Source: Marivita sp. (GTDB lineage Bacteria; Pseudomonadota; Alphaproteobacteria; Rhodobacterales; Rhodobacteraceae). From it: 60,563 bases of DNA. The notes beneath the pieces are model-generated. The model made no database searches, was not told where the DNA came from, and saw nothing but the letters and a program-made list of their open reading frames with translations. Where the stretch lies: positions 1 through 60,563 of the forward strand of contig NZ_JAIPUT010000023.1 of assembly GCF_020055635.1 (NCBI RefSeq). The letters run 5' to 3'. Both the position numbers and the translations under genes were made by a program. Shown here piece by piece: positions 1 to 60,563 of this stretch (the first letter of the stretch is position 1; each line of letters opens with the position of its first letter).

Positions 1-465
1 AGGCAGGCGCAGTCCGGCACCAGCATGCGGGCCAGCCGCGACGATGCCGGGCGGGCGCGGTTTCTTGGCTACCACGTGGCCTATTACCAGACAGTGCTGT
101 TCTCGATCTCGGGCCTGCTGGCGGCAAGCGCCGGCCTGTGCTGGGTAATGATCGTGCAATACGTCTCGCCGACCCTGCTTGAGTTGTCGCTCAGCATCTC
201 GGCGGTGATCTGGGCGGCGGTCGGGGGCCGGCTTTCGCTTCTTGGCGCGATCCTCGGCGCCTTCCTGATCAACGGGATGCAAAGCTACCTGGGCGACGAG
301 TTGCAACAGGTCTGGATGCTTGTCCTCGGGGTCATCTTCATTGCGGTCGTGCTGCTCTTGCCCAAGGGGCTCGTGGGGCTGGTGGAAACCATTCTGGGGT
401 CCCTTGCGGCGCGCGGTCGCCCCGCCGCCGAAGACGATGCGGCCACCGAACGGGAGCGTGTGTGA
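1..465 (+). CDS. urtC: Urea ABC transporter permease UrtC (C-terminal part)
   Basis: The gene is cut by the window start; the frame is open from base 1 and gives about 154 residues ending at TGA 463-465. It is an integral membrane permease of the branched-chain amino acid/urea transporter family (LivM type). Hydrophobic segments cover roughly the regions YYQTVLFSISGLLAASAGL, LSISAVIWAAVGGRLSLLGA and VLGVIFIAVVLLLPKGLVG. The last of these is the characteristic C-terminal helix of LivM/UrtC proteins. The stop overlaps the urtD start, and urtD and urtE follow directly, which is the standard urtABCDE order. Assignment to urea rather than branched-chain amino acids rests on the style of UrtD and UrtE and is likely but not proven. 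Confidence 0.85.
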   Translation, partial: RQAQSGTSMRASRDDAGRARFLGYHVAYYQTVLFSISGLLAASAGLCWVMIVQYVSPTLLELSLSISAVIWAAVGGRLSLLGAILGAFLINGMQSYLGDELQQVWMLVLGVIFIAVVLLLPKGLVGLVETILGSLAARGRPAAEDDAATERERV

Positions 466-1211
466 TGAGTATTCTGGAACTCCAGGGCGTCAGCAAGAAG
501 TTCGGCGACTTTCCGGCGGTAAACGAATTCAGCCTGTCGGTCGATCAAGGCGAGCTTCGCTGCCTTCTGGGGCCGAACGGCGCGGGCAAAAGCACCTGCA
601 TGGACCTGATTACCGGGCGGCAGAAAACCAGCGGCGGCAAAGTCTTCTTCAAGGGCGAGGACATCACAGACAATTCCGAGCACAAGATCGTCCGCTCTGG
701 CATCGGCCGGAAATTCCAGGTGCCGGCGGTGTTCCCCCACCTGTCGGTGGAACAGAACCTCGAAGTTGCCTTCGCCAAGGGGCGCGGGCCGTTCGCCGCG
801 ATGGGCGTGTTCCGCCGGACCCTCGGGCATAGCAATCGCTTTGACGAGATCATCGAGATGATCGGCTTGTCCCGCCGGCTCGAAGATCTGGCCGGGCTGC
901 TGTCGCATGGCGAAACCCAGTGGCTGGAAATCGGCATGGTGCTGATGCAGGACCCCGACCTGCTTTTGATGGACGAGCCGACCGCCGGCATGACCGAGCA
1001 GGAAACCCTCAAGACCTCGGAAATCTTCAACCGGCTGAAGGGCTCGCACACCTTGATCGTGGTCGAACACGACATGTCCTTCGTTCGCCAGATCGCGGAT
1101 GTTGTCACGGTCATGCATATGGGGGGCTTCCTCGCCCAGCGCACGATTACCGAGATCGAGGCCAACCCCGAAGTGCGCGATGTCTACCTTGGCGAAGAAG
1201 GGGATCATTGA
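465..1211 (+). CDS. urtD: Urea ABC transporter ATP-binding protein UrtD
   Basis: Cytoplasmic ATPase of a urea importer, about 248 residues. Walker A is GPNGAGKST near residue 38, the Walker B region is DLLLMDEPTAGM, and the switch histidine lies in VVEHDMSFV. The signature loop reads LSHGETQWLEIGMVL instead of LSGGQ; this LSHGxxQWLEIGM form is characteristic of UrtD and separates it from LivG. ATG 465 is preferred to the GTG three bases upstream; either overlaps the urtC stop, so translation is probably coupled. urtE starts one base after its stop. Family and operon position agree. Confidence 0.93.
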   Translation: MSILELQGVSKKFGDFPAVNEFSLSVDQGELRCLLGPNGAGKSTCMDLITGRQKTSGGKVFFKGEDITDNSEHKIVRSGIGRKFQVPAVFPHLSVEQNLEVAFAKGRGPFAAMGVFRRTLGHSNRFDEIIEMIGLSRRLEDLAGLLSHGETQWLEIGMVLMQDPDLLLMDEPTAGMTEQETLKTSEIFNRLKGSHTLIVVEHDMSFVRQIADVVTVMHMGGFLAQRTITEIEANPEVRDVYLGEEGDH

Positions 1212-1212
1212 C

Positions 1213-1908
1213 ATGCTTTCTCTGAACAAGGTCACCTCTTTCTACAGCAAGACACCCATCCTTCAGGACATCTCGCTCAAGGTCGAAGAGGGCAAATGCC
1301 TCTGCGTTCTGGGCCGTAACGGCGTCGGCAAGACGACGTTGATGCAAACGATCATGGGGCTGACCACTCGTGCGACCGGCGAAATACGGATCAACGGCAC
1401 GCCGATGGACGGCTCGATCACCGCCAAGCGGGCGATTGCCGGGCTGGGCTACGTGCCGCAGGGCCGCCGGATATTCGGAAAGTTCACGGTGCGCGAGAAT
1501 ATCAAGCTGGGCACTTTCGCCCGCACCGATGGTAGCGACAAGATCCCCGATCTGTGTCTCGAACTGTTTCCCTATCTGGCGGATAATCTCGACAAGCGGG
1601 CGGGCATGCTCTCGGGCGGGCAGCAACAGCAACTCGCCATCGCCCGGGCGTTGATCACCAAGCCGAAACTCCTGCTTCTGGATGAACCGACCGAAGGCAT
1701 TCAGCCCAACATCATCCAGCAGATCGGTCGGGTTATTGCCCTGCTGCGCGAGCAGGCAGACATGGCCATCGTACTGGTCGAACAGTATTTCAGCTTTGCC
1801 TACGATCTTGGCGACCGCTTCTACGTCCTTGAACGCGGCGCGGTGAAGATCAGCGGGCCAAAGGCCGACCTGGATCGGGACGACCTGCTTGCCGGGGTGT
1901 CAGTCTAG
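1213..1908 (+). CDS. urtE: Urea ABC transporter ATP-binding protein UrtE
   Basis: Second ATPase of the urea importer, 231 residues, related to LivF. Walker A is GRNGVGKTT, the signature is LSGGQQQQLAIARAL, Walker B is LLLLDEPTEGIQPNI and the H-loop region is VLVEQYFSFA. ATG 1213 follows the urtD TGA by one base, so the two ATPases are almost certainly co-translated. The product pairs with UrtD under the UrtBC permeases. The stop TAG shares a CTAG with the stop of the convergent racemase gene, so there is no space for a separate terminator. Confidence 0.93.
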   Translation: MLSLNKVTSFYSKTPILQDISLKVEEGKCLCVLGRNGVGKTTLMQTIMGLTTRATGEIRINGTPMDGSITAKRAIAGLGYVPQGRRIFGKFTVRENIKLGTFARTDGSDKIPDLCLELFPYLADNLDKRAGMLSGGQQQQLAIARALITKPKLLLLDEPTEGIQPNIIQQIGRVIALLREQADMAIVLVEQYFSFAYDLGDRFYVLERGAVKISGPKADLDRDDLLAGVSV

Positions 1909-2618
1909 GCGGTTGCGGCGTGCTCCTGCGCACCGCACGACCGCGCAAAATCGACCGTCGCGGACACGAGCACCTGCAAGGCGTCGACCATCGGCAAGCG
2001 TGTCTCGATGTCATCCGCGAGAAGCGAAAACTCGGTGCAGCACACGCAGATGACATCGGCGCCGTCCGCCTTCATCTGCTCGCAGAGGTCCGACAAGCTA
2101 TGCGCGGCAAACTCCGATGCGCCCTGTGACTTGATCGACCGGATCGTCGCAAGAACACGACCCTGTTCGCGGACGTAAACCGGGCTGAGCCCGGCCTTCG
2201 CCAAGGGTGCCTCGAAAACACCCACCTGCTGTAACGCAGGCGAGCCAAGCAATCCGATCCTGCCCCCCGGGGCGATCCGCGCAGCCTCGGCGCAGGTCAA
2301 TGCGACCATGTCGAGGAACGGCCTGTCCGTCGCGCTTGCCACCTGATCGGCATAGTAATGCGCCGTGTTGCACGGCATGACGAGCGCGTCCGCGCCGGAC
2401 GCGACCAGCCCCTTGGCCATCTGCACCAGCACCGGGCCGGGGTCTTCACCGCCGCCTTCAAGGATCGCCTTGATGCGTGACGGCACCTGCGTGTTGTTGT
2501 CCACCAGCATCGGAATGTGATCGGAATCGTCGCGCGCCTGAACCGCGTCAACGACCTGTTGCATGAAATAGATCGTGGCTTCCGGCCCCATGCCGCCAAG
2601 GACACCTATTTTCCGCAT
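1905..2618 (-). CDS. Aspartate/glutamate racemase family protein
   Basis: 237 residues, cofactor-independent Asp/Glu racemase superfamily (aspartate racemase subgroup). It opens with the GVLGGMGPEAT glycine motif. The two catalytic cysteines are in MPCNTAH (Cys83) and CVCCTEF (Cys193/194), and the ADALVMPCNTAH and GLLGSPA motifs match the fold. Expected chemistry is deprotonation/reprotonation of a small acidic or sulfonated amino acid in the cytoplasm. The start overlaps the stop of the upstream aminotransferase as ATGA, so it is the last gene of a three-gene operon with the PLP lyase at 3828-4853. The true substrate is unknown; aspartate, glutamate and cysteate-like acids are candidates. 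Confidence 0.82.
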   Translation of the reverse strand: MRKIGVLGGMGPEATIYFMQQVVDAVQARDDSDHIPMLVDNNTQVPSRIKAILEGGGEDPGPVLVQMAKGLVASGADALVMPCNTAHYYADQVASATDRPFLDMVALTCAEAARIAPGGRIGLLGSPALQQVGVFEAPLAKAGLSPVYVREQGRVLATIRSIKSQGASEFAAHSLSDLCEQMKADGADVICVCCTEFSLLADDIETRLPMVDALQVLVSATVDFARSCGAQEHAATA

Positions 2619-3820
2619 CAGGCTGCTCCTTTTTGCAGGGCGTTCCGTACCACATGCACGATGATGTCCGCCACATGGCCGCAGTCATCCAGGCTGAACG
2701 TCAGTGGAATGCGCATGTCCAGCAGGCCAGCCAGAACGGCATCCGTCCGGGGCAGGTCCTGCGGCGCCACAAAGCGCCAGCTTTGATGGTTCGAGGTGAA
2801 GCCAACCGGACTGTCCGCGCCGAACCACTTGAGTTCGACGCCCAATGTCCTGGCCCCTGCCACCACCTGTTGCACGGCCTCGGCACCCGCATCCGGCATC
2901 AGGAACTGAAAGGACGATCCGACATAGCGTTCCTGTTCGGGCCGGTTCGGAACATAGACACCAGCCACCCCGCGCAGACGGTCCGCCACAAGGTCATGCC
3001 GCGCATTCCAGCGGTCGATATTCGTCTCTAAACCGCCCAATTGGGTCAAAAGGATGGATGCCCGCAAGTTGTCCATCCGTCCCGACATGTTCGGCGTATC
3101 GAGCCGGATATCGGTGAACATTTCGGGCGGCGGCGCGGCCCCGTGACGGTCATACAGCATGTAGGATCCCGAAAGCATGATCGCCCGCGCCATGAATTCC
3201 GGATCGTCGGAGGTCAGCAAACCGCCTTCGCCGCTGTTCATGTGCTTGTAGGTCTGGGTCGAGAAACACCCGGCAGTCCCGAAACTGCCCGATCTGGTCC
3301 CGTTCCAGGACGCCCCCATCGTGTGCGCGCAATCCTCGATCAGCGGCACACCGTGGCGATCCAGCACGGCCATAAGGGCATCCATGTCACACAGATGCCC
3401 CCGCATGTTGGACAAGAGCAGCACCTTTGGCGCGGTTGCGGTGATCTTCGCCTCGAGGTCATCAAGGTCGAGCACCAGGTCTGGCGTGATCTCGACCAGC
3501 ACCGCATCGGCACCAACGGCGGCAATCGCCCCCGGCACCGGAGCAAGGGTGAAGCCGTTGGTCAGAACCGTGTCACCAGCCCCGACGCCAAGCGCCCGCA
3601 AACCCGTCGCCATCGCGTAGCCACCAGAGGTACAGGCAAGGCAATATTTGGACCCCTGATAGGCGGCATAGGCCTTTTCAAGCTCGGCCACCGGACCGAG
3701 TTCGGTGCCAACCGTGTTGTAGCGATGCAGCCGTCCACTGCGCAAAACCGCGACAGCCGCCTCTATCGCGTCATCCGCGATCGGCTCCTGCTGGGTAAAG
3801 CTGCCGGTGAAAGGCTGCAT
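2618..3820 (-). CDS. DegT/DnrJ/EryC1-type PLP-dependent aminotransferase
   Basis: 400 residues from the start MQPFTGSF; an in-frame ATG 72 bases upstream would run into the lyase gene and lacks family-like sequence. Fold type I sugar-aminotransferase-like family. The PLP lysine is expected at Lys192 in TQTYKHMNSGEGG, the cofactor Asp is in LIEDCAHTMG and the substrate region in NMSGRMDN. The family usually aminates keto sugars for surface glycans or antibiotics, yet no sugar gene lies nearby. The gene is sandwiched between a cysteate/D-cysteine lyase (gap of about 7 bases) and a racemase (ATGA overlap), so it may act on amino acids or keto acids. Function beyond the fold is not established. 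Confidence 0.8.
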   Translation of the reverse strand: MQPFTGSFTQQEPIADDAIEAAVAVLRSGRLHRYNTVGTELGPVAELEKAYAAYQGSKYCLACTSGGYAMATGLRALGVGAGDTVLTNGFTLAPVPGAIAAVGADAVLVEITPDLVLDLDDLEAKITATAPKVLLLSNMRGHLCDMDALMAVLDRHGVPLIEDCAHTMGASWNGTRSGSFGTAGCFSTQTYKHMNSGEGGLLTSDDPEFMARAIMLSGSYMLYDRHGAAPPPEMFTDIRLDTPNMSGRMDNLRASILLTQLGGLETNIDRWNARHDLVADRLRGVAGVYVPNRPEQERYVGSSFQFLMPDAGAEAVQQVVAGARTLGVELKWFGADSPVGFTSNHQSWRFVAPQDLPRTDAVLAGLLDMRIPLTFSLDDCGHVADIIVHVVRNALQKGAA

Positions 3821-3827
3821 CAGGCGA

Positions 3828-4853
3828 TCACTCCGCCGCCATGGTCGGCGCGTCATAATCGAACGCCGCCGTGTATCCGAACAGCGCCACACCGCCGCCG
3901 GTGTGGATGAACACGATGTTCTCGTCGCCCTCGAACGCGCCCTTGCGGATCAGGTCGATCAGCCCAGCCGCACCTTTGCCGGAATAGACCGGATCGAGCA
4001 GGACGCCTTCGAGACGCGCGAACATTTCGATCGCGGCCAGACCGTCCTTCGTCGGGATTCCGTACCCGTCGCCAACGTAATCGGTGTTCGCGTCCACATC
4101 TTCGCGCGCCACAACGCCGGGGCACCCCAGCTTGTCGGCGGTCTTGACCGCAAGGTTGTAGACATTCTCTTCCTGCTTGGCCTTAGGCGCCCGCACACCA
4201 ATGCCCAGCAGCGGGATATTCGCGTTGATCGCCTTGAGACCCACGATCAGACCTGCCTGCGTGCCCGCGCTGCCCGTGGCATGCACGATACGGTCGATCT
4301 TGAGACCCATGGCGTTGGCCTGAGTCACCAGCTCCATCGCGGCATTGGCGTATCCCAGCGCGCCAGTCGGGTTCGACCCCCCGCCGGGAATGGTGTAGAC
4401 ATTGCGCCCGCCGGCGCGGAACTTGTCTGCCACCGTTTCCATCTCGGCATTCATGTCGAGCCCGGACCCCGGACGCTTTTCCGCCGTGGCACCGTGCAGG
4501 AAATCAAGAAACACGTTCCCATTGAGATTGTAGTTCGGATCGTTCGACCCGGTGCGGTCTTCCAGAAGGATGTGGCAATCCATGCCCAGCTTCGCCGCAC
4601 AGGCCGCCGTCTGGCGCGCGTGGTTGGATTGCGTGGCCCCTTGGGTGATGACAAGGTCAGCCCCCTGCGCCTGCGCCTCGGCCATCAGGAATTCAAGCTT
4701 GCGCGTCTTGTTGCCGCCGGTCGACATGCCGGTGCAGTCATCGCGCTTGATCCAGATGCGCGGCCCGCCCAGTTCCTTTGAAAGCCGATCCATCGGCTCC
4801 AGCGCGGTTGGCAGATGGGCAAGGTGGACACGCGGGTAACGGGAAAAATGCAT
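3828..4853 (-). CDS. cuyA: L-cysteate sulfo-lyase / D-cysteine desulfhydrase family PLP enzyme
   Basis: 341 residues from MHFSRYPR, fold type II PLP enzyme of the D-cysteine desulfhydrase/ACC deaminase family. The PLP lysine is in [13 protein letters not shown] (Lys49). The phosphate loop is probably the [10 protein letters not shown] segment, and DPVYSGKG lies near the C-terminus. The best-known roseobacter member of this length and start is CuyA, which splits L-cysteate to pyruvate, ammonium and sulfite. DcyD (D-cysteine to pyruvate, sulfide and ammonium) is nearly as similar and cannot be excluded. No sulfite exporter CuyZ and no Lrp-type CuyR are adjacent; instead a LysR gene diverges from it and a racemase lies in the same operon. 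The symbol is therefore tentative. Confidence 0.72.
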
Positions 4854-4889
4854 CGGACGTCCTTTCAGGTGATTTGACGCATCAGTTCT

Positions 4890-4943
4890 GCATGTTGCAT
4901 GCCTCGTCAAATAGAAAAACCGGCGTTATTATGCGTAACATGC
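4890..4943. promoter_or_regulatory. Inverted repeat in the lyase/LysR divergent promoter
   Basis: GCATGTTGC at 4890-4898 recurs as its reverse complement with one change (GTAACATGC) at 4935-4943. The arm centres are 45 bp apart, inside the 105-bp gap between the divergent starts at 4853 and 4959. Two dyad-related half-sites in a shared promoter are what LysR-type regulators use, and the adjacent gene encodes one. The region is also AT-richer than the flanks. The operator role is inferred. Confidence 0.5.
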
Positions 4944-4958
4944 ATAAAGAGACCTTCA

Positions 4959-5861
4959 ATGCGGATTGACTGGATCGACGATCTCGTGGCCCTGCTCGAC
5001 AGCGGCGGCGTTGCGGATGCTGCGCGCCTGCGCAACGTAACACAACCCGCCTTTTCCCGCCGCATCAAAGTTCTGGAGGACGTGCTCGGGATCAAGGTCA
5101 TCGACCGCAGTGTAAAGCCAAGCGGCCCCTCGCGCATCCTGCGCGACCGCGAAACCGAATTGCGCAAACTGGCCTCGGATCAACGGCTTCTGCTGGCCGA
5201 CATGCGTCAGGACCAGTTGTCAGGCGGGCGGCCGCTCGTGATTGCAAGCCAACATGCAATCACGACGTCGATGGGACCGCAGATCATCACGAAGATCGCA
5301 GAACCCAGCCGGACGCATATCCGCCTGCGTTCCGCCAATCGCGACGAATGCGAAACCTTGCTGATCCGCAGACAGGCGGAGATTTCGCTGACCTACCGGA
5401 TCACGTCCGAACCGGTAGCAGAACTGCCGTCTTTCCTGACCGAAACCGTCATCGGATCGGAAACCCTGATTCCGGTTTGCGGAACCCGGGCCGCTCAGAC
5501 CATTCTGGATGAAGTCGAACTCGGCAACTTGCAGATCATCGGCTACCCGGCCGACGTGTTTCTCGGCGCGGCCGTCAGGCGCCACATTCTGCCCGAGCTG
5601 TCCGCAAGATGCAGCATCAACGTCATCACCGAAACCGGCCTGTCCACGGCGGCCCTGCAACTCGCTCAATCGGGCCTCGGGGTCGCGTGGGTACCCAGGG
5701 CGCTGGCTGCTCCGGCCTTGGCCCGGAGAGACCTCGCGGATCTGTCAAATCAGCTGGGCGCCGTCGGCATGACCATGGTGGCGCAGCGATGGAGCAAATC
5801 CACCGACCCCGCAACAACGGACGCGTGGCACAGATTGACAAGCGTTGCGCAACAAGACTGA
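4959..5861 (+). CDS. LysR-family transcriptional regulator
   Basis: 300 residues from MRIDWIDDLVALL; an alternative ATG 60 bases upstream would add a poorly conserved tail crossing the putative operator. The N-terminal winged helix-turn-helix covers about residues 1-60 (AARLRNVTQPAFSRRIKVLE). A PBP2-like effector domain runs from about 90 to the end (PLVIASQHAIT start, GLGVAWVPRAL near the C-terminus). It is transcribed divergently from the lyase-aminotransferase-racemase operon and is the obvious candidate regulator of it, presumably sensing a substrate or intermediate. The inverted repeat at 4890-4943 lies between them. Effector unknown. Confidence 0.88.
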   Translation: MRIDWIDDLVALLDSGGVADAARLRNVTQPAFSRRIKVLEDVLGIKVIDRSVKPSGPSRILRDRETELRKLASDQRLLLADMRQDQLSGGRPLVIASQHAITTSMGPQIITKIAEPSRTHIRLRSANRDECETLLIRRQAEISLTYRITSEPVAELPSFLTETVIGSETLIPVCGTRAAQTILDEVELGNLQIIGYPADVFLGAAVRRHILPELSARCSINVITETGLSTAALQLAQSGLGVAWVPRALAAPALARRDLADLSNQLGAVGMTMVAQRWSKSTDPATTDAWHRLTSVAQQD

Positions 5862-5868
5862 GGAAAAC

Positions 5869-5944
5869 TGGTGCCGCTGAAGGGACTCGAACCCCCGACC
5901 CCATCATTACGAATGACGTGCTCTACCAGCTGAGCTACAGCGGC
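5869..5944 (-). tRNA. tRNA-Thr (anticodon CGU)
   Basis: 76 nt on the minus strand. The acceptor arms are GCCGCTG and CAGCGGC, the D arm is GCTC/GAGC, and the T loop is TTCGAGT. The seven-base anticodon loop TTCGTAA holds CGT, which reads ACG threonine codons. CCA is encoded at the 3' end (5869-5871 on the plus strand as TGG). The 5' end overlaps the right arm of a 10-bp hairpin (5942-5978) between it and the hemY-like gene on the same strand. Confidence 0.95.
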
Positions 5945-5978
5945 CATTCCCGGTGAGGATATATCCCGGGGAATGGCC
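5942..5978 (-). terminator. Hairpin between hemY-like gene and tRNA-Thr
   Basis: Perfect 10-bp arms GGCCATTCCC (5942-5951) and GGGAATGGCC (5969-5978) with a 17-base loop. On the minus strand it follows the HemY-like stop (6014) and ends inside the first bases of the tRNA. There is no T-run. It could end the hem message, form the tRNA 5' leader for RNase P processing, or both. Confidence 0.5.
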
Positions 5979-6013
5979 GGGCTGTTAGCACCGGAATCGC
6001 GCCGAGGAAAGAG

Positions 6014-7537
6014 CTATTTGACCTTTTCAGGCTCGGATTCGGATGTGCTCGCCCCGTCGTTCTGTTCGCTTTTTCCCTCGGCTACGGTTTCCTCGGCCGG
6101 TGACGGAACCGGATCGGGCTCCACGATTTCGGCCTCTTCCGTAGCAGTCGAGGTGTCTTCGCGCGACCCGACGAGCAGAGGCAGCATTTCGGCCCCAGCC
6201 GGCAGAACGGTTTCGCTCTGGGGAGGCGAGGTCCAGCTCAGGGTATCGAAGCTCTCGCAATTGTTGCAGACGGGGGTCCATTCGCTGTGGATCGTCTTGC
6301 AGTTCTCGCACACCCATTGCGGACCACGCGGCGCCGTAATCGCACGTGCCAGCCATCCACGCACCACCGCGTCAGAGGCACCTTCGCCGCGCTCGATGGC
6401 TGCGGCAATGGCGAGAACCCGCGTATCGGGCTGGGACTCTGCCAGATCACCAAGCGACCGGCGCGCTTCGGGAAAGTCTTCCGCGGCGAGGTTGAGCTCG
6501 GCCAGAAGCAGCTTGGTTTCGCGATGCTCGGGCCGCAGGACGGTCAACTGCCGGAACCGCTTGAGCCGCGCCCCTGCGGTTTCGTTCGGTTCGATTTCGG
6601 CAAAGGCGGCGGCCAGGTCGGGATGGGGCTGGGCCTGCCATGCCTTCTTGAGGATGCGCACCGCATATTTCGGCCGTCCCTGCGCGATATGGCTCCTGGC
6701 TGCCATCGCGGCTGCGGGGATCAGATCGGGAGACGACTTGTTGGCCGCGATCGCCGCTTCCTGAGCCTCGATGGTCTTGCCTTCGTCCAAGACACCTTTC
6801 GCCTCGGACAGCGCCAGCACCGCATCACGCCGCTTGTGCACGTCCCGCGGCAAAGCGCCGTGCTTGAGCTTGGCATTCAACGTCTTGCGCGCGCCGGACC
6901 AGTCGGCATTCCGGGCCTGAAGGCGCAGCAATGTGTCCTGCACCTCTTCATGCTTGGGCTTGAGCGCAAAGGCTCGCTCGGCCAGTTTCAGGGCGGTTTG
7001 CGTATCGCCCGCGTCGAGTTTCTGCTTCATCAGGCCGCGCACCCCGACAAATCGTGTGGTGTCGTTCTGAACGAGCCGCTTGTAAACCTCTTCCGCCTTC
7101 TTTCGGTCGCCGGTCATTTCGGCCGCCTGTGCGGTGATCAGATCGGTCAGTTCGGGCTTGTGCAGGTATTTCTCGGCCTTGGTCGCTTTGGCCATCGCCA
7201 GCCGGCCTTCGCCCGAGGCAAGCGCCATGAGGCCCTCGCTCAGCGCCTGGAATCCCTTGCGTTCGCGATTGCGGTCAAAGTAGCGCGAAATCGCGGTCTC
7301 GTCGCCATTGATGAACTTCAGCGTCGCGATCAGCAGCGTGAACAGCTTGAGGAAAATCCAGACGGCCAGGATCGCCACCAGGGCGGCAATAACGGACTGA
7401 AGCGGTCCCAGCGTGAATTCGGTGCCACCTGCGGTGATCTGGATTCCGCCGCTGCTTTCCAAAAGGAATCCGGCCCCAAGCGTCAAGGCAGCGACGATGA
7501 CAACAAAAAGTACGATCTTGAAAAGAGACCAAAGCAT
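6014..7537 (-). CDS. hemY: HemY-like membrane TPR protein with C-terminal zinc ribbon
   Basis: 507 residues. Two hydrophobic segments (about 5-26 and 46-70) anchor it in the inner membrane and form the HemY N-terminal module. A TPR-rich helical domain follows (about 90-390), for example the GDTQTALKLAERAFALKPKH repeat. Near the end a CxxC-x10-CxxC ribbon (Cys410, 413, 424, 427) with Trp between the pairs resembles the rubredoxin-like tail of the lipopolysaccharide regulator LapB. An acidic, low-complexity tail of about 80 residues ends the protein. HemY of this type is not the protoporphyrinogen oxidase of the same name; its role in late tetrapyrrole synthesis is unclear. It lies 11 bp downstream of mic60 and shares the hemD transcript. 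Confidence 0.82.
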   Translation of the reverse strand: MLWSLFKIVLFVVIVAALTLGAGFLLESSGGIQITAGGTEFTLGPLQSVIAALVAILAVWIFLKLFTLLIATLKFINGDETAISRYFDRNRERKGFQALSEGLMALASGEGRLAMAKATKAEKYLHKPELTDLITAQAAEMTGDRKKAEEVYKRLVQNDTTRFVGVRGLMKQKLDAGDTQTALKLAERAFALKPKHEEVQDTLLRLQARNADWSGARKTLNAKLKHGALPRDVHKRRDAVLALSEAKGVLDEGKTIEAQEAAIAANKSSPDLIPAAAMAARSHIAQGRPKYAVRILKKAWQAQPHPDLAAAFAEIEPNETAGARLKRFRQLTVLRPEHRETKLLLAELNLAAEDFPEARRSLGDLAESQPDTRVLAIAAAIERGEGASDAVVRGWLARAITAPRGPQWVCENCKTIHSEWTPVCNNCESFDTLSWTSPPQSETVLPAGAEMLPLLVGSREDTSTATEEAEIVEPDPVPSPAEETVAEGKSEQNDGASTSESEPEKVK

Positions 7538-7548
7538 CGGACGCCCCC

Positions 7549-9003
7549 CTATTCCTGAATGAGCTGCTGGACGAGACCGTCCGCTGCCGTTTTTGCCTCA
7601 AGGCGTGTTTGTGCCCTCGACTGCCACTCCGAAAGCGCACTCTTGGCAACGTCCGGAAGGCCCGACAACTCTGACAAGGCAGCGTCCAGATCACCGGACC
7701 GAACCGCGGCCTCCGCCCGGGACAGGATGGCATCCGCATCGTCGCCTTCTCGAGGGGCCACGGATCGTGCGCCCAGCTGATTGGCAAAGAATGTCGCGAC
7801 GCGCCCGGCGCCTTGAGACGCTTCGGTCTCGACACTGCGGGCGGCTGACAAGGCAGACCGCGCTGCTTCGGGAAAGCTTTCGATCAGAGATCCGAGAGTG
7901 GCCACACCGCTCTCGGCGTTGGCCACAAGAACGTCCGGAACGGCGACGCCGTTCGAGGACAGAATGGCGATCGCATCCGAGAACCCGTCACCGCTTTCCA
8001 GCGCCGAGGTGATTTCCGCCAGCGCGGCACGCGACGCGGCCAGTTGTGCCTGTTCTTCGGCATTGGCTTCGGCCGTCACGGCCTCTTGCGCCATCTGCGC
8101 GACCTCGTTTCGTTGCGCCTCGACCTCGGCCTGCAAGTCTGCAAGCGCGCGCTCATAAGCTGCAATCGCCTCCGGCGACACCGCCTGCTCGAGGGGTTGA
8201 CGTTCAAGGGTATCGATGCGCGACGCCAACTCGTCCAACCGCGTGGTCAGGCCAGCGGTGTTTTCCTGGACCGATGCCAATTGGTCTTCCAGAGGTCCAA
8301 GGTCAACAATGGGCGCTTCGGCGCTTTCCAACGTGGCGATCCGTTCGCCAAGCGTCGAGAGCGACCCGTCCTGCGTGGTCAATGCCGCGCGAATCTCATC
8401 TTCGAACGCTGTGTCGTCGGCTGCCTGAAAGGGCCAGAGATCCTGGGAGACATAGGCTGCGCCCCCGTATCCCAAGGCGGCCGCAACCGCGCCACCCAGC
8501 AACATCGGGAAAAACCCGCCCTTTCGTTCAACGGTCGTTTCCCGGATGACCTGCGGCGCGAGGGGAACGTGGTCGGGCTGTCTGATCGGTTCGGGATCCG
8601 CCTGATGGCCTTCCACCGTTTCCGCGTCGACGATCAGTTTCTCGGCCTCGTCTTCCGAGATGTGTTCATCCTGCGTTTTGTCGGCGTCGGATATCTCTGC
8701 CGGGTCCGAGGCGTCTGGCGCGTCCGGACCATCGATCGGGGCGTCGTCGGTCGGCTCTTTCAGCTCCACCGCCTCGTCGCGTTTTTCTGGCGCAGCATCG
8801 TCGCTGGTGCCCTCGGCAACACTCTCTTCAGCAGGAGCGTAGGTATCGACGGCGTCAACTGCCTCGGCAGCGGTCTCCATATCGCTGTCGCTCTGGGGCG
8901 GCGGCGTGTCTGAGACATCTTTCGACTCGGATGCGGCGTCGGTTTCGACTTGATCTTCGCCATCCGTTTGAGAGGTTTTGTCCGTGCTTTTGCGTTTCGC
9001 CAC
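7549..9003 (-). CDS. Alphaproteobacterial Mic60/mitofilin homologue
   Basis: 484 residues starting at GTG 9003, preceded by an AAGGAA ribosome site. Residues 1-150 are acidic, proline-rich and likely disordered. One membrane helix follows (about 164-185, FPMLLGGAVAAALGYGGAA), then a long periplasmic coiled coil (about 205-330) and a helical C-terminal region (about 400-484). This is the layout of mitofilin, the crista-junction protein. Alphaproteobacterial Mic60 is known to sit in the heme cluster beside hemD and hemY, exactly as here. It probably shapes intracytoplasmic or inner membranes and contacts the outer membrane. The call rests on architecture and synteny rather than strong sequence identity. 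Confidence 0.8.
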   Translation of the reverse strand: MAKRKSTDKTSQTDGEDQVETDAASESKDVSDTPPPQSDSDMETAAEAVDAVDTYAPAEESVAEGTSDDAAPEKRDEAVELKEPTDDAPIDGPDAPDASDPAEISDADKTQDEHISEDEAEKLIVDAETVEGHQADPEPIRQPDHVPLAPQVIRETTVERKGGFFPMLLGGAVAAALGYGGAAYVSQDLWPFQAADDTAFEDEIRAALTTQDGSLSTLGERIATLESAEAPIVDLGPLEDQLASVQENTAGLTTRLDELASRIDTLERQPLEQAVSPEAIAAYERALADLQAEVEAQRNEVAQMAQEAVTAEANAEEQAQLAASRAALAEITSALESGDGFSDAIAILSSNGVAVPDVLVANAESGVATLGSLIESFPEAARSALSAARSVETEASQGAGRVATFFANQLGARSVAPREGDDADAILSRAEAAVRSGDLDAALSELSGLPDVAKSALSEWQSRAQTRLEAKTAADGLVQQLIQE

Positions 9004-9056
9004 CGGCTATTCCTTCGAATCTGTCAAGTTACTGCGACAGCAGTGTCAACTTTACC

Positions 9057-9800
9057 TTACAAGTCTCGCTTCCGCCGCTCAAGCGCCACGGCCTCGGCGA
9101 CCATTTCGGCGACCAACGTCACCATGCCCTCCCGGTTGGGCGCTCCGGCAACCCGGACCCGCCGCGTCGTCCCTCCCGGCAAGGCATTGGCCACTGCCGG
9201 ACTGATCGCCGCGTAAGCCATATCACCCAGACCCACCGATTCGCGGGCAAGATGCTCTGCCGTCCGCGGAGAGAATACCGGGGCAATGACGGGTCTGTCT
9301 TGCGACAAAGCTTCTCGTACAGAAGACGGAAACGGTTCAAGCTCCTGTTTATACAGGATCGCTTCGGATGTCGCCACACCCGCCTCCGTCAGCCGGGCGG
9401 CAATGTCTCCGATTGCGGTCTCTCCCCTCAGATGCATCAGCCCCCCTGAATAGCCGCAGTCCAGAACGTGCTGAACCAGATGATCGGCGGTGCCCCCGGC
9501 CACATCGACGTGAAACCCGTAAGCCCGTGCGGCGCTGGCCGTCGTCTCTCCCACCGCGATCACTGGGACGTCCAATCCCCGACCGCCCAGCGCCATGTAA
9601 GCATCTAGACCGTTGACAGACGTGAAGATCAAGCCGGTGATACCGTCAAAACTGGGCAAAGGTCCTGTTACACGGATCGAAAGCAACGGGCTGATCAAAA
9701 TATCGACAGCATCGCGGGTTTCTTCCGGCAACGCCTTCGAGAAAGCCTCGCAAGAGGCTTCGGGGCGTGTCAGCAGCAGCAAGGGGCGCGGATTGACCAT
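9057..9800 (-). CDS. hemD: Uroporphyrinogen-III synthase
   Basis: 247 residues from MVNPRPLLLLTRPE; the longer reading to 9950 would overlap the divergent tsaD start. HemD cyclises hydroxymethylbilane to uroporphyrinogen III in the cytoplasm. Visible family marks are LLLTRPEA at the start, GLIFTSVNGLDAY (the FTSxNG motif), the VIAVGETTA segment and MHLRGE in the middle; like other HemD proteins the sequence is otherwise divergent. It is first in a minus-strand operon with mic60 and hemY and shares its promoter region with tsaD on the other strand. Confidence 0.87.
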   Translation of the reverse strand: MVNPRPLLLLTRPEASCEAFSKALPEETRDAVDILISPLLSIRVTGPLPSFDGITGLIFTSVNGLDAYMALGGRGLDVPVIAVGETTASAARAYGFHVDVAGGTADHLVQHVLDCGYSGGLMHLRGETAIGDIAARLTEAGVATSEAILYKQELEPFPSSVREALSQDRPVIAPVFSPRTAEHLARESVGLGDMAYAAISPAVANALPGGTTRRVRVAGAPNREGMVTLVAEMVAEAVALERRKRDL

Positions 9801-9872
9801 ACCGTCCGTATTATTGTGAGCAGCAGACAAGGGTGGTAACTGCTTGACCCCATGGGTGCAACGGAAAGTCTG

Positions 9873-10943
9873 ATGGACAAAGATATCACGATCCTCGGGC
9901 TCGAGAGCAGCTGCGATGATACCGCCGCCGCGATCCTGCAGGGGCGCCACATCCTGTCATCGGTGGTGGCCGACCAGACTGCTCTGCATGCGGCCTATGG
10001 CGGCGTGGTCCCGGAAATTGCCGCACGCGCCCATGCGGAAATGCTGGATCTCTGCATCGAACGCGCATTGCTCAAGGCCGGAAAGACCCTGAACGACATC
10101 GACACGATCGCCGTGACAGCCGGACCGGGCCTGATCGGTGGCGTGCTCTCCGGCGTGATGATGGCCAAGGGTCTGAGTGCGGCCACCGGCAAGCCGCTGA
10201 TCGGTGTGAACCACCTTGCCGGTCATGCCCTGACCCCGCGCCTGTCCGACGGGCTGGACTATCCCTATCTTATTCTTCTGGTGTCCGGCGGCCATTGCCA
10301 GTTTCTGCGCGTCGACGGCCCGACGGCCTTTTTGCGCCTTGGCAGCACGATCGACGACGCCCCCGGCGAAGCCTTTGACAAGACCGCCCGCCTGCTCGGG
10401 CTGGCACAACCGGGAGGTCCATCCGTCGAAACGCGCGCCCGCCAAGGCGACGAGACGCGGTTCGCCTTCCCGCGCCCCCTGCTGGATCGTCCTGGTTGCG
10501 ACCTCTCGTTCTCGGGCCTGAAGACCGCGCTGCTGCGACAGAGGGATCACCTGATTGCGGATCAGGGCGGTTTGCACGTACGCGACGTCGATGATCTTTG
10601 CGCCGGGTTTCAGGCCGCCATCCGGGATGTCCTTGTCGAAAAGTCCCGCCGTGCTCTGGCGCAGTCGACGGGACTGACGGGCTTTGCCGTCGCGGGTGGT
10701 GTTGCCGCAAATACCCCGCTTCGGGCAGCGTTAGAGACGCTTTCTGCCTCGCTTGGCCTGCCTTTCGTCGCCCCACCGCTGGCGCTTTGCACGGACAATG
10801 CCGCGATGATCGCCTTTGCCGGGGCGGAACGATATGCCGTCGACGGCGCTGATGACCTGACACTGGGCGCACGGCCACGCTGGCCGCTCGACACCCGAAC
10901 CCCGTCAGGCCTGGGAAGCGGACGCAAGGGAGCCAAGGCATGA
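9873..10943 (+). CDS. tsaD: tRNA N6-adenosine threonylcarbamoyltransferase TsaD
   Basis: 356 residues from [17 protein letters not shown], with GGAAAG just upstream; ATG 9852 would add seven residues. TsaD transfers threonylcarbamoyl from TC-AMP to A37 of ANN-reading tRNAs, with TsaB and TsaE. The ASKHA fold is clear: [10 protein letters not shown] at the start, the metal site [28 protein letters not shown] and the C-terminal AVAGGVAAN. TsaE is encoded in this window at 27590-28063, and a substrate tRNA-Thr at 5869-5944. The stop overlaps the gpsA start as ATGA. Confidence 0.95.
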
Positions 10944-11896
10944 TCGGCATCATCGGCGCAGGCGCCTTCGGAACCGCCCTTGCCATCGCGCTGGCCGAAG
11001 CGGGCAGACCCGTGACCCTTTGGGCGCGATCCGGTGCGCAGGCCCGCGACATGGCCGAGTTGCGCCGGAACAGAGCCTATTTGCCCGACGCGACCTTCCC
11101 CGAAGCCCTGACCGTGACCGCCCGGATCGACGATTTGGCAGGCAGCGACGCGATACTTTTCGCCGTGCCCTTGCAGCACCTGCGCGCAACGGTGCAGGGT
11201 CTCCCGCTTCCCGATGTTCCGCTTGTCGCCTGTTGCAAGGGAATCGAACTGTCGACCGGGTTGGGCCCGACCGGCGTGATCCGCGAGGCCCTGCCCTCTG
11301 CCAACGCGGGCATCCTGACCGGCCCGAGCTTTGCCGCAGACATCGCCATCGGCCGACCGACCGCGTTGACCCTCGCCTGCCAGGACGCCGCGACGGGCAA
11401 GAGCCTTCAGAAACTGCTGACCACGCCAACCCTGCGGCTGTACCGAACGACCGACACCATCGGCGCCGAACTGGGTGGGGCGCTCAAAAACGTCATCGCC
11501 ATTGCCTGCGGCGCGGTGATGGGGGCCGATCTGGGTGACAGTGCGCGGGCCGCCACCATGACACGGGGCTTTGCAGAAATGCAAAGGATCGGGCACGCCT
11601 TCGGCGCGGATCCCGACACGCTTGCAGGACTGTCCGGCTTGGGGGACCTCGCCTTGACCTGCACGTCCGATCTGTCACGCAATTACCGGCTGGGCCTGTG
11701 CCTTGGCCGGTCGGAAACCTTCGATCCGACCGTGACAGTCGAAGGCGCGGCAACGGCCAGGGCAATGTCCGAAATCGCCCTCAAGCGCGGTCTGGACCTG
11801 CCGATTACGACCACTGTCACACAGCTTGTGGATGGTACACAAACCATTGCGGATGCCATAGAAAGTCTCATGTCCCGCCCATTGAAAGAAGAATGA
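10940..11896 (+). CDS. gpsA: NAD(P)H-dependent glycerol-3-phosphate dehydrogenase
   Basis: 318 residues. It reduces dihydroxyacetone phosphate to sn-glycerol-3-phosphate for phospholipid synthesis. The N-terminal Rossmann loop is [13 protein letters not shown]. The substrate domain contains [12 protein letters not shown] with the catalytic lysine, [20 protein letters not shown], and the VEGAATARA segment. Length matches the family. The start overlaps tsaD, and a YciI-like gene follows after ten bases, so tsaD-gpsA-yciI-EVE is probably one transcript. Confidence 0.95.
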
Positions 11897-11906
11897 AGGA
11901 AGAAAG

Positions 11907-12182
11907 ATGCTGATCGCTCTGATCGCCCGCGACAAAGCCGGTGCTCTTGAAACACGCAAAGCCAACCGCGATGCGCATCTCGCCTATATCGACACGACTG
12001 GCGTCGTCGAACAGGCCGGTCCCCTTCTTGATGCAGACGACCGGATGATCGGGTCGCTTGTCATTCTGAATGTCGATGACATGACCGCCGCGCAGTCTTG
12101 GGCGGACAACGATCCCTACGCCAAGGCCGGACTGTTCGAAAGCGTCGATCTGATCCCGTGGAAGCGGGTGATCGGTCCATGA
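11907..12182 (+). CDS. YciI-family protein
   Basis: 91 residues, a single small ferredoxin-like alpha+beta domain. The family marks are RDAHLAYIDT (YciI proteins carry a conserved His in this turn), GPLLDADDRMIGSL and the DPYAKAGLFESV segment. Bacterial YciI-like proteins are thought to be small dimeric enzymes or ligand binders, and the substrate of this one is unknown. A GAAGGAAGAAAG purine tract precedes the ATG. The stop overlaps the start of the EVE-domain gene (ATGAGA), so the two are translationally coupled. Confidence 0.88.
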   Translation: MLIALIARDKAGALETRKANRDAHLAYIDTTGVVEQAGPLLDADDRMIGSLVILNVDDMTAAQSWADNDPYAKAGLFESVDLIPWKRVIGP

Positions 12183-12598
12183 GATACTGGCTGTTCAAAT
12201 CCGAACCCTCGACCTGGTCCTGGGACGATCAGGTCGCCAAGGGCAAGTTCGGCGAAGAATGGGACGGTGTGCGCAACTATCAGGCGCGCAACTTCATGCG
12301 CGAGATGTCGGTCGGCGACCGGGGTTTTTTCTACCATTCGCAGTCGGAAAAGGCGATTGTCGGCACGGTCGAGGTCATTACCGAGGCGCATCAGGACAGC
12401 ACGACAGAGGATGACCGCTGGGAATGCGTGGACATCAAGGCGTTGGAGCCGGTCAAGACACCCGTCACGCTGGAACAGATCAAGTTGGACGAACGGTTGG
12501 CGGACATGGTGCTGGTCAACAATTCGCGTCTCTCGGTGCAGCCCGTCACGCAACAGGAATGGCGGATTATCTGCGATCTGGCGGGTTTGACAGGATAA
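12179..12598 (+). CDS. EVE domain-containing protein
   Basis: 139 residues from MRYWLFKSEPSTWSW, the hallmark start of EVE (PUA-like) proteins such as human THYN1. GVRNYQARNFMREM and the GFFYHSQ segment form the nucleic-acid pocket region. EVE domains bind modified bases in DNA or RNA, so the protein probably reads a modified nucleotide; none is identified here. The ATG overlaps the yciI stop, placing the gene last in the tsaD-gpsA-yciI group. The long upstream extension in the same frame is the yciI gene in another frame and is not used. Confidence 0.9.
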   Translation: MRYWLFKSEPSTWSWDDQVAKGKFGEEWDGVRNYQARNFMREMSVGDRGFFYHSQSEKAIVGTVEVITEAHQDSTTEDDRWECVDIKALEPVKTPVTLEQIKLDERLADMVLVNNSRLSVQPVTQQEWRIICDLAGLTG

Positions 12599-12654
12599 GA
12601 TGTGTGGCCTCAGACTACGACTGACGGGTTTCGGCTGACACGGAGGATCGGAGA

Positions 12655-13050
12655 TTGCCAATATTTCCAGTGATCGTGGCCGGGCTGGCCGGATGGGCTT
12701 TTGGTGCATTGTGGTACAGCGTCTTCGCGAAACCGTGGATCGTCGTATCTGGCGTTGCGACCGATGCGAACGGCAAGCCGGCCAACCGGAAAAGCCCGCT
12801 TCCCTATGTGATCAGCATCGTCTCGGCCATGATCGTCGCCGCAACAATGTATTATGCGTTCGACATGCTGGGCATCGTGACCGTTTCGAAAGGGTTTACC
12901 TCCGGCCTTGGCATCGGAGCCTGTTTCGCAGCACCGTGGCTGGCGACCAATTACGGGTTCGCAGGTCGCCCGTTCATGCTCACAATGATTGATGCAGGAT
13001 ACGCGACATTCGGGTCCGCGGTGATTGGTGCGGTGATTACCCTGTTCTGA
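12655..13050 (+). CDS. DUF1761 family membrane protein
   Basis: 131 residues with a TTG start at 12655, supported by GGAGG at 12642-12646 eight bases upstream. About four hydrophobic segments are visible: the N-terminal FPVIVAGLAGWAFGALWYS, VISIVSAMIVAATMYYAF, the GLGIGACFAAPWLATNY stretch and a C-terminal helix. The sequence fits DUF1761, small inner-membrane proteins of unknown function. It has its own start region after the EVE gene and is followed by a strong hairpin at 13058-13089. Confidence 0.75.
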   Translation: MPIFPVIVAGLAGWAFGALWYSVFAKPWIVVSGVATDANGKPANRKSPLPYVISIVSAMIVAATMYYAFDMLGIVTVSKGFTSGLGIGACFAAPWLATNYGFAGRPFMLTMIDAGYATFGSAVIGAVITLF

Positions 13051-13057
13051 ATTCAAA

Positions 13058-13089
13058 CGGAGGGTTCCGGCACAAACCGAAACCCTCCG
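13058..13089 (+). terminator. Hairpin after the DUF1761 gene
   Basis: Arms CGGAGGGTTCCGG and CCGAAACCCTCCG pair at 12 of 13 positions around a six-base loop (CACAAA), starting eight bases after the stop codon. No T-run follows, so it may terminate weakly or mainly stabilise the 3' end. Confidence 0.6.
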
Positions 13090-13224
13090 TCCCCGCGCTC
13101 CCAAGTCACCACGCGCGTAAACTGAATATGGTTTCGGTCATCCTGACCGTCCTGAACGGTGTACAGCAGGCGACCGCTTACTCCAAACGCCAAGTCCAGA
13201 GAACTTGTCTCAAGTCGAACAGAA

Positions 13225-13248
13225 AAGGCGCCCCCAACGGGACGCCTT
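13225..13248 (-). terminator. Rho-independent terminator of the DUF2853 gene
   Basis: On the minus strand AAGGCG and CGCCTT arms, extended by CCC/GGG inside, are followed by TTCTG. It lies 24 bases beyond the DUF2853 stop at 13272. Confidence 0.7.
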
Positions 13249-13271
13249 GAACGCCGATCCTTGCGGAACAC

Positions 13272-13613
13272 TCAGTGATAAACGGATTCTTTCCCGAAAT
13301 GCTTGGTCAGCATGTAATAGACCACGGCGCGGTACTTGTTGCGCTCGGATTTGCCATAGGTCTCGATCACCGAATTGATCCCATCCATCAGTTCCGGACC
13401 CTCGCTCAGGCCAAGCTTCTTGATCAGGAAGTTGGTCTTGACAGTCTCGAGCTCGGACGGCTGCGATCCTGCCACGGTAGAGGCATCTGCATTGTAGATC
13501 GCCGGACCGCAGCCAATCGTGACCTTGGTCAGCAGGTCCATGTCCGGTGTCATGCCGCACTTGTTCTTCAGATCGTCGGCATAATGCGCGATCAGTTCGT
13601 CTCTCTTACCCAT
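13272..13613 (-). CDS. DUF2853 family protein
   Basis: 113 residues from MGKRDELIAHYADD; the sequence upstream in the same frame is low-quality and non-conserved. Small, soluble, mostly helical protein with a conserved core around CGMTPDMDLLTKVTIGCGP and the C-terminal YRAVVYYMLTKHFGKES segment. DUF2853 proteins are common in Alphaproteobacteria and Bacteroidetes and have no assigned function. The ribosome site is GGAGA upstream of ATG. The gene stands alone, with its own terminator at 13225-13248. Confidence 0.85.
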   Translation of the reverse strand: MGKRDELIAHYADDLKNKCGMTPDMDLLTKVTIGCGPAIYNADASTVAGSQPSELETVKTNFLIKKLGLSEGPELMDGINSVIETYGKSERNKYRAVVYYMLTKHFGKESVYH

Positions 13614-13815
13614 TACTATCTCTCCTAAATTCAATACCCCTGAGGAAAGGCCCCCTTGACGCGCTGCAAAACTGGCAAAAAGCCCGGCATTGGGCAACGA
13701 AAAACACAAATTCGCGAGGCCGGGGGGCGTTTTCCCTCTGGTGTTGGCTGGAAAGTCACTCAATCCAGACAGAGCATCAGCGACGGTTTCGCACGAGTCC
13801 GGGCGCAGAGAATGA
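13614..13815. other. Intergenic region, DUF2853 promoter side
   Basis: About 200 bases upstream of the DUF2853 gene and downstream of ahcY. Apart from the presumed minus-strand promoter and GGAGA ribosome site near 13614-13625, I see no ORF, repeat or RNA fold. Confidence 0.5.
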
Positions 13816-13843
13816 AAAAAGCCCCCGAATCCGGGGGCTTTTT
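13816..13843 (-). terminator. Terminator of ahcY
   Basis: Eleven-base perfect arms (AAAAAGCCCCC and GGGGGCTTTTT) around GAATCC, two bases past the ahcY stop. T-runs exist on both strands, so it can act in both directions. Confidence 0.92.
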
Positions 13844-13845
13844 CT

Positions 13846-15234
<1,389 letters not shown>

Positions 15235-15356
15235 GTGCGGCGCTCCAAATGTCATCCGTGTTGAAAGGCGAGTTAGCATGAGGCCACCGTCCCGGCAATG
15301 CAGCCGTGTTTACAAGCTTCCGAAGGGCGACTACCCAGACGGAAAAGAGGCGAAAA

Positions 15357-15953
15357 ATGGCGAAATCCCCACGCGCATGGCAGCGGATGCTGTCGGGACG
15401 CAGACTTGACCTGCTCGATCCCACGCCGGTCGATATCGAGATCGAGGATATTGCGCATGGCCTGGCCTTTGTCGCGCGGTGGAACGGGCAGACATTCGGC
15501 GATTATCCCTATTCCGTGGCCGAGCATTCCCTGCTGGTCGAGACCCTGTTCATGCGGCTCTGCCCCAAGGCCCCGGCAGCAGAGCGGCTCACGGCGCTCC
15601 TGCATGATGCGCCGGAATACGTGATCGGCGACATGATATCTCCGGTGAAAGCGGCGGTCGGACCCGGCTACGAGGCCTTGGACGATCGGCTGACGGCGGC
15701 GATCCACATTCGCTTCGGCTTGCCCGCGGTCACACCCGCACGGCTCAAGAAGCAGATCAAGAAGGCGGATCGCATCAGCGCCTGGATGGAAGCGACCCAG
15801 ATCGCCGGGTTCACACGCGGCGAGGCCGACAGGTTTTTCGGCGCCCCCGACCTCGACATGATCGCCGATCTGGACATCGTGTTACGGCCGCCTGTCGAGG
15901 TGCGCACCGAATTCACGGCCCGACACGCCAAGCTGTTGCAGGACATGTCGTGA
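15357..15953 (+). CDS. HD-domain phosphohydrolase (YfbR-like)
   Basis: 198 residues from MAKSPRAWQRMLSGRRLDLL, with a GAGG site upstream. A metal-dependent HD domain is visible: DYPYSVAEHSLLVE gives the first His, LLHDAPEYVIGD the HD pair, and a later Asp lies in KKADRISAWMEA. The domain resembles 5'-deoxynucleotidases such as YfbR, but nothing here settles the substrate. The stop overlaps the GTG start of the GNAT gene, so the two are co-translated. Confidence 0.85.
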   Translation: MAKSPRAWQRMLSGRRLDLLDPTPVDIEIEDIAHGLAFVARWNGQTFGDYPYSVAEHSLLVETLFMRLCPKAPAAERLTALLHDAPEYVIGDMISPVKAAVGPGYEALDDRLTAAIHIRFGLPAVTPARLKKQIKKADRISAWMEATQIAGFTRGEADRFFGAPDLDMIADLDIVLRPPVEVRTEFTARHAKLLQDMS

Positions 15954-16441
15954 TCACCGTGCGGCGCGCTGGCGATCTGGACGCTCGCGAGATGGCCGAG
16001 CTTTTGGCGGCAATTGTCAAGAGGGGAGGCACCACGGCGCATACCGGTGACGTGACGCGGCCCACCATCCTCGAATGGATGCGGCGCGATCCCGACCGGT
16101 CTGCATGGCATGTCGCCGAGGATGACAACGGTCGGATCCTGGGGTTCCAGTTTCTCGAACCCCACCCGGACCTTCCGCCCGAGGCCTGCGATATCGCTAC
16201 CTTCGTCCGCATTGGCCAGACCGGGCTGGGTGTCGGGTCAAGGCTGTTCGAGGTGTCGCGTCAAGCGGCGACCGAACTGGGATACGCCTGGATCAACGCC
16301 ACGATCCGCGCCGATAACCAAGGCGGTCTGACCTATTACCAAAGCCGCGGATTCGAGACCTACGCGCGCCACCCCGACCAACGACTGGCCGATGGCTCGG
16401 TTGTCGACCGGGTCAGCAAACGGTACGATCTGGAACAGTGA
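15950..16441 (+). CDS. GNAT-family N-acetyltransferase
   Basis: 163 residues, GTG start overlapping the HD gene stop. A single GNAT fold is visible: an N-terminal ITVRRAGDLDAREMAELL helix, the beta strand GRILGFQFLEPHP, and the acetyl-CoA loop region TGLGVGSRLFEVSR (Q/RxxGxG/A type). GLTYYQSRGFETY is the C-terminal signature. It acetylates an unidentified amine. The sequence resembles the L-amino-acid and phosphinothricin acetyltransferase branch. Confidence 0.87.
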   Translation: MITVRRAGDLDAREMAELLAAIVKRGGTTAHTGDVTRPTILEWMRRDPDRSAWHVAEDDNGRILGFQFLEPHPDLPPEACDIATFVRIGQTGLGVGSRLFEVSRQAATELGYAWINATIRADNQGGLTYYQSRGFETYARHPDQRLADGSVVDRVSKRYDLEQ

Positions 16442-16459
16442 GCGAAAGCGGACCGCGCA

Positions 16460-17137
16460 CTACAGATGTGTGTCGTAATCCGACACCAGAAGATGCAATG
16501 GTGCCTCGTCCTCCTCGATCTTCGAGAACCGACCTATCGGCTTCTCGAAAATGTTGTCGGTCAGGTCATCGTTGACCGTCGACACCTCACCGATCAGCAC
16601 ATCCCCACCCTCGCCCCAGAAGGCGTGCCAGTTGTTCGGGAACAGCGTCACGGATTCGCCCGGAGCCAGCTTGAGATGCCCCCCAGCCGACACGGTCCGG
16701 ATCATGCCGTCAACCATGACCGACACCTCTGCGCTGCGATCAATCCCGCCCGCCGCATCGGCCATGAACAGTTCGATGACAAGCGTGCCGCCCCCACGGT
16801 TGATGATGTCCTCGACCTTGAGATCGTGCCGGTGCATCGGGCTCAGCTGCCGGTCCCGCGAGATCATGATCTTTTCGGCATAGAGCATGGCACTCTTCCT
16901 GCCCAGATCGGCATTCAGCCCATTGCGGGTGGTGAACAGGAACAGCCCCATCTCGTCAAAGGTTTCGGCACCGTAATCGGTGATGTCCCATCCCATGCGC
17001 CGGGTCTTTATCTCGGAATGATCGGCGGCCTTCAACGCCTCCGGGGACAGGTACGCAAAGGGCGGGAGCGTATGGCCCAAAGACCGGATGAACGCGTCAC
17101 CCTCGCGCAGGATGTCGTTGACACGGGACCGTTTCAT
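16460..17137 (-). CDS. D-lyxose ketol-isomerase family protein
   Basis: 225 residues, cupin fold. The family interconverts D-lyxose and D-xylulose and often D-mannose and D-fructose, with a divalent metal. Metal ligands are recognisable in SPMHRHDLKVEDIINRGGG (two His and Glu) and in TLFPNNWHAFWGE (His). The usual family start (NDILREGDAFIRSLG) and length are present. No sugar transporter or kinase is adjacent, and it converges with the GNAT gene, so its physiological substrate cannot be read from context. Confidence 0.88.
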   Translation of the reverse strand: MKRSRVNDILREGDAFIRSLGHTLPPFAYLSPEALKAADHSEIKTRRMGWDITDYGAETFDEMGLFLFTTRNGLNADLGRKSAMLYAEKIMISRDRQLSPMHRHDLKVEDIINRGGGTLVIELFMADAAGGIDRSAEVSVMVDGMIRTVSAGGHLKLAPGESVTLFPNNWHAFWGEGGDVLIGEVSTVNDDLTDNIFEKPIGRFSKIEEDEAPLHLLVSDYDTHL

Positions 17138-17224
17138 ATGCGCCTCGAAGGTTTGGTGGCGCTAACATACCCAATCCGTCGTCCTCGCGAAAGCTTTGCT
17201 TGTCGTCCCGGCGATACGTGATGG

Positions 17225-18541
17225 TCAAAGCACGTATCGGCTCAGGTCGGTCGACCGGGTCAGTTCGCCCAGATGTGTCTCGACGAAATCGGCGTCCACC
17301 GTCACCTGCTCGCCGGACTTGTCCGGGGCGTCGAAGCTGAGATCCTCGAAGACCCGCTCCATCACCGTGTAAAGCCGACGCGCGCCGATGTTCTCGATCG
17401 ACTGGTTCACATCCGCCGCGATCTTGGCCAGGGCCGCGATCCCGTCCTCGGTAAAGCTCACGGTGACATGTTCCGTCGCCATGAGGGCGGTGTATTGCAA
17501 TGTCAGGGCATTGTCGGTCTCGGTCAGGATGCGCACGAAATCCTCTTCGGTCAGCGCCCGCAGGTTGACCCGGATGGGCAGACGGCCCTGAAGCTCGGGC
17601 AACAGGTCCGACGGTTTCGCGATATGGAACGCGCCCGACGCGATGAACAGGATATGATCGGTCTTTACCGGACCGTGTTTGGTGCTGACCGTTGTGCCTT
17701 CGATCAGCGGCAACAGATCGCGCTGCACGCCTTCGCGGCTGACATCGCCACCACGGGTTTCCTGCCGCGCGGCAACCTTGTCGATCTCGTCAAGGAAGAC
17801 GATGCCGTTCTGTTCAACGGCTTCAAGAGCCAGCGCCTTGACCTGTTCGTCATCCAGAAGCTTGTCCGCCTCTTCGGCGATCAGCGTCTCGTAGCTTTCA
17901 GCGACAGTCATGCGCTTGCGCGTCGTGCGTCCGGCAAATGCCTTGCCGAAGAGATCGCCCAGGTTCATCATCCCTGCGCCACCACCGCCCATGCCGGGTT
18001 GACCGGGAATGTCCATCATCGGAAACGGGCTGGACGTGTCCTGAAGCTCCAGTTCGATGATCGTATCGTCCAGAAGCCCGTCCTTGAGCTTCTTGCGGAA
18101 CATTTCGCGGGTTCCCTCGCGCGCGCCCTCTCCGGCGATCGCCTCGACCACCCGTTCCTCGGCGGCTTCGTGGGCCTTCGACTTCACGTCCTCGCGCATG
18201 TGGTCGCGGGTCATGGCGATGGCGGAATCCACGAGATCCCGAATGATCTGCTCGACGTCGCGCCCGACATAGCCCACCTCGGTGAACTTGGTCGCCTCGA
18301 CCTTGATGAAGGGCGCGCGCGCCAGCTTGGCCAGACGGCGGCTGATCTCGGTCTTGCCGACACCGGTCGGCCCGATCATCAGGATGTTCTTGGGATACAC
18401 CTCTTCGCGCAGATCATCGCTCAGCTGCTTGCGCCGCCAACGGTTGCGCAGCGCCACGGCCACGGCGCGCTTTGCATCCTTCTGTCCGATGATGAACCGG
18501 TCCAGTTCGGACACGATTTCGCGGGGGGTGAGATCGGTCAT
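17225..18541 (-). CDS. hslU: HslUV protease ATPase subunit HslU
   Basis: 438 residues, AAA+ unfoldase of the two-component HslUV protease. Walker A is [10 protein letters not shown] near residue 60, the intermediate I-domain follows, Walker B is [11 protein letters not shown], and sensor 2 lies in [15 protein letters not shown]. The C-terminal tail ends in LSRYVL, the peptide that docks into HslV and switches it on. It is read after hslV with a 38-bp gap, the usual clpQY order. Confidence 0.97.
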
Positions 18542-18579
18542 GGTGATTTCCTTTTCGGCGGCGGGATTTGATCAGCGGG

Positions 18580-19137
18580 TCACGCGCTGATCGTCTCGAC
18601 CGTCAGGTTGCCGTTGGTATAGACGCAGATGTCTGCCGCAATCGCCATCGCTTCGCGGGCGATCTGTTCCGCATCCTTGTCGGTGTCCATCAGGGCGCGG
18701 CCGGCGGCCAGGGCGTAGTTTCCGCCCGAACCGATGGCGGTCACGTCATGCTCGGGCTCGAGCACGTCACCCGCCCCGGTGATGACGTAAAGGTCCTTGC
18801 CGTCCGACACGATCAGCATCGCTTCCAGCTTTTGCAGATACTTGTCGGTCCGCCAGTCCTTCGCCAGTTCGACGCTTGCGCGCTGAAGCTGTCCCGGCGT
18901 CGCCTCGAGCTTGGTTTCAAGACGTTCGAGCAAGGTGAACGCGTCGGCGGTCGACCCGGCGAACCCGGCAACGATGTCATAGCCTCCGGGTGAGATCCGT
19001 CGCACCTTGCGCGCCGTGCCCTTGATCACGGTCTGTCCAAGACTGACCTGGCCATCGCCTGCAATCACCACCTTGCCGCCTTTGCGGACGCCGATGATCG
19101 TGGTGCCGTGCCAGCCGGGAAAGTCGTTGTCAGCCAT
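18580..19137 (-). CDS. hslV: ATP-dependent protease peptidase subunit HslV
   Basis: 185 residues from [20 protein letters not shown]. Autocleavage after Gly11 would expose the catalytic Thr12. The proteasome-like fold shows [25 protein letters not shown] and [14 protein letters not shown]. It forms the double-hexamer chamber opened by HslU, encoded just downstream. The propeptide is longer than in Escherichia coli, as is usual in Alphaproteobacteria; an in-frame start 84 bases upstream is not supported by conservation. Confidence 0.96.
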
Positions 19138-19205
19138 GATGGGTCCTCTTCGCGTTTGTCCCGATATGGGCCGAACGGTCCTGCCGCACAAGCCCCGCAA
19201 CGCAA

Positions 19206-19232
19206 AACGCCCGGCGCTCAAGGCCGGGCGTT
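19206..19232 (-). terminator. Terminator between trxA and hslV
   Basis: Ten-base arms AACGCCCGGC and GCCGGGCGTT with a seven-base loop; on the minus strand they are followed by TTG within a TTTTG tail. It lies 21 bases past the trxA stop. Confidence 0.85.
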
Positions 19233-19252
19233 CGCGATAAAATGTCGGAAAA

Positions 19253-19573
19253 TCAGATGCTTTCGTCGATCCAGCCCTTCAGAGCCGCCTTGGGTGCGGC
19301 CCCGGTCTTGTTCGACACGACCTGACCGTCCTTGAAGATGAAAAGCGACGGGATGCCACGAACACCCATGGCGGCAGCCGTGTTGGGGTTGGTGTCCACA
19401 TCGACCTTGGCGATCTTGATGGAGTCGCCATATTCGGCGGCCAGCTCTTCAAGTGCGGGGCCGATCTGTTTGCAGGGGCCGCACCATTCGGCCCAGAAGT
19501 CGACGACTACGGGCACGCTGGAATTCTTGACTTCGGCATCGAAGGTATCATCGGTCACGGCGACGGTGGACAT
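19253..19573 (-). CDS. trxA: Thioredoxin 1
   Basis: 106 residues from [11 protein letters not shown]. Cytoplasmic dithiol reductant with active site WCGPC (Cys31, Cys34), the [10 protein letters not shown] strand, the cis-proline in [11 protein letters not shown] and a conserved C-terminal helix. It lies downstream of addA on the same strand with a 47-bp gap and has its own terminator, the usual addBA-trxA arrangement of Rhodobacterales. Confidence 0.97.
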
Positions 19574-19620
19574 CTGGGTTCTCCTTGCGGCTGGGCGCAT
19601 GTTTGGGTCGGACCGAGAGA

Positions 19621-22600
19621 CTAGGTACCCTCTGCCGGGGCGTCAAGGTGGTGCGCCCTCACGAGAGCTTGTGTCACGCGCTTTTCCGACAACGGCATGT
19701 AGGTCGACGTGCGGGTCCAGAGGATACCGGTCTCGATCTCTCGATCCGGATATATTCGAGCCAGCATCGCATGATAGGCTCCCATCTGCCGCAGCAGGCC
19801 CTCGGGCACATTGTCTTCGGTGTCGGGCACGGTGCGGTTGGTCTTGAAATCGACCGCGATGATCTTTGTGTCGGTCATGATCAAACGGTCGATGATTCCG
19901 TATAATGGCGTGTCGGGAATGGCATCGACAGTCGCCGTGATCGGCACCTCGGCAAAGGTGGTCTTGGCGAAAAACCGGCGCAGGTCCGGCGCCTCGAGGA
20001 CGGCCAGCGCTTCGGCAATCATCTCTTCGGCAAGCGGATGGTCGCCGATCAGTGTTCGTGCCGCCGTTTCGCGATCCGGCGCCGCCAGCACGGGAAGCGT
20101 CTCGAGCAGCAGATGAATCAGCGTGCCGCGGGCTTTTGCAACTTCGGTCAGGTCTCCGTCCGCGCCGGGCAGTGCCTTGGCGCCACCAAGGTCGGACGGG
20201 CTGCGGGAGGCCGGCTTGGCTTCCGGGACAGGTGCCGCGAGGTCAAAAAGCGCGGGCAGACGCGGCCCGTCGACAGTGGCGGTCCTTGTCACCGACGGCA
20301 TAGCATCAGGCCATGCCATGTGATCGAGGCGTAACCCCTTCTGAGGACCGTCGTCGGAAAATCCGAACTCGTGCTCCGTCGCGCCAACAGTCTCCAACGT
20401 GGCCGAAACGCGGTCATGCCAACATTCGGCCGAGCTGTCCGCCGTCCCCGCTGCGGCGACGACCAACCAGCGTTCCGCACGGGTCAGGGCGACATACAGC
20501 AATCGGTCCCGCTCTTCCTCTTCGGCCTGTTTGGCAACATCAAGCGCGGCGCGCTGATACGCAGCGCGCGTCTTGTCAGACCCACGCCAATGCGCAGACC
20601 CATCGGCCAGAACAAAGGTTTCCTTGCTGGATTGCGATGTCTTCTTGTGCGTGTCGGGCAGGATCACGATCGGGGCCTCAAGGCCCTTCGCTCCGTGGAT
20701 CGTCATCACGCGAATCCGCGCGCCCGCGCTGTCGACGGTACGCTTGATCTCGATATCATCGGTTTCCATCCAGTGCAGAAACCCGGTCAGGCTCGGGATG
20801 TCGGTCTGCTCATAGGCCAGCGCCTGGTTGAGCAGCGCATCGATGCCGTCTTCGGCCTCTTCCCCAAGCCGACCGATAAGCCTCTGTCGGCCCTTGTGGC
20901 GGATCAGGATGCGTTCAAGCAGATCATAGGGCCGTAGGAAATCGAGCTGCCCACGCACGTCGTCAAGAACCTTGAGAACCGCCGGAAAATCGTCTCTTCG
21001 CCTGCGCAGTTCTTCCCAAAGATGCGGAGAGGTCCGACGATGCGCAAGATCGAAGATCGCCTGCTCGTCCAACCCGAAAAGCGGTGACCGCAGGGCCGAT
21101 GCAAGCGAAAGACTGTCCTCGGGTGTCGCCAGAAAGGACAGGAGCGCGCGCAGATCCTTGACCGCGAGTTCCGCCATCACCTTGAGCTTGTCCGCCCCCG
21201 CGATGGGAAGGCCCAATGCCTTGCAGGACTTCAGAATCTCGTGAAACAGCGCCCCGCGACTGCGCACAAGGATCAGAAAATCCCCGGCGTGAATCCGGCG
21301 CGATTGGATCACGCCGTCCTTTGCGCCAATAGGGATCGCGGTGCCATCCTTCAGGGAATGATCGATGAACCGCGCAACACGCTGGGCGAGGATCACGTTG
21401 TGATGCGTCGGGCTGACGCGGTCGACGGGCGTATCCCAAGGCAGGTCCTCGTCGTCTTCCTTTGCCGGTTCGATCAAGGGCCACAGATCAACCCGGCCGG
21501 GCAGGTGTTCATGAAACGATATGTGAGACTGATCCGGCAGAAACCCGGCCTTTTCGCGCCCTTTGAAGATCTCGTCCACCAGCCGCAGGATCGGGACCGA
21601 GGATCGGAACGAGTAGCTGAGCTGACCATCCCGAAGCGGCGCGCCCGTCGGTTGCATCTGCTCGCGGAAGGCCGCGCGCATGTGGTCGAATTCACGCGGA
21701 TCGGCACCTTGGAAGGAATAGATCGACTGTTTCTTGTCCCCGACAACGAAGATCGTTCGCGAAACATCACTGCGCGCACCTTCGCCCGAGGTGAATTCCT
21801 GCGCCAGCTTGTTGATCACGTCCCATTGCGCCGGGCTGGTGTCCTGGGCCTCGTCCACGAGGATGTGGTCAATCCCGCCATCCAGACGGTAAAGCACCCA
21901 CGCAGCCTGTTGCCGGTCGGTCAGCAAACTGCGCGTGCGGGTGATCAGATCGTCGAAATCGAGCCAGCCGCGCGCCTGTTTTGTCTCTTCGTAGCGGCGC
22001 AGGAAGGTGTCGGCAAAGCGATGCAGCCTGTGATCGCGGTCGACCGCTTCCAGCGCCAGCCGCGTTTCCCGCGCCGCCTCGACCCGTTGGTAGAGATCTT
22101 CCAGCCGATTGACGCATGCGGCCATCGCACCCTTGCGCAGCTTGGCAGATGGCGGCAGCGACTTGCGCCGTTCGCATTTCTGCGTGAACACGACGGATTC
22201 CAGCGCCAGGAGCGCCTCGATGCCTCCGCCCTGAACGGTTCCAATGGCGTCGGCCAGCGTGTTGTCCATGACGACGCCTGCCCGCAGATCAGGCACCAAT
22301 CCAGCCAAAAACGTGGTTTCATCACCCGGAAACACAGTGGCGAGGATCATCGGCAGGGTGTCGTGCGGTGCCAGACCGTAACATCGCATCAGGTCCGCCC
22401 GATCCAGCGGCGGCACAAAGCCATCCCGATGACCGACGATGCGATCGGCAAGTTCCTGAAGCGGATCGTTCGACGCGATCCGCGCGATCTCCGCAATCAG
22501 ATCAGCCTCCGGACCGCTCGCCATGTCGTCGAGGATCTGTTCGCGCAGCAGCTGCGCCGCGCGGTCGTCGATTTCTTGGAATTGCGGGCTGACCCCGGCT

Positions 22601-23013
22601 TCGAGGGGAAACCGCCGCAGAATCGACGCGCAGAAGGCGTGGATCGTCTGAATCCGCAACCCGCCCGGCGTTTCGATGGCGCGGGCAAACAAGGTCCGGG
22701 CACGGGCCAGAAACCCGGGTGTGAGGCTGTCTGCGTCCTCGCCCAGTTCGATCAGTTGCGCGCCAAGCCGGGCATCATCCAGCATCGCCCATTCACCAAG
22801 GCGCTTGAACAACCGATTCTGCATCTCGCTGGCGGCGGCGTTGGTGAAGGTCAGGCAAAGAATGTGTTCCGGCCGCGCGTCCCCCAGCAAGAGGCGCGCA
22901 ACCCGGTCGGTCAGGACACGCGTCTTGCCGGACCCGGCATTGGCCCCCAGCCAGGTCGACGCGGTTGGATCGGCCGCACGGACCTGTGCTTCGCTCGCCT
23001 CGTCTCGGATCAT
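19621..23013 (-). CDS. addA: Double-strand break repair helicase AddA (alphaproteobacterial type)
   Basis: 1130 residues, UvrD-like helicase plus RecB-family nuclease. Walker A is [12 protein letters not shown] (residues 23-31), motif II lies in [15 protein letters not shown], motif III in [14 protein letters not shown], and motif VI in [15 protein letters not shown]. The C-terminal nuclease shows [10 protein letters not shown] and AVDFKTNRT. With AddB it resects double-strand breaks for RecA. The start ATG overlaps the addB stop by four bases. Confidence 0.95.
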
Positions 23014-25955
23014 GACAGGGTCACCTTTCTTGCGGCATGCGACGCGTCCCATTCTCCAAAACGCGAAAGCTGGTCATAATCCGACCCGAAGACGTCCTTG
23101 TGCATCCTGTTGCGCGCCGTATAGCCGGTGTTGGGGTCGCGATAGGCCTCGATCAACGTGGCCAGCATCGCGAGTATCCGCTCTGGCGGGCAGTCCTCCA
23201 AAGGCGCAGGCACTTCGGCGCCCTCCCCCGAGAACGAGATATAGCGCGCTTCGGCGACGCTGCGCGGGCTGAAATCCGGAAAGCCGCCCTCGCAGACAAG
23301 AGCGGCCGTCACCAGCAATTGGACATCGAACTGCATCTGCCGTTTCGGCGACGGCGCGGTGCCGGTCTTGTAATCATAGACAAACGCCTCGCTCCGGTCG
23401 TTGAGGTCGATCCGGTCCGTCTTGGCGGTGATACGGAAGGGCGGATCGGCAATCTCCATCCCGCCTTTCTGCTCGAAAAGAACCGGATGAGCCATCGCCT
23501 GCCGTGCTTGCTCGTTCTCGACAAACCAGCGCGCCACTTTCTCGATCCGGATACGCCATTGAATGCGGTCCGTGGGCCAGGGCACCTCGTCATCCAGGAT
23601 GCGTCGGGCGACCGAAAGCAAATGCTCCACGGTCAGCGGAGCACCGTTTCGGGCCGTATCAGAGACGAATTCCTCGAACACCTTGTGAAGGATTGTGCCT
23701 CGGTGCATCGGGTTCGGTGCGTGCTGAATCGGATGCAATTGCCGCAGCCGCAAAATCTTGGACCCGTAGATCGCGTAAGGATCGCGGATCAGCCTTTCGA
23801 TATTCGTCACCGACAGCTCGTTGGGCCGCGCGGTCACGGGCGGCGCGGGTGACGGCCTTTCTGCGGGGGGCGCATGGATCGGCTGTTCCAGGGCGCGGCC
23901 CAGGGCCAACCAGTGACTGCCCCGGTCCCGCATCGCCGCGAGGGCCTCGGGCCCTCCGGTCTGCGGCAGCCCGAGCATCAGGTTCGTCAAGCGGTTGAGC
24001 CACCGCGACGGCACGGTTTCCGCATCCTCGGACCGTTCAGCGCGGGTCAACCAGACTTCTTTTGCGCCGATGGCCTGCTGGAAATCATGCGCCGACAGGC
24101 CGATCCGCCGTTCCGGCAGCAGCAACCCGACCTGCTGCCGCATCCGCCGGTTAAGCCACGGGTCCGCAGGCGGCGCATCAGGCCAGGAATGCTCGTTCAA
24201 CCCGCCCAGGATCACCAGATCAGCACCCATGACGCGCGCTTCGATCGTGCCCCAGATCAGGATATGCGGGTGCGGCGCATCGCGGTCGCGGACCTCGGCC
24301 GCGCGCAAGACACCGTCCACCAGATCGGCATAGTCACGCGCCGACAGGCTGCCGCCGAAGCTGGCATTGTCGATCAGGTCGTCGAAAACGGCGCGGGTGG
24401 TCTTGCCCGCCTCCTTGGCCCACAACTCGGACGCATCCCCGCCGGTCGCGCCCGCGCAGATCGCCTCGACCTGCGCCAAGTGCTGATCGATATGCTCGGC
24501 AAGATCCTGTTTGCCGTGCCGGGCCGGTTGCAGCAGGCACCTGTCGATCCAGGCCAGCCAATCCTGCGCCGCGTCGGCACCCTTCCAGGCCATCAGTTGG
24601 GGAAGGTCGGGATAAGGCACGCCGGTCTTGCGGATGAACAGCTCAAGCTCGGATGTCCAAAGGCGGTGTTGCCCCCGATCGGCGCCGATATGGCAAAGCG
24701 GGTGCTTGAGGATCGTCAGAAGCGCGTCTGCCGTCGGCCCGTTGACCCTAAGCTGCGCGATATGGCGCAAGAGCCGACCCGGCGCCGTCAACTGCGCAGG
24801 AGTTCCCGCGCTATCATCCGGCAGGATGCCCCATCGGTCCAGCAGAGCGGTCACCCGGCGGGTCAGCATCCTGTCCGGCGAGATCAGCGCTGAAGTGGTC
24901 CCGTCTTCCGCCGCCTGCCTCAGGCGCATCGCAATGGCGCGCGCCTCGTCGCGCGGCGACGGCGCTTCGAGCAGCGTCAGGGACCGTGTCGCATCCTCCA
25001 GCGCCGGCAGACGCGGCCCGTCCGACAGCCATTGATCGGTGACAGGTGCCGGGCGCATGGCCAGCGACACCAGCGCGTTGCGCGCGGGGCTGGGGGCGGG
25101 CGTGTCCGACCATGTCCCCACGTCGCGATGATCCATGTCCAACCGGTCGAGCAAACGCGCAAAGCGAAACTGCGGATGGTCTTCGCCCTGCATCGCTTCG
25201 GTGTTGCGCACGTTGCTGCGCAGGACATCCCAGACGCCTTCCGGCATGTCCCAGTCAAAGCCGGGCAGGACAACCGCACCCAGCGGCAGATGTGCGGCGG
25301 CCATCATCAGCTGGAACGCGGTCCCGCGCGACCCGGTAGAGCCTGCCACGATGACCGGATGGGTCGGAGGCGTCTCGCGCCACCGGTTCAGACGGTTGGC
25401 CAGCACCATTCGGTTGACCGTCGCTGCGTCCGGTTCCTCGATATCGGGGTCGAAATAGCCCGTGACGATCTGCAGAAACTTTTGCGCACGGTCCCAATGG
25501 CCGGATTGGTCGCTCACGTCCAGGGCTGCAATGTCGTCAGGCGTCACGCCTTCGGCCTGCATCTCGTCCAGCAATGCACCAAGGCTTTGCGCAAGATCGT
25601 AGACCGCGGACCGCGGGGCAAGGGTCGGATCGGCGTCGATCAGCCGCCCGACCAGTTCCGCCAGTTCAAGCTGCCGCCGCAAAGCGGGCACCGGTCGGGG
25701 CAGGATCGCGCGATCAATGGGATCGGCAAGATCGGTAATCAGGCGAATACGCGGCAGAAACCCGGCGCCCAGCCCCTGGAACACCGCTTCGACCCGCCGC
25801 TGCATGCGCCGCGTGTTCAGGATCAGTTCCACCCGCGCCATCGCCTCGGGCGGCTGTCCATCGAGCCGTGATTTCAGCCCCAGCACCAGTTCCCGCGCGA
25901 AATCCGCACCGGGGGGCAGCGCGAACAGGCGCGGCGTGTCGGATTGGTCAAACAT
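23010..25955 (-). CDS. addB: Double-strand break repair protein AddB (alphaproteobacterial type)
   Basis: 981 residues from MFDQSDTPRLFALPPGADF. Partner of AddA, a degenerate helicase with a C-terminal nuclease. The N-terminal helicase-like part includes PVIVAGSTGSRGT, and the nuclease core shows KTDRIDLNDRSEAFVYDYKTG. Only two cysteines are visible near the C-terminus, so the four-Cys iron-sulfur cluster of Bacillus AddB is apparently absent, as in other alphaproteobacterial AddB proteins. It overlaps murU by eight bases and addA by four. Confidence 0.94.
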   Translation of the reverse strand: MFDQSDTPRLFALPPGADFARELVLGLKSRLDGQPPEAMARVELILNTRRMQRRVEAVFQGLGAGFLPRIRLITDLADPIDRAILPRPVPALRRQLELAELVGRLIDADPTLAPRSAVYDLAQSLGALLDEMQAEGVTPDDIAALDVSDQSGHWDRAQKFLQIVTGYFDPDIEEPDAATVNRMVLANRLNRWRETPPTHPVIVAGSTGSRGTAFQLMMAAAHLPLGAVVLPGFDWDMPEGVWDVLRSNVRNTEAMQGEDHPQFRFARLLDRLDMDHRDVGTWSDTPAPSPARNALVSLAMRPAPVTDQWLSDGPRLPALEDATRSLTLLEAPSPRDEARAIAMRLRQAAEDGTTSALISPDRMLTRRVTALLDRWGILPDDSAGTPAQLTAPGRLLRHIAQLRVNGPTADALLTILKHPLCHIGADRGQHRLWTSELELFIRKTGVPYPDLPQLMAWKGADAAQDWLAWIDRCLLQPARHGKQDLAEHIDQHLAQVEAICAGATGGDASELWAKEAGKTTRAVFDDLIDNASFGGSLSARDYADLVDGVLRAAEVRDRDAPHPHILIWGTIEARVMGADLVILGGLNEHSWPDAPPADPWLNRRMRQQVGLLLPERRIGLSAHDFQQAIGAKEVWLTRAERSEDAETVPSRWLNRLTNLMLGLPQTGGPEALAAMRDRGSHWLALGRALEQPIHAPPAERPSPAPPVTARPNELSVTNIERLIRDPYAIYGSKILRLRQLHPIQHAPNPMHRGTILHKVFEEFVSDTARNGAPLTVEHLLSVARRILDDEVPWPTDRIQWRIRIEKVARWFVENEQARQAMAHPVLFEQKGGMEIADPPFRITAKTDRIDLNDRSEAFVYDYKTGTAPSPKRQMQFDVQLLVTAALVCEGGFPDFSPRSVAEARYISFSGEGAEVPAPLEDCPPERILAMLATLIEAYRDPNTGYTARNRMHKDVFGSDYDQLSRFGEWDASHAARKVTLS

Positions 25956-26628
25956 TCCCGTAATCCAGCATCTTTTCGGCCAAAACGATCCCCTCGGGGT
26001 GGCCGACATCGCACCACTCGCCCGGATAGGTTACCGCGCGAAGCTGCCCCTGCGCTTCGAGACGCTCCCACACGGTTTTGAGGGAAAAGACATCCTCGGC
26101 CGTATCAGAGACTGTATCCAACCGGATGATCTGCACCCCCGTATAGATCGCGCCGTCCCCCCAGGTTGCTGTTCCGTCGTCCGAGATGTCGAAATCCCCC
26201 TCCCCGGCATGCCCGGTGGCCCGACGCTTGGGGACACACAAAAGCAGCGCCTGCATGTCGTCTTGCCAGGCATCCCGAAGAATGCGCAACGGATTCGGAC
26301 CCTTCCAGACGGCATCCGTGTTCATGGTGAAAACCACGTCAGACTCGAGCAATGGCATCGCCGCCTTGAGCCCGCCCCCGGTGTCGAGAATGTCAGGCGT
26401 TTCGACTGCAACCCTGACACCGGTTCCCGCGACATGATCGACGATCTGCTGCGCATTGTAATGCGCGTTCAGGACGATCCGCGACGGGGCCAGATCCCGG
26501 ACAAGGCCCAGCGCATGATCGATCAATGGCAGACCTGCGACTTTGATCAACGGTTTCGGTCGGTCACTGGTCAACGCGCCCATGCGCGTGCCGAACCCGG
26601 CCGCGAACAGCATGACGGCATCGGGCAT
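25948..26628 (-). CDS. murU: Nucleotidyltransferase, N-acetylmuramate-1-phosphate uridylyltransferase type
   Basis: 226 residues, sugar-phosphate nucleotidyltransferase fold. MLFAAGFGTRMG is the nucleotide loop, DRPKPLIKVAGLPLIDHAL the substrate lysine region, and VFTMNTDAVWKG the metal Asp. It follows the AmgK-like kinase with an ATGA overlap at 26628. The pair matches AmgK-MurU of Pseudomonas, which recycles muropeptide MurNAc to UDP-MurNAc and bypasses fosfomycin-sensitive MurA. The role is inferred from family and pairing. Confidence 0.85.
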   Translation of the reverse strand: MPDAVMLFAAGFGTRMGALTSDRPKPLIKVAGLPLIDHALGLVRDLAPSRIVLNAHYNAQQIVDHVAGTGVRVAVETPDILDTGGGLKAAMPLLESDVVFTMNTDAVWKGPNPLRILRDAWQDDMQALLLCVPKRRATGHAGEGDFDISDDGTATWGDGAIYTGVQIIRLDTVSDTAEDVFSLKTVWERLEAQGQLRAVTYPGEWCDVGHPEGIVLAEKMLDYGNV

Positions 26629-27593
26629 CAGGTCGCTCCCATCTTCAGGCGGTCTGGCGTCGGTGCCGGGAAAACCGCGCGCACAAGCGGTTCGAGGTCC
26701 CGTGCGACGGGCGCGGCAAGGCTTGCCTCGACATGCCCCCAGACACGCGGGATCAGGGCAAGGTATCCGGGTTTCCCGCGCTCCTGTGCCAGACGCGCAA
26801 AAATCCCCAGAATGCGCAGGTTGCGCTGAAGTCCAAGGAGGTGAAACACCGGCAGGACATCCTCTTCCAATCGGCCCGTTGCGCCAAGATAGTGTCGCAA
26901 TGTTGCCGCATGGCAGGCCTTCGACACGTCCCGGCGCGCGTCTTGAAGCATCGAGACCAGATCATAGATCGGCGGGCCTTCGAGGGCATCCTGAAAATCC
27001 AGCAATCCGACGCGAAGCACACCCTGTCGGTCCGGCAGCCAGATCATGTTCTCGGCGTGGAAATCGCGCAGAACCAGCAGGGTCTGGTCCGGCAGGTGCC
27101 GGGCAATCAGGTCGGTCAGGCAGGTGATGATCGCGTCGCACTTTCCACCCGGCGCAATCCCCATCAGCGGAAGGTAATGCGTGAAGGCAGGCTCGATCAT
27201 CTGGCCCAGAACCTCTGGCGTTGCCGTGTTCAAACCGTCCGGCGGGGAACGACGTTCAAGGCGGCACAGGACATCCGTCGCGGCCTGATAAAGCGAAATT
27301 TCCATCGCCGGGTCCTGCGCAATCACCCTTGCGAATTGTGCATTCCCGAAATCTTCGAGAAGCATCAACCCTTCGGACCGAGCTAATACCTTGGGCGCCG
27401 ACAGCCCTATCAATTCCAGATGTGCCGCGATCCGGGCGAATCTAGCCGTGTCATCCTGCGGATCAATCATGAGAACCGCGCGTTTTGGGCCGGAACAGAG
27501 CCTGATATACCGCCTCACTGACGCATCGCCTGCAAGCGGGTGCTGCGTGGCCCCGGCCCAGCCACTTCGCTTGAGGAATGCCTCGTGGTTCAT
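26628..27593 (-). CDS. amgK: Aminoglycoside-phosphotransferase-fold sugar kinase AmgK
   Basis: 321 residues from MNHEAFLKRSGWAGATQ. The kinase fold is visible: AVLMIDPQDD is the beta strand near the ATP site, LVLRDFHAENMIWL the catalytic loop (RDFHAEN) and VGLLDFQDALEGPP the metal-binding loop. Homologues phosphorylate the anomeric carbon of MurNAc or GlcNAc. The gene lies between tsaE and murU with 4-bp overlaps on both sides, so the recycling steps are co-translated. Older annotations call it an aminoglycoside phosphotransferase; resistance is not implied. Confidence 0.86.
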   Translation of the reverse strand: MNHEAFLKRSGWAGATQHPLAGDASVRRYIRLCSGPKRAVLMIDPQDDTARFARIAAHLELIGLSAPKVLARSEGLMLLEDFGNAQFARVIAQDPAMEISLYQAATDVLCRLERRSPPDGLNTATPEVLGQMIEPAFTHYLPLMGIAPGGKCDAIITCLTDLIARHLPDQTLLVLRDFHAENMIWLPDRQGVLRVGLLDFQDALEGPPIYDLVSMLQDARRDVSKACHAATLRHYLGATGRLEEDVLPVFHLLGLQRNLRILGIFARLAQERGKPGYLALIPRVWGHVEASLAAPVARDLEPLVRAVFPAPTPDRLKMGAT

Positions 27594-28063
27594 GCCAAGG
27601 CCTCTTGCACGCGCGGCGTCCACGCGGGATCGGTCCAGGAAAGCGTCATCTCGCGGGTGTCGGTCTTGTGCGGGTCATCCAAGCGGATCGTCAGGGCACC
27701 CGCAGGACGCAGATCACCCATGCGGTCCGGCCATTCGATCAGGCAGATGTCGGTTTCGATGGCATCAAGCAGCCCCAGTTCGATGATCTGGTCCGGGTCA
27801 CCAAGCCGGTACAGATCGGCATGCCACAACGCGCCGTCCGGCAGGTCGTAGGTCTGGACAAGGGTGAAGGTGGGGGACGGGACGTCTTCGGGTTCGCGCA
27901 GCCGGGACAGGATCAGCGCACGGGCGAAATGGCTCTTGCCGGCGCCGATGCCACCTTCCAGCAACAGGCAATCCCCCGCAGCCAGAGATGCGCCCAGACG
28001 CCTGGCGAACTGCGCGGTCTCATCAGGGGAAGTCGAAGTGAAAGCCGCGCGCATCTTGGTCAT
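27590..28063 (-). CDS. tsaE: tRNA threonylcarbamoyladenosine biosynthesis ATPase TsaE
   Basis: 157 residues. Walker A is LEGGIGAGKSHFARALI; SPTFTLVQTYD and the LWHADLYRLGDPDQIIELGL segment are family signatures. TsaE drives ATP-dependent cycling of the TsaBD complex in t6A synthesis. It is the first gene of the minus-strand run tsaE-amgK-murU-addB-addA, and its stop overlaps the amgK start. The PAS-protein gene ends 51 bases upstream and is probably a separate unit. Confidence 0.94.
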   Translation of the reverse strand: MTKMRAAFTSTSPDETAQFARRLGASLAAGDCLLLEGGIGAGKSHFARALILSRLREPEDVPSPTFTLVQTYDLPDGALWHADLYRLGDPDQIIELGLLDAIETDICLIEWPDRMGDLRPAGALTIRLDDPHKTDTREMTLSWTDPAWTPRVQEALA

Positions 28064-28114
28064 GCGGGCATGTTTACCTGCCCTGTGCCCGGTCGCAAGA
28101 TTGGAAAGCCGCGC

Positions 28115-29623
28115 TCAGGCGGAAACGATCTGAAGCCCGTCCTTTTCCGAGGATGCCCCGCTTTGGCCCGTCGCCCGACAGAACCGGATCAACGTCGCAC
28201 CATAGCAGATGGGATCAATCCGGCAGATCACCTCGCGTCCGTCTTTCGACCGCAATTCGCTGTCCCAACTGGCACGCTCGGTGTTTGTCGTCACGAAATC
28301 ACGCAACTCCGGCCAGACCGGAGAGGGGTGGAAGGCCGATTTCCACTCCTGGGTCGCGTCGAGAATGGTAGATTCTGTCAGGCACGTGTCCGGGTCCACC
28401 TGCCACATCGCCTTGTAGGCCGCGTTGCACACGGTCAGGATGCCCTGCTGGTTGAAGACCGCAACGGCGTCCTCCATCACGTCGAGCATGGACTGCATCG
28501 TCTCCAGTTCGGTGCGAAACCCCCTTGTCAGAGACACTTCGGCCGTGATGTCATTGAACAGGAAGGCGATGGCCCCGTCCGGATAGGGTCGGCCGGTCAC
28601 GTCGAATGTCTGTCCTCCGGCAAGGTTCCAGGTTTCGCGGAACCGATCATCGCTGGCCGCTGCCACCAGCTTGGCCATCCGTTCGCGCCAATCATCGTAA
28701 TTCTTGGGCTCCGGCATGATCTGCTGTTCACGCAGCTTGTCGAAGAACTCGAACAGCGCGGGGCGACCACTCAGGAATTCGACGGAAACGCCGCTTAGGT
28801 CGATCAGGGCCGGGTTGAACAGCACAAGGCGCCGGTCACGATCAAAGATCGCCAACCCGGTTGTCAGGTTGGCGAATGTTTTCGACAGCGTTTGCACAAA
28901 ATTGCGCTGCGCCTCTTCGGCCCGCACCACGGCGTCGATGCTGGCCGCAAAAAAGAGCATGCCGGCGTCGGTTTCCTTCGTCGTGACCTCGAGCCACCTG
29001 CTGCGTCCGATACCCGGCGTGTCCAGCTTGAGCCGCTTCGACCTGAGCACCTCTGGCTGCGACAGCAAATCGGACACGTGGCAGGCGAATGCGTCCGCCC
29101 CGCCCTGCGACACGGCATAGGCCATGAAGGCATCATTGCCCCAGAGGAACGTGCCCTCATGCGACAGGCTCCAGATCGGGTCAGGCGCATAGATCAGCGC
29201 CGGCCGCAGACGTGTCACATCGACGTCGTTCTGGCGCGCCGTGAACCAGTCCCTCTGGTGTGTCGGACAGGGTGAAAGAATGAGGCGGTGACCGTGCTCG
29301 GTGGTGCGCACCGTGACCCGGACATCCGCGTCAGAGTCGCCCCGGCCCTGTTCCTCAAGGGTTTCCGGCAGGTTCGGAACGACAGGAAGAAGCGCCGTGC
29401 GGACCTCCTCCCATTCCGGCCTGTCTGTCGCCCCGTCGAGAAGAGGCCAGATCGCGTTGTCGGCATCGATCAACTGTCCATCCTCGAAGAGCAGCGTCAG
29501 GCTGGCGGACCCCGTTTCGGTCGATCCGGACGCGCTACGCCGCGCCGCCAAAGCCAATGCGGCGACGGTGACGCCCGCGCCGCCGAGGCCGATCAGTATC
29601 GATATCCAGAAAAGCGCATCCAT
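28115..29623 (-). CDS. Membrane-anchored PAS-domain protein without a kinase domain
   Basis: 502 residues from MDALFWISILIGLGG. One N-terminal membrane helix (about 4-27), an extracatalytic region, then at least two PAS domains: around FVQTLSKTFANLTTGLAIFD (about residue 240 onward) and LDVMEDAVAVFNQQGILTV (about 385 onward). The C-terminus ends after the last PAS fold (LIRFCRATGQ) with no histidine kinase, GGDEF or EAL domain visible. It lies next to regB on the same strand with a 77-bp gap. It may sense a ligand and act through a partner; function unknown. Confidence 0.75.
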   Translation of the reverse strand: MDALFWISILIGLGGAGVTVAALALAARRSASGSTETGSASLTLLFEDGQLIDADNAIWPLLDGATDRPEWEEVRTALLPVVPNLPETLEEQGRGDSDADVRVTVRTTEHGHRLILSPCPTHQRDWFTARQNDVDVTRLRPALIYAPDPIWSLSHEGTFLWGNDAFMAYAVSQGGADAFACHVSDLLSQPEVLRSKRLKLDTPGIGRSRWLEVTTKETDAGMLFFAASIDAVVRAEEAQRNFVQTLSKTFANLTTGLAIFDRDRRLVLFNPALIDLSGVSVEFLSGRPALFEFFDKLREQQIMPEPKNYDDWRERMAKLVAAASDDRFRETWNLAGGQTFDVTGRPYPDGAIAFLFNDITAEVSLTRGFRTELETMQSMLDVMEDAVAVFNQQGILTVCNAAYKAMWQVDPDTCLTESTILDATQEWKSAFHPSPVWPELRDFVTTNTERASWDSELRSKDGREVICRIDPICYGATLIRFCRATGQSGASSEKDGLQIVSA

Positions 29624-29700
29624 CCTGCCACCCGTTCCGCAACTTTGCCCCATTGAACAACGCGAGGCTTAACGGATCGTTAAGGTTGACGCTGGAAAGT

Positions 29701-31089
29701 TCACAGATCGAAAGCCGGGTTCTCTCCGATGCCCTCGCCCTTGGCGCGTGTCGGCGACAGGATCGCGTCGCTGGGCCAGACAACTTCGACCACGGCGCCG
29801 CGCCGCTTGCTTGATCCGTTGACCCGCTCGCTGCCATTCGCGAAGCTGAGTTCGGCCCCGGAGCGTTCGAGCAGGGTCTTGGCGATGAACAGGCCAAGGC
29901 CCATGCCCTCGTATTCGGGCCGTGCCGTTCGGTCCCTCTCGGTTCGCCGGTTGCGCACGAAGGGATCGCCGATTCGACCCAGCATGTTCGTCGGATATCC
30001 GGGTCCGTCATCCATGATCCGGACGGAAATGGACTTGCCGGTCCACCGCGCCTCGACCCACACCGTCGAGCGGGCGAAATCCACCGCGTTCTGGATCAGG
30101 TTGCGCATCCCGTGTATCACTTCGGGTCGACGCATGACCGTCGGTGGATCAGAGGCCTCCTCCTCGTTTCCGAGAGCTTCGATCAGGACGTCTTTGCCAC
30201 GATAAAGATGGGGTTCCGCCGCCTCGCGGATGACCTCGATCAGGGGGGCGGAGCGGATATGCAGGTCTTCCTTGCCCGCACGACCCATCGATCGCAGGAT
30301 GTCGCGACAGCGATCCGCCTGCTCTCGGATCAGGCGTGCGTCCTCTTGTTGCTCGGGCCTGTCTTCCAGATCCTCGATCAGTTCGGCACTGGTCAGCTTG
30401 ATGGTGGCCAGCGGAGTGCCCAACTCATGCGCCGCGGCCGCAACGACACCGCCAAGGTTGTTGAGCATCTGGGTCCGGCTGAGCGCCATCTGGGTCGCCA
30501 CGACAGCATCCCCCATGGACGTCATTTCGTCGGTCACCTGCCGCGCATAGAGCGACAGGAACACAACGGCGATCGTGATCGCCACCCATTGCCCGAACAC
30601 GAACACATCGGCAATGCGCAGGATGAATCCCTGCTCGGTGCGCAGGGGCAGGTGAAAGAACACCATGAGCGTGACCAGCATGAGCGCCGTGGCGCCGATG
30701 ATGACGGTCGATCGAAGGGACATGATGGTCGCCGACACGATCACCGGTCCGAGGATCAGAATGCTGAAGGGGTTGTGCAGCCCGCCGGTCAGGTACAGCA
30801 GGAAACACAGTTGCAGCAGGTCGAACAGGACCATCAGGAAATTCTCGGCCTCGTTCAGACGCTTGTTTTCCGGAAAAACGAAGATCGCGATCAGGTTGCC
30901 CACCACCGACACGCCGATGGCAAGAAAGCACAGGCCCAGTTCGAGCTTCAGGTTGTAAAAGTACTGGGCGAGCATGATCGCGGCCAGTTGGCCGACAATG
31001 GCGAACCAGCGCAGCCAGATCATGGTGCGCAGCCGGATGAAGTTCCCACGCTGCCGCTCTTGGAACAGCCCGAATTCGGATTGCGTCAT
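29701..31089 (-). CDS. regB: Redox sensor histidine kinase RegB/PrrB
   Basis: 462 residues. Six N-terminal membrane segments (about 25-180) hold the ubiquinone-sensing heptapeptide GGLHNPF at 102-108. The H-box is AAHELGTPLATIKL with His221, and the redox Cys261 lies in EQADRCRDILRSM; both match His225/Cys265 of Rhodobacter capsulatus RegB. The ATPase domain has DDGPGYP and GMGLGLFIAKTLL. It phosphorylates RegA in response to quinone and redox state. The gene is divergent from senC-regA, the usual Rhodobacter order. Confidence 0.95.
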   Translation of the reverse strand: MTQSEFGLFQERQRGNFIRLRTMIWLRWFAIVGQLAAIMLAQYFYNLKLELGLCFLAIGVSVVGNLIAIFVFPENKRLNEAENFLMVLFDLLQLCFLLYLTGGLHNPFSILILGPVIVSATIMSLRSTVIIGATALMLVTLMVFFHLPLRTEQGFILRIADVFVFGQWVAITIAVVFLSLYARQVTDEMTSMGDAVVATQMALSRTQMLNNLGGVVAAAAHELGTPLATIKLTSAELIEDLEDRPEQQEDARLIREQADRCRDILRSMGRAGKEDLHIRSAPLIEVIREAAEPHLYRGKDVLIEALGNEEEASDPPTVMRRPEVIHGMRNLIQNAVDFARSTVWVEARWTGKSISVRIMDDGPGYPTNMLGRIGDPFVRNRRTERDRTARPEYEGMGLGLFIAKTLLERSGAELSFANGSERVNGSSKRRGAVVEVVWPSDAILSPTRAKGEGIGENPAFDL

Positions 31090-31205
31090 CTGCGCCCTTT
31101 CGCCACTTGCCCCGATTGTTTAAATCCTTACCTCGGCTGTAACGGAGCATAGGCAAGGCATTTCGGATGAGAAGGGCTTTGTTCACGTAGGAACAAGAGG
31201 GCAAC

Positions 31206-31832
31206 ATGGTACGTTTGGCAGCGGTTTCGGCAGGTGTGGCACTCCTCGCATTGGTTGGGGGGGTCTGGTACGCGACAGCACCCGGTGGCGGTGGCGGCGA
31301 CAAATATGCGGCCTGCCGGACGACCAAGGTCGCAGGCGGGACCGACGCGATTGGCGGACCCTTCACCCTGGTCAACGCGGCGGGCGAGACCGTGACCAAC
31401 GAAGATGTGATCACCGAACCGTCACTGATCTATTTCGGCTACACCTTCTGCCCGGATGTCTGCCCGCTGGACACGGTGCGCAACGCCGAAGCGGTCGATA
31501 TTCTGCGCGAGCAGGGCCATGACATCACCCCTGTCTTCATCTCGGTCGATCCAGAGCGCGATACGCCGGAAGTGGTGGGGGAATTCGCCGCCAACCTGCA
31601 TGAAGACATGATCGGTCTCACCGGCTCGGAAGAGCAGGTCAGGGCCGCCAGCCAGGCATACCGAACCTATTTCCAACGGCAGCCCGGCGACGACGAGTAT
31701 TACCTCGTGGATCACTCCACCTTCAGCTATCTCGTCATGCCCGAGGACGGGTTCGTGGAATTCTTCCGGCGCGATCTCAGCCCCGAACAGACCGCCGAGC
31801 GCGCCGCCTGCTTTCTTGAAGTTGCAAACTAG
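31206..31832 (+). CDS. senC: SCO1/SenC/PrrC family copper chaperone
   Basis: 208 residues with an N-terminal membrane anchor (about 2-23) and a periplasmic thioredoxin-like domain. Copper ligands are Cys82 and Cys86 in FCPDVCP and His170 in YLVDHSTFS, with ISVDPERDTPEVV as the family signature. SenC/PrrC delivers copper to cytochrome c oxidase and modulates RegB signalling. It lies 78 bases upstream of regA and is likely co-transcribed with it. Length and domain order are normal. Confidence 0.94.
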   Translation: MVRLAAVSAGVALLALVGGVWYATAPGGGGGDKYAACRTTKVAGGTDAIGGPFTLVNAAGETVTNEDVITEPSLIYFGYTFCPDVCPLDTVRNAEAVDILREQGHDITPVFISVDPERDTPEVVGEFAANLHEDMIGLTGSEEQVRAASQAYRTYFQRQPGDDEYYLVDHSTFSYLVMPEDGFVEFFRRDLSPEQTAERAACFLEVAN

Positions 31833-31897
31833 CGCTCCATTTGCCCGTTGATGTTGAAAATTTCGCCGTTAATACTGGCGGATAACGCGAATGCGAC

Positions 31898-31913
31898 GGA
31901 GGAACCCGCAGTG
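31898..31913 (+). promoter_or_regulatory. Ribosome binding site and GTG start of regA
   Basis: GGAGGA at 31898-31903 stands seven bases before GTG 31911. Starting there gives a 184-residue protein with the phosphorylated Asp at 63, exactly as in Rhodobacter PrrA. The in-frame ATG 31848 would add 21 residues. Confidence 0.8.
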
Positions 31914-32465
31914 AATGATCGGAATGCCGACGATCTTGGCGATGACAGAAGCCTGCTACTCGTGGACGATGACGAGCCGTTCCTGCGGCGCCTCGCCAAG
32001 GCCATGGAAAAGCGGGGCTTCGAAGTCGAGACCGCGCAATCCGTCACTGCCGGGTCTGCCATAGCCACGGCGCGTCCCCCGGCCTATGCGGTGGTCGATC
32101 TGCGGCTCGAGGATGGCAACGGGCTTGATGTGGTCGAGGTGATCCGGGAAAAGCGTCCAGACAGCCGCGTCGTTGTCCTGACGGGCTATGGCGCGATTGC
32201 CACGGCCGTCGCAGCGGTCAAGATCGGCGCCACCGACTATCTGTCCAAGCCCGCCGACGCGACCGACATCACCAACGCCTTGCTGGCCAAGGGCGATGAC
32301 CTTCCGCCGCCGCCGGAAAACCCGATGAGCGCGGATCGGGTCCGCTGGGAACATATCCAGCGCGTTTACGAACTCTGCGATCGCAATGTCTCGGAAACCG
32401 CGCGCCGCCTCAACATGCATCGACGCACCTTGCAGCGGATACTGGCGAAACGCTCGCCAAGATAG
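31911..32465 (+). CDS. regA: Redox response regulator RegA/PrrA
   Basis: 184 residues. The receiver domain (about 14-130) has the acidic pocket LLVDDDEPF, phospho-acceptor Asp63 in VVDLRLEDG, and LSKPAD with the conserved Lys. A proline linker (DDLPPPPENP) leads to a Fis-type helix-turn-helix (about 150-184; ETARRLNMHRRTLQRIL). The family controls photosynthesis, respiration and other redox genes. No hvrA follows it; the next gene is on the other strand. Confidence 0.95.
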   Translation: MNDRNADDLGDDRSLLLVDDDEPFLRRLAKAMEKRGFEVETAQSVTAGSAIATARPPAYAVVDLRLEDGNGLDVVEVIREKRPDSRVVVLTGYGAIATAVAAVKIGATDYLSKPADATDITNALLAKGDDLPPPPENPMSADRVRWEHIQRVYELCDRNVSETARRLNMHRRTLQRILAKRSPR

Positions 32466-32492
32466 TCCCGCCACGATGGACATGGCCGGGAT

Positions 32493-34034
32493 TCAGGCCA
32501 CCCACCACCGTTCGATCATCCGCGCGCTGTCCATCTGAAAGGCGTTTCCGATGACGCCGGAATTGGCGATCCTGCTGGAATGCGCGCCCACGAAATTCGC
32601 ATATGCCGGAATGACGGTCCCGCCTTCGCTTGAGACCAGCATCTGCATCTCGCGATACTGCGCGCGACGCTTGTCGCTGTCGAGCTCGGCGCGGGCGGAC
32701 AACAGCAGTTCCTGGAAACGGGCGCTTGCCCAACCCGTGTCGTTCCATGGGGCACCCGCCTCATAGGCGGTCGAGAACATCCAGTCCTCGGTTGCCCGGC
32801 CGGACCAGTGGCAGGCGCACCACGACTTGTGCTTCCAGACACTGGACCAGTGCCCGTCATCGAATTCAGGCACGACGGTGATGTCAATCCCCGCCGTCCT
32901 TGCCGAGTCCCGGTAAAGCTGCGCCGCCTCGATCGCGCCGGGAAACGCCGCGTTTGCCGCCGAAAGGTCGAGCGTCAGACCGTCGAAGCCTGCCTGCTTG
33001 AGCAACCAAACCGCCTTGTCCGGGTCATAGTCGATCTTGTCCAGATCGTCGGCGAAGTACTGGTTCGCCGGCCCGATCGGGTTGTCATGCGCGACAGCGC
33101 CATGCCCGTTCAGAACCGTGTCCACCAAAGCCTGACGGTCGATCCCGTGCTTGAGCGCTTGGCGCACCTGAAGTTCGGTGAAAGGGGTCACGTTGGTCAA
33201 CATCGGGAAAGCAAGATGCTGGTTCCCCGTCACTTCGAAGATGCTGACCATGGGGTTCGCACGAAGCAAAGGCTCGGCCTTGAAATCGACCCGGTTCACC
33301 GCATCGACCCGCCCGGCCGTCAGCGCAGTCATACGCTCGAAAGGATCGTTGAGGGCGATCAGTTCGACGCTGTCGAACCAGCCCGCCTTGCCGTCCCTGT
33401 AATGGCTGTCCACGCGGCTCAGCACGGTGCGCACACCCGGATCGAAGCTTTCGACCCGGTAAAGGCCGGTCCCGATGCCCTTGGTGATGGCCTCGTCGAT
33501 CTGACCCGCCGGATAGATGCAGAGATGGTAATCCGACAGTAGGAATGGAAAATCGGCATTGCCGGCGTGCAACGTGAACGCAACCTCGTGGTTGGTGATC
33601 TTCTTCATCTCGGCAATGTTCGCAACGATCGGCCTGGCCGCGGAATGCGTCCCGTCCGCCATGTGCATGGCCAGCGACGCCAACACATCATCGGCCCCGA
33701 AGGATTTGCCGTTGTGGAAGGTCACACCCCGGCGCAGCTTGAACGTCCAGGTGACCGCGTCTGCCGACGCTTCCCAACTGTCGGCCAGTTCGCCGACCAA
33801 TTCGCCACTTGCCGCCACTTCGGTCAGGCAGTCAAAGACCGCGCCGTGACCCGCGACGATCATGTAGCTGTCGACATGGGTGCGGCTGTCCCAGCTGTCG
33901 GATGTGTGCGCGCCGGCCAGACCAAGGCGCAACGTCCCGCCACGCTGTTGCGCGCGCAGGGGCAACCCACTGGCAGCAAGCACGCTGGCCGCGGCACCGG
34001 TCGTCAGCAGTCGACGTCTGGAAATATGGCTCAT
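32493..34034 (-). CDS. Tat-exported ABC transporter substrate-binding protein (peptide family 5)
   Basis: 513 residues from MSHISRRRLLTTG. The twin-arginine signal (SRRRLL) ends near ASGLPLRAQ. The SBP family 5 fold shows LADSWEASADAVTWTFKLR, GVTFHNGKSFGADDV and GTGLYRVESF. Such proteins capture peptides, nickel complexes or related solutes for a DppBCDF-like importer. No permease or ATPase gene is adjacent, so this is an orphan. Substrate unknown. Confidence 0.88.
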   Translation of the reverse strand: MSHISRRRLLTTGAAASVLAASGLPLRAQQRGGTLRLGLAGAHTSDSWDSRTHVDSYMIVAGHGAVFDCLTEVAASGELVGELADSWEASADAVTWTFKLRRGVTFHNGKSFGADDVLASLAMHMADGTHSAARPIVANIAEMKKITNHEVAFTLHAGNADFPFLLSDYHLCIYPAGQIDEAITKGIGTGLYRVESFDPGVRTVLSRVDSHYRDGKAGWFDSVELIALNDPFERMTALTAGRVDAVNRVDFKAEPLLRANPMVSIFEVTGNQHLAFPMLTNVTPFTELQVRQALKHGIDRQALVDTVLNGHGAVAHDNPIGPANQYFADDLDKIDYDPDKAVWLLKQAGFDGLTLDLSAANAAFPGAIEAAQLYRDSARTAGIDITVVPEFDDGHWSSVWKHKSWCACHWSGRATEDWMFSTAYEAGAPWNDTGWASARFQELLLSARAELDSDKRRAQYREMQMLVSSEGGTVIPAYANFVGAHSSRIANSGVIGNAFQMDSARMIERWWVA

Positions 34035-34190
34035 CGCCGTCTCCCTCTGAATTCGCATGGCGTCGCACCGCCTGCCAGCCCGAATCTGGCCGATTCTTCC
34101 GGCATCCTAGCAAGTGCGGCACCTTCGACGCCAACGCCACCTTCGGTCAGCAGTGTCGCATGTCGCGCAGGACCCCTGCCCGCGGCCGCA

Positions 34191-35162
34191 CTAGGCGTTT
34201 GAAATACCGTCCATGATCCGGACCAGTTCGGCGCTGATGCCGGGTTCGGACAGGGCGTGCCCGGCATTGCGCACCATGCGCAGATCGCATTCAGGCCAGG
34301 CCCGCGCCAGTTCCCACGCGCGCAAGGGCGGGCAGATCATGTCATAGCGTCCCTGCACGATGGCACCGGGAACCCCCGAAAGCCGATCCATGTTCTTGAG
34401 GATCCAGCCGTCTTCCTCGAGAAACCCGTCATTGATGAAGTAGTGATTTTCAAGCCGCGCGAACGCCCGCGCATAATCGCCGGGAGATTCGCCGCCGGAT
34501 CCGCTGGAATAGACCGACGCCAAGGCGTTCTCCCAGGCTGACCAGGCGCGGGCGAACCGGGTCTCGATGCGCAGGTCACCGGAAAACAGCCGTCGATGGT
34601 AAGCCCCGATCAGGTCGTCACGTTCGTCCTCGGGGATCATGTCGACAAACCGCGCCCAGGTTTCCGGCCAGAACTGCCCCGCCCCGCCGCCATAAAACCA
34701 GTCCAGCTCGGCCTTGGTCATGGTGAAGACACCGCGCAGCACCAGATGGCGCACCCTGTCGGGATGGCTGATGCCGTAGATCAGCGCCAGCGTGGCCCCC
34801 CAGCTGCCGCCGAAGACGATGAACCTGTCGATGCCCAGTGTTTCACGGATCAACTCGATATCCGCGACCAGGTCCCAGGTGGTGTTGTTGCTGACGCTGG
34901 CATGCGGACGCGACCGGCCACAGCCGCGCTGATCGAACAGAACGACGCGAAACACCTTGGGATCGAAATAGCGCCGCATCGACGGGCTGCATCCGCCGCC
35001 CGGACCGCCATGCAGCACGATCACCGGGATGCCGTTTTCCGCACCGCATTGTTCGACATAGATCGTGTGCCCGTCCCCGACCGGCAGCATGCGCTGATCG
35101 TAAGGGTCGAGGGGGGGATAAAGGTACTGCACTGCGCGCTTTTGGCTCGGGAATTTATCCAT
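34191..35162 (-). CDS. pip: Prolyl aminopeptidase
   Basis: 323 residues from [16 protein letters not shown]; a TTG two codons upstream is less likely. Alpha/beta hydrolase, peptidase family S33. The oxyanion region is [18 protein letters not shown], the nucleophile elbow is [10 protein letters not shown], and [20 protein letters not shown] is typical of proline iminopeptidases. The acid and His lie in GRYDMICPP and NAGHALSEP. It removes N-terminal proline from peptides in the cytoplasm. It diverges from ubiG with a 50-bp gap. Confidence 0.94.
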
Positions 35163-35212
35163 ACCCAATCTATATTGGCACCGAATACCAAAAGACCATG
35201 GGGAAATGTTTC

Positions 35213-35956
35213 ATGACCGCCACGACAACTGTCGATCCGTCGGAAATCGCCAAGTTCGAGGCAATGGCCGCCGAGTGGTGGGATCCGAACGGCAAGTTCA
35301 AGCCACTGCATATGCTCAACCCCTGCCGGCTGGATTACCTCACCTCGCAGATCGCGGAAGAATTCGACCGCGACCTTGGACAAAACAGACCTTTCGATGG
35401 CCTGCGACTCCTCGATATCGGCTGTGGTGGCGGGTTGCTTTGCGAACCGATGGCACGGCTGGGCGCGACCGTTGTCGGCGTCGATGCCGCGGGTGGCAAC
35501 ATTCCGGTGGCGCAGGCACACGCGCGCCAGTCCGGCCTGACTATAGATTACCGCCACACCACCGCCGAAGCGATGGCCGAGGCTGGCGAAGCCTTTGATG
35601 TGGTGCTGAACATGGAGGTCGTCGAACACGTGGCTGACCCGTTGGCCTATTTGGCAGCCTGTCAGCGTTTGCTGAACCCCGGCGGGCTGCACCTGTGTTC
35701 GACGATCAACCGCACCGCCAAAAGCTTTGCCGCGGCCATCGTGGGGGCGGAATACGTCATGCGCTGGCTGCCCAGGGGCACACATGACTGGGCCAGATTC
35801 ATCACACCCGACGAATTGTATGACCTGCTGCGCAAGGCGGGGTTCGATCCGGTTGACCGCAAGGGGTTCCAGTTCAATCCGGTGTCGTGGAGATGGAGCC
35901 TGTCTGACCGCGATCTGAGCGTGAACTACGTCACCGCGTCCCTGAAACCGGCCTGA
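35213..35956 (+). CDS. ubiG: Ubiquinone biosynthesis O-methyltransferase UbiG
   Basis: 247 residues from [16 protein letters not shown]. It carries out both O-methylations of ubiquinone synthesis. SAM motif I is [38 protein letters not shown] at the start and [13 protein letters not shown] in the middle are UbiG signatures. The TGA stop at 35954-35956 is also the first triplet of the palindromic element at 35954-36061. The gene is probably monocistronic. Confidence 0.95.
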
Positions 35957-36061
35957 GCGGGAAGCCGCTTCGAAGCGGCTTGGACCAAGCGCGTTCGAAC
36001 ACGCTTGAAACGTGGTTTCGAAACCACGTGAGCAAGGCCCTTCGAAGGGCCTTCCCGCTCA
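35954..36061. repeat. Multi-palindrome element with four TTCGAA-centred hairpins
   Basis: An 11-bp outer inverted repeat, TGAGCGGGAAG (35954-35964) and CTTCCCGCTCA (36051-36061), encloses four consecutive palindromes centred on TTCGAA. They are at 35962-35981 (20 bp, perfect), 35986-36007 (22 bp, one mismatch), 36010-36029 (20 bp, perfect) and 36034-36053 (20 bp, perfect), with centres 23-25 bp apart. Their flanking arms differ in sequence (AAGCCGC, CAAGCGCG, ACGTGGT, AAGGCCC) while the core is constant. The outer repeat begins with the stop codons of the convergent genes ubiG and marR on each strand. No T-run follows. It may end transcription from both sides, or be a mobile or protein-binding repeat; I do not recognise it as a named family. 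Confidence 0.9.
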
Positions 36062-36508
36062 ACTCCGGCTGTCCGGCTCTTCCAATTTGACGCGCAGCTC
36101 GCGCAGAACCGGGATCGCCGCGCGCACCTTGGCGTCGCCCAGCTCGGACACCATCTCGGTGATCAGGGGCGTGATCGCAGCAACCGCCGCGTCGCGCGCC
36201 GCAAGGCCCGCGGGGCTGATCGACACCTGTTTGCGGCGGGCATCGTCCCAATCCGGGCGGATATGCACATAGCCGGCCGCTTCTAGCTTACCCAGGGTGT
36301 TGGTCATCGCGCCGCGCGTGACGTGAAACGCCTTGGCCAGTTGCGCCGGGGTCTTTTCCGATCCACCCCGGGCCAGCTGATTGAGTACTGAAAAGTGCGA
36401 GATCTCCATCTTGTTGGGCAGCACCCGCGTCAGGCGATTCCGCAACAGCTGATCCGCCGTCAGCAATTCGCTGAACAGGGAAATCGCAAGAGGGCTGCTG
36501 TCGCTCAT
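36059..36508 (-). CDS. MarR-family transcriptional regulator
   Basis: 149 residues. Winged helix-turn-helix dimeric repressor fold: ISHFSVLNQLARGG forms the first helices, TPAQLAKAFHVTRGAMTNTLGK (first 20 residues suffice) the recognition helix, and PDWDDARRKQVSISPAG the wing with the conserved DxR. MarR proteins are usually derepressed by small phenolic or oxidised ligands. The start overlaps the nitrilase stop (ATGA), so the two are co-transcribed and MarR may regulate this group. The stop lies on the outer repeat of the multi-palindrome element. Confidence 0.9.
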   Translation of the reverse strand: MSDSSPLAISLFSELLTADQLLRNRLTRVLPNKMEISHFSVLNQLARGGSEKTPAQLAKAFHVTRGAMTNTLGKLEAAGYVHIRPDWDDARRKQVSISPAGLAARDAAVAAITPLITEMVSELGDAKVRAAIPVLRELRVKLEEPDSRS

Positions 36509-37338
36509 GTCGGACCGGAATACACTCTGTCATGTTCCAAAGAGGGGATTTTCCGGCGGGCTTTCGCCACGTTGGACAGATCGACGTCAACCAGGTGAAC
36601 CCCGAAGCGCTGGTCAGCATCCAGCAAGACCTCGCCCCAGGGCGACACCGCCATGGAGTGCCCATGCGTGGTACGCGGTTTGCCGTGGCTGATGGCATGT
36701 TGGCCGAATTGCGCGGGAGCAAGCACATAAGAGCCTGTTTCGATCGCACGGGCGCGCAGCAGCGGTTCCCAATGCATCGGACCCGTCGCCGGGGAAAAGG
36801 CCGCGGGCACCACAATGATCTCGGCCCCTGCCTGGGCCAGCGTACGGTAGAGATAGGCGAACCGTACGTCATAGCAGATGCTCAGACCGATGATTCCAAA
36901 CGGTGTCTTGGCCGTCACGGCCCGGTCGCCCGGCTTGAACCCGGCGGATTCCCGGAACGTCTCGGTTTCGGTCACCTGGACATCGAACATGTGCAGCTTG
37001 TCGTAATGCGCGGCGATCGACCCGTCCGGCGCAATCAGGAAAGACCGGTTCAGGAACCGCTCCTCCGGCGGTTCGGCCTTGAGCGCGAGCGACCCGATCA
37101 GGAGCCAGATGCCCAGCCGGGCCGCCTCGTTGCGCAGGCCCTGCAATGTCGGGTCATCGACCTGACGGTGCAGGACATCGCGCTGGTGGCTGCGGCTGTT
37201 GCTGACGCAATTGGTGACCTCGGGTGTGACAATCAGCCCGGCCCCTTCGGAGGCAGCATTGCGCACAAGATCCGAGGTGACCCGCAGATTGTCCTGCGGA
37301 TCATCCGACGACGAAAGCTGAAGCAGCGCCGCCCGCAT
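36505..37338 (-). CDS. Carbon-nitrogen hydrolase (nitrilase superfamily, NIT1/NIT2-like)
   Basis: 277 residues. The Glu-Lys-Cys triad is Glu40 (VTPEVTN), Lys114 (HYDKLHMFDV) and Cys155 (GLSICYDVRF). LHMFDV and the YDVRFAYLYRTL segment place it with the NIT1/NIT2 and omega-amidase branch, which hydrolyses deaminated glutathione or alpha-ketoglutaramate. It follows glutaredoxin GrxC, which fits a thiol or glutathione repair role. The stop overlaps the marR start. Confidence 0.9.
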   Translation of the reverse strand: MRAALLQLSSSDDPQDNLRVTSDLVRNAASEGAGLIVTPEVTNCVSNSRSHQRDVLHRQVDDPTLQGLRNEAARLGIWLLIGSLALKAEPPEERFLNRSFLIAPDGSIAAHYDKLHMFDVQVTETETFRESAGFKPGDRAVTAKTPFGIIGLSICYDVRFAYLYRTLAQAGAEIIVVPAAFSPATGPMHWEPLLRARAIETGSYVLAPAQFGQHAISHGKPRTTHGHSMAVSPWGEVLLDADQRFGVHLVDVDLSNVAKARRKIPSLEHDRVYSGPT

Positions 37339-37342
37339 CGTC

Positions 37343-37600
37343 TCAGGCCGCCAGAAGCGGGTCTAGCTTGCCCGCCCGGTCCAAGGCATAAAGTTCGTCA
37401 CATCCGCCCACATGGGTGTCGCCGATAAAGATCTGCGGCACGGTGCGGCCGCCATTGGCACGCTGGATCATCTCGGGCTTGCGGTTCGGATTGGCAAGCA
37501 CGTCGATTTCGGTAAAACTCGCGCCCTTCTGGGTCAGCAGACGTTTCGCGGCATGGCAGAACCCGCAGAGCGGTGACGTGTAGATTTCGATATTTTGCAT
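37343..37600 (-). CDS. grxC: Glutaredoxin 3
   Basis: 85 residues. The dithiol site is CGFCHAAKRLL (Cys12, Cys15), followed by TVPQIFIGDTHVGGCDELYAL with the cis-Pro and glutathione-binding residues. It reduces protein disulfides using glutathione. Four bases separate it from the nitrilase gene and 30 from comF, so comF-grxC-nitrilase-marR is likely one transcript. Confidence 0.95.
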   Translation of the reverse strand: MQNIEIYTSPLCGFCHAAKRLLTQKGASFTEIDVLANPNRKPEMIQRANGGRTVPQIFIGDTHVGGCDELYALDRAGKLDPLLAA

Positions 37601-37630
37601 GGCATTCTTCCTAACATGATTGTCAGGGAT

Positions 37631-38359
37631 TTAGGCAACCTTTGCAACGCGTGCCAGAACAGTGACATAAATCTCTCTGCACTGTGCGCTGTGGCACGCC
37701 AGCGCGCAGGCGCCAAGCGTTGCGCCCGAGGTCATGACATCGTCCACCAGCAGGATGGGCCGGCCCTGCATCAACCGTGATTTTCGCTGCGCGGCCGAGA
37801 TCGCATCCGTCAGTTCGACAAATCGTGCCTCGCGCGACTTGCCATCCAGCGACGTCGTGCGCCGCACCCGGCACAGCGCATCGGGGCAAAAGCCAAGTTC
37901 CAGCCGGTGGGCTATGGCCTGCGCAAGCAGCGCCGATTGATTGTAGCGGCGCCGCAAGAGGCGCGTCAGGTGCAACGGGACCGGAACCACCAGGGTATCG
38001 ACCGGCAGTTTGCAGGGCAAGGCGCTCACCATCCAGTCGGCGGCGGTGCCCACGATCTCATGGCGATCCCCGTGCTTGAGCCCCAGCACGAGCTTGCGTG
38101 CGACCCCTTCATAGCGCAGCGGGGCCCGGCCCTTGGCCCAGGGACGGCCGATCGCCAGACAGTCATCGCAGTGCACCACCTCGTCCGATGCGCCGGGAAG
38201 GGGCACCCCGCAAAGATCACAGACCAGCCCCGTGATGAAGGGCGTTTGCGCAAAGCAGGCAGCGCAAAGGCCGTTGTCGTCTTCCACCAGCCCGCCGCAG
38301 GCAAGACAGCGCGGCGGATAGATCATCCGCAGGGCGATTTGCAATCCTGTCTGGAGCAT
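37631..38359 (-). CDS. comF: ComF family phosphoribosyltransferase-like protein
   Basis: 242 residues. An N-terminal pair of CxxC zinc knuckles (CLACGG, CAAC, CDLCG, CDDC) precedes a PRTase-like domain with the PRPP loop ILLVDDVMTSGATL. Members are linked to DNA uptake in Bacillus and Haemophilus, but in non-competent bacteria the role is unclear. It shares a short intergenic region (14 bp) with the divergent methyltransferase-like gene. Confidence 0.88.
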   Translation of the reverse strand: MLQTGLQIALRMIYPPRCLACGGLVEDDNGLCAACFAQTPFITGLVCDLCGVPLPGASDEVVHCDDCLAIGRPWAKGRAPLRYEGVARKLVLGLKHGDRHEIVGTAADWMVSALPCKLPVDTLVVPVPLHLTRLLRRRYNQSALLAQAIAHRLELGFCPDALCRVRRTTSLDGKSREARFVELTDAISAAQRKSRLMQGRPILLVDDVMTSGATLGACALACHSAQCREIYVTVLARVAKVA

Positions 38360-38373
38360 CCTATCTGCCGCTC

Positions 38374-39195
38374 ATGTCCGATACACCTCTTCTCACCGAT
38401 CATGGCGCGCTGATCCTGCATCGCAATCGGGCCCGGCGTCGCCCGGCCCTGTTCCTGCATGAGGAAGCCCTGACCGATGTTCAGGATCGCCTGTCGCTGG
38501 TTAACAAATCCTTTCACGCGCCGGCGATTGTCACGCCCTACCCCGAGGTCTGGACGGACGCCTTCCCGGACGCGCATCTGATACCGGACAATGACGTGCT
38601 TGATCTCACCGAGGGCACACATGACCTGATCATTCACGCCATGGCGCTGCACTGGGCCAATGATCCGGTGGGACAGTTGATCCAGTGTCGTCGCGCATTG
38701 AAACCCGATGGCCTGCTGCTTGTCATCGCGCTGGGCGGCCAGACGCTGCACGAACTGCGCGCCGCGCTGGGGCAGGCCGAGATCGAGGTCACCGGCGGGT
38801 TGTCCCCGCGCGTCGCGCCAATGGGCGAAATCCGCGATCTTGGCGGGTTGCTGCAACGCGCCGGACTGGCCTTGCCGGTGGCCGATAGCGCGGTTCTGAC
38901 GACAAGCTACGAAACGCCGCTTCACCTGATGCACGACCTGCGCGCGATGGGCGAAACCAATGCACTCAACGCTCGGATCAAGGGGCTGACGCGCCGCGAT
39001 GTGATGACCCGCGCGATGGCGCTTTATGCGGACGCCTATGCAGATGACACGGGGCGCATTCCGGCCACGTTCGAGATCATCACGTTGACCGGTTGGGCAC
39101 CGGACGCCTCGCAGCCCCAACCTTTGCGCCCCGGCTCTGCCGCGCATCGACTTGCGGATGCTTTGAATACAGTGGAAAGCCCACTGAAAGATTGA
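38374..39195 (+). CDS. NDUFAF5/BioC-like methyltransferase-fold protein
   Basis: 273 residues. The fold is recognised from LHWANDPVGQLIQCRRALKP and DGLLLVIALGGQTLHELR, and from PMGEIRDLGGLLQRAGL near the substrate pocket. These match the NDUFAF5 branch that hydroxylates a subunit of respiratory complex I. The canonical glycine-rich SAM motif I is not visible; its place is taken by SFHAPAIVTPYPEVW. The protein may therefore bind SAM differently or not methylate at all. It is divergent from comF and 56 bases ahead of hemH. Confidence 0.75.
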   Translation: MSDTPLLTDHGALILHRNRARRRPALFLHEEALTDVQDRLSLVNKSFHAPAIVTPYPEVWTDAFPDAHLIPDNDVLDLTEGTHDLIIHAMALHWANDPVGQLIQCRRALKPDGLLLVIALGGQTLHELRAALGQAEIEVTGGLSPRVAPMGEIRDLGGLLQRAGLALPVADSAVLTTSYETPLHLMHDLRAMGETNALNARIKGLTRRDVMTRAMALYADAYADDTGRIPATFEIITLTGWAPDASQPQPLRPGSAAHRLADALNTVESPLKD

Positions 39196-39210
39196 CCTGA
39201 CACAGATAGA

Positions 39211-39230
39211 GTTTAGTTAGCGCGCTAAAC
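39211..39230. promoter_or_regulatory. Palindrome upstream of hemH
   Basis: GTTTAG (39211-39216) and CTAAAC (39225-39230) flank the 12-bp palindrome TTAGCGCGCTAA at 39217-39228. It stands 22 bases before the hemH ATG, near where -10 or operator sequences are expected. It does not match the Irr box exactly. The binding protein is unknown. Confidence 0.45.
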
Positions 39231-39251
39231 GATTTTAAGGATCCTGGCCCG

Positions 39252-40316
39252 ATGTTGGACGCGACGAAAACAGCACAACGCCCGACCCATGCCCCGACCG
39301 ATCATCCGAAGGTCCCGGCAGAACGCGTGGGGGTTCTCCTGGCCAATCTCGGCACACCGGACAATTACACCTATTGGCCGATGCGCCGCTACCTGAACGA
39401 GTTTCTGTCAGATCGCCGGGTGATCGACTACAGCCCGTGGCTCTGGCAGCCATTGTTGCAGCTCATCATCCTGACCAAGCGTCCCTTCAGTTCCGGCGAA
39501 GCCTACAAGTCGATCTGGAACGAGGAACAAGGCGAAAGCCCCTTGATGACCATCACCAAGGACCAGACGGCCAAGGTGACAAAGGCAATGCAGGAGCGCT
39601 ACGGCGACCAGGTGATGGTCGATTTCTGCATGCGCTACGGCAACCCGTCGACCAAGTCCAAGGTGCGCGCCATGGTCGAGGCCGGGTGCCGCAAGATCCT
39701 CTTTTTTCCGCTCTATCCGCATTACGCCGGGGCCACCTCGGCCACCGCGAATGACCAGTTCTTCCGCGCCCTGATGGACGAGAAATGGCAACCGACGGTG
39801 CGGACAGTCGATCCGTATTACCAGCATCCGCTCTATATCGAAGCGCTCGCGCAATCCATTGAACGGGCCTATGACACGATCGAAAAGCGACCCGATATCC
39901 TTGTCTGCTCCTATCACGGTGTGCCCAAGCGCTACCTGTTGGAGGGCGATCCCTACCATTGCCAGTGTCAGAAGACGACGCGCCTGCTGAAGGAACGGCT
40001 GGGTTGGGAGGATTCCGAGATCACCACCACGTTCCAGTCAAAGTTCGGACCCGAAGAATGGCTCAAGCCTTATACCGTGGAAGAGGTCGCGCGGCTGGCC
40101 GAAGAGGATGGCAAGAAGAACATTGCGGTGTGCGCACCGGCGTTTTCGGCCGATTGCATCGAAACGCTCGAAGAGATCAACGAAGAGATCAAGGAAAGCT
40201 TTGAAGAGGCCGGCGGCGAGCATTTCACCTATATTCCGTGCCTCAACGATGATGACGCCCATATCGCGGCGCTGTCAGCCGTGATCGCGGAAAACATGAA
40301 CGGGTGGCTTGAGTGA
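39252..40316 (+). CDS. hemH: Ferrochelatase
   Basis: 354 residues. It inserts ferrous iron into protoporphyrin IX. GVLLANLGTPDNYTYW is the characteristic start, ILVCSYHGVPKRYL contains the catalytic His, and CAPAFSADCIETLEEI the C-terminal metal-site motif. Length matches bacterial forms. A palindrome lies just upstream and a strong bidirectional terminator (40362-40389) follows. Confidence 0.96.
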   Translation: MLDATKTAQRPTHAPTDHPKVPAERVGVLLANLGTPDNYTYWPMRRYLNEFLSDRRVIDYSPWLWQPLLQLIILTKRPFSSGEAYKSIWNEEQGESPLMTITKDQTAKVTKAMQERYGDQVMVDFCMRYGNPSTKSKVRAMVEAGCRKILFFPLYPHYAGATSATANDQFFRALMDEKWQPTVRTVDPYYQHPLYIEALAQSIERAYDTIEKRPDILVCSYHGVPKRYLLEGDPYHCQCQKTTRLLKERLGWEDSEITTTFQSKFGPEEWLKPYTVEEVARLAEEDGKKNIAVCAPAFSADCIETLEEINEEIKESFEEAGGEHFTYIPCLNDDDAHIAALSAVIAENMNGWLE

Positions 40317-40361
40317 TATTTGGCGGGGCGCGAAGCCCTGCCCGGTCTGCGATGGACACAA

Positions 40362-40389
40362 AAAAGGCGGTGCATCAGCACCGCCTTTT
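40362..40389. terminator. Bidirectional terminator between hemH and the small protein gene
   Basis: Twelve-base perfect arms (AAAAGGCGGTGC and its complement) with a four-base loop. A- and T-runs on both sides suit termination from either strand; it separates the converging genes hemH and 40413-40604. Confidence 0.9.
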
Positions 40390-40412
40390 CCGTTAGTGAA
40401 ATCCGCTGTGGA

Positions 40413-40604
40413 TTAGTCCGCTGCAGCAGCAGCCAGCAGGGCGATAACGACCAGCGGGATGATGAGACCAGCGGAAGTGGAAGTTGCTGCGGCTTCTTCA
40501 ACCACAACAACGGGTTCCATGACCACGTCGTCTTTTGCATAGGAACCGGCCATTGCTGTCGAAGCAGCACCTGCAAACGCAGCGGCGAGAACGAGTTTCT
40601 TCAT
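40413..40604 (-). CDS. Small exported protein, signal peptide plus C-terminal hydrophobic helix
   Basis: 63 residues from MKKLVLAAAFAGAASTAMA. A good signal peptide (cleavage after AMA, about residue 19) is followed by a short acidic-valine stretch (DDVVMEPVVVVEEAA) and a C-terminal hydrophobic helix (about 46-62, LIIPLVVIALLAAAAAD). GGAGGTTAAC directly upstream of the ATG is a strong ribosome site. It resembles nothing I can name. A small membrane or periplasmic factor is plausible. Confidence 0.7.
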   Translation of the reverse strand: MKKLVLAAAFAGAASTAMAGSYAKDDVVMEPVVVVEEAAATSTSAGLIIPLVVIALLAAAAAD

Positions 40605-40753
40605 GTTAACCTCCAGATATTCGCGAGTCGGTGCACATAGATGTAACACGCGACAAGCACCCAAGACTTACCTCGTAAGACTCTCTAACCAGCTTATAGG
40701 GTCAATTGCAAACCTATCTTATCGCTGAACTTTCTTGGTTCATTCCCATGTCG

Positions 40754-41353
40754 TCAAATTAGCAACACCTGAGTGCCTACTTTCGCCAACTCGTAAAGCT
40801 GTTCGATATGTTCGTTGTAAAGGCCGATGCAGCCATTCGAAGAGCGGCGTCCGATCTTGCGCGTATCATGAGTGCCGTGGATGCGATAATAGGTCCAGCT
40901 CAGATGCAGGGCGCGGGTGCCAAGCGGGTTGTCCGGGCCCGGCGGAACGTAGTCCGGCCACTCGGGATTGCGGATCTTCATGGACGGCGTCGGACGCCAA
41001 TCGGGCTCGGGGTCCTTGAAGGTCACGCTTGTCCGGCCCCGGCGCGTCAGGTCGTCGGTGAGAGGCACGGAAGACGGGTAAAGCCGGTAGTTTCCGTTCT
41101 CTTCCCAGTAATGCAGGGCACGCGAATCGATATCCACGAGGATGGCGCCATTGGTCAGATCGCTGAAATAAGGTTGCCATTCAAGCGTCCGAAAGCTCGA
41201 GACATTGCGGCGCACGATCTGCGACAGATCGCGTTCGATCTCGACAGTGGACCCGTCATTGACGGTCTGGGCAATGGCCGGAGTTGCAATCATGGCAGCG
41301 GACCCTGCCAGAAAACTGCGGCGATTTACTGAAAAACGGGGAGTCTTTGCCAT
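40754..41353 (-). CDS. L,D-transpeptidase with Tat-like signal
   Basis: 199 residues. The N-terminus has NRRSFLAGSAAMIATPAIA, a twin-arginine signal. The YkuD domain covers about residues 80-199, with HGTHDTRKIGRRSSNGCIGL carrying the catalytic His and Cys (HGT..SSNGC). Such enzymes form 3-3 cross-links in peptidoglycan or attach lipoproteins to it. It is one of two L,D-transpeptidases here, on either side of a CAP lipoprotein. Confidence 0.92.
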   Translation of the reverse strand: MAKTPRFSVNRRSFLAGSAAMIATPAIAQTVNDGSTVEIERDLSQIVRRNVSSFRTLEWQPYFSDLTNGAILVDIDSRALHYWEENGNYRLYPSSVPLTDDLTRRGRTSVTFKDPEPDWRPTPSMKIRNPEWPDYVPPGPDNPLGTRALHLSWTYYRIHGTHDTRKIGRRSSNGCIGLYNEHIEQLYELAKVGTQVLLI

Positions 41354-41525
41354 TTATACGGCCTCTCAGTTGGAAAAAGCATGAAAATTCCCGTATATGT
41401 ATATTGCGTGAATGCCTCAGTCGCAATTCAAAGGAATGTCATATCGGCAAATCTCGGCTTTGTGTGTTTGCTCCTTCCCATGACTGAGGATAAGCCCGTC
41501 TGGGATCAAACTTGGGTGGCCTGAC

Positions 41526-42080
41526 ATGAAGCGTTCGACTTTCCTTCTGGGTGCAGCTGCGATGGCGTTGAGCGCATGCGCAACCGCGCCGACGCCGCCG
41601 ACGCTCGGTCCGGATGGAAAACCGCTGCCGCGCGTGTACCAGATCCGACCCGGCGACACCGGGCGCATTCAGTTCCGGATGCTGGACGCAATCAACGCGC
41701 TGCGGCAGGCGTCAGGGGCACCCGCGCTCGAACTCGACGCCCGTCTCAACGCCGCCGCGGCAACCCATGCCCGCGACATGAGCGTTCAGAACCGCCCTTG
41801 GCATTTCGGCTCCGACGGTTCGTCCCCGATCACCCGCATCCAGCGCGCCGGATACCAGGGCAAGCTTGTCGGCGAAGCGATCTCGGAAACCTACGAAACC
41901 GAACTCGAAACGCTGGGCGCCTGGATGGAAGCGCCGAACACCCGGGCGGTGATTCTCGATCCGACCGCACGGGAAATGGGCTTTTCCTGGTACCAGGAAT
42001 CAAATGGCAAGATCTGGTGGAACCTGATCCTCGGAACGCCCGAAGAAACCGGATTCATTCCGGTCAACGCGCCGTCCTGA
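41526..42080 (+). CDS. CAP-domain lipoprotein
   Basis: 184 residues with a lipoprotein signal; the lipobox is ALSAC (Cys18). The CAP (SCP/PR-1) fold is seen as MLDAINALRQASGAPALELD, LNAAAATHARDMSVQN and NRPWHFGSDGSSP. Bacterial CAP proteins, such as YkwD, act in the envelope, often with peptidoglycan enzymes. It diverges from the first L,D-transpeptidase and converges with the second. Confidence 0.9.
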   Translation: MKRSTFLLGAAAMALSACATAPTPPTLGPDGKPLPRVYQIRPGDTGRIQFRMLDAINALRQASGAPALELDARLNAAAATHARDMSVQNRPWHFGSDGSSPITRIQRAGYQGKLVGEAISETYETELETLGAWMEAPNTRAVILDPTAREMGFSWYQESNGKIWWNLILGTPEETGFIPVNAPS

Positions 42081-42105
42081 CCCGCACGGCGCCTTTGTCG
42101 CCCGA

Positions 42106-42591
42106 TCAGGGATTGATGGTGATCGGCGTGCCGTTCTTCACCATCGAGTAAATTTCGCGCATCTCGCGGTTGGTCACGGCGATGCACCCCCATGTCCAGT
42201 CTCGCCCGCCCTTGCGGTTCTTCCAGGGCCGTCCGTGGATGAAGATGTCGCCGCCCGGCGATTTGCCCATTGTGCTGGCAATCTCGATGTCGCGCGGGCG
42301 CGGGTAGTCGATCCCGATGGACAGGTAGAAATTGCTGTTCGGGTTGCGCCGGTCGATCAGGTATTCGCCCTCGGGCGTGCGACCGTCGCCTTCGATCTGC
42401 TTGTGGCCCTGCGGCGCGAATCCCAAGCCGATGTCGTAGGTCTTGAGAACCGCTTTTTCGTGCAGCAGGTACATCTTGCGATCCGCCTTCTGCACGACGA
42501 CCCGCGTCACCTCGGGTCCGCTATAGGTTGGAAACTTGCCGCAGGCTGTCAGCCCGAGCATGAGCGCCAGAAGACACAGGATTCGAAACAT
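42106..42591 (-). CDS. L,D-transpeptidase lipoprotein
   Basis: 161 residues from MFRILCLLALMLGLTAC; lipobox LTAC with Cys17. The YkuD domain shows the HGRPWKNRKGG loop and the catalytic DWTWGCIAVTN motif; the fold begins around RKMYLLHEKAVLKTYDI. It probably works in peptidoglycan cross-linking or tethering in the periplasm. An earlier start 33 bases upstream is not supported. It resembles ErfK/YbiS-like short enzymes. Confidence 0.9.
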   Translation of the reverse strand: MFRILCLLALMLGLTACGKFPTYSGPEVTRVVVQKADRKMYLLHEKAVLKTYDIGLGFAPQGHKQIEGDGRTPEGEYLIDRRNPNSNFYLSIGIDYPRPRDIEIASTMGKSPGGDIFIHGRPWKNRKGGRDWTWGCIAVTNREMREIYSMVKNGTPITINP

Positions 42592-42680
42592 TTGATGCAC
42601 ACTGCCCGATTTGTTTTTTTGCAAGTGTACCAGAATTCCTGCCGCTCGGGGAAACGAAACCGTGATCCGGGGCTGGCGGA

Positions 42681-43445
42681 TTACCGCTGATCCAGTCGTT
42701 TTTCGATCGCTTCAAGCCGCGCAAGCACCTGGTCGCGATAGGCATCGGTGCGTTCGTTCGATTCCTCGGCATGGGCATCCTGCATCGAGTTCACGATGAG
42801 ACCCACCAGCAGGTTCACCACGGCAAAGGTTGTCACCATGATGAACGGCACGAAGAACGCCCAAGCCCACGGAAACACCTCCATCACCGGGCGAACGATA
42901 CCCATCGACCAGGATTCCAGCGTCATGATCTGGAAGAGCGAATAGGCCGAGCGCCCAAGATCGCCGAACCATTCAGGGAAGGAATCGCTGAACAGCTTGG
43001 TGGCCATGACCGCGCCGATGTAAAAGATCAGCGCCATGAGAAGGAACACGCTGCCCATGCCCGGCAACGCGGTGATGAAGCCCTCGACCACCCGGCGCAG
43101 ACGCGGCGTGGCCGAGATGACCCGCAGCACCCGCAGGATTCTGAGCGCCCGCAGCACGGAAAAGCCCTGGGTCGCCGGAACCAGCGCGATCCCGATGATG
43201 ACGAAGTCGAAGATGTTCCAGCCGCTGCGGAAGAACCGCCAGCCATGCGCAAAAAGCTTGAGACCGATTTCGACCACGAAAATGAACAGGCACAGGCTAT
43301 CCAGCGCCACGATCAACGGACCAGCCGTCGCCATCAACTGATCCGAGGTCTCCATACCCAGCAGGACGGCGTTGAACAGGATCACGCCAATGATGAAATT
43401 CGTTACCCACGCCTGATCCAGAAACGCGGCCACCTTGTTGCGCAT
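42681..43445 (-). CDS. NaChBac-type voltage-gated sodium channel
   Basis: 254 residues, one six-helix voltage-gated subunit that forms a tetramer. S4 carries Arg99, Arg102, Arg105 and Arg108 at every third position. The selectivity filter TLESWSM (175-181) is identical to NavAb and one residue from NaChBac (TLESWAS). A pore-lining S6 (VTTFAVVNLLVGLIVNSMQ) and a C-terminal coiled coil (about 230-254) follow. In marine bacteria such channels serve pH or motility homeostasis. Adjacent to the RNA methyltransferase gene with a 12-bp gap. Confidence 0.95.
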   Translation of the reverse strand: MRNKVAAFLDQAWVTNFIIGVILFNAVLLGMETSDQLMATAGPLIVALDSLCLFIFVVEIGLKLFAHGWRFFRSGWNIFDFVIIGIALVPATQGFSVLRALRILRVLRVISATPRLRRVVEGFITALPGMGSVFLLMALIFYIGAVMATKLFSDSFPEWFGDLGRSAYSLFQIMTLESWSMGIVRPVMEVFPWAWAFFVPFIMVTTFAVVNLLVGLIVNSMQDAHAEESNERTDAYRDQVLARLEAIEKRLDQR

Positions 43446-43457
43446 TGCGCTGCCTCT

Positions 43458-44678
43458 TCACTTGCCCCGACGCAACAGCGCCACCAATTCCACATGGGTC
43501 GACCAGCGGAACTGATCAACCACTTGCACCCATTCCAGATCATACCCCGCCCGGATCAGGGTCGCCGTATCCCGCGCAAAGCTTGCCGGATTGCACGAAA
43601 CATGCGCAATCCGCGGAACACGCGCCTGCGTCAATTCAGCTATTTGGGCGGCGGCCCCGGCACGCGGCGGGTCGATCACCACGCCGTCATATTTGCCCAG
43701 CTCGTCGGGCACGAGAGGATTGCGGAACAGGTCGCGCGCCTCATGCGTGACGCGTTTGAGCCCCGCCGCATTGCGCCAGCCGTGATCGAGCGCGCCAAGC
43801 ATGTCGCGATCCCCTTCCACCGCGTGCACGGCGGCATCCCTTGCCAAGGGAAGCGCGAAGGTGCCACAGCCCGCAAACAGATCGACAACGCGTTTCGACC
43901 CTGTCAGCGCCTGTATCACAGCCTCTACCAGGGCCGTTTCGCCTTCTCTCGTCGCTTGCAGAAAGGCCCCAGGCGGCGGCGTCAGGTCTGCCGGGCCAAG
44001 CCGCAGCACAGGCGCGCGGCGCTGCAACGCGATCTCTCCGTCCCAGGCAACGCGGGCCAGGTCATGTTCGCGCGCAAGATCGGCCAGCGCCTGATGCAGC
44101 GCCACGTCCATCTCCTTGCCCCCGGTGACCGCCACGTCGAGCCCGGTATCAGTGCGCGTGAGCGACACCGACACCTCGCCCTTGCGCGATGCGCCCAGAA
44201 CGCCCAGCGCCTCGACCATCGGCAAGGCGGCGGTCAGGTCGGGATGCACAAGCTGACAGGTCGGGACCGAAATGATCGTGTCCGAGCCTTTCATGTGGAA
44301 CCCGGCCAGCGCGCCCTTTTTCGTGCGCCGGACAGAAAAGGTCGCCCGCCTGCGTGACCGGGGCGGCGATGTGACCGGGTCGGGCAAGTCGATCGCAATG
44401 CCATGCGCCGCCAGCGCCTGTCGCACCACGTCGCGCTTCCAGTCCGACACAAAGGCGTCCGAGGCGTGTTGCAACTGGCAGCCGCCACAAGAGCGGGCAT
44501 GCGCGCAGGGCGGTTTCACGCGGTTCTCCGAGGGCGTGTCGATCTTGGGATCGCGCAGCTGTTCGCCATCAAGGGTGCCCGACACCACCTCTCCGGGCAG
44601 CGCACCGGGCACGTAAACCGGGCCGTCGGCAATGCCGTCGCCCAGATGTCCCAGTCGTTTGATCTTTAGCGTTGTCAT
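43458..44678 (-). CDS. TrmA/RumA-family RNA (uracil-C5) methyltransferase
   Basis: 406 residues. An N-terminal TRAM-like domain starts TTLKIKRLGHLGDGIA. The iron-sulfur cysteines are in CAHARSCGGCQL. SAM motif I is VVDLFAGCGTFALPLA, DPPRAGAAAQIAEL follows, and the catalytic Cys is in HVSCNPASFARDTATL. Members methylate uracil 54 in tRNA or U747/U1939 in 23S rRNA; the exact target cannot be read from the sequence. Confidence 0.92.
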   Translation of the reverse strand: MTTLKIKRLGHLGDGIADGPVYVPGALPGEVVSGTLDGEQLRDPKIDTPSENRVKPPCAHARSCGGCQLQHASDAFVSDWKRDVVRQALAAHGIAIDLPDPVTSPPRSRRRATFSVRRTKKGALAGFHMKGSDTIISVPTCQLVHPDLTAALPMVEALGVLGASRKGEVSVSLTRTDTGLDVAVTGGKEMDVALHQALADLAREHDLARVAWDGEIALQRRAPVLRLGPADLTPPPGAFLQATREGETALVEAVIQALTGSKRVVDLFAGCGTFALPLARDAAVHAVEGDRDMLGALDHGWRNAAGLKRVTHEARDLFRNPLVPDELGKYDGVVIDPPRAGAAAQIAELTQARVPRIAHVSCNPASFARDTATLIRAGYDLEWVQVVDQFRWSTHVELVALLRRGK

Positions 44679-44717
44679 GAAGCGGCTTTTGCCTCAGCCA
44701 CGGTCGCGGGTCGAGGG

Positions 44718-46547
44718 CTATTCCGCCGCCTCTGCACCGATGAACCCGCCGGACTGCCGGTCCCAGTAGCGCGCGTAAAGCCCGCCTTTCGCCAGAAGCG
44801 CGTCATGTGTGCCCATCTCGAAGATCCGGCCCTGATCCATCACCACGATCCGGTCCATGCTGGCGATGGTCGACAGCCGATGCGCGATGGCGAGAACGGT
44901 CTTGCCCCGCATGACGTGATCCAGCGCCGTCTGAATCTCGGCCTCGACCTCGGAATCGAGCGCGCTGGTGGCCTCGTCCAGAACAAGGATCGGCGCGTCC
45001 TTGAGAATGGCCCGGGCCAGCGCGATGCGCTGTCGCTGTCCCCCGGACAGCTTGACCCCGCGTTCGCCCAGAAACGCCTCGTAGCCCTTGCGCCCCCGGT
45101 GATCTACGAGGCCCTGGATGAACTCGTGCGCCGATGCTTTCCTGGCCGCGTCATGTACCTCGGCGTCGGTGGCTTCGGGGCGACCGTAACGGATGTTTTC
45201 CATCGCGGAGCGGTTGAACATCGACGTTTCCTGCCGCACGACCGAGATATCCTTGCGCAGGGCGATCTGCGTGATGTCGCGGATGTCCGTCCCGCCGATG
45301 GTAACGCGCCCGTCCTCCACGTCGTAAAGCCGCAGCAGCAGCGACACCACGGTCGATTTCCCGGCCCCCGACGCACCGACCAGCGCGACCTTTTCACCCT
45401 CGGCGATCGGAAGGTCGAACCCGGTCAGCGCATCGGACGCGCCGCCATAGGCAAAGGTCACCTTCTCGAAATGGACCGGCCCCCGCGGTGCCGTGCTCCG
45501 CGCATCGGGGCGGTCGGTGATCCCGTGCTGCGGGGTCAGCGTGCCGATGCCGTCCTCGACCTCGCCGATATTGGTGAAGATCGACATGGCGACCCGGCCC
45601 AGCCGGTTGGTCAGCATCGACAGGCGCGTCGTGATCATCGCCGTCATGGCGATATCGCCGGCCGTGGCGCTGCCCCTGCTCCAGAGCCAAAGCGCCCCGA
45701 GAATGGCAAACAGCGGCAACATGCCCCCGAGCGTCATCAGGACCATGCGAAAGACCGCCGACAGCGTCCCGAAATCCAGCGACCGGTCCCGGTATTCGTC
45801 GAGGGCCGCGCGGGTGGCCGTGTCTTCGTCGGCATCGCGGGCAAAAAGCTTGACCGCCGCGATGTTGGAATAGATGTCCACCACCTGTCCGGTCACCTGC
45901 GTGCGCGCCCCGGCCCGTGCCTTGGACCGCTTCTGCACGCGCGGGATGAAATAGCGCAGCGCCGCCGCGTAGAAGACGGCCCAGATCACGAAGACCAGCA
46001 GAAGCCGCGAATCGATCGACGCCATCAGGATGAACGCCCCGATGAACATCGCAACCGAGTAGATCACGACATCCGACACCTCGATCACCATGTCGGTCAG
46101 CGCCCGCGCGGTCTGCAACGCCTTCTGGCTCAACCGTCCTGCAAAGTCGTTCTCGAAGAACTGCATGGAATGGCCAAGGGTGTGCTGATTGAGTCGCGCA
46201 AGGACCATCGGGTAAAGGTTCGGCCCGAGCAGGATGCCGGTCACACCCGCATCCATGACAAAGATCAACGGCCGGATCACCAGAAAGAACAGGACGCCGA
46301 CAACGATGACAGGCCAGAAGCTTTCCCAGAACGCGCCCATCTCGGCCAGCGATGTCTGGTCGACCACCCAGCCTGTGAAACGCGCCGCGACCAGTTCGGA
46401 AATGCCGGTGACAAAGGTGATGGCAAAGGCGATCAGGATGGCGCGTTCCGATCCGCGCAACGCCCAGCGGATGAACGGCAGCATTGCCTGTGGCGGTGGC
46501 CCCTCGGCCGGGTCGAACGGTCGGATCAGGCTTGCGATTTTCCTCAT
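44718..46547 (-). CDS. ABC exporter half-transporter (third of a tandem trio)
   Basis: 609 residues from MRKIASLIRPFDPAEGPP; the start overlaps the previous gene by four bases. An N-terminal six-helix membrane domain (about 30-330) and a C-terminal ATPase are fused. Walker A is GASGAGKSTVV, signature LSGGQRQRIALARAIL, Walker B LVLDEATSALDSE. The C-terminal tail ends RQSGGFIGAEAAE. The family exports lipids, toxins or drugs. Cargo is unknown. A 41-bp block (44845-44885) is identical to the neighbouring copy. Confidence 0.93.
   Translation of the reverse strand: MRKIASLIRPFDPAEGPPPQAMLPFIRWALRGSERAILIAFAITFVTGISELVAARFTGWVVDQTSLAEMGAFWESFWPVIVVGVLFFLVIRPLIFVMDAGVTGILLGPNLYPMVLARLNQHTLGHSMQFFENDFAGRLSQKALQTARALTDMVIEVSDVVIYSVAMFIGAFILMASIDSRLLLVFVIWAVFYAAALRYFIPRVQKRSKARAGARTQVTGQVVDIYSNIAAVKLFARDADEDTATRAALDEYRDRSLDFGTLSAVFRMVLMTLGGMLPLFAILGALWLWSRGSATAGDIAMTAMITTRLSMLTNRLGRVAMSIFTNIGEVEDGIGTLTPQHGITDRPDARSTAPRGPVHFEKVTFAYGGASDALTGFDLPIAEGEKVALVGASGAGKSTVVSLLLRLYDVEDGRVTIGGTDIRDITQIALRKDISVVRQETSMFNRSAMENIRYGRPEATDAEVHDAARKASAHEFIQGLVDHRGRKGYEAFLGERGVKLSGGQRQRIALARAILKDAPILVLDEATSALDSEVEAEIQTALDHVMRGKTVLAIAHRLSTIASMDRIVVMDQGRIFEMGTHDALLAKGGLYARYWDRQSGGFIGAEAAE
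44845..44885 (-). repeat. Duplicated nucleotide block inside ABC exporter genes
   Basis: These 41 bases are identical to 46671-46711 in the adjacent paralogue. The third copy (about 48531-48575) is only partly similar. The block encodes part of the H-loop region near the end of the ATPase domain. Confidence 0.85.
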
Positions 46548-48397
46548 TCCGCCGCCTGCGCCCCGATGAACCCACCGGACTGACGCTCCCAATAGCGGGC
46601 ATAAAGCCCACCCTTGGCCAGAAGCGCGTCATGTGTGCCGATCTCGGCGATGTGGCCTGCATCCATGACAACGATCCGGTCCATGCTGGCGATGGTCGAC
46701 AGCCGATGCGCAATGGCCAGCACCGTCTTGCCCTCCATCACCCGCTCGAGCGCCGACTGGATCTGTGCCTCGACTTCGGAATCAAGCGCGCTTGTCGCCT
46801 CATCCAGAACAAGGATCGGCGCGTTCTTGAGGATCGCGCGGGCCAGGGCAATGCGCTGACGTTGCCCTCCGGACAGCTTTACCCCGCGTTCTCCAAGATG
46901 CACATCATAGCCAGAGCGGCCCGACCCGTCTTCAAGCTGTTCGATGAACTCATGCGCCTCGGCCTTGCGCGCAGCGGCGTAGACCTCTTCCTCGGAGGCG
47001 TCGGGGCGACCATACCGGATGTTGTCCAGCGCCGAGCGATTGAACATCGCGGTTTCCTGCGTGACCATGCCGATCTGCCGACGCAGGCTTTCCTGCGTGA
47101 CATCCGACACGTTCTGCCCGTCGATGGAAATCGTGCCTTTTTCGGTGTCATAGAGCCGCAACAGCAGTGACACGAGGGTCGATTTGCCCGCTCCGGAAGC
47201 CCCCACGATGGCAAGCTTTTCGCTAGGCGCGATATCGAGCGTGATGTTCTCGATCCCGCCGTCGCGCTGACCATAGGCGAAAGACACGTCATCAAAGCGG
47301 ATCGCGCCGTGAGCCACCTGCAATTCCGGGGCCGAAGGCGTGTCGTCGATGCGATGCGGCGGCGCGAGGGTGTTCATGCCGTCCTCGACCTCGCCAAGGT
47401 GGCTGTAGATCACCATGATCGTGTAGCTGATCCAGCCCGTCATCTGGGACAGACGGATGCCGACAGCTCCAACCGCCGCCACTTCGCCCGGTGTCGCGCC
47501 AGCGCCGCGCATGCCGATAGCCATGGCCACGAGAACGACCGGAAGAATACCCGCGATGAACATCAAACCAAGGCGGAACAGTGTCTGTGCCTCGCCGAAC
47601 CGAAGCGCAGTGACCCGCAGATCCTCCATCGCGCCAAGCGCCTTGCCGTCCTCGTGACGGTCTCCGGCAAAAAGCTTGACCGTCTTGATGTTGCTGATCG
47701 TGTCGACGACCTGTCCGCTGACCTGCGCCTTGGCTTCGGCCCGCGCCGCAGACCGGCTGCGGATGATCGGCAGCATCAATCGCAGAAAGCCGATATAGAC
47801 GGCGAACCAGACCGCCATGGCCAGGATCATCCAGGGATTGACCGCGCCGACCAGAACCGCCGCGCCCAGAACCGTGGCAAGGCCGAAGGTGACGGCGTTC
47901 ACCGTTTCGATCACGATCTCGGTCAGCGATGTCGACGCCTGCACCTTTTTCTGCGCCAGCCGACCGGCAAAGTCGTTGTCGAAAAAGGTCACCGACTGGC
48001 CCAGCGTCCAACGGAACATGCGGGCCATGACCTGCATGCCGATATTCGGACCGATCATAACCGATTGGGTCAGGGCAAGCCCCCCGAACAACAGCGGTCG
48101 CGCCACGAGAAGCACCAGAAGGCAGGCAACGACCAGCCCCGCATGATCGGAAAGGAAATCCTGCGACGGAGTCTGGGCCACCGCGTCCACGACGTTGCCC
48201 AGAAGCTGCATCGACACGACTTCGGTGATCCCTGCGAGAACCGAAATGGCAACCCCTATCCAGATCACACGCCAGCCGCCCCGCAGGCACCAGCCCATGA
48301 AGGCCCGCAAATGGATCGGCGGCACACCGGGAGCCGGGCCCACCGGTTCGATCTGGTTGCCAGCGCGTTCGATCAGTGTCTGGTATAAATGCCGCAT
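46544..48397 (-). CDS. ABC exporter half-transporter (second of a tandem trio)
   Basis: 617 residues; its ATG follows the TAG stop of the preceding gene with no space. Membrane helices lie in about 35-330 and the ATPase in about 370-610. Walker A is GASGAGKSTLV, signature LSGGQRQRIAL, Walker B LVLDEATSALDSE, tail RQSGGFIGAQAAE. It is closest to the 44718-46547 copy in both protein and DNA. Together they could form a heterodimer, which is common when two half-transporters are encoded side by side. Cargo unknown. Confidence 0.93.
   Translation of the reverse strand: MRHLYQTLIERAGNQIEPVGPAPGVPPIHLRAFMGWCLRGGWRVIWIGVAISVLAGITEVVSMQLLGNVVDAVAQTPSQDFLSDHAGLVVACLLVLLVARPLLFGGLALTQSVMIGPNIGMQVMARMFRWTLGQSVTFFDNDFAGRLAQKKVQASTSLTEIVIETVNAVTFGLATVLGAAVLVGAVNPWMILAMAVWFAVYIGFLRLMLPIIRSRSAARAEAKAQVSGQVVDTISNIKTVKLFAGDRHEDGKALGAMEDLRVTALRFGEAQTLFRLGLMFIAGILPVVLVAMAIGMRGAGATPGEVAAVGAVGIRLSQMTGWISYTIMVIYSHLGEVEDGMNTLAPPHRIDDTPSAPELQVAHGAIRFDDVSFAYGQRDGGIENITLDIAPSEKLAIVGASGAGKSTLVSLLLRLYDTEKGTISIDGQNVSDVTQESLRRQIGMVTQETAMFNRSALDNIRYGRPDASEEEVYAAARKAEAHEFIEQLEDGSGRSGYDVHLGERGVKLSGGQRQRIALARAILKNAPILVLDEATSALDSEVEAQIQSALERVMEGKTVLAIAHRLSTIASMDRIVVMDAGHIAEIGTHDALLAKGGLYARYWERQSGGFIGAQAAE
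46671..46711 (-). repeat. Duplicated nucleotide block, second copy
   Basis: Identical over 41 bases to 44845-44885, in the homologous position of the neighbouring ABC exporter gene. Confidence 0.85.
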
Positions 48398-50242
48398 CTA
48401 TTCCGCTGCTTTCGTATCCGGATCGATGAACCCGCCCGACTGGCGGGCCCAGAACCCTGCATATAGTCCACCCAGCGCCAAAAGCGCGTCATGAGTTCCC
48501 TCTTCCACGATCCGCCCCTCGTCCATGACAAGGATCCGGTCCATGTGCGCGATGGTCGACAGACGGTGCGCGATGGCGATCACCGTCTTGCCTTCCATCA
48601 TGCCGTAGAGCGTGTCTTGAATGGCGGCTTCGACCTCGGAGTCAAGCGCGCTGGTGGCTTCGTCCAACAGCAGGATCGGCGCATTCTTGAGGATCACGCG
48701 CGCCAGCGTGACCCGCTGCCGCTGACCACCCGAAAGCTTGACCCCGCGTTCACCCACCTGCGCTTCATAGCCGGTGCGCCCTTGAAGGTCCTGCAGGGTC
48801 CGGATGAAGGCGTCTGCCTGCGCCTGTTCGGTGGCGGCGACCAGGTCGGCCTCGGTTGCGTCCGGTCGCCCGTAAAGGATGTTGTCCCGAACCGACCGGT
48901 GCAGCAATGAACTGTCCTGCTGCACCATGCCGATGGCCATGCGCAGACTGTCCTGCGTGACCTTGGTGATGTCCTGACCGTCGATCAGGATGCGCCCGCT
49001 TTCCGGATCGTAGAACCGCAGGAGCAGCTTGACCAAGGTCGATTTCCCTGCTCCAGAGCGACCGATCAGACCCACCTTCTCCCCCGGCTGGATGGTCAGG
49101 CTGATCTGGTCGAGACCGCCGCTATCGCGCCCGTAATGGTGTGTCAGAGACTGAATCTCGATCTTGCCCTTGGCCAGTTGCAGGGGCTGCGCATCGGGAT
49201 CATCGACAAGCGTGATCGGCTGCGCGATGGTCTGCATCCCTTCGGCGACCACACCAAGCTGGCGAAAGAACGACGTCAGCGCCCACATGATCCAGCCGGT
49301 CATCGCGTTCAGGCGCAGCGTCAGCGCGGTTGCGGCCGCCACAACCCCGACGCTCGCCTGACCCTGCATCCAGAGCCAGAACGCCCAGCCAACGACCGCG
49401 ACGATCAACAGACCGTTCAGCGTGACAAGAACCACGTCCATGATGGTGAAGATCCGCATTTCGCGCTGGAACGTTTGCCGGGTCTTTTCGATCGCGTCCC
49501 TGGCATAGTCCAGTTCGGTCTTGTGATGTGCGAACATCTTGACCGAGTGGATGTTGGTATAGCTGTCCACCACGCGGCCCGTCACTTCGGACCGGGCGTC
49601 GGAAGCCGCTTGCGACGCGGGTCCGACGCGTTTGACCGTCCACACCACAAGCGCCCCGTAGAGAAAAAGCCACCCGATCAGCGGAATCGCCAACCTTGCA
49701 TCCGCCTGCCCCAGAAGCACCAGCGCCCCGATCACATAGGCTATCGAGAAGGTAATCGCGTCGAATACCTGGAACACTGCTTCGCCGGCTGCTGGCGGGG
49801 TCTGCATGATCCGGTTCGCGATGCGCCCGGCAAAGTCATTCTCGAACCAGCCAACCGACTGCCGCAGCACGTGTTTGTGCGCCCGCCAGCGGATCAGCGT
49901 GCCAAAGTTGGGCAGGATCGTGTTGTTGAGCAACAGCACGTCCAGCGCCTGCAAACCGGGTCGGATCAGCAGGATGAAGACGGCGATCGCAATGAGCCAG
50001 CCGCCATATGTCTCCCAGACCTCGGCGGGATCTCCGGCCAGGATATCGACGACCCAGCCCATCACCCAGATCAGGCCGATCTCGATCGCGGCGACGACGA
50101 CGGACATGATCGTCGCGTAGACGAATATGCGTTTGAACGGCTTCGCATAGTCGAGCATGAAGGGCAGCAACCGCGTCGGCGGCGTGTCCTTTTCGTCATA
50201 GGGGCCGTAAGGGTCCACGAGATTTTCGAAATAGCGGAACAC
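48398..50242 (-). CDS. ABC exporter half-transporter (first of a tandem trio)
   Basis: 614 residues. The start is GTG 50242, preceded by AAGGAG eight bases upstream; an ATG 75 bases further up has no such site. Membrane domain (about 25-320) then ATPase: Walker A GRSGAGKSTLV, signature LSGGQRQRVTLARVIL, Walker B LLLDEATSALDSE, tail RQSGGFIDPDTKAAE. It begins the three-gene operon. It is more diverged from the other two than they are from each other. Cargo unknown. Confidence 0.93.
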   Translation of the reverse strand: MFRYFENLVDPYGPYDEKDTPPTRLLPFMLDYAKPFKRIFVYATIMSVVVAAIEIGLIWVMGWVVDILAGDPAEVWETYGGWLIAIAVFILLIRPGLQALDVLLLNNTILPNFGTLIRWRAHKHVLRQSVGWFENDFAGRIANRIMQTPPAAGEAVFQVFDAITFSIAYVIGALVLLGQADARLAIPLIGWLFLYGALVVWTVKRVGPASQAASDARSEVTGRVVDSYTNIHSVKMFAHHKTELDYARDAIEKTRQTFQREMRIFTIMDVVLVTLNGLLIVAVVGWAFWLWMQGQASVGVVAAATALTLRLNAMTGWIMWALTSFFRQLGVVAEGMQTIAQPITLVDDPDAQPLQLAKGKIEIQSLTHHYGRDSGGLDQISLTIQPGEKVGLIGRSGAGKSTLVKLLLRFYDPESGRILIDGQDITKVTQDSLRMAIGMVQQDSSLLHRSVRDNILYGRPDATEADLVAATEQAQADAFIRTLQDLQGRTGYEAQVGERGVKLSGGQRQRVTLARVILKNAPILLLDEATSALDSEVEAAIQDTLYGMMEGKTVIAIAHRLSTIAHMDRILVMDEGRIVEEGTHDALLALGGLYAGFWARQSGGFIDPDTKAAE

Positions 50243-50377
50243 CCAACGGTCTCCTTGAGGAATGCAGGGGGGACCGTGCCGCAGATGGCGGTCGGACCAA
50301 GAGGACAGTTGACGCAATGTTCGGTGTTGTCCGTGACACAGCGATCCTAGCGCGGCTTTTCGCCAGAGGGAACCCGG

Positions 50378-51523
50378 TCAGTCGAGAAGGTCGGATTTGC
50401 TCAGGGCAAAGCCCGAGGCGATCCAGCGATCCTCGAGCGCCCGCAACCTGTCGCCCAGCGCGGCCCCGGAATAGCTGGGCATCAGATCACTTGCCTGGAT
50501 CGGAAACTGCGCCCTTGATCCCGCCTTTGCAGCCGTCAGAATGTCTGCATCCAGCGGCGAGTCCAGCATTGCCCCCCGCAAGATCAGCACATCCCGTGCG
50601 ATGGTCTCGCCGTGGCGATAGCCAAGTTCTGCCGCCCCCTCGGAGGACGAAATCAGGCTCTGATACAGCGCAAGTTGCCTTTGATCCTTTTTCGACAGGC
50701 GTAATGCCGCCCCGTCGAACACGCCAAGCCCCGCGAGACGCCGGAGCGGGTTCGGGCGCATGTTGTGCTCTTGCTCGAGATGGACAAGCGGGGCCAGGGC
50801 GCGGGTATCGCTGCCCGGCAAGATGGCCTGCAAGACACCCGTCTGCGCCATCGATCCGATGGCCGGTGCCGGGTCTGGTGCGGACAGCAGCTTGATCATC
50901 TCGGCGCCGATCCGTTCACGCGACAGACCGGACAACCCATCCAGACAGTCGGCGATGGCGGCCAGCGCCTCGGCGTCGAATCCCAGATCCGGGTCGCCAT
51001 ACCAGGCGGCAAAGCGAAAGAACCGAAGGATGCGCAGGTAATCCTCGGAGATCCGGGCATGGGCGTCGCCGATGAACCTGACGCGCCGCGCCTCGAGATC
51101 GGCCAGACCGCCCAGCGGGTCGATCACCGTCCCATCGGCGCGTGCATAAAGCGCGTTCATCGTGAAATCACGCCGGGCTGCATCTTCGGCCATGTCGGTC
51201 GAAAACCGCACGACGGCGTGTCGTCCATCGGTTTCCGTATCGGCCCGGAACGTCGTGACCTCGTAGCCGGTCCCGTCAGAGACAATGGTGACAGTTCCGT
51301 GGTCGATTCCCGTGGGGACCGACTTCAGACCCGCCGCGAGGGCCAGCTGCTGAACCCTTTCAGGGACAGCATCCGTGGCGATGTCCACATCGGTGACCGT
51401 CACATCCATGAGCGCGTTGCGGACGCATCCGCCAACGGCAAGCGCGGTATCGCCCCGCGCGGTCAACGCGGCAAAGACGGCCTGCGTCGTATCCGAAGTC
51501 AGCCAGTCGCCAGCAACTTTCAT
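50378..51523 (-). CDS. cca: CCA tRNA nucleotidyltransferase (class II)
   Basis: 381 residues. It adds or repairs the 3' CCA of tRNAs. The nucleotidyltransferase motif is GGCVRNALMDVTVTDVDIAT (G-rich loop plus DVD metal pair); RRDFTMNALYARADG and the ISEDYLRILRFFRFAA segment follow as motifs of the class II head and neck. The tRNA-Thr in this window already encodes CCA. The gene overlaps the CoA pyrophosphatase stop by four bases. Confidence 0.95.
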   Translation of the reverse strand: MKVAGDWLTSDTTQAVFAALTARGDTALAVGGCVRNALMDVTVTDVDIATDAVPERVQQLALAAGLKSVPTGIDHGTVTIVSDGTGYEVTTFRADTETDGRHAVVRFSTDMAEDAARRDFTMNALYARADGTVIDPLGGLADLEARRVRFIGDAHARISEDYLRILRFFRFAAWYGDPDLGFDAEALAAIADCLDGLSGLSRERIGAEMIKLLSAPDPAPAIGSMAQTGVLQAILPGSDTRALAPLVHLEQEHNMRPNPLRRLAGLGVFDGAALRLSKKDQRQLALYQSLISSSEGAAELGYRHGETIARDVLILRGAMLDSPLDADILTAAKAGSRAQFPIQASDLMPSYSGAALGDRLRALEDRWIASGFALSKSDLLD

Positions 51524-52125
51524 GTGTCCTCCAGCCGTTCCGCCAGGCCCCGCAAAATACGCGCGGTTGCCCCCCAGATGTAATAGGGGCCAAAGGGCAC
51601 AGTGTAGTAATGTCTGCGGGTCCCGCGCCAGCGCCGCGATTGGACCGTGAAAAGACCAGGCTGCGTGACATGCGCCAAGGGCACGCGAAACGCTTCGGCC
51701 ACCTCGCCGGGTTCCGGGGTGATGTCGAAGGGCTTGTCGATCCAGCCAATGACCGGGGTGACAAGAAAGCCGGTCACGGTTTCATGCGTCGGCAAGGTGC
51801 CCAGAACCTCCACTCGGTCCGGAGACAACCCGACCTCCTCATGCGCCTCGCGCAGGGCGGCCGCCGTGACATCGGCGTCGCTGTCATCCTGTTTCCCGCC
51901 GGGAAAGGCGATCTGGCCGGGATGGTGCTTGAGCCGTGACGAGCGCTTGGTCAGCAAGACATCCGGTCCGTCTGCGCTTGCCAGAACCGGCACCAAGACA
52001 CCCGCGGGACGCAGTTTGCGCCCGACGGGCAGGTCTACATCCGGGTTCAGATCGAAATCGGAAGACGCCGTGGTGTTCTTGCGCAGGGCCGCTTCGAGCC
52101 GGGCACGGTCATTCACCCGACACAT
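51520..52125 (-). CDS. Nudix CoA pyrophosphatase (NudL-like)
   Basis: 201 residues from ATG 52125; GTG 52116 is an alternative. It hydrolyses coenzyme A or its oxidised form to 4'-phosphopantetheine and 3',5'-ADP. The Nudix box GGKQDDSDADVTAAALREAH has Asp in place of the first Glu, as in E. coli NudL, and the box ends EEVGL. The LKHHPGQIAFPGG segment is the CoA-type signature. It overlaps the hslO stop and the cca start. Confidence 0.9.
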   Translation of the reverse strand: MCRVNDRARLEAALRKNTTASSDFDLNPDVDLPVGRKLRPAGVLVPVLASADGPDVLLTKRSSRLKHHPGQIAFPGGKQDDSDADVTAAALREAHEEVGLSPDRVEVLGTLPTHETVTGFLVTPVIGWIDKPFDITPEPGEVAEAFRVPLAHVTQPGLFTVQSRRWRGTRRHYYTVPFGPYYIWGATARILRGLAERLEDT

Positions 52126-53098
52126 CTTCGGCGTCGAACCCGACGGTGGCGGGATCAAGATCGTAATGTGCGCCGCAGAACTGGCAATCCGCCGTGACCC
52201 GGCCATCATCCGTCGTCATCTTTTCGATGTCCCGCGCCGAATAGATCGAAAGGCTTTGCCTGACGCGCGCTTCCGAGCAGGTGCAGCCAAACCGCACCGG
52301 CTGTGCATCGAAGACGCGGGGGCGTTCCTCGTGGAACAGGCGAAACAGCAGATCCGTCGCAGGCAGCGATGGGCCGACAAGCTCCATGTCATCGACCGTC
52401 GCAAGATGGAAATTGGCGCGGTTCCAGTTTTCGCCCTCATCCTCGTTGAGCAGGTCCTCGGCCAGTAGCAGCCCGCCTTCGCCGGACCCTCCCTCGGCGG
52501 CATGCGGCGACGCCTTGGGCATGTGCTGAATCATGATCCCGCCCGCGCGCCAGTGCTGCGCCACCCCCGGTTCGGTCGATTGACCAAAGCTGAGCGCGAA
52601 CTTGGTTGGCAATTGTTCGGATTGTGAAAAATACGCCTCGGCACAGCTCGACAGCGTTTCACCGGACAGAGGAGTGATTCCCTTGTACGGCTGCATGCCT
52701 TTGCCCTGGTCCATCAGGATCGCGAAATAACCATCGCCGATCTGTTCCATCGCCGGGCCATCCGTAACCCTATCGGCGTCAAAGCTGGCATAGGCGCGGA
52801 TGCGGGCAGGCTCACCCTCCTTTTCGGGTGCATAAAAATCCGTCGCGATCATTCGCACGGCGCCTCTCGACTGGACCTGCAATGACAGCTTCCAGCGCAG
52901 CTTGATCGTCTGTCCGATCAGCGCGGTCAGCAACGCCATCTCGGCGACAAGCGCCTCGACCGGGGCGGGGTAATTGTGCTGCTTGAGAATACCGCTCAAC
53001 ACACCGTCAAGCCGGGCCACCCGTCCGCGAATATCCGAACGGTCAAGTTGAAATGGCAGGACAGTGTCGTCCCAGGCGAGTTTAGAACCGATGGTCAT
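52109..53098 (-). CDS. hslO: Redox-regulated chaperone Hsp33
   Basis: 329 residues from MTIGSKLAWDDTVLPFQL. Cytoplasmic holdase activated by oxidation. Zinc is bound by the C-terminal CTCSEARV and CQFCGAHYDL cysteines (CxC and CxxC). The N-terminal domain shows ALIGQTIKLRWKLSLQVQ, and GMQPYKGITPL matches family loops. Cysteine oxidation releases zinc and unfolds the domain to expose the chaperone site. The Nudix gene begins inside its end. Confidence 0.95.
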   Translation of the reverse strand: MTIGSKLAWDDTVLPFQLDRSDIRGRVARLDGVLSGILKQHNYPAPVEALVAEMALLTALIGQTIKLRWKLSLQVQSRGAVRMIATDFYAPEKEGEPARIRAYASFDADRVTDGPAMEQIGDGYFAILMDQGKGMQPYKGITPLSGETLSSCAEAYFSQSEQLPTKFALSFGQSTEPGVAQHWRAGGIMIQHMPKASPHAAEGGSGEGGLLLAEDLLNEDEGENWNRANFHLATVDDMELVGPSLPATDLLFRLFHEERPRVFDAQPVRFGCTCSEARVRQSLSIYSARDIEKMTTDDGRVTADCQFCGAHYDLDPATVGFDAEDVSGE

Positions 53099-53184
53099 GG
53101 AATTTCCTTGCTTGCCGCACGCGGGCATGTTCGGGACTATATAAGAGACGAACCGCGAGGTCCAAGGGGCAGAAGGGGATTGGC

Positions 53185-53649
53185 ATGATCCGCAGATATG
53201 GCAATGCACCGGAATCGGGGCGCTCCTACAGGCTCAGGACCGGCGCATATGCCATCCTGCCGTCCTCCGACGGTCTGCTGCTGACCCGTCAATCCTCCCC
53301 GGCGCCGGAGATCCAGTTGCCCGGTGGTGGCGTCGACCCAGGCGAATCTCCTGTTCAGGCTCTGATTCGCGAGGTCTACGAGGAGACCGGCTGGCGCATT
53401 GCCCGTCCCTTGCGGCTTGGCGCGTATCGGCGGTTTACGTTCATGCCGGAATACGAGCTCTGGGCGGAAAAGATGTGCCTGATCTACATGGCGTCCCCTG
53501 TCAGGCGCCATGGGGATCCGCTCGAACCGGATCATACCGCCCTCTGGATGAGCATCGCGGACGCGCAGGCGAAACTTTCGAACCCGGGTGATCGGGAATT
53601 TGTCGAACTTTTCGCGTCACGCGCCTCCGTATTCCAGAAGCGCCGCTGA
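53185..53649 (+). CDS. Nudix hydrolase
   Basis: 154 residues. The Nudix box is canonical: LPGGGVDPGESPVQALIREV followed by YEETGW. Such proteins remove pyrophosphate-linked moieties; the substrate is not identifiable, although the sequence is close to the small ADP-ribose and oxidised nucleotide group. Its last 33 bases overlap the end of the convergent response-regulator phosphatase gene. Confidence 0.85.
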   Translation: MIRRYGNAPESGRSYRLRTGAYAILPSSDGLLLTRQSSPAPEIQLPGGGVDPGESPVQALIREVYEETGWRIARPLRLGAYRRFTFMPEYELWAEKMCLIYMASPVRRHGDPLEPDHTALWMSIADAQAKLSNPGDREFVELFASRASVFQKRR

Positions 53650-54882
53650 GATGTCGTCATCGAAGTCCTGACCCAGCCCCGTTCGGCGTTTCAGCGCCGC
53701 GTATAGCGAATCGAGGAAAGCCGAGCCGGATGCTCCTTCGGGGACAGACTGCAACAGTTCCATCAAACCCGCCTCGTCCAACAAGGATCCGTCCGGCAAA
53801 ACCGCCTCGGTGAAGCCGTCCGTATACAGAAGCAGCCGGTCTCCGGGATCAAGCTGGATCACGTGATCCTCGTACTGCGCGTCGTTGATAAGTCCGATGG
53901 GCAGCCCGCCATTGCCGATGAACGCAACCTCGCCGGTGCGTCGAAGCAATATCGGCGGCGGATGCCCGGCCTGAGCGACTCGCACGCGCCCCGATCCAGC
54001 GGAGACATGCGCATAGGCCAGCGTCAGGTATTCGGTGACCCCTTGCTGGCGCACCATCCGCTGATTGAGCCGCGCGGCGACTGCCTTGGGCGCGAGGAAA
54101 TCGAAGTCCGTCTCGGACCGGGCCAAGGCAAGGTTCTCGTCGGGATAATCCGGGCTCAGATACCCCGCGACGCGGGCGGTCATCATGGCCGAGGTGATGC
54201 CGTGCCCTGAAACATCGAGACTATACAGGCCGAAATCCCCGTTTTGTGTGCCGAACATCCCGGCCAGATCACCACCAACATGCCCGCAGGGCTGCAACAG
54301 AACACTGACCCGGCTCTTGCCGAACATTGCCTCTCGCACAGGCATCAGTGAGTGTTGCAGCACACGCGCCTGTTGCAGATCCTTGTCGATCGAGGCGTGG
54401 ATGGTCTGCAATTCCGACAGGGTCTCGGCAATGACGGCGGTCTTTGCGCGCAGTTCCTGCTCCATCGACAGGATACGCGCTCCTGCGTTGATTCGCGCGC
54501 GAAGCTCGTCCCCGTTCACCGGCTTGGTCAGAAAATCGTCGGCCCCGGATTCAAGCCCCGAGGCCACGGCAGCCTTTTCCGACTTGGACGTCAGCAGGAT
54601 GAAATAGCCATAAGACGTCCGCGGTGTCGCACGGAACGCGGCACAGAATTCCACCCCGCTCATTCCGGGCATCATCCAGTCCGAGATGACGAGATCGGGC
54701 TGGAACGTATCGCAGAGCGCGAGGCCCTGTTCGGCATCTTCCGCCTCGACCACGTCAAAGCCCCAACGTCTGAGCATCAGGGTGAGGATCCGACGCTGCA
54801 CAAGACTGTCGTCCACCACGAGAACGCGGCGCAGACAGGTTTCCTGAACATCGGGGAACGCAAAACGTGCGTTCTGTAACAT
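53617..54882 (-). CDS. Response regulator fused to PP2C (SpoIIE-type) phosphatase
   Basis: 421 residues from MLQNARFAFPDVQ; ATG 54882 is chosen for conservation, with a weak purine tract. A receiver domain (about 18-135) has the pocket LVVDDSLVQR and phosphoacceptor Asp68 in LVISDWMMPG. A linker coiled coil (about 140-180) joins a SpoIIE/PP2C phosphatase domain (about 195-415) with CGHVGGDLAGMF and DVSGHGITSAMM metal motifs. Phosphorylation probably controls dephosphorylation of an anti-sigma antagonist. It diverges from the HPt gene; 33 bp overlap with the Nudix gene. Confidence 0.9.
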   Translation of the reverse strand: MLQNARFAFPDVQETCLRRVLVVDDSLVQRRILTLMLRRWGFDVVEAEDAEQGLALCDTFQPDLVISDWMMPGMSGVEFCAAFRATPRTSYGYFILLTSKSEKAAVASGLESGADDFLTKPVNGDELRARINAGARILSMEQELRAKTAVIAETLSELQTIHASIDKDLQQARVLQHSLMPVREAMFGKSRVSVLLQPCGHVGGDLAGMFGTQNGDFGLYSLDVSGHGITSAMMTARVAGYLSPDYPDENLALARSETDFDFLAPKAVAARLNQRMVRQQGVTEYLTLAYAHVSAGSGRVRVAQAGHPPPILLRRTGEVAFIGNGGLPIGLINDAQYEDHVIQLDPGDRLLLYTDGFTEAVLPDGSLLDEAGLMELLQSVPEGASGSAFLDSLYAALKRRTGLGQDFDDDISAALLEYGGA

Positions 54883-55034
54883 ACTTTTCACCAACCCATG
54901 CGTCGGCCCCCACATGCCTGTCTAGGACCCAAATGTTAACCAGAGGTGAATCCTAAAATGCGCGCTATTCCAGATTTGCCTGTCGCAGGATCTTCATAGT
55001 TCCTTGGTACTGGAGAGCAGCAATGGAGGGTCCA

Positions 55035-55367
55035 ATGATTGACTGGATACGCGTGGCCGAATTGCGCGATGAAATCGGTCCGGAAGATTTCGAAGAAGTC
55101 GCGGAACTGTTTCTGCTCGAGGTCGAAGACACGTTGTCCCGGCTGCCCGGCGCCATGAATGACACGGCGCAGATGCAGGAATACATGCATTTCCTGAAGG
55201 GATCGGCTCTGAACCTCGGCTTTTGCGATGTGACGGACCTCTGCAGCCAGGGCGAGTCGGATGCAGCCGCAGGGCGCCTAACCGTGGATATCCACCGCCT
55301 GAAGGATCTCTATGTGCAATCGCGTGCCGTGTTCGAAGCCGGATATGCAAAGCGCTTCGCGGCCTAG
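55035..55367 (+). CDS. HPt-domain protein
   Basis: 110 residues from MIDWIRVAELRDEIGPED; GGAGGG stands five bases before this ATG, so it is preferred to ATG 55023. A single histidine phosphotransfer helix bundle. The phosphorylated His52 is in MHFLKGSALNLGF. Its divergent neighbour is a response-regulator phosphatase, a natural phosphoryl partner. No histidine kinase is visible nearby. The stop shares a CTAG with the SDR gene stop. Confidence 0.88.
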   Translation: MIDWIRVAELRDEIGPEDFEEVAELFLLEVEDTLSRLPGAMNDTAQMQEYMHFLKGSALNLGFCDVTDLCSQGESDAAAGRLTVDIHRLKDLYVQSRAVFEAGYAKRFAA

Positions 55368-56176
55368 ATGAACCTGTGCAGCGATTCGGGATCGGATCGG
55401 TCGGTCTGCTCTTTGACCCGCTTGCGCAAACGTTGCATTCCCGCAATCCAACGGTCCGTATCTTGCGCGCGGCGTTGGAAAAACGTCGCTGCCTCGGGAT
55501 GCGGGAAAATCATGAACCGCCCCTCTCCGACCCCACGCAGGGTTGCCTCGGCGACGGCTTCGGGTTCGATCACACCATCGGGCCGCTCTGTGCTGTCGCT
55601 CTCATATCCCAGAAGCGGCGTCGCCACGTAAAGCGGACACACCACAGACACCTGAATACCTTCCGCGCCGTGGTCGATCGCCAACGATTGCGCAAGGCTG
55701 ACGGCGGCATGTTTCGTGGCGCTATACGCCGCATCCCCGATCTGCGACAGCACGCCTGCGGCCGACGCGATATTGACCAACACGCCAGACCCGCGTTCAG
55801 TCATCTGCGGCAAGAGCATCCGTGACGCCCGAAGATGCGCCATGACATGCAGGTCCCAGCTTTTCTGCCAATGACCATCGGATTGCGACGCCGACCCATC
55901 CGGTTCGCCCAGCGCGAAACCCGCGTTGGAAAAAAGCATATCGACCTGCCCAAAGGCGTTCATTGCGGCGTCGGTCATGGTACCGATGCTTGCCGGGTCA
56001 CACAGGTCACCGTGATGCGCGACGCCCCCGATCCTGTCGGCGACCTGCTGGGCCTTCGCTGCGGACAGGTCGCTGACCAAGACCCGGACACCCTGTTGCG
56101 CGAGGGCCGTCGCCAGCGCCGCGCCGATGCCCTGCCCGGCACCGGTGACGATCGCCGTGGCCCCCTCGAACCGCAT
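55364..56176 (-). CDS. Short-chain dehydrogenase/reductase
   Basis: 270 residues. Cofactor loop TGAGQGIGAAL (about 11-20), NIASAAGVLSQIGDAAY and catalytic YSATK with Tyr151 and Lys155; NAG at NAGFALG. The Asp in VLVSDLSAAK suggests NAD preference. Substrate unknown. The start overlaps the ilvA stop by ATGA, so it is the second gene of an ilvA-SDR unit. Confidence 0.88.
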   Translation of the reverse strand: MRFEGATAIVTGAGQGIGAALATALAQQGVRVLVSDLSAAKAQQVADRIGGVAHHGDLCDPASIGTMTDAAMNAFGQVDMLFSNAGFALGEPDGSASQSDGHWQKSWDLHVMAHLRASRMLLPQMTERGSGVLVNIASAAGVLSQIGDAAYSATKHAAVSLAQSLAIDHGAEGIQVSVVCPLYVATPLLGYESDSTERPDGVIEPEAVAEATLRGVGEGRFMIFPHPEAATFFQRRAQDTDRWIAGMQRLRKRVKEQTDRSDPESLHRFI

Positions 56177-57402
56177 CAGATCACGAATTGCGACAGCAGA
56201 TCGTCGTCGGTGATGTCCTGGTAGGTGAAGCCTTCGGCGTCAAGCTGCGCGAACAGCCGGTTGAAATTGGCCGCGTCGCGGGTTTCGATCCCGATCAGGA
56301 CAGAGCCGTAATTGCGGGCTGATTTCTTGAGGTACTCGAAGCGCGCGATGTCGTCCTCGGGACCCAGGAAATTCAGGAAATCCTTGAGCGCACCGGGCCG
56401 CTGCGGCAGCCGCAGGATGAAGTACTTCTTCAATCCAAGGTATTTCTGCGCCCGTTCCTTGACCTCGGGCAGACGCTCGAAATCAAAATTCCCGCCGGTG
56501 GTCACGCACACCACCCTGCGCCCCTTGATCGACTGCCCAAGGTCCTGAAGCGCATCGACCGACAACGCTCCGGCCGGTTCCAATACGATCCCTTCGACAT
56601 TCAGCATCTCGAGGATCGTCGTACAGAGCCGGTCCTCGCGGATCGTCAGCGTGTTTGCCAGCCCGACACCATTGAGGCGCGCAAAGGTTTTCTGTCCGAT
56701 CTGACCAACTGCCGCGCCATCGGCGAAGGTGTCGACACGGTCCAGGCGCACCGGCCTGCCCGCTTCGAGTGCCGCGCGCAGACAGGCCCCGCCCGCCGGT
56801 TCGACAAAGGTGTACTGGCACTGGGTGCCAAGGTAGCTCAGCACACCCGCAGAAAGCCCGCCACCCCCGACCGGCAGGACGATATGATCCGGCGCCGTGC
56901 CCAGCTGTTCCACCAGCTCCACCGCGACACTTGCCTGGCCTTCGATGACGTCCTCATCGTCGAAGGGCGACAGGAAATGCCCCCCTGCCTCGGCGCAGAA
57001 CGCCTGAGCCGAGGCCAGCGTGTCGTCGAAATAATCCCCGGTCAGCCGGATCTCGATGCTGTCACCCCCGAACATCGAGGTCTTCTGGATCTTCTGCTGC
57101 GGCGTCGTCACCGGCATGAAGATCACTCCTTTCTTGCCGAAATGCCGACACATGAAGGCAACGCCCTGCGCGTGGTTGCCAGCACTTGCGCAGACAAAAA
57201 GCTCTGCAGAGGGACGTTTGCGCATCGCGTTGAACGCGCCGCGCAGCTTGTAGCTGCGCACGGGCGACAGGTCTTCACGCTTGAGATAGATCTCGGCGTC
57301 GTATTGCTCGGACAGATGGGCGTTGCGCAACAGGGGCGTCGGCGGGAACACGTCGCGCATCGCCTGCGTCGCATCGCGAACGGATTGGGCAAAATCGGTC
57401 AT
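56176..57402 (-). CDS. ilvA: Threonine ammonia-lyase (biosynthetic type)
   Basis: 408 residues. It converts L-threonine to 2-oxobutanoate for isoleucine synthesis, with PLP on Lys52 in SYKLRGAFNAM. The PLP phosphate loop GGGGLSAGVLSYL and GNHAQGVAFMCRHFGKKG are present. A C-terminal ACT-like region (about 325-408) begins YFILRLPQRPGALKDFL and fits one regulatory ACT domain, the shorter alphaproteobacterial form. The SDR gene follows by overlap. Confidence 0.94.
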   Translation of the reverse strand: MTDFAQSVRDATQAMRDVFPPTPLLRNAHLSEQYDAEIYLKREDLSPVRSYKLRGAFNAMRKRPSAELFVCASAGNHAQGVAFMCRHFGKKGVIFMPVTTPQQKIQKTSMFGGDSIEIRLTGDYFDDTLASAQAFCAEAGGHFLSPFDDEDVIEGQASVAVELVEQLGTAPDHIVLPVGGGGLSAGVLSYLGTQCQYTFVEPAGGACLRAALEAGRPVRLDRVDTFADGAAVGQIGQKTFARLNGVGLANTLTIREDRLCTTILEMLNVEGIVLEPAGALSVDALQDLGQSIKGRRVVCVTTGGNFDFERLPEVKERAQKYLGLKKYFILRLPQRPGALKDFLNFLGPEDDIARFEYLKKSARNYGSVLIGIETRDAANFNRLFAQLDAEGFTYQDITDDDLLSQFVI

Positions 57403-57440
57403 ACACCACCCCTAGGCATTTTGCGCTCTTGCGCAAGCGA

Positions 57441-58193
57441 TCACTCGATCGACCGGCCTTCGACGAAATGCCCGTAGAGCGTGGTCAGCACCGAGATCCC
57501 GATGATCGTGGCGAACCAGTTCACCACAAGCGAATAGACCAGGCTGATGATCGAGGTCGGGTCATCATTGAACCACGAGGGCAGCTGGATCACGATGCTG
57601 GCCCCGACCACGATGAGTGCAAGCATGAGGATCGGGCCGGACTGCCCCTTCGTCGCTTCCCACGCATCGCCCAGCTTGAGGGTCTCGCCAAGCGCCGCCG
57701 CCGGAAGCATGATCCCCAAGCGAAAGAACAGATACGCCGCCAGACCGATCAGGATCAGCGACATGACGCCAGCCAGCCACGGCAGCCCGATCGAGATGAT
57801 GCCAACCGGAATAGACACGACCACCACACCCAGCACGACCAGGATACCGATCAGGATCGACCGACCAAGGTAGCTGATGATCTCGGAGCCGTGGAAACGC
57901 GGCACCCAGCCTATCGCAGTTTCGCCGGTCAGTGCGAACCGATGCCACGCAACCGCGATCCAAAGGCTTGCGATCACCGCCAGAAGGCCAAGGACAATGG
58001 TCGGCAGAATGGTGTCCGGCGCCATGACCGGAATCTGCGTGCCTTCGAACTCGGTCATCTCGGGCGGATTGAGAAAGCTGTAGATCGTGTACGCGCTTTG
58101 CACGAGGTAAAGCACAAGCGACAGGCGCAGCGCCTGATCCAGATTGGCCATCACCAGATTGAACGAATGCCGGAAGATCTGCCAACCCTTCAT
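57441..58193 (-). CDS. Multi-pass membrane protein of unknown function
   Basis: 250 residues from [18 protein letters not shown]; the upstream in-frame sequence overlaps the argG leader on the other strand and lacks conservation. About six hydrophobic segments: near 20-38, 65-85, 110-135, 135-165, 185-205 and 220-245. The arrangement resembles the GlyGly-anchored YIP-like or DUF-type proteins, but I cannot assign a family. It diverges from argG with a 103-bp gap. Confidence 0.72.
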
Positions 58194-58296
58194 CCCACGC
58201 CCCTTTTCGACTTCACCTGCTTCGATAAGAGGCGGCTTCTTGCCCCTCTCGGGAAAAACAAGTAATCGCCCCGGCAAACCCGTTAAAGGAAAACCC

Positions 58297-59520
58297 ATGT
58301 CTGCGCCCAAAAAAGTTGTGCTGGCCTATTCCGGTGGCCTTGATACCTCGATTATCCTGAAATGGCTTCAAACCGAATATGGCTGCGAAGTGGTGACCTT
58401 CACCGCCGATCTGGGCCAGGGCGAAGAACTGGAACCGGCGCGCGAAAAAGCGGTCATGCTGGGGATCGACCCCAGGAACATCTATATCGAGGATGTGCGC
58501 GAAGAGTTCGTGCGAGACTTCGTCTTTCCGATGTTCCGTGCCAACGCGCTTTATGAAGGGCTTTACCTGCTGGGCACCTCCATCGCGCGCCCGCTGATTT
58601 CAAAGCGGCTGGTCGAGATTGCCGCCGAAACCGGGGCAGATGCCGTGTCTCATGGGGCCACAGGCAAAGGCAACGACCAGGTGCGGTTCGAATTGGCGGC
58701 CTATGCGCTGAACCCCGATATCAAGGTGATCGCACCCTGGCGGGAATGGGATCTGTCCTCGCGCACCAAGCTGCTGGACTTTGCCGAAAAGAACCAGATC
58801 CCCATCGCCAAGGACAAGCGCGGCGAGGCGCCGTTCTCGGTGGATGCGAACCTGCTGCACACCTCGTCCGAGGGCAAGGTTCTGGAAGATCCCGCACAGG
58901 AAGCGCCCGATTACGTCTACCAGCGCACCGTGCATCCCGAGGATGCGCCCGACACGCCGGAAATGGTCGAGATCACCTTTGAAAAGGGCGATGCCGTGGC
59001 CATCAACGGCGAAGCGATGTCGCCAGCCACGATCCTGACCAAGCTGAACGAACTTGGCGGCAAGCATGGCGTGGGTCGTCTGGACCTCGTCGAAGGGCGA
59101 TTCGTGGGCATGAAGAGCCGCGGCATCTATGAAACGCCGGGTGGCACCATCCTCTTGGAGGCCCATCGCGGCATCGAGCAGATCACGCTGGATCGCGGTG
59201 CCGCCCACCTCAAAGATGAACTGATGCCACGCTACGCAGAACTGATTTATAACGGGTTCTGGTACAGCCCCGAACGCGAAATGCTGCAAGCCGCGATCGA
59301 CCACTCACAAGCCCACGTGACCGGCACAGTCCGGCTCAAGCTGTACAAGGGGTCGGTGCGCACGGTCGGACGCTGGTCAGAGCATTCGCTATACTCAGAA
59401 GCGCATGTCACGTTCGAGGATGACGCGGGTGCCTATGATCAAAAGGATGCAGCAGGCTTTATCCAGCTGAACGCGCTCAGACTAAAATTGCTCGCTGCGC
59501 GGGATCGTCGGCTGAAATAG
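58297..59520 (+). CDS. argG: Argininosuccinate synthase
   Basis: 407 residues from [18 protein letters not shown]; the longer in-frame upstream part is not conserved. It condenses citrulline and aspartate with ATP. The PP-loop is [27 protein letters not shown], and [16 protein letters not shown] is the substrate motif. Length matches the family. It has an adjacent terminator at 59543-59569. Confidence 0.96.
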
Positions 59521-59542
59521 AGCCTGATTTGGCTATCACTTT

Positions 59543-59569
59543 GGGCGGCGGGCGTATGCTTGGCCGCCC
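59543..59569 (+). terminator. Terminator of argG
   Basis: Seven-base GC arms GGGCGGC and GCCGCCC, loop of 13, followed by GAAATTTT. It begins 23 bases past the argG stop. Confidence 0.7.
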
Positions 59570-59589
59570 GAAATTTTGCACAATCAGCC

Positions 59590-59883
59590 CTATGCAATAC
59601 GCAGTTTATACGCGCTGAGATGCTCATAGGCTGGCATGGCTGCATCCGCCAGCTCGGCTCGTGCGCCATCAAGCACCGGCAAAGCGCCCTCAGCCGACGC
59701 GAACCCGTCCGAGGTATGCACCGCGCCGTACCAATGCGATGCCCATACGCCATCCTGTTCATGTCCACCCACCGGCCAAGACAGCATGGAGGGATCAAAG
59801 GGCAGGCCGATTGCCGCACAAAGCAGACGCAACATGGGCTCTGGCGCGCGGCGTATGTCTGCGCTGTCGATCACGACGGGCCG
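59590..59883 (-). pseudogene. Sulfotransferase-like C-terminal fragment
   Basis: About 97 residues in frame and ending with a true-looking stop (KLRIA). Conserved pieces PVVIDSADIRRAPEPMLRLL, AIGLPFDPSMLSWPVGG and WASHWYGAVHTSDGF match the tail of P-loop sulfotransferase-family proteins, but the N-terminal PAPS-binding part is missing. It abuts a fragment of a glycosyltransferase read from the opposite strand near 59881-59883. One continuous minus-strand reading frame runs across it and the CoxE fragment. Confidence 0.7.
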
Positions 59884-60099
59884 GTGGCCTGCATCGCGCA
59901 CCATCATGACTTCGTCTGGGAGCGGGACCGCTTTCTCGTCAACTGCGTCGATGACTATCTGGTCACGGCCTTTCCGCCTCGGCTGATGCAGATCGACCAT
60001 GTGGTCATCAATACCCAGGCGGCGAGCGAGTTCAGCCGCCGCACCGGCCTGCCCTGCACGGTGATCCCGAATGTGATGGACTTCGACCAACCGCCGACA
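59881..60099 (+). pseudogene. Glycosyltransferase family 4 internal fragment
   Basis: About 72 residues on the plus strand: IAHHHDFVWERDRFLVNCVD, AFPPRLMQIDHVVINTQAA and TVIPNVMDFDQPP. This fits the interior of GT4-type mannosyltransferases, between the acceptor site and the nucleotide-sugar domain. Neither start nor stop of a glycosyltransferase is present. It lies antisense between the sulfotransferase and CoxE fragments, so it cannot be translated as a full enzyme. Confidence 0.68.
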
Positions 60100-60105
60100 C
60101 GGGGC

Positions 60106-60441
60106 CGTGGCGGCCTGCGCGCCGCGCTCTTCCTGCACGCCGCGGATGGCGGGCAGCATCATCGCCATCATGTGCTCCATGTAGCGCGGATCGCGCCAGT
60201 AGAGGCGAAAGACCTGTGAGAAAACAAGAAGATGCTCGGGCCGCGTCACGAGGCAGGCGCGCAGCGTGTAGAAGAAATCGCGCCGCGAGGTAAACCCCGC
60301 CGCCGCCACCGCGCGCACCGCGTCGATCACCCGCCCGGTGCCCACCGGCAGGCCCGCGGCGCGCAGCGCGCGGGTGAAATGGACGATATTGTGGGTGAGT
60401 TTCGGATCGTCCGGCAGATCGAGCGTCGGGAATTCGGTCAT
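60106..60441 (-). pseudogene. CoxE-like VWA-protein N-terminal fragment
   Basis: About 112 residues from MTEFPTLDLPDDPKLTHNIV. The segments FTRALRAAGLPVGTGRVIDA, RDFFYTLRACLVTRPEHL and VFRLYWRDPRYMEHMMAMML match the start of CoxE-type VWA proteins, which work with a MoxR/CoxD ATPase in metal-enzyme maturation. The VWA domain is absent: similarity stops near ERGAQAAT, where the glycosyltransferase fragment begins. The CoxD-like ATPase ends 59 bases upstream, which is the normal order. Confidence 0.75.
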
Positions 60442-60449
60442 GGCGCGCC

Positions 60450-60497
60450 GTGGGGGCGCTGCCCCCACACCCCCGGGGTATTTCGAGCAAGAAGAAA
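60450..60497. repeat. Intergenic hairpin plus CCCCGGGG-TATTT motif
   Basis: GTGGGGGC/GCCCCCAC arms (60450-60457, 60461-60468) make a hairpin with a three-base loop. It is followed by CCCCGGGGTATTT and a purine run ending AAGAAGAA. I recall similar GGxGTATTT..AAGAAGAA strings as frequent in Rhodobacteraceae intergenic DNA, but could not check this here. Confidence 0.5.
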
Positions 60498-60499
60498 CA

Positions 60500-60563
60500 T
60501 CAGGCGGGCGCCAGCGTGCTACGCGCCTCGTCGAGGATGCGCTTGGCCTCGGAGCCCTGCAGC
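60500..60563 (-). CDS. MoxR/CoxD-like AAA ATPase (C-terminal end, partial)
   Basis: Only the last 20 residues are in the window; the frame ends in GSEAKRILDEARSTLAPA. This matches the tail of CoxD-type MoxR ATPases, and the CoxE fragment is downstream on the same strand with a 59-bp gap. The identity is judged from tail sequence and gene order only. Confidence 0.55.
   Translation of the reverse strand, partial: LQGSEAKRILDEARSTLAPA

What the first reader, a model, noticed from the sequence alone, without database searches (positions are those of the whole stretch)
35954..36061. Four tandem TTCGAA-centred palindromes nested in an 11-bp inverted repeat whose ends are both neighbouring stop codons
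Three 20-bp perfect palindromes and one 22-bp near-perfect one share the core TTCGAA but have unrelated arms. Their spacing is close to 24 bp. The outer repeat TGAGCGGGAAG is exact, and its first three bases are the TGA stops of ubiG (plus) and marR (minus), so the element occupies the whole interval symmetrically. Covarying arms around a fixed core suggest selection on structure, not sequence. It could be a two-way terminator/3'-end stabiliser, a cruciform recognised by a protein, or a mobile palindromic repeat that inserted with its ends supplying stops. No T-run is present.
Basis: seen in the sequence. Interest (0 to 1): 0.8.

Follow-up and report, generated by a model that had tools for sequence, protein, structure and literature searches.

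The report
Mobile four-hairpin repeats at gene ends
The four back-to-back palindromes between ubiG and marR are one copy of a family of scattered repeats in marine Rhodobacteraceae that sits just after stop codons and keeps its hairpins paired while their letters change.

Summary
Window 35962-36053 holds four 20-bp hairpin units (8-bp stem, TCGA loop; one mismatch in the second) between the stops of convergent ubiG and marR. It is one of at least 39 copies in this genome (genus Marivita, inferred), found in 17/17 same-genus genomes and 25 of 295 genomes, one per genus, of the family. Layout is constant (usually four hairpins, centres about 24 bp apart) while arms vary: 519 of 579 hairpins are perfect, with 125 arms. 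At three orthologous loci stems differ by 4.5%, linkers by 44.7%, four-fold codon sites by 38%, so pairing is held by selection where arrays survive. One genome has two identical 91-bp arrays with unrelated flanks, so the family moves. Copies usually start a few bases after a stop. It is no ordinary terminator (no T-run; one copy lies between the two fumarase subunit genes) and does not supply the stops. Strict Watson-Crick pairing with few G.U suggests folded DNA, not only RNA, matters. Best label: a REP/BIME-like mobile palindrome, closest in print to Br-REP1 of Bradyrhizobium, without REP tags. Mover and function are untested.

The parts
35954..35956 (+). TGA stop of ubiG; host gene, not part of the element
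   Evidence: ubiG ends at about this place in 15 relatives without an intact array
35957..35961 (+). GCGGG spacer between stop and first hairpin; a recurrent edge of the family
   Evidence: at stop+1 to +5 G, C, G, G, G are 59, 56, 53, 54, 55% (109 to 101 array-side stops) against 38, 41, 26, 25, 29% after 80 ubiG stops
35962..35981 (.). hairpin A, AAGCCGCT-TCGA-AGCGGCTT, perfect
35987..36006 (.). hairpin B, AAGCGCGT-TCGA-ACACGCTT, one C.A mismatch (G.U on the minus strand); 22 bp with the next pair (35986-36007)
36010..36029 (.). hairpin C, ACGTGGTT-TCGA-AACCACGT, perfect; position 3, which starts ACGCG or CCGCG in most copies of the alignment
36034..36053 (.). hairpin D, AAGGCCCT-TCGA-AGGGCCTT, perfect
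36054..36058 (-). CCCGC spacer, mirror of GCGGG, between hairpin D and the marR stop
35198..35956 (+). ubiG-like methyltransferase gene (flank)
36059..36508 (-). MarR-family regulator gene (flank, convergent)

Best explanation
It is one copy of a dispersed, non-coding, REP/BIME-like palindromic element of Rhodobacteraceae. The unit is a string of usually four 20-bp hairpins with nearly fixed spacing. Shown: many copies, constant layout, compensated arms, stems held far below the neutral rate at three orthologous loci, recent copying in one genome, placement just behind stop codons. Inferred: it spreads (rarely) as folded DNA through an unknown enzyme, probably not a Y1/RAYT transposase; copies survive mainly in the gap behind a stop codon; the arms stay complementary because the folded DNA hairpin (cruciform or single strand) is what is recognised, perhaps helped by polymerase template switching inside the hairpin; when transcribed, the hairpins form a 3' barrier that may protect or attenuate mRNA, without being a full terminator.
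For: At least 39 places in the own genome (my count). 17/17 genus genomes, 1 of 20 other same-family genomes, 0 of 24 genomes of other families; 25 of 295 family genomes, one per genus. 16 own arrays: 99.2% of 512 cells paired, 19 of 32 pairs with two-sided change, 0/500 shuffles as high. 156 arrays, orthologues included: 109 have four hairpins; 519/579 hairpins perfect, 125 arms, loop T..A in 546/579. Orthologues: stems 4.5%, linkers 44.7%, 4-fold sites 38%. G075: L180 and L181 identical over 91 bp, flanks unrelated. Of 113 arrays with both flanks called, 54 convergent, 56 codirectional, 3 divergent; 133 of 197 stop distances are -3 to 12 bp, commonest 6 and 5. Codirectional arrays: of 1680 pairs 4 G.U, 5 A.C and 16 other mismatches on the sense strand; array direction 13 with and 17 against transcription, 12 undetermined.
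Against: No mobilising enzyme was found. Y1 (PF01797) is absent from 13 of 17 and 21 of 24 array-bearing genomes, but the window's own genome does hold 3 matches to it, so a role of Y1 in some lineages is not excluded. No target-site duplication was seen by eye. The DNA-level reading rests on few mismatches, and the finder demands 6 or 7 Watson-Crick pairs of 8, so hairpins rich in G.U would be missed. The preferred loops are not favoured by RNA or DNA energy parameters. In the window the predicted RNA fold of both strands pairs hairpin A with D in part instead of four separate hairpins. At the home locus 14 of 15 relatives show no array by eye and at the TetR locus many lost it, so the function is not essential. 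No transcript data were available.
Confidence: 0.6

Rival explanations
1. RNA-level 3'-end element: the transcribed hairpins block 3'-to-5' exonucleases or, Rho-assisted, end transcription in both directions; selection acts on RNA folding.
For: Position right behind stops, 54 of 113 classified copies between convergent genes; the window folds with z = -6.93 and -6.65 on the two strands; C-rich sequence follows the arrays. Br-REP1 was found in overlapping 3'-UTRs of convergent genes with complementary small RNAs suggested by RNA-seq (PMC5082802, section 15).
Against: T-runs are rare; a copy sits between fumarase alpha and beta genes; G.U is not favoured over A.C on the sense strand, 4 against 5; array direction is not biased against transcription (13 to 17); loops are mostly T-NN-A, not the GNRA or UNCG loops I would expect (recalled rule).
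Confidence: 0.25
2. No host function: a selfish relic whose arms are kept identical only by polymerase template switching inside hairpins.
For: Arms change on both sides; of four separate compensated changes that I read by eye three are transversions, which have no G.U intermediate. Template switching is reported to homogenise inverted-repeat arms (PMC8604942, start of abstract in the listing). Many copies decay or are lost.
Against: Homogenisation alone would let stems drift at about the neutral rate (my inference); they are about tenfold slower than linkers and eightfold slower than 4-fold sites. The compared arrays were chosen because they are still recognisable, which exaggerates this.
Confidence: 0.1
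3. Binding sites of a double-strand DNA-binding protein that reads AAG and TTCGAA.
For: Conserved foot AAG...CTT and centre TTCGAA.
Against: The variable positions between them would not need to be complementary, yet they are; the loop middle varies more than the stems.
Confidence: 0.05

Closest known systems
Br-REP1 with its flanking palindromes (Bradyrhizobium, Rhodopseudomonas; PMC5082802, passages and section 15 read)
   Same: Three palindromes in a row in alphaproteobacterial intergenic regions, the central one at about 200 sites; the central CCGGAATC-TCGA-GATTCCGG is also an 8-bp stem with a TCGA loop (my reading); first found between convergent genes; abundance differs strongly between species.
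   Different: Central palindrome with a fixed consensus; 0 of 519 perfect hairpins here has its arm. The text searched has no 'compensat' or 'covari'. Its genomes could not be searched here.
REP elements tagged GTAG or CGTC (PMC3733652, passages read)
   Same: Short dispersed palindromes, mostly downstream of genes, between unidirectional and convergent genes, often close together.
   Different: No GTAG or CGTC tag (7 and 26 of 579 hairpins, fewer than letter shuffling gives); no Y1 transposase in most carriers, though CGTC REPs too are said to lack a dedicated one; arms variable.
Rho-independent bidirectional terminators (recalled)
   Same: Symmetric hairpins between convergent genes.
   Different: T-runs rare; several hairpins; also between fumarase subunit genes.
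BjsR3 terminator stem-loop, reported in Rhizobiales and Rhodobacterales incl. Phaeobacter (PMC5082802, passage)
   Same: A stem-loop at transcript ends said to recur in Rhodobacterales.
   Different: Not compared here: its sequence was not in the passages read. A lead only.
Double-hairpin elements of fungal mitochondria (recalled; one search listed no such paper)
   Same: Mobile hairpins whose pairing is, as I recall, kept by compensating changes.
   Different: Mitochondrial, two hairpins; no comparison was made.

Membership tests
REP (GTAG/CGTC type) | short palindromes, many copies, extragenic | tested here: met
REP (GTAG/CGTC type) | GTAG or CGTC tag at one end | tested here: not met
   7 and 26 of 579 hairpins have a tag within 6 nt of a foot; 16.7 and 35.2 expected by letter shuffling
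REP (GTAG type) | associated Y1 transposase (RAYT) | tested here: not met
   PF01797 in 4 of 17 genus genomes, the window's own among the 4, and 3 of 24 other carriers; none in G075, which has identical copies
REP in general | highly similar copies with a common consensus (PMC12306157, passage) | tested here: inconclusive
   Layout, AAG foot and TTCGAA core are shared; arms vary
Br-REP1 | central palindrome CCGGAATCTCGAGATTCCGG | tested here: not met
   arm absent among 519 perfect hairpins
Br-REP1 | common descent with this family | not testable with these tools
Rho-independent terminator | hairpin followed by a T-run | tested here: not met
   window; 4 of 124 tails with 4 or more T in the first 6
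Rfam families | score above a family's gathering cut-off | tested here: not met
   7 matches up to E 5, all far below their cut-offs (best 23.7 against 67 bits)
MITE | target-site duplication at the ends | tested here: inconclusive
   the identical copies end at about the hairpin feet; no duplication seen by eye; not searched systematically

The most novel reading that the evidence does not exclude
A DNA-structure mobile element of a new make: a fixed string of hairpins whose arms co-evolve by strict Watson-Crick replacement with a near-invariant T-NN-A loop, recognised as folded DNA by an enzyme outside the known REP transposases, able to swap whole hairpins, and put to use by the host at gene ends.
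Probability: 0.3. Interest if true: 0.8.

Novelty: new variant of a known kind. Interest (0 to 1): 0.6.

Why it matters
The family shows clean arm compensation with very little G.U, in a layout that can be followed from perfect to decayed at the same site in sister species. That makes a standing question about REP-like repeats, whether selection sees the DNA hairpin or the RNA hairpin, open to direct test. The structure model can also be used to annotate unlabelled intergenic regions in Rhodobacteraceae.

Tried and rejected
Stops supplied by the element: rejected, since relatives without an intact array keep the stops. Terminator scan of 35000-37000: none. Rfam: nothing near a cut-off. Plasmids and phages: no match to the window array; one exact 20-mer in IMG/VR: none. 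Outer stem formed by the flanks: pairing of left with right flank is no better than with shuffled partners, so GCGGG/CCCGC is a composition bias, not shown to pair. Loop energetics: no support for RNA or DNA. Literature: ten searches; the titles and abstract starts listed named no such family in Rhodobacteraceae. The library holds open-licence papers only, lists were cut to the best rows, and most listed papers were not opened. Opened: PMC3733652, PMC2267715 and PMC12306157 (passages only) and PMC5082802 (passages and section 15).

The first mismatch test let in false hairpins; I filtered it by eye to about 5 G.U against 5 A.C and then replaced it by the stricter. The earlier context count (102 arrays; 38 convergent, 35 codirectional, 3 divergent of 76) is superseded. 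Of the three 'divergent' arrays two (L175, L185) look like frame miscalls from their flank letters; L159 stays unclear. 43 of 156 arrays had no confident context and are left out of the 113. Arrays of only two hairpins were kept only if both were perfect.

Full report
What is there. Between the stop codons of ubiG (35198-35956, +) and marR (36059-36508, -) lie 102 bases, of which 92 (35962-36053) are four hairpin units with short linkers, each an 8-bp stem with a TCGA loop, centres 25, 23 and 24 bp apart. One pair in the second unit is C.A on the plus strand, which is G.U on the minus strand. Random sequence of the window's dinucleotides gave no run of three such hairpins in 40 tries of 60.6 kb.

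It is a family. A plain BLAST in the window's own genome (4.94 Mb, 192 contigs) found many other copies. A covariance model (R1), built from 16 four-hairpin copies, gave 39 distinct places at E of about 0.001 or better by my count; only 150 of 3679 candidates were scored, so this is a lower bound. The genus is Marivita by inference: the best named UbiG matches are Marivita, and the sequence just behind ubiG in three named Marivita records is the same as in three same-genus genomes. All 17 genus genomes searched carry the family, as does 1 of 20 other genomes of the family and 0 of 24 genomes of other families. A one-per-genus sample of the family gave 25 of 295 (14 candidates scored per genome, so again a lower bound). 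Copies fetched from other genera mostly have the same order and spacing.

Layout. Among 156 distinct arrays (38 own, 60 same genus, 58 other genera; orthologues included, so not all independent) 109 have four hairpins, 28 three, 12 two and 7 five. In four-hairpin arrays the first and last centres are 71-73 bp apart in 96 of 109. Arms usually start AAG (238 of 354 perfect hairpins). 519 of 579 hairpins are perfect over 8 pairs, with 125 different arms, and the loop is T-NN-A in 546 of 579; the finder itself asks for at least 6 or 7 of 8 pairs. Between stop and array a spacer such as GCGGG is common on both sides, compared with stops of 80 ubiG genes.

Compensation. In the 16 own arrays 99.2% of 512 cells pair, 19 of 32 pairs show two-sided changes, one-sided changes are 2 cells and unpaired ones 4, and none of 500 shuffles reaches these values. 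Much of this is between different loci, so I also compared the same locus in different species. At three loci (TetR, GST, fumarase) 22 pairwise comparisons of 13 arrays give 4.5% difference in stems, 44.7% in linkers of equal length (217 positions) and 19.3% in the two middle loop bases, with none in the outer loop T and A. Four-fold codon sites of the neighbouring genes differ by 38%. Linkers thus look neutral and stems are held. Of 704 pair comparisons 13 are fully compensated and 35 one-sided. By eye there are four separate compensated changes, three of them transversions. Other species at these loci have lost or decayed arrays, so the benefit is not universal, and choosing recognisable arrays exaggerates the contrast.

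Mobility. In genus g60 (G075, 6 contigs) the eight strong arrays (weaker matches exist) include two identical over 91 bp with unrelated flanks; five more differ from these and from each other by 3 to 13 bases, and the eighth by 23 to 28. Identity stops at about the hairpin feet. No target duplication was seen by eye. The Y1 transposase family that serves known REPs is missing from 13 of 17 and 21 of 24 carriers, including G075; the window's own genome has 3 matches. In the own genome two segments alike over 389 bp (84%) have five-hairpin arrays with four hairpins identical and the fifth replaced by a different perfect hairpin. At the home locus the only other trace I see among 15 relatives is a decayed three-hairpin array in G016 whose hairpins resemble B, C and D.

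Place. Of 113 arrays with both neighbours called by codon usage, 54 are between convergent genes, 56 between codirectional ones and 3 between divergent ones (two of these doubtful). In the window itself the gene pairs are 13 convergent, 29 codirectional and 12 divergent. Of 197 stops facing an array, 133 lie -3 to 12 bases away, 178 within -3 to 30, most often 6 or 5. One copy separates the fumarase alpha gene (PF05681) from the beta gene (PF05683), with GGAG and a start codon right after the array, which argues against a strong terminator there. T-runs are rare: 4 of 124 tails have four or more T in the first six bases, 10 three or more in the first five.

DNA or RNA. If RNA folding were selected, arrays read in one direction should tolerate G.U on that strand. 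In 1680 pairs of codirectional arrays I find 4 G.U, 5 A.C and 16 other mismatches; array direction is 13 with and 17 against transcription, 12 undetermined. Convergent arrays have 7 G.U, 7 A.C and 4 others in 1520 pairs. This favours a DNA-level or strand-symmetric constraint, but numbers are small and the finder disfavours hairpins with several non-Watson-Crick pairs. In the window itself the RNA folds of both strands are very stable (z -6.93 and -6.65) but pair hairpin A partly with D. I put DNA structure ahead of RNA structure, and regard protection or attenuation of mRNA as a possible by-product.

Known relatives. The nearest described thing I found is Br-REP1 of Bradyrhizobium: three palindromes, the central one an 8-bp stem with TCGA loop at about 200 intergenic sites, first seen between convergent genes with complementary small RNAs suggested (PMC5082802, section 15). 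Its arm is absent here and its genomes could not be searched. The same paper mentions a BjsR3 terminator stem-loop with relatives in Rhodobacterales, which I could not compare. REPs with GTAG or CGTC tags share the placement but the tag is missing here and the transposase mostly so. Hence: a new variant of the REP-like kind. That I know of nothing in print on this family rests only on the ten searches of an open-licence library listed under Tried and rejected.

Noticed in passing
L141:1501-1610 and L142:1501-1611 (own genome C58 and C59): Segments alike over 389 bp (84%) carry five-hairpin arrays with four identical hairpins and a fifth replaced by a different perfect hairpin: whole-module exchange.
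   Followed up: partly
L119, ubiG-marR gap of G016: Decayed three-hairpin copy orthologous to the window array; its B hairpin has T-A where the window has C.A.
   Followed up: yes
L159:1501-1592: Array preceded by AAGGAG...ATG, as if a start codon reads into it; the context call is unclear.
   Followed up: no
L302-L309 (G018, another genus): Of eight arrays shown seven have three hairpins and one has two, some with unusual loops (CCAC, TGAA, GTGA): a possible subfamily that the model scores low.
   Followed up: no
L225 (G016, TetR locus): By eye, hairpins B and C fused by a deletion inside the array, a possible route by which hairpin number changes.
   Followed up: no
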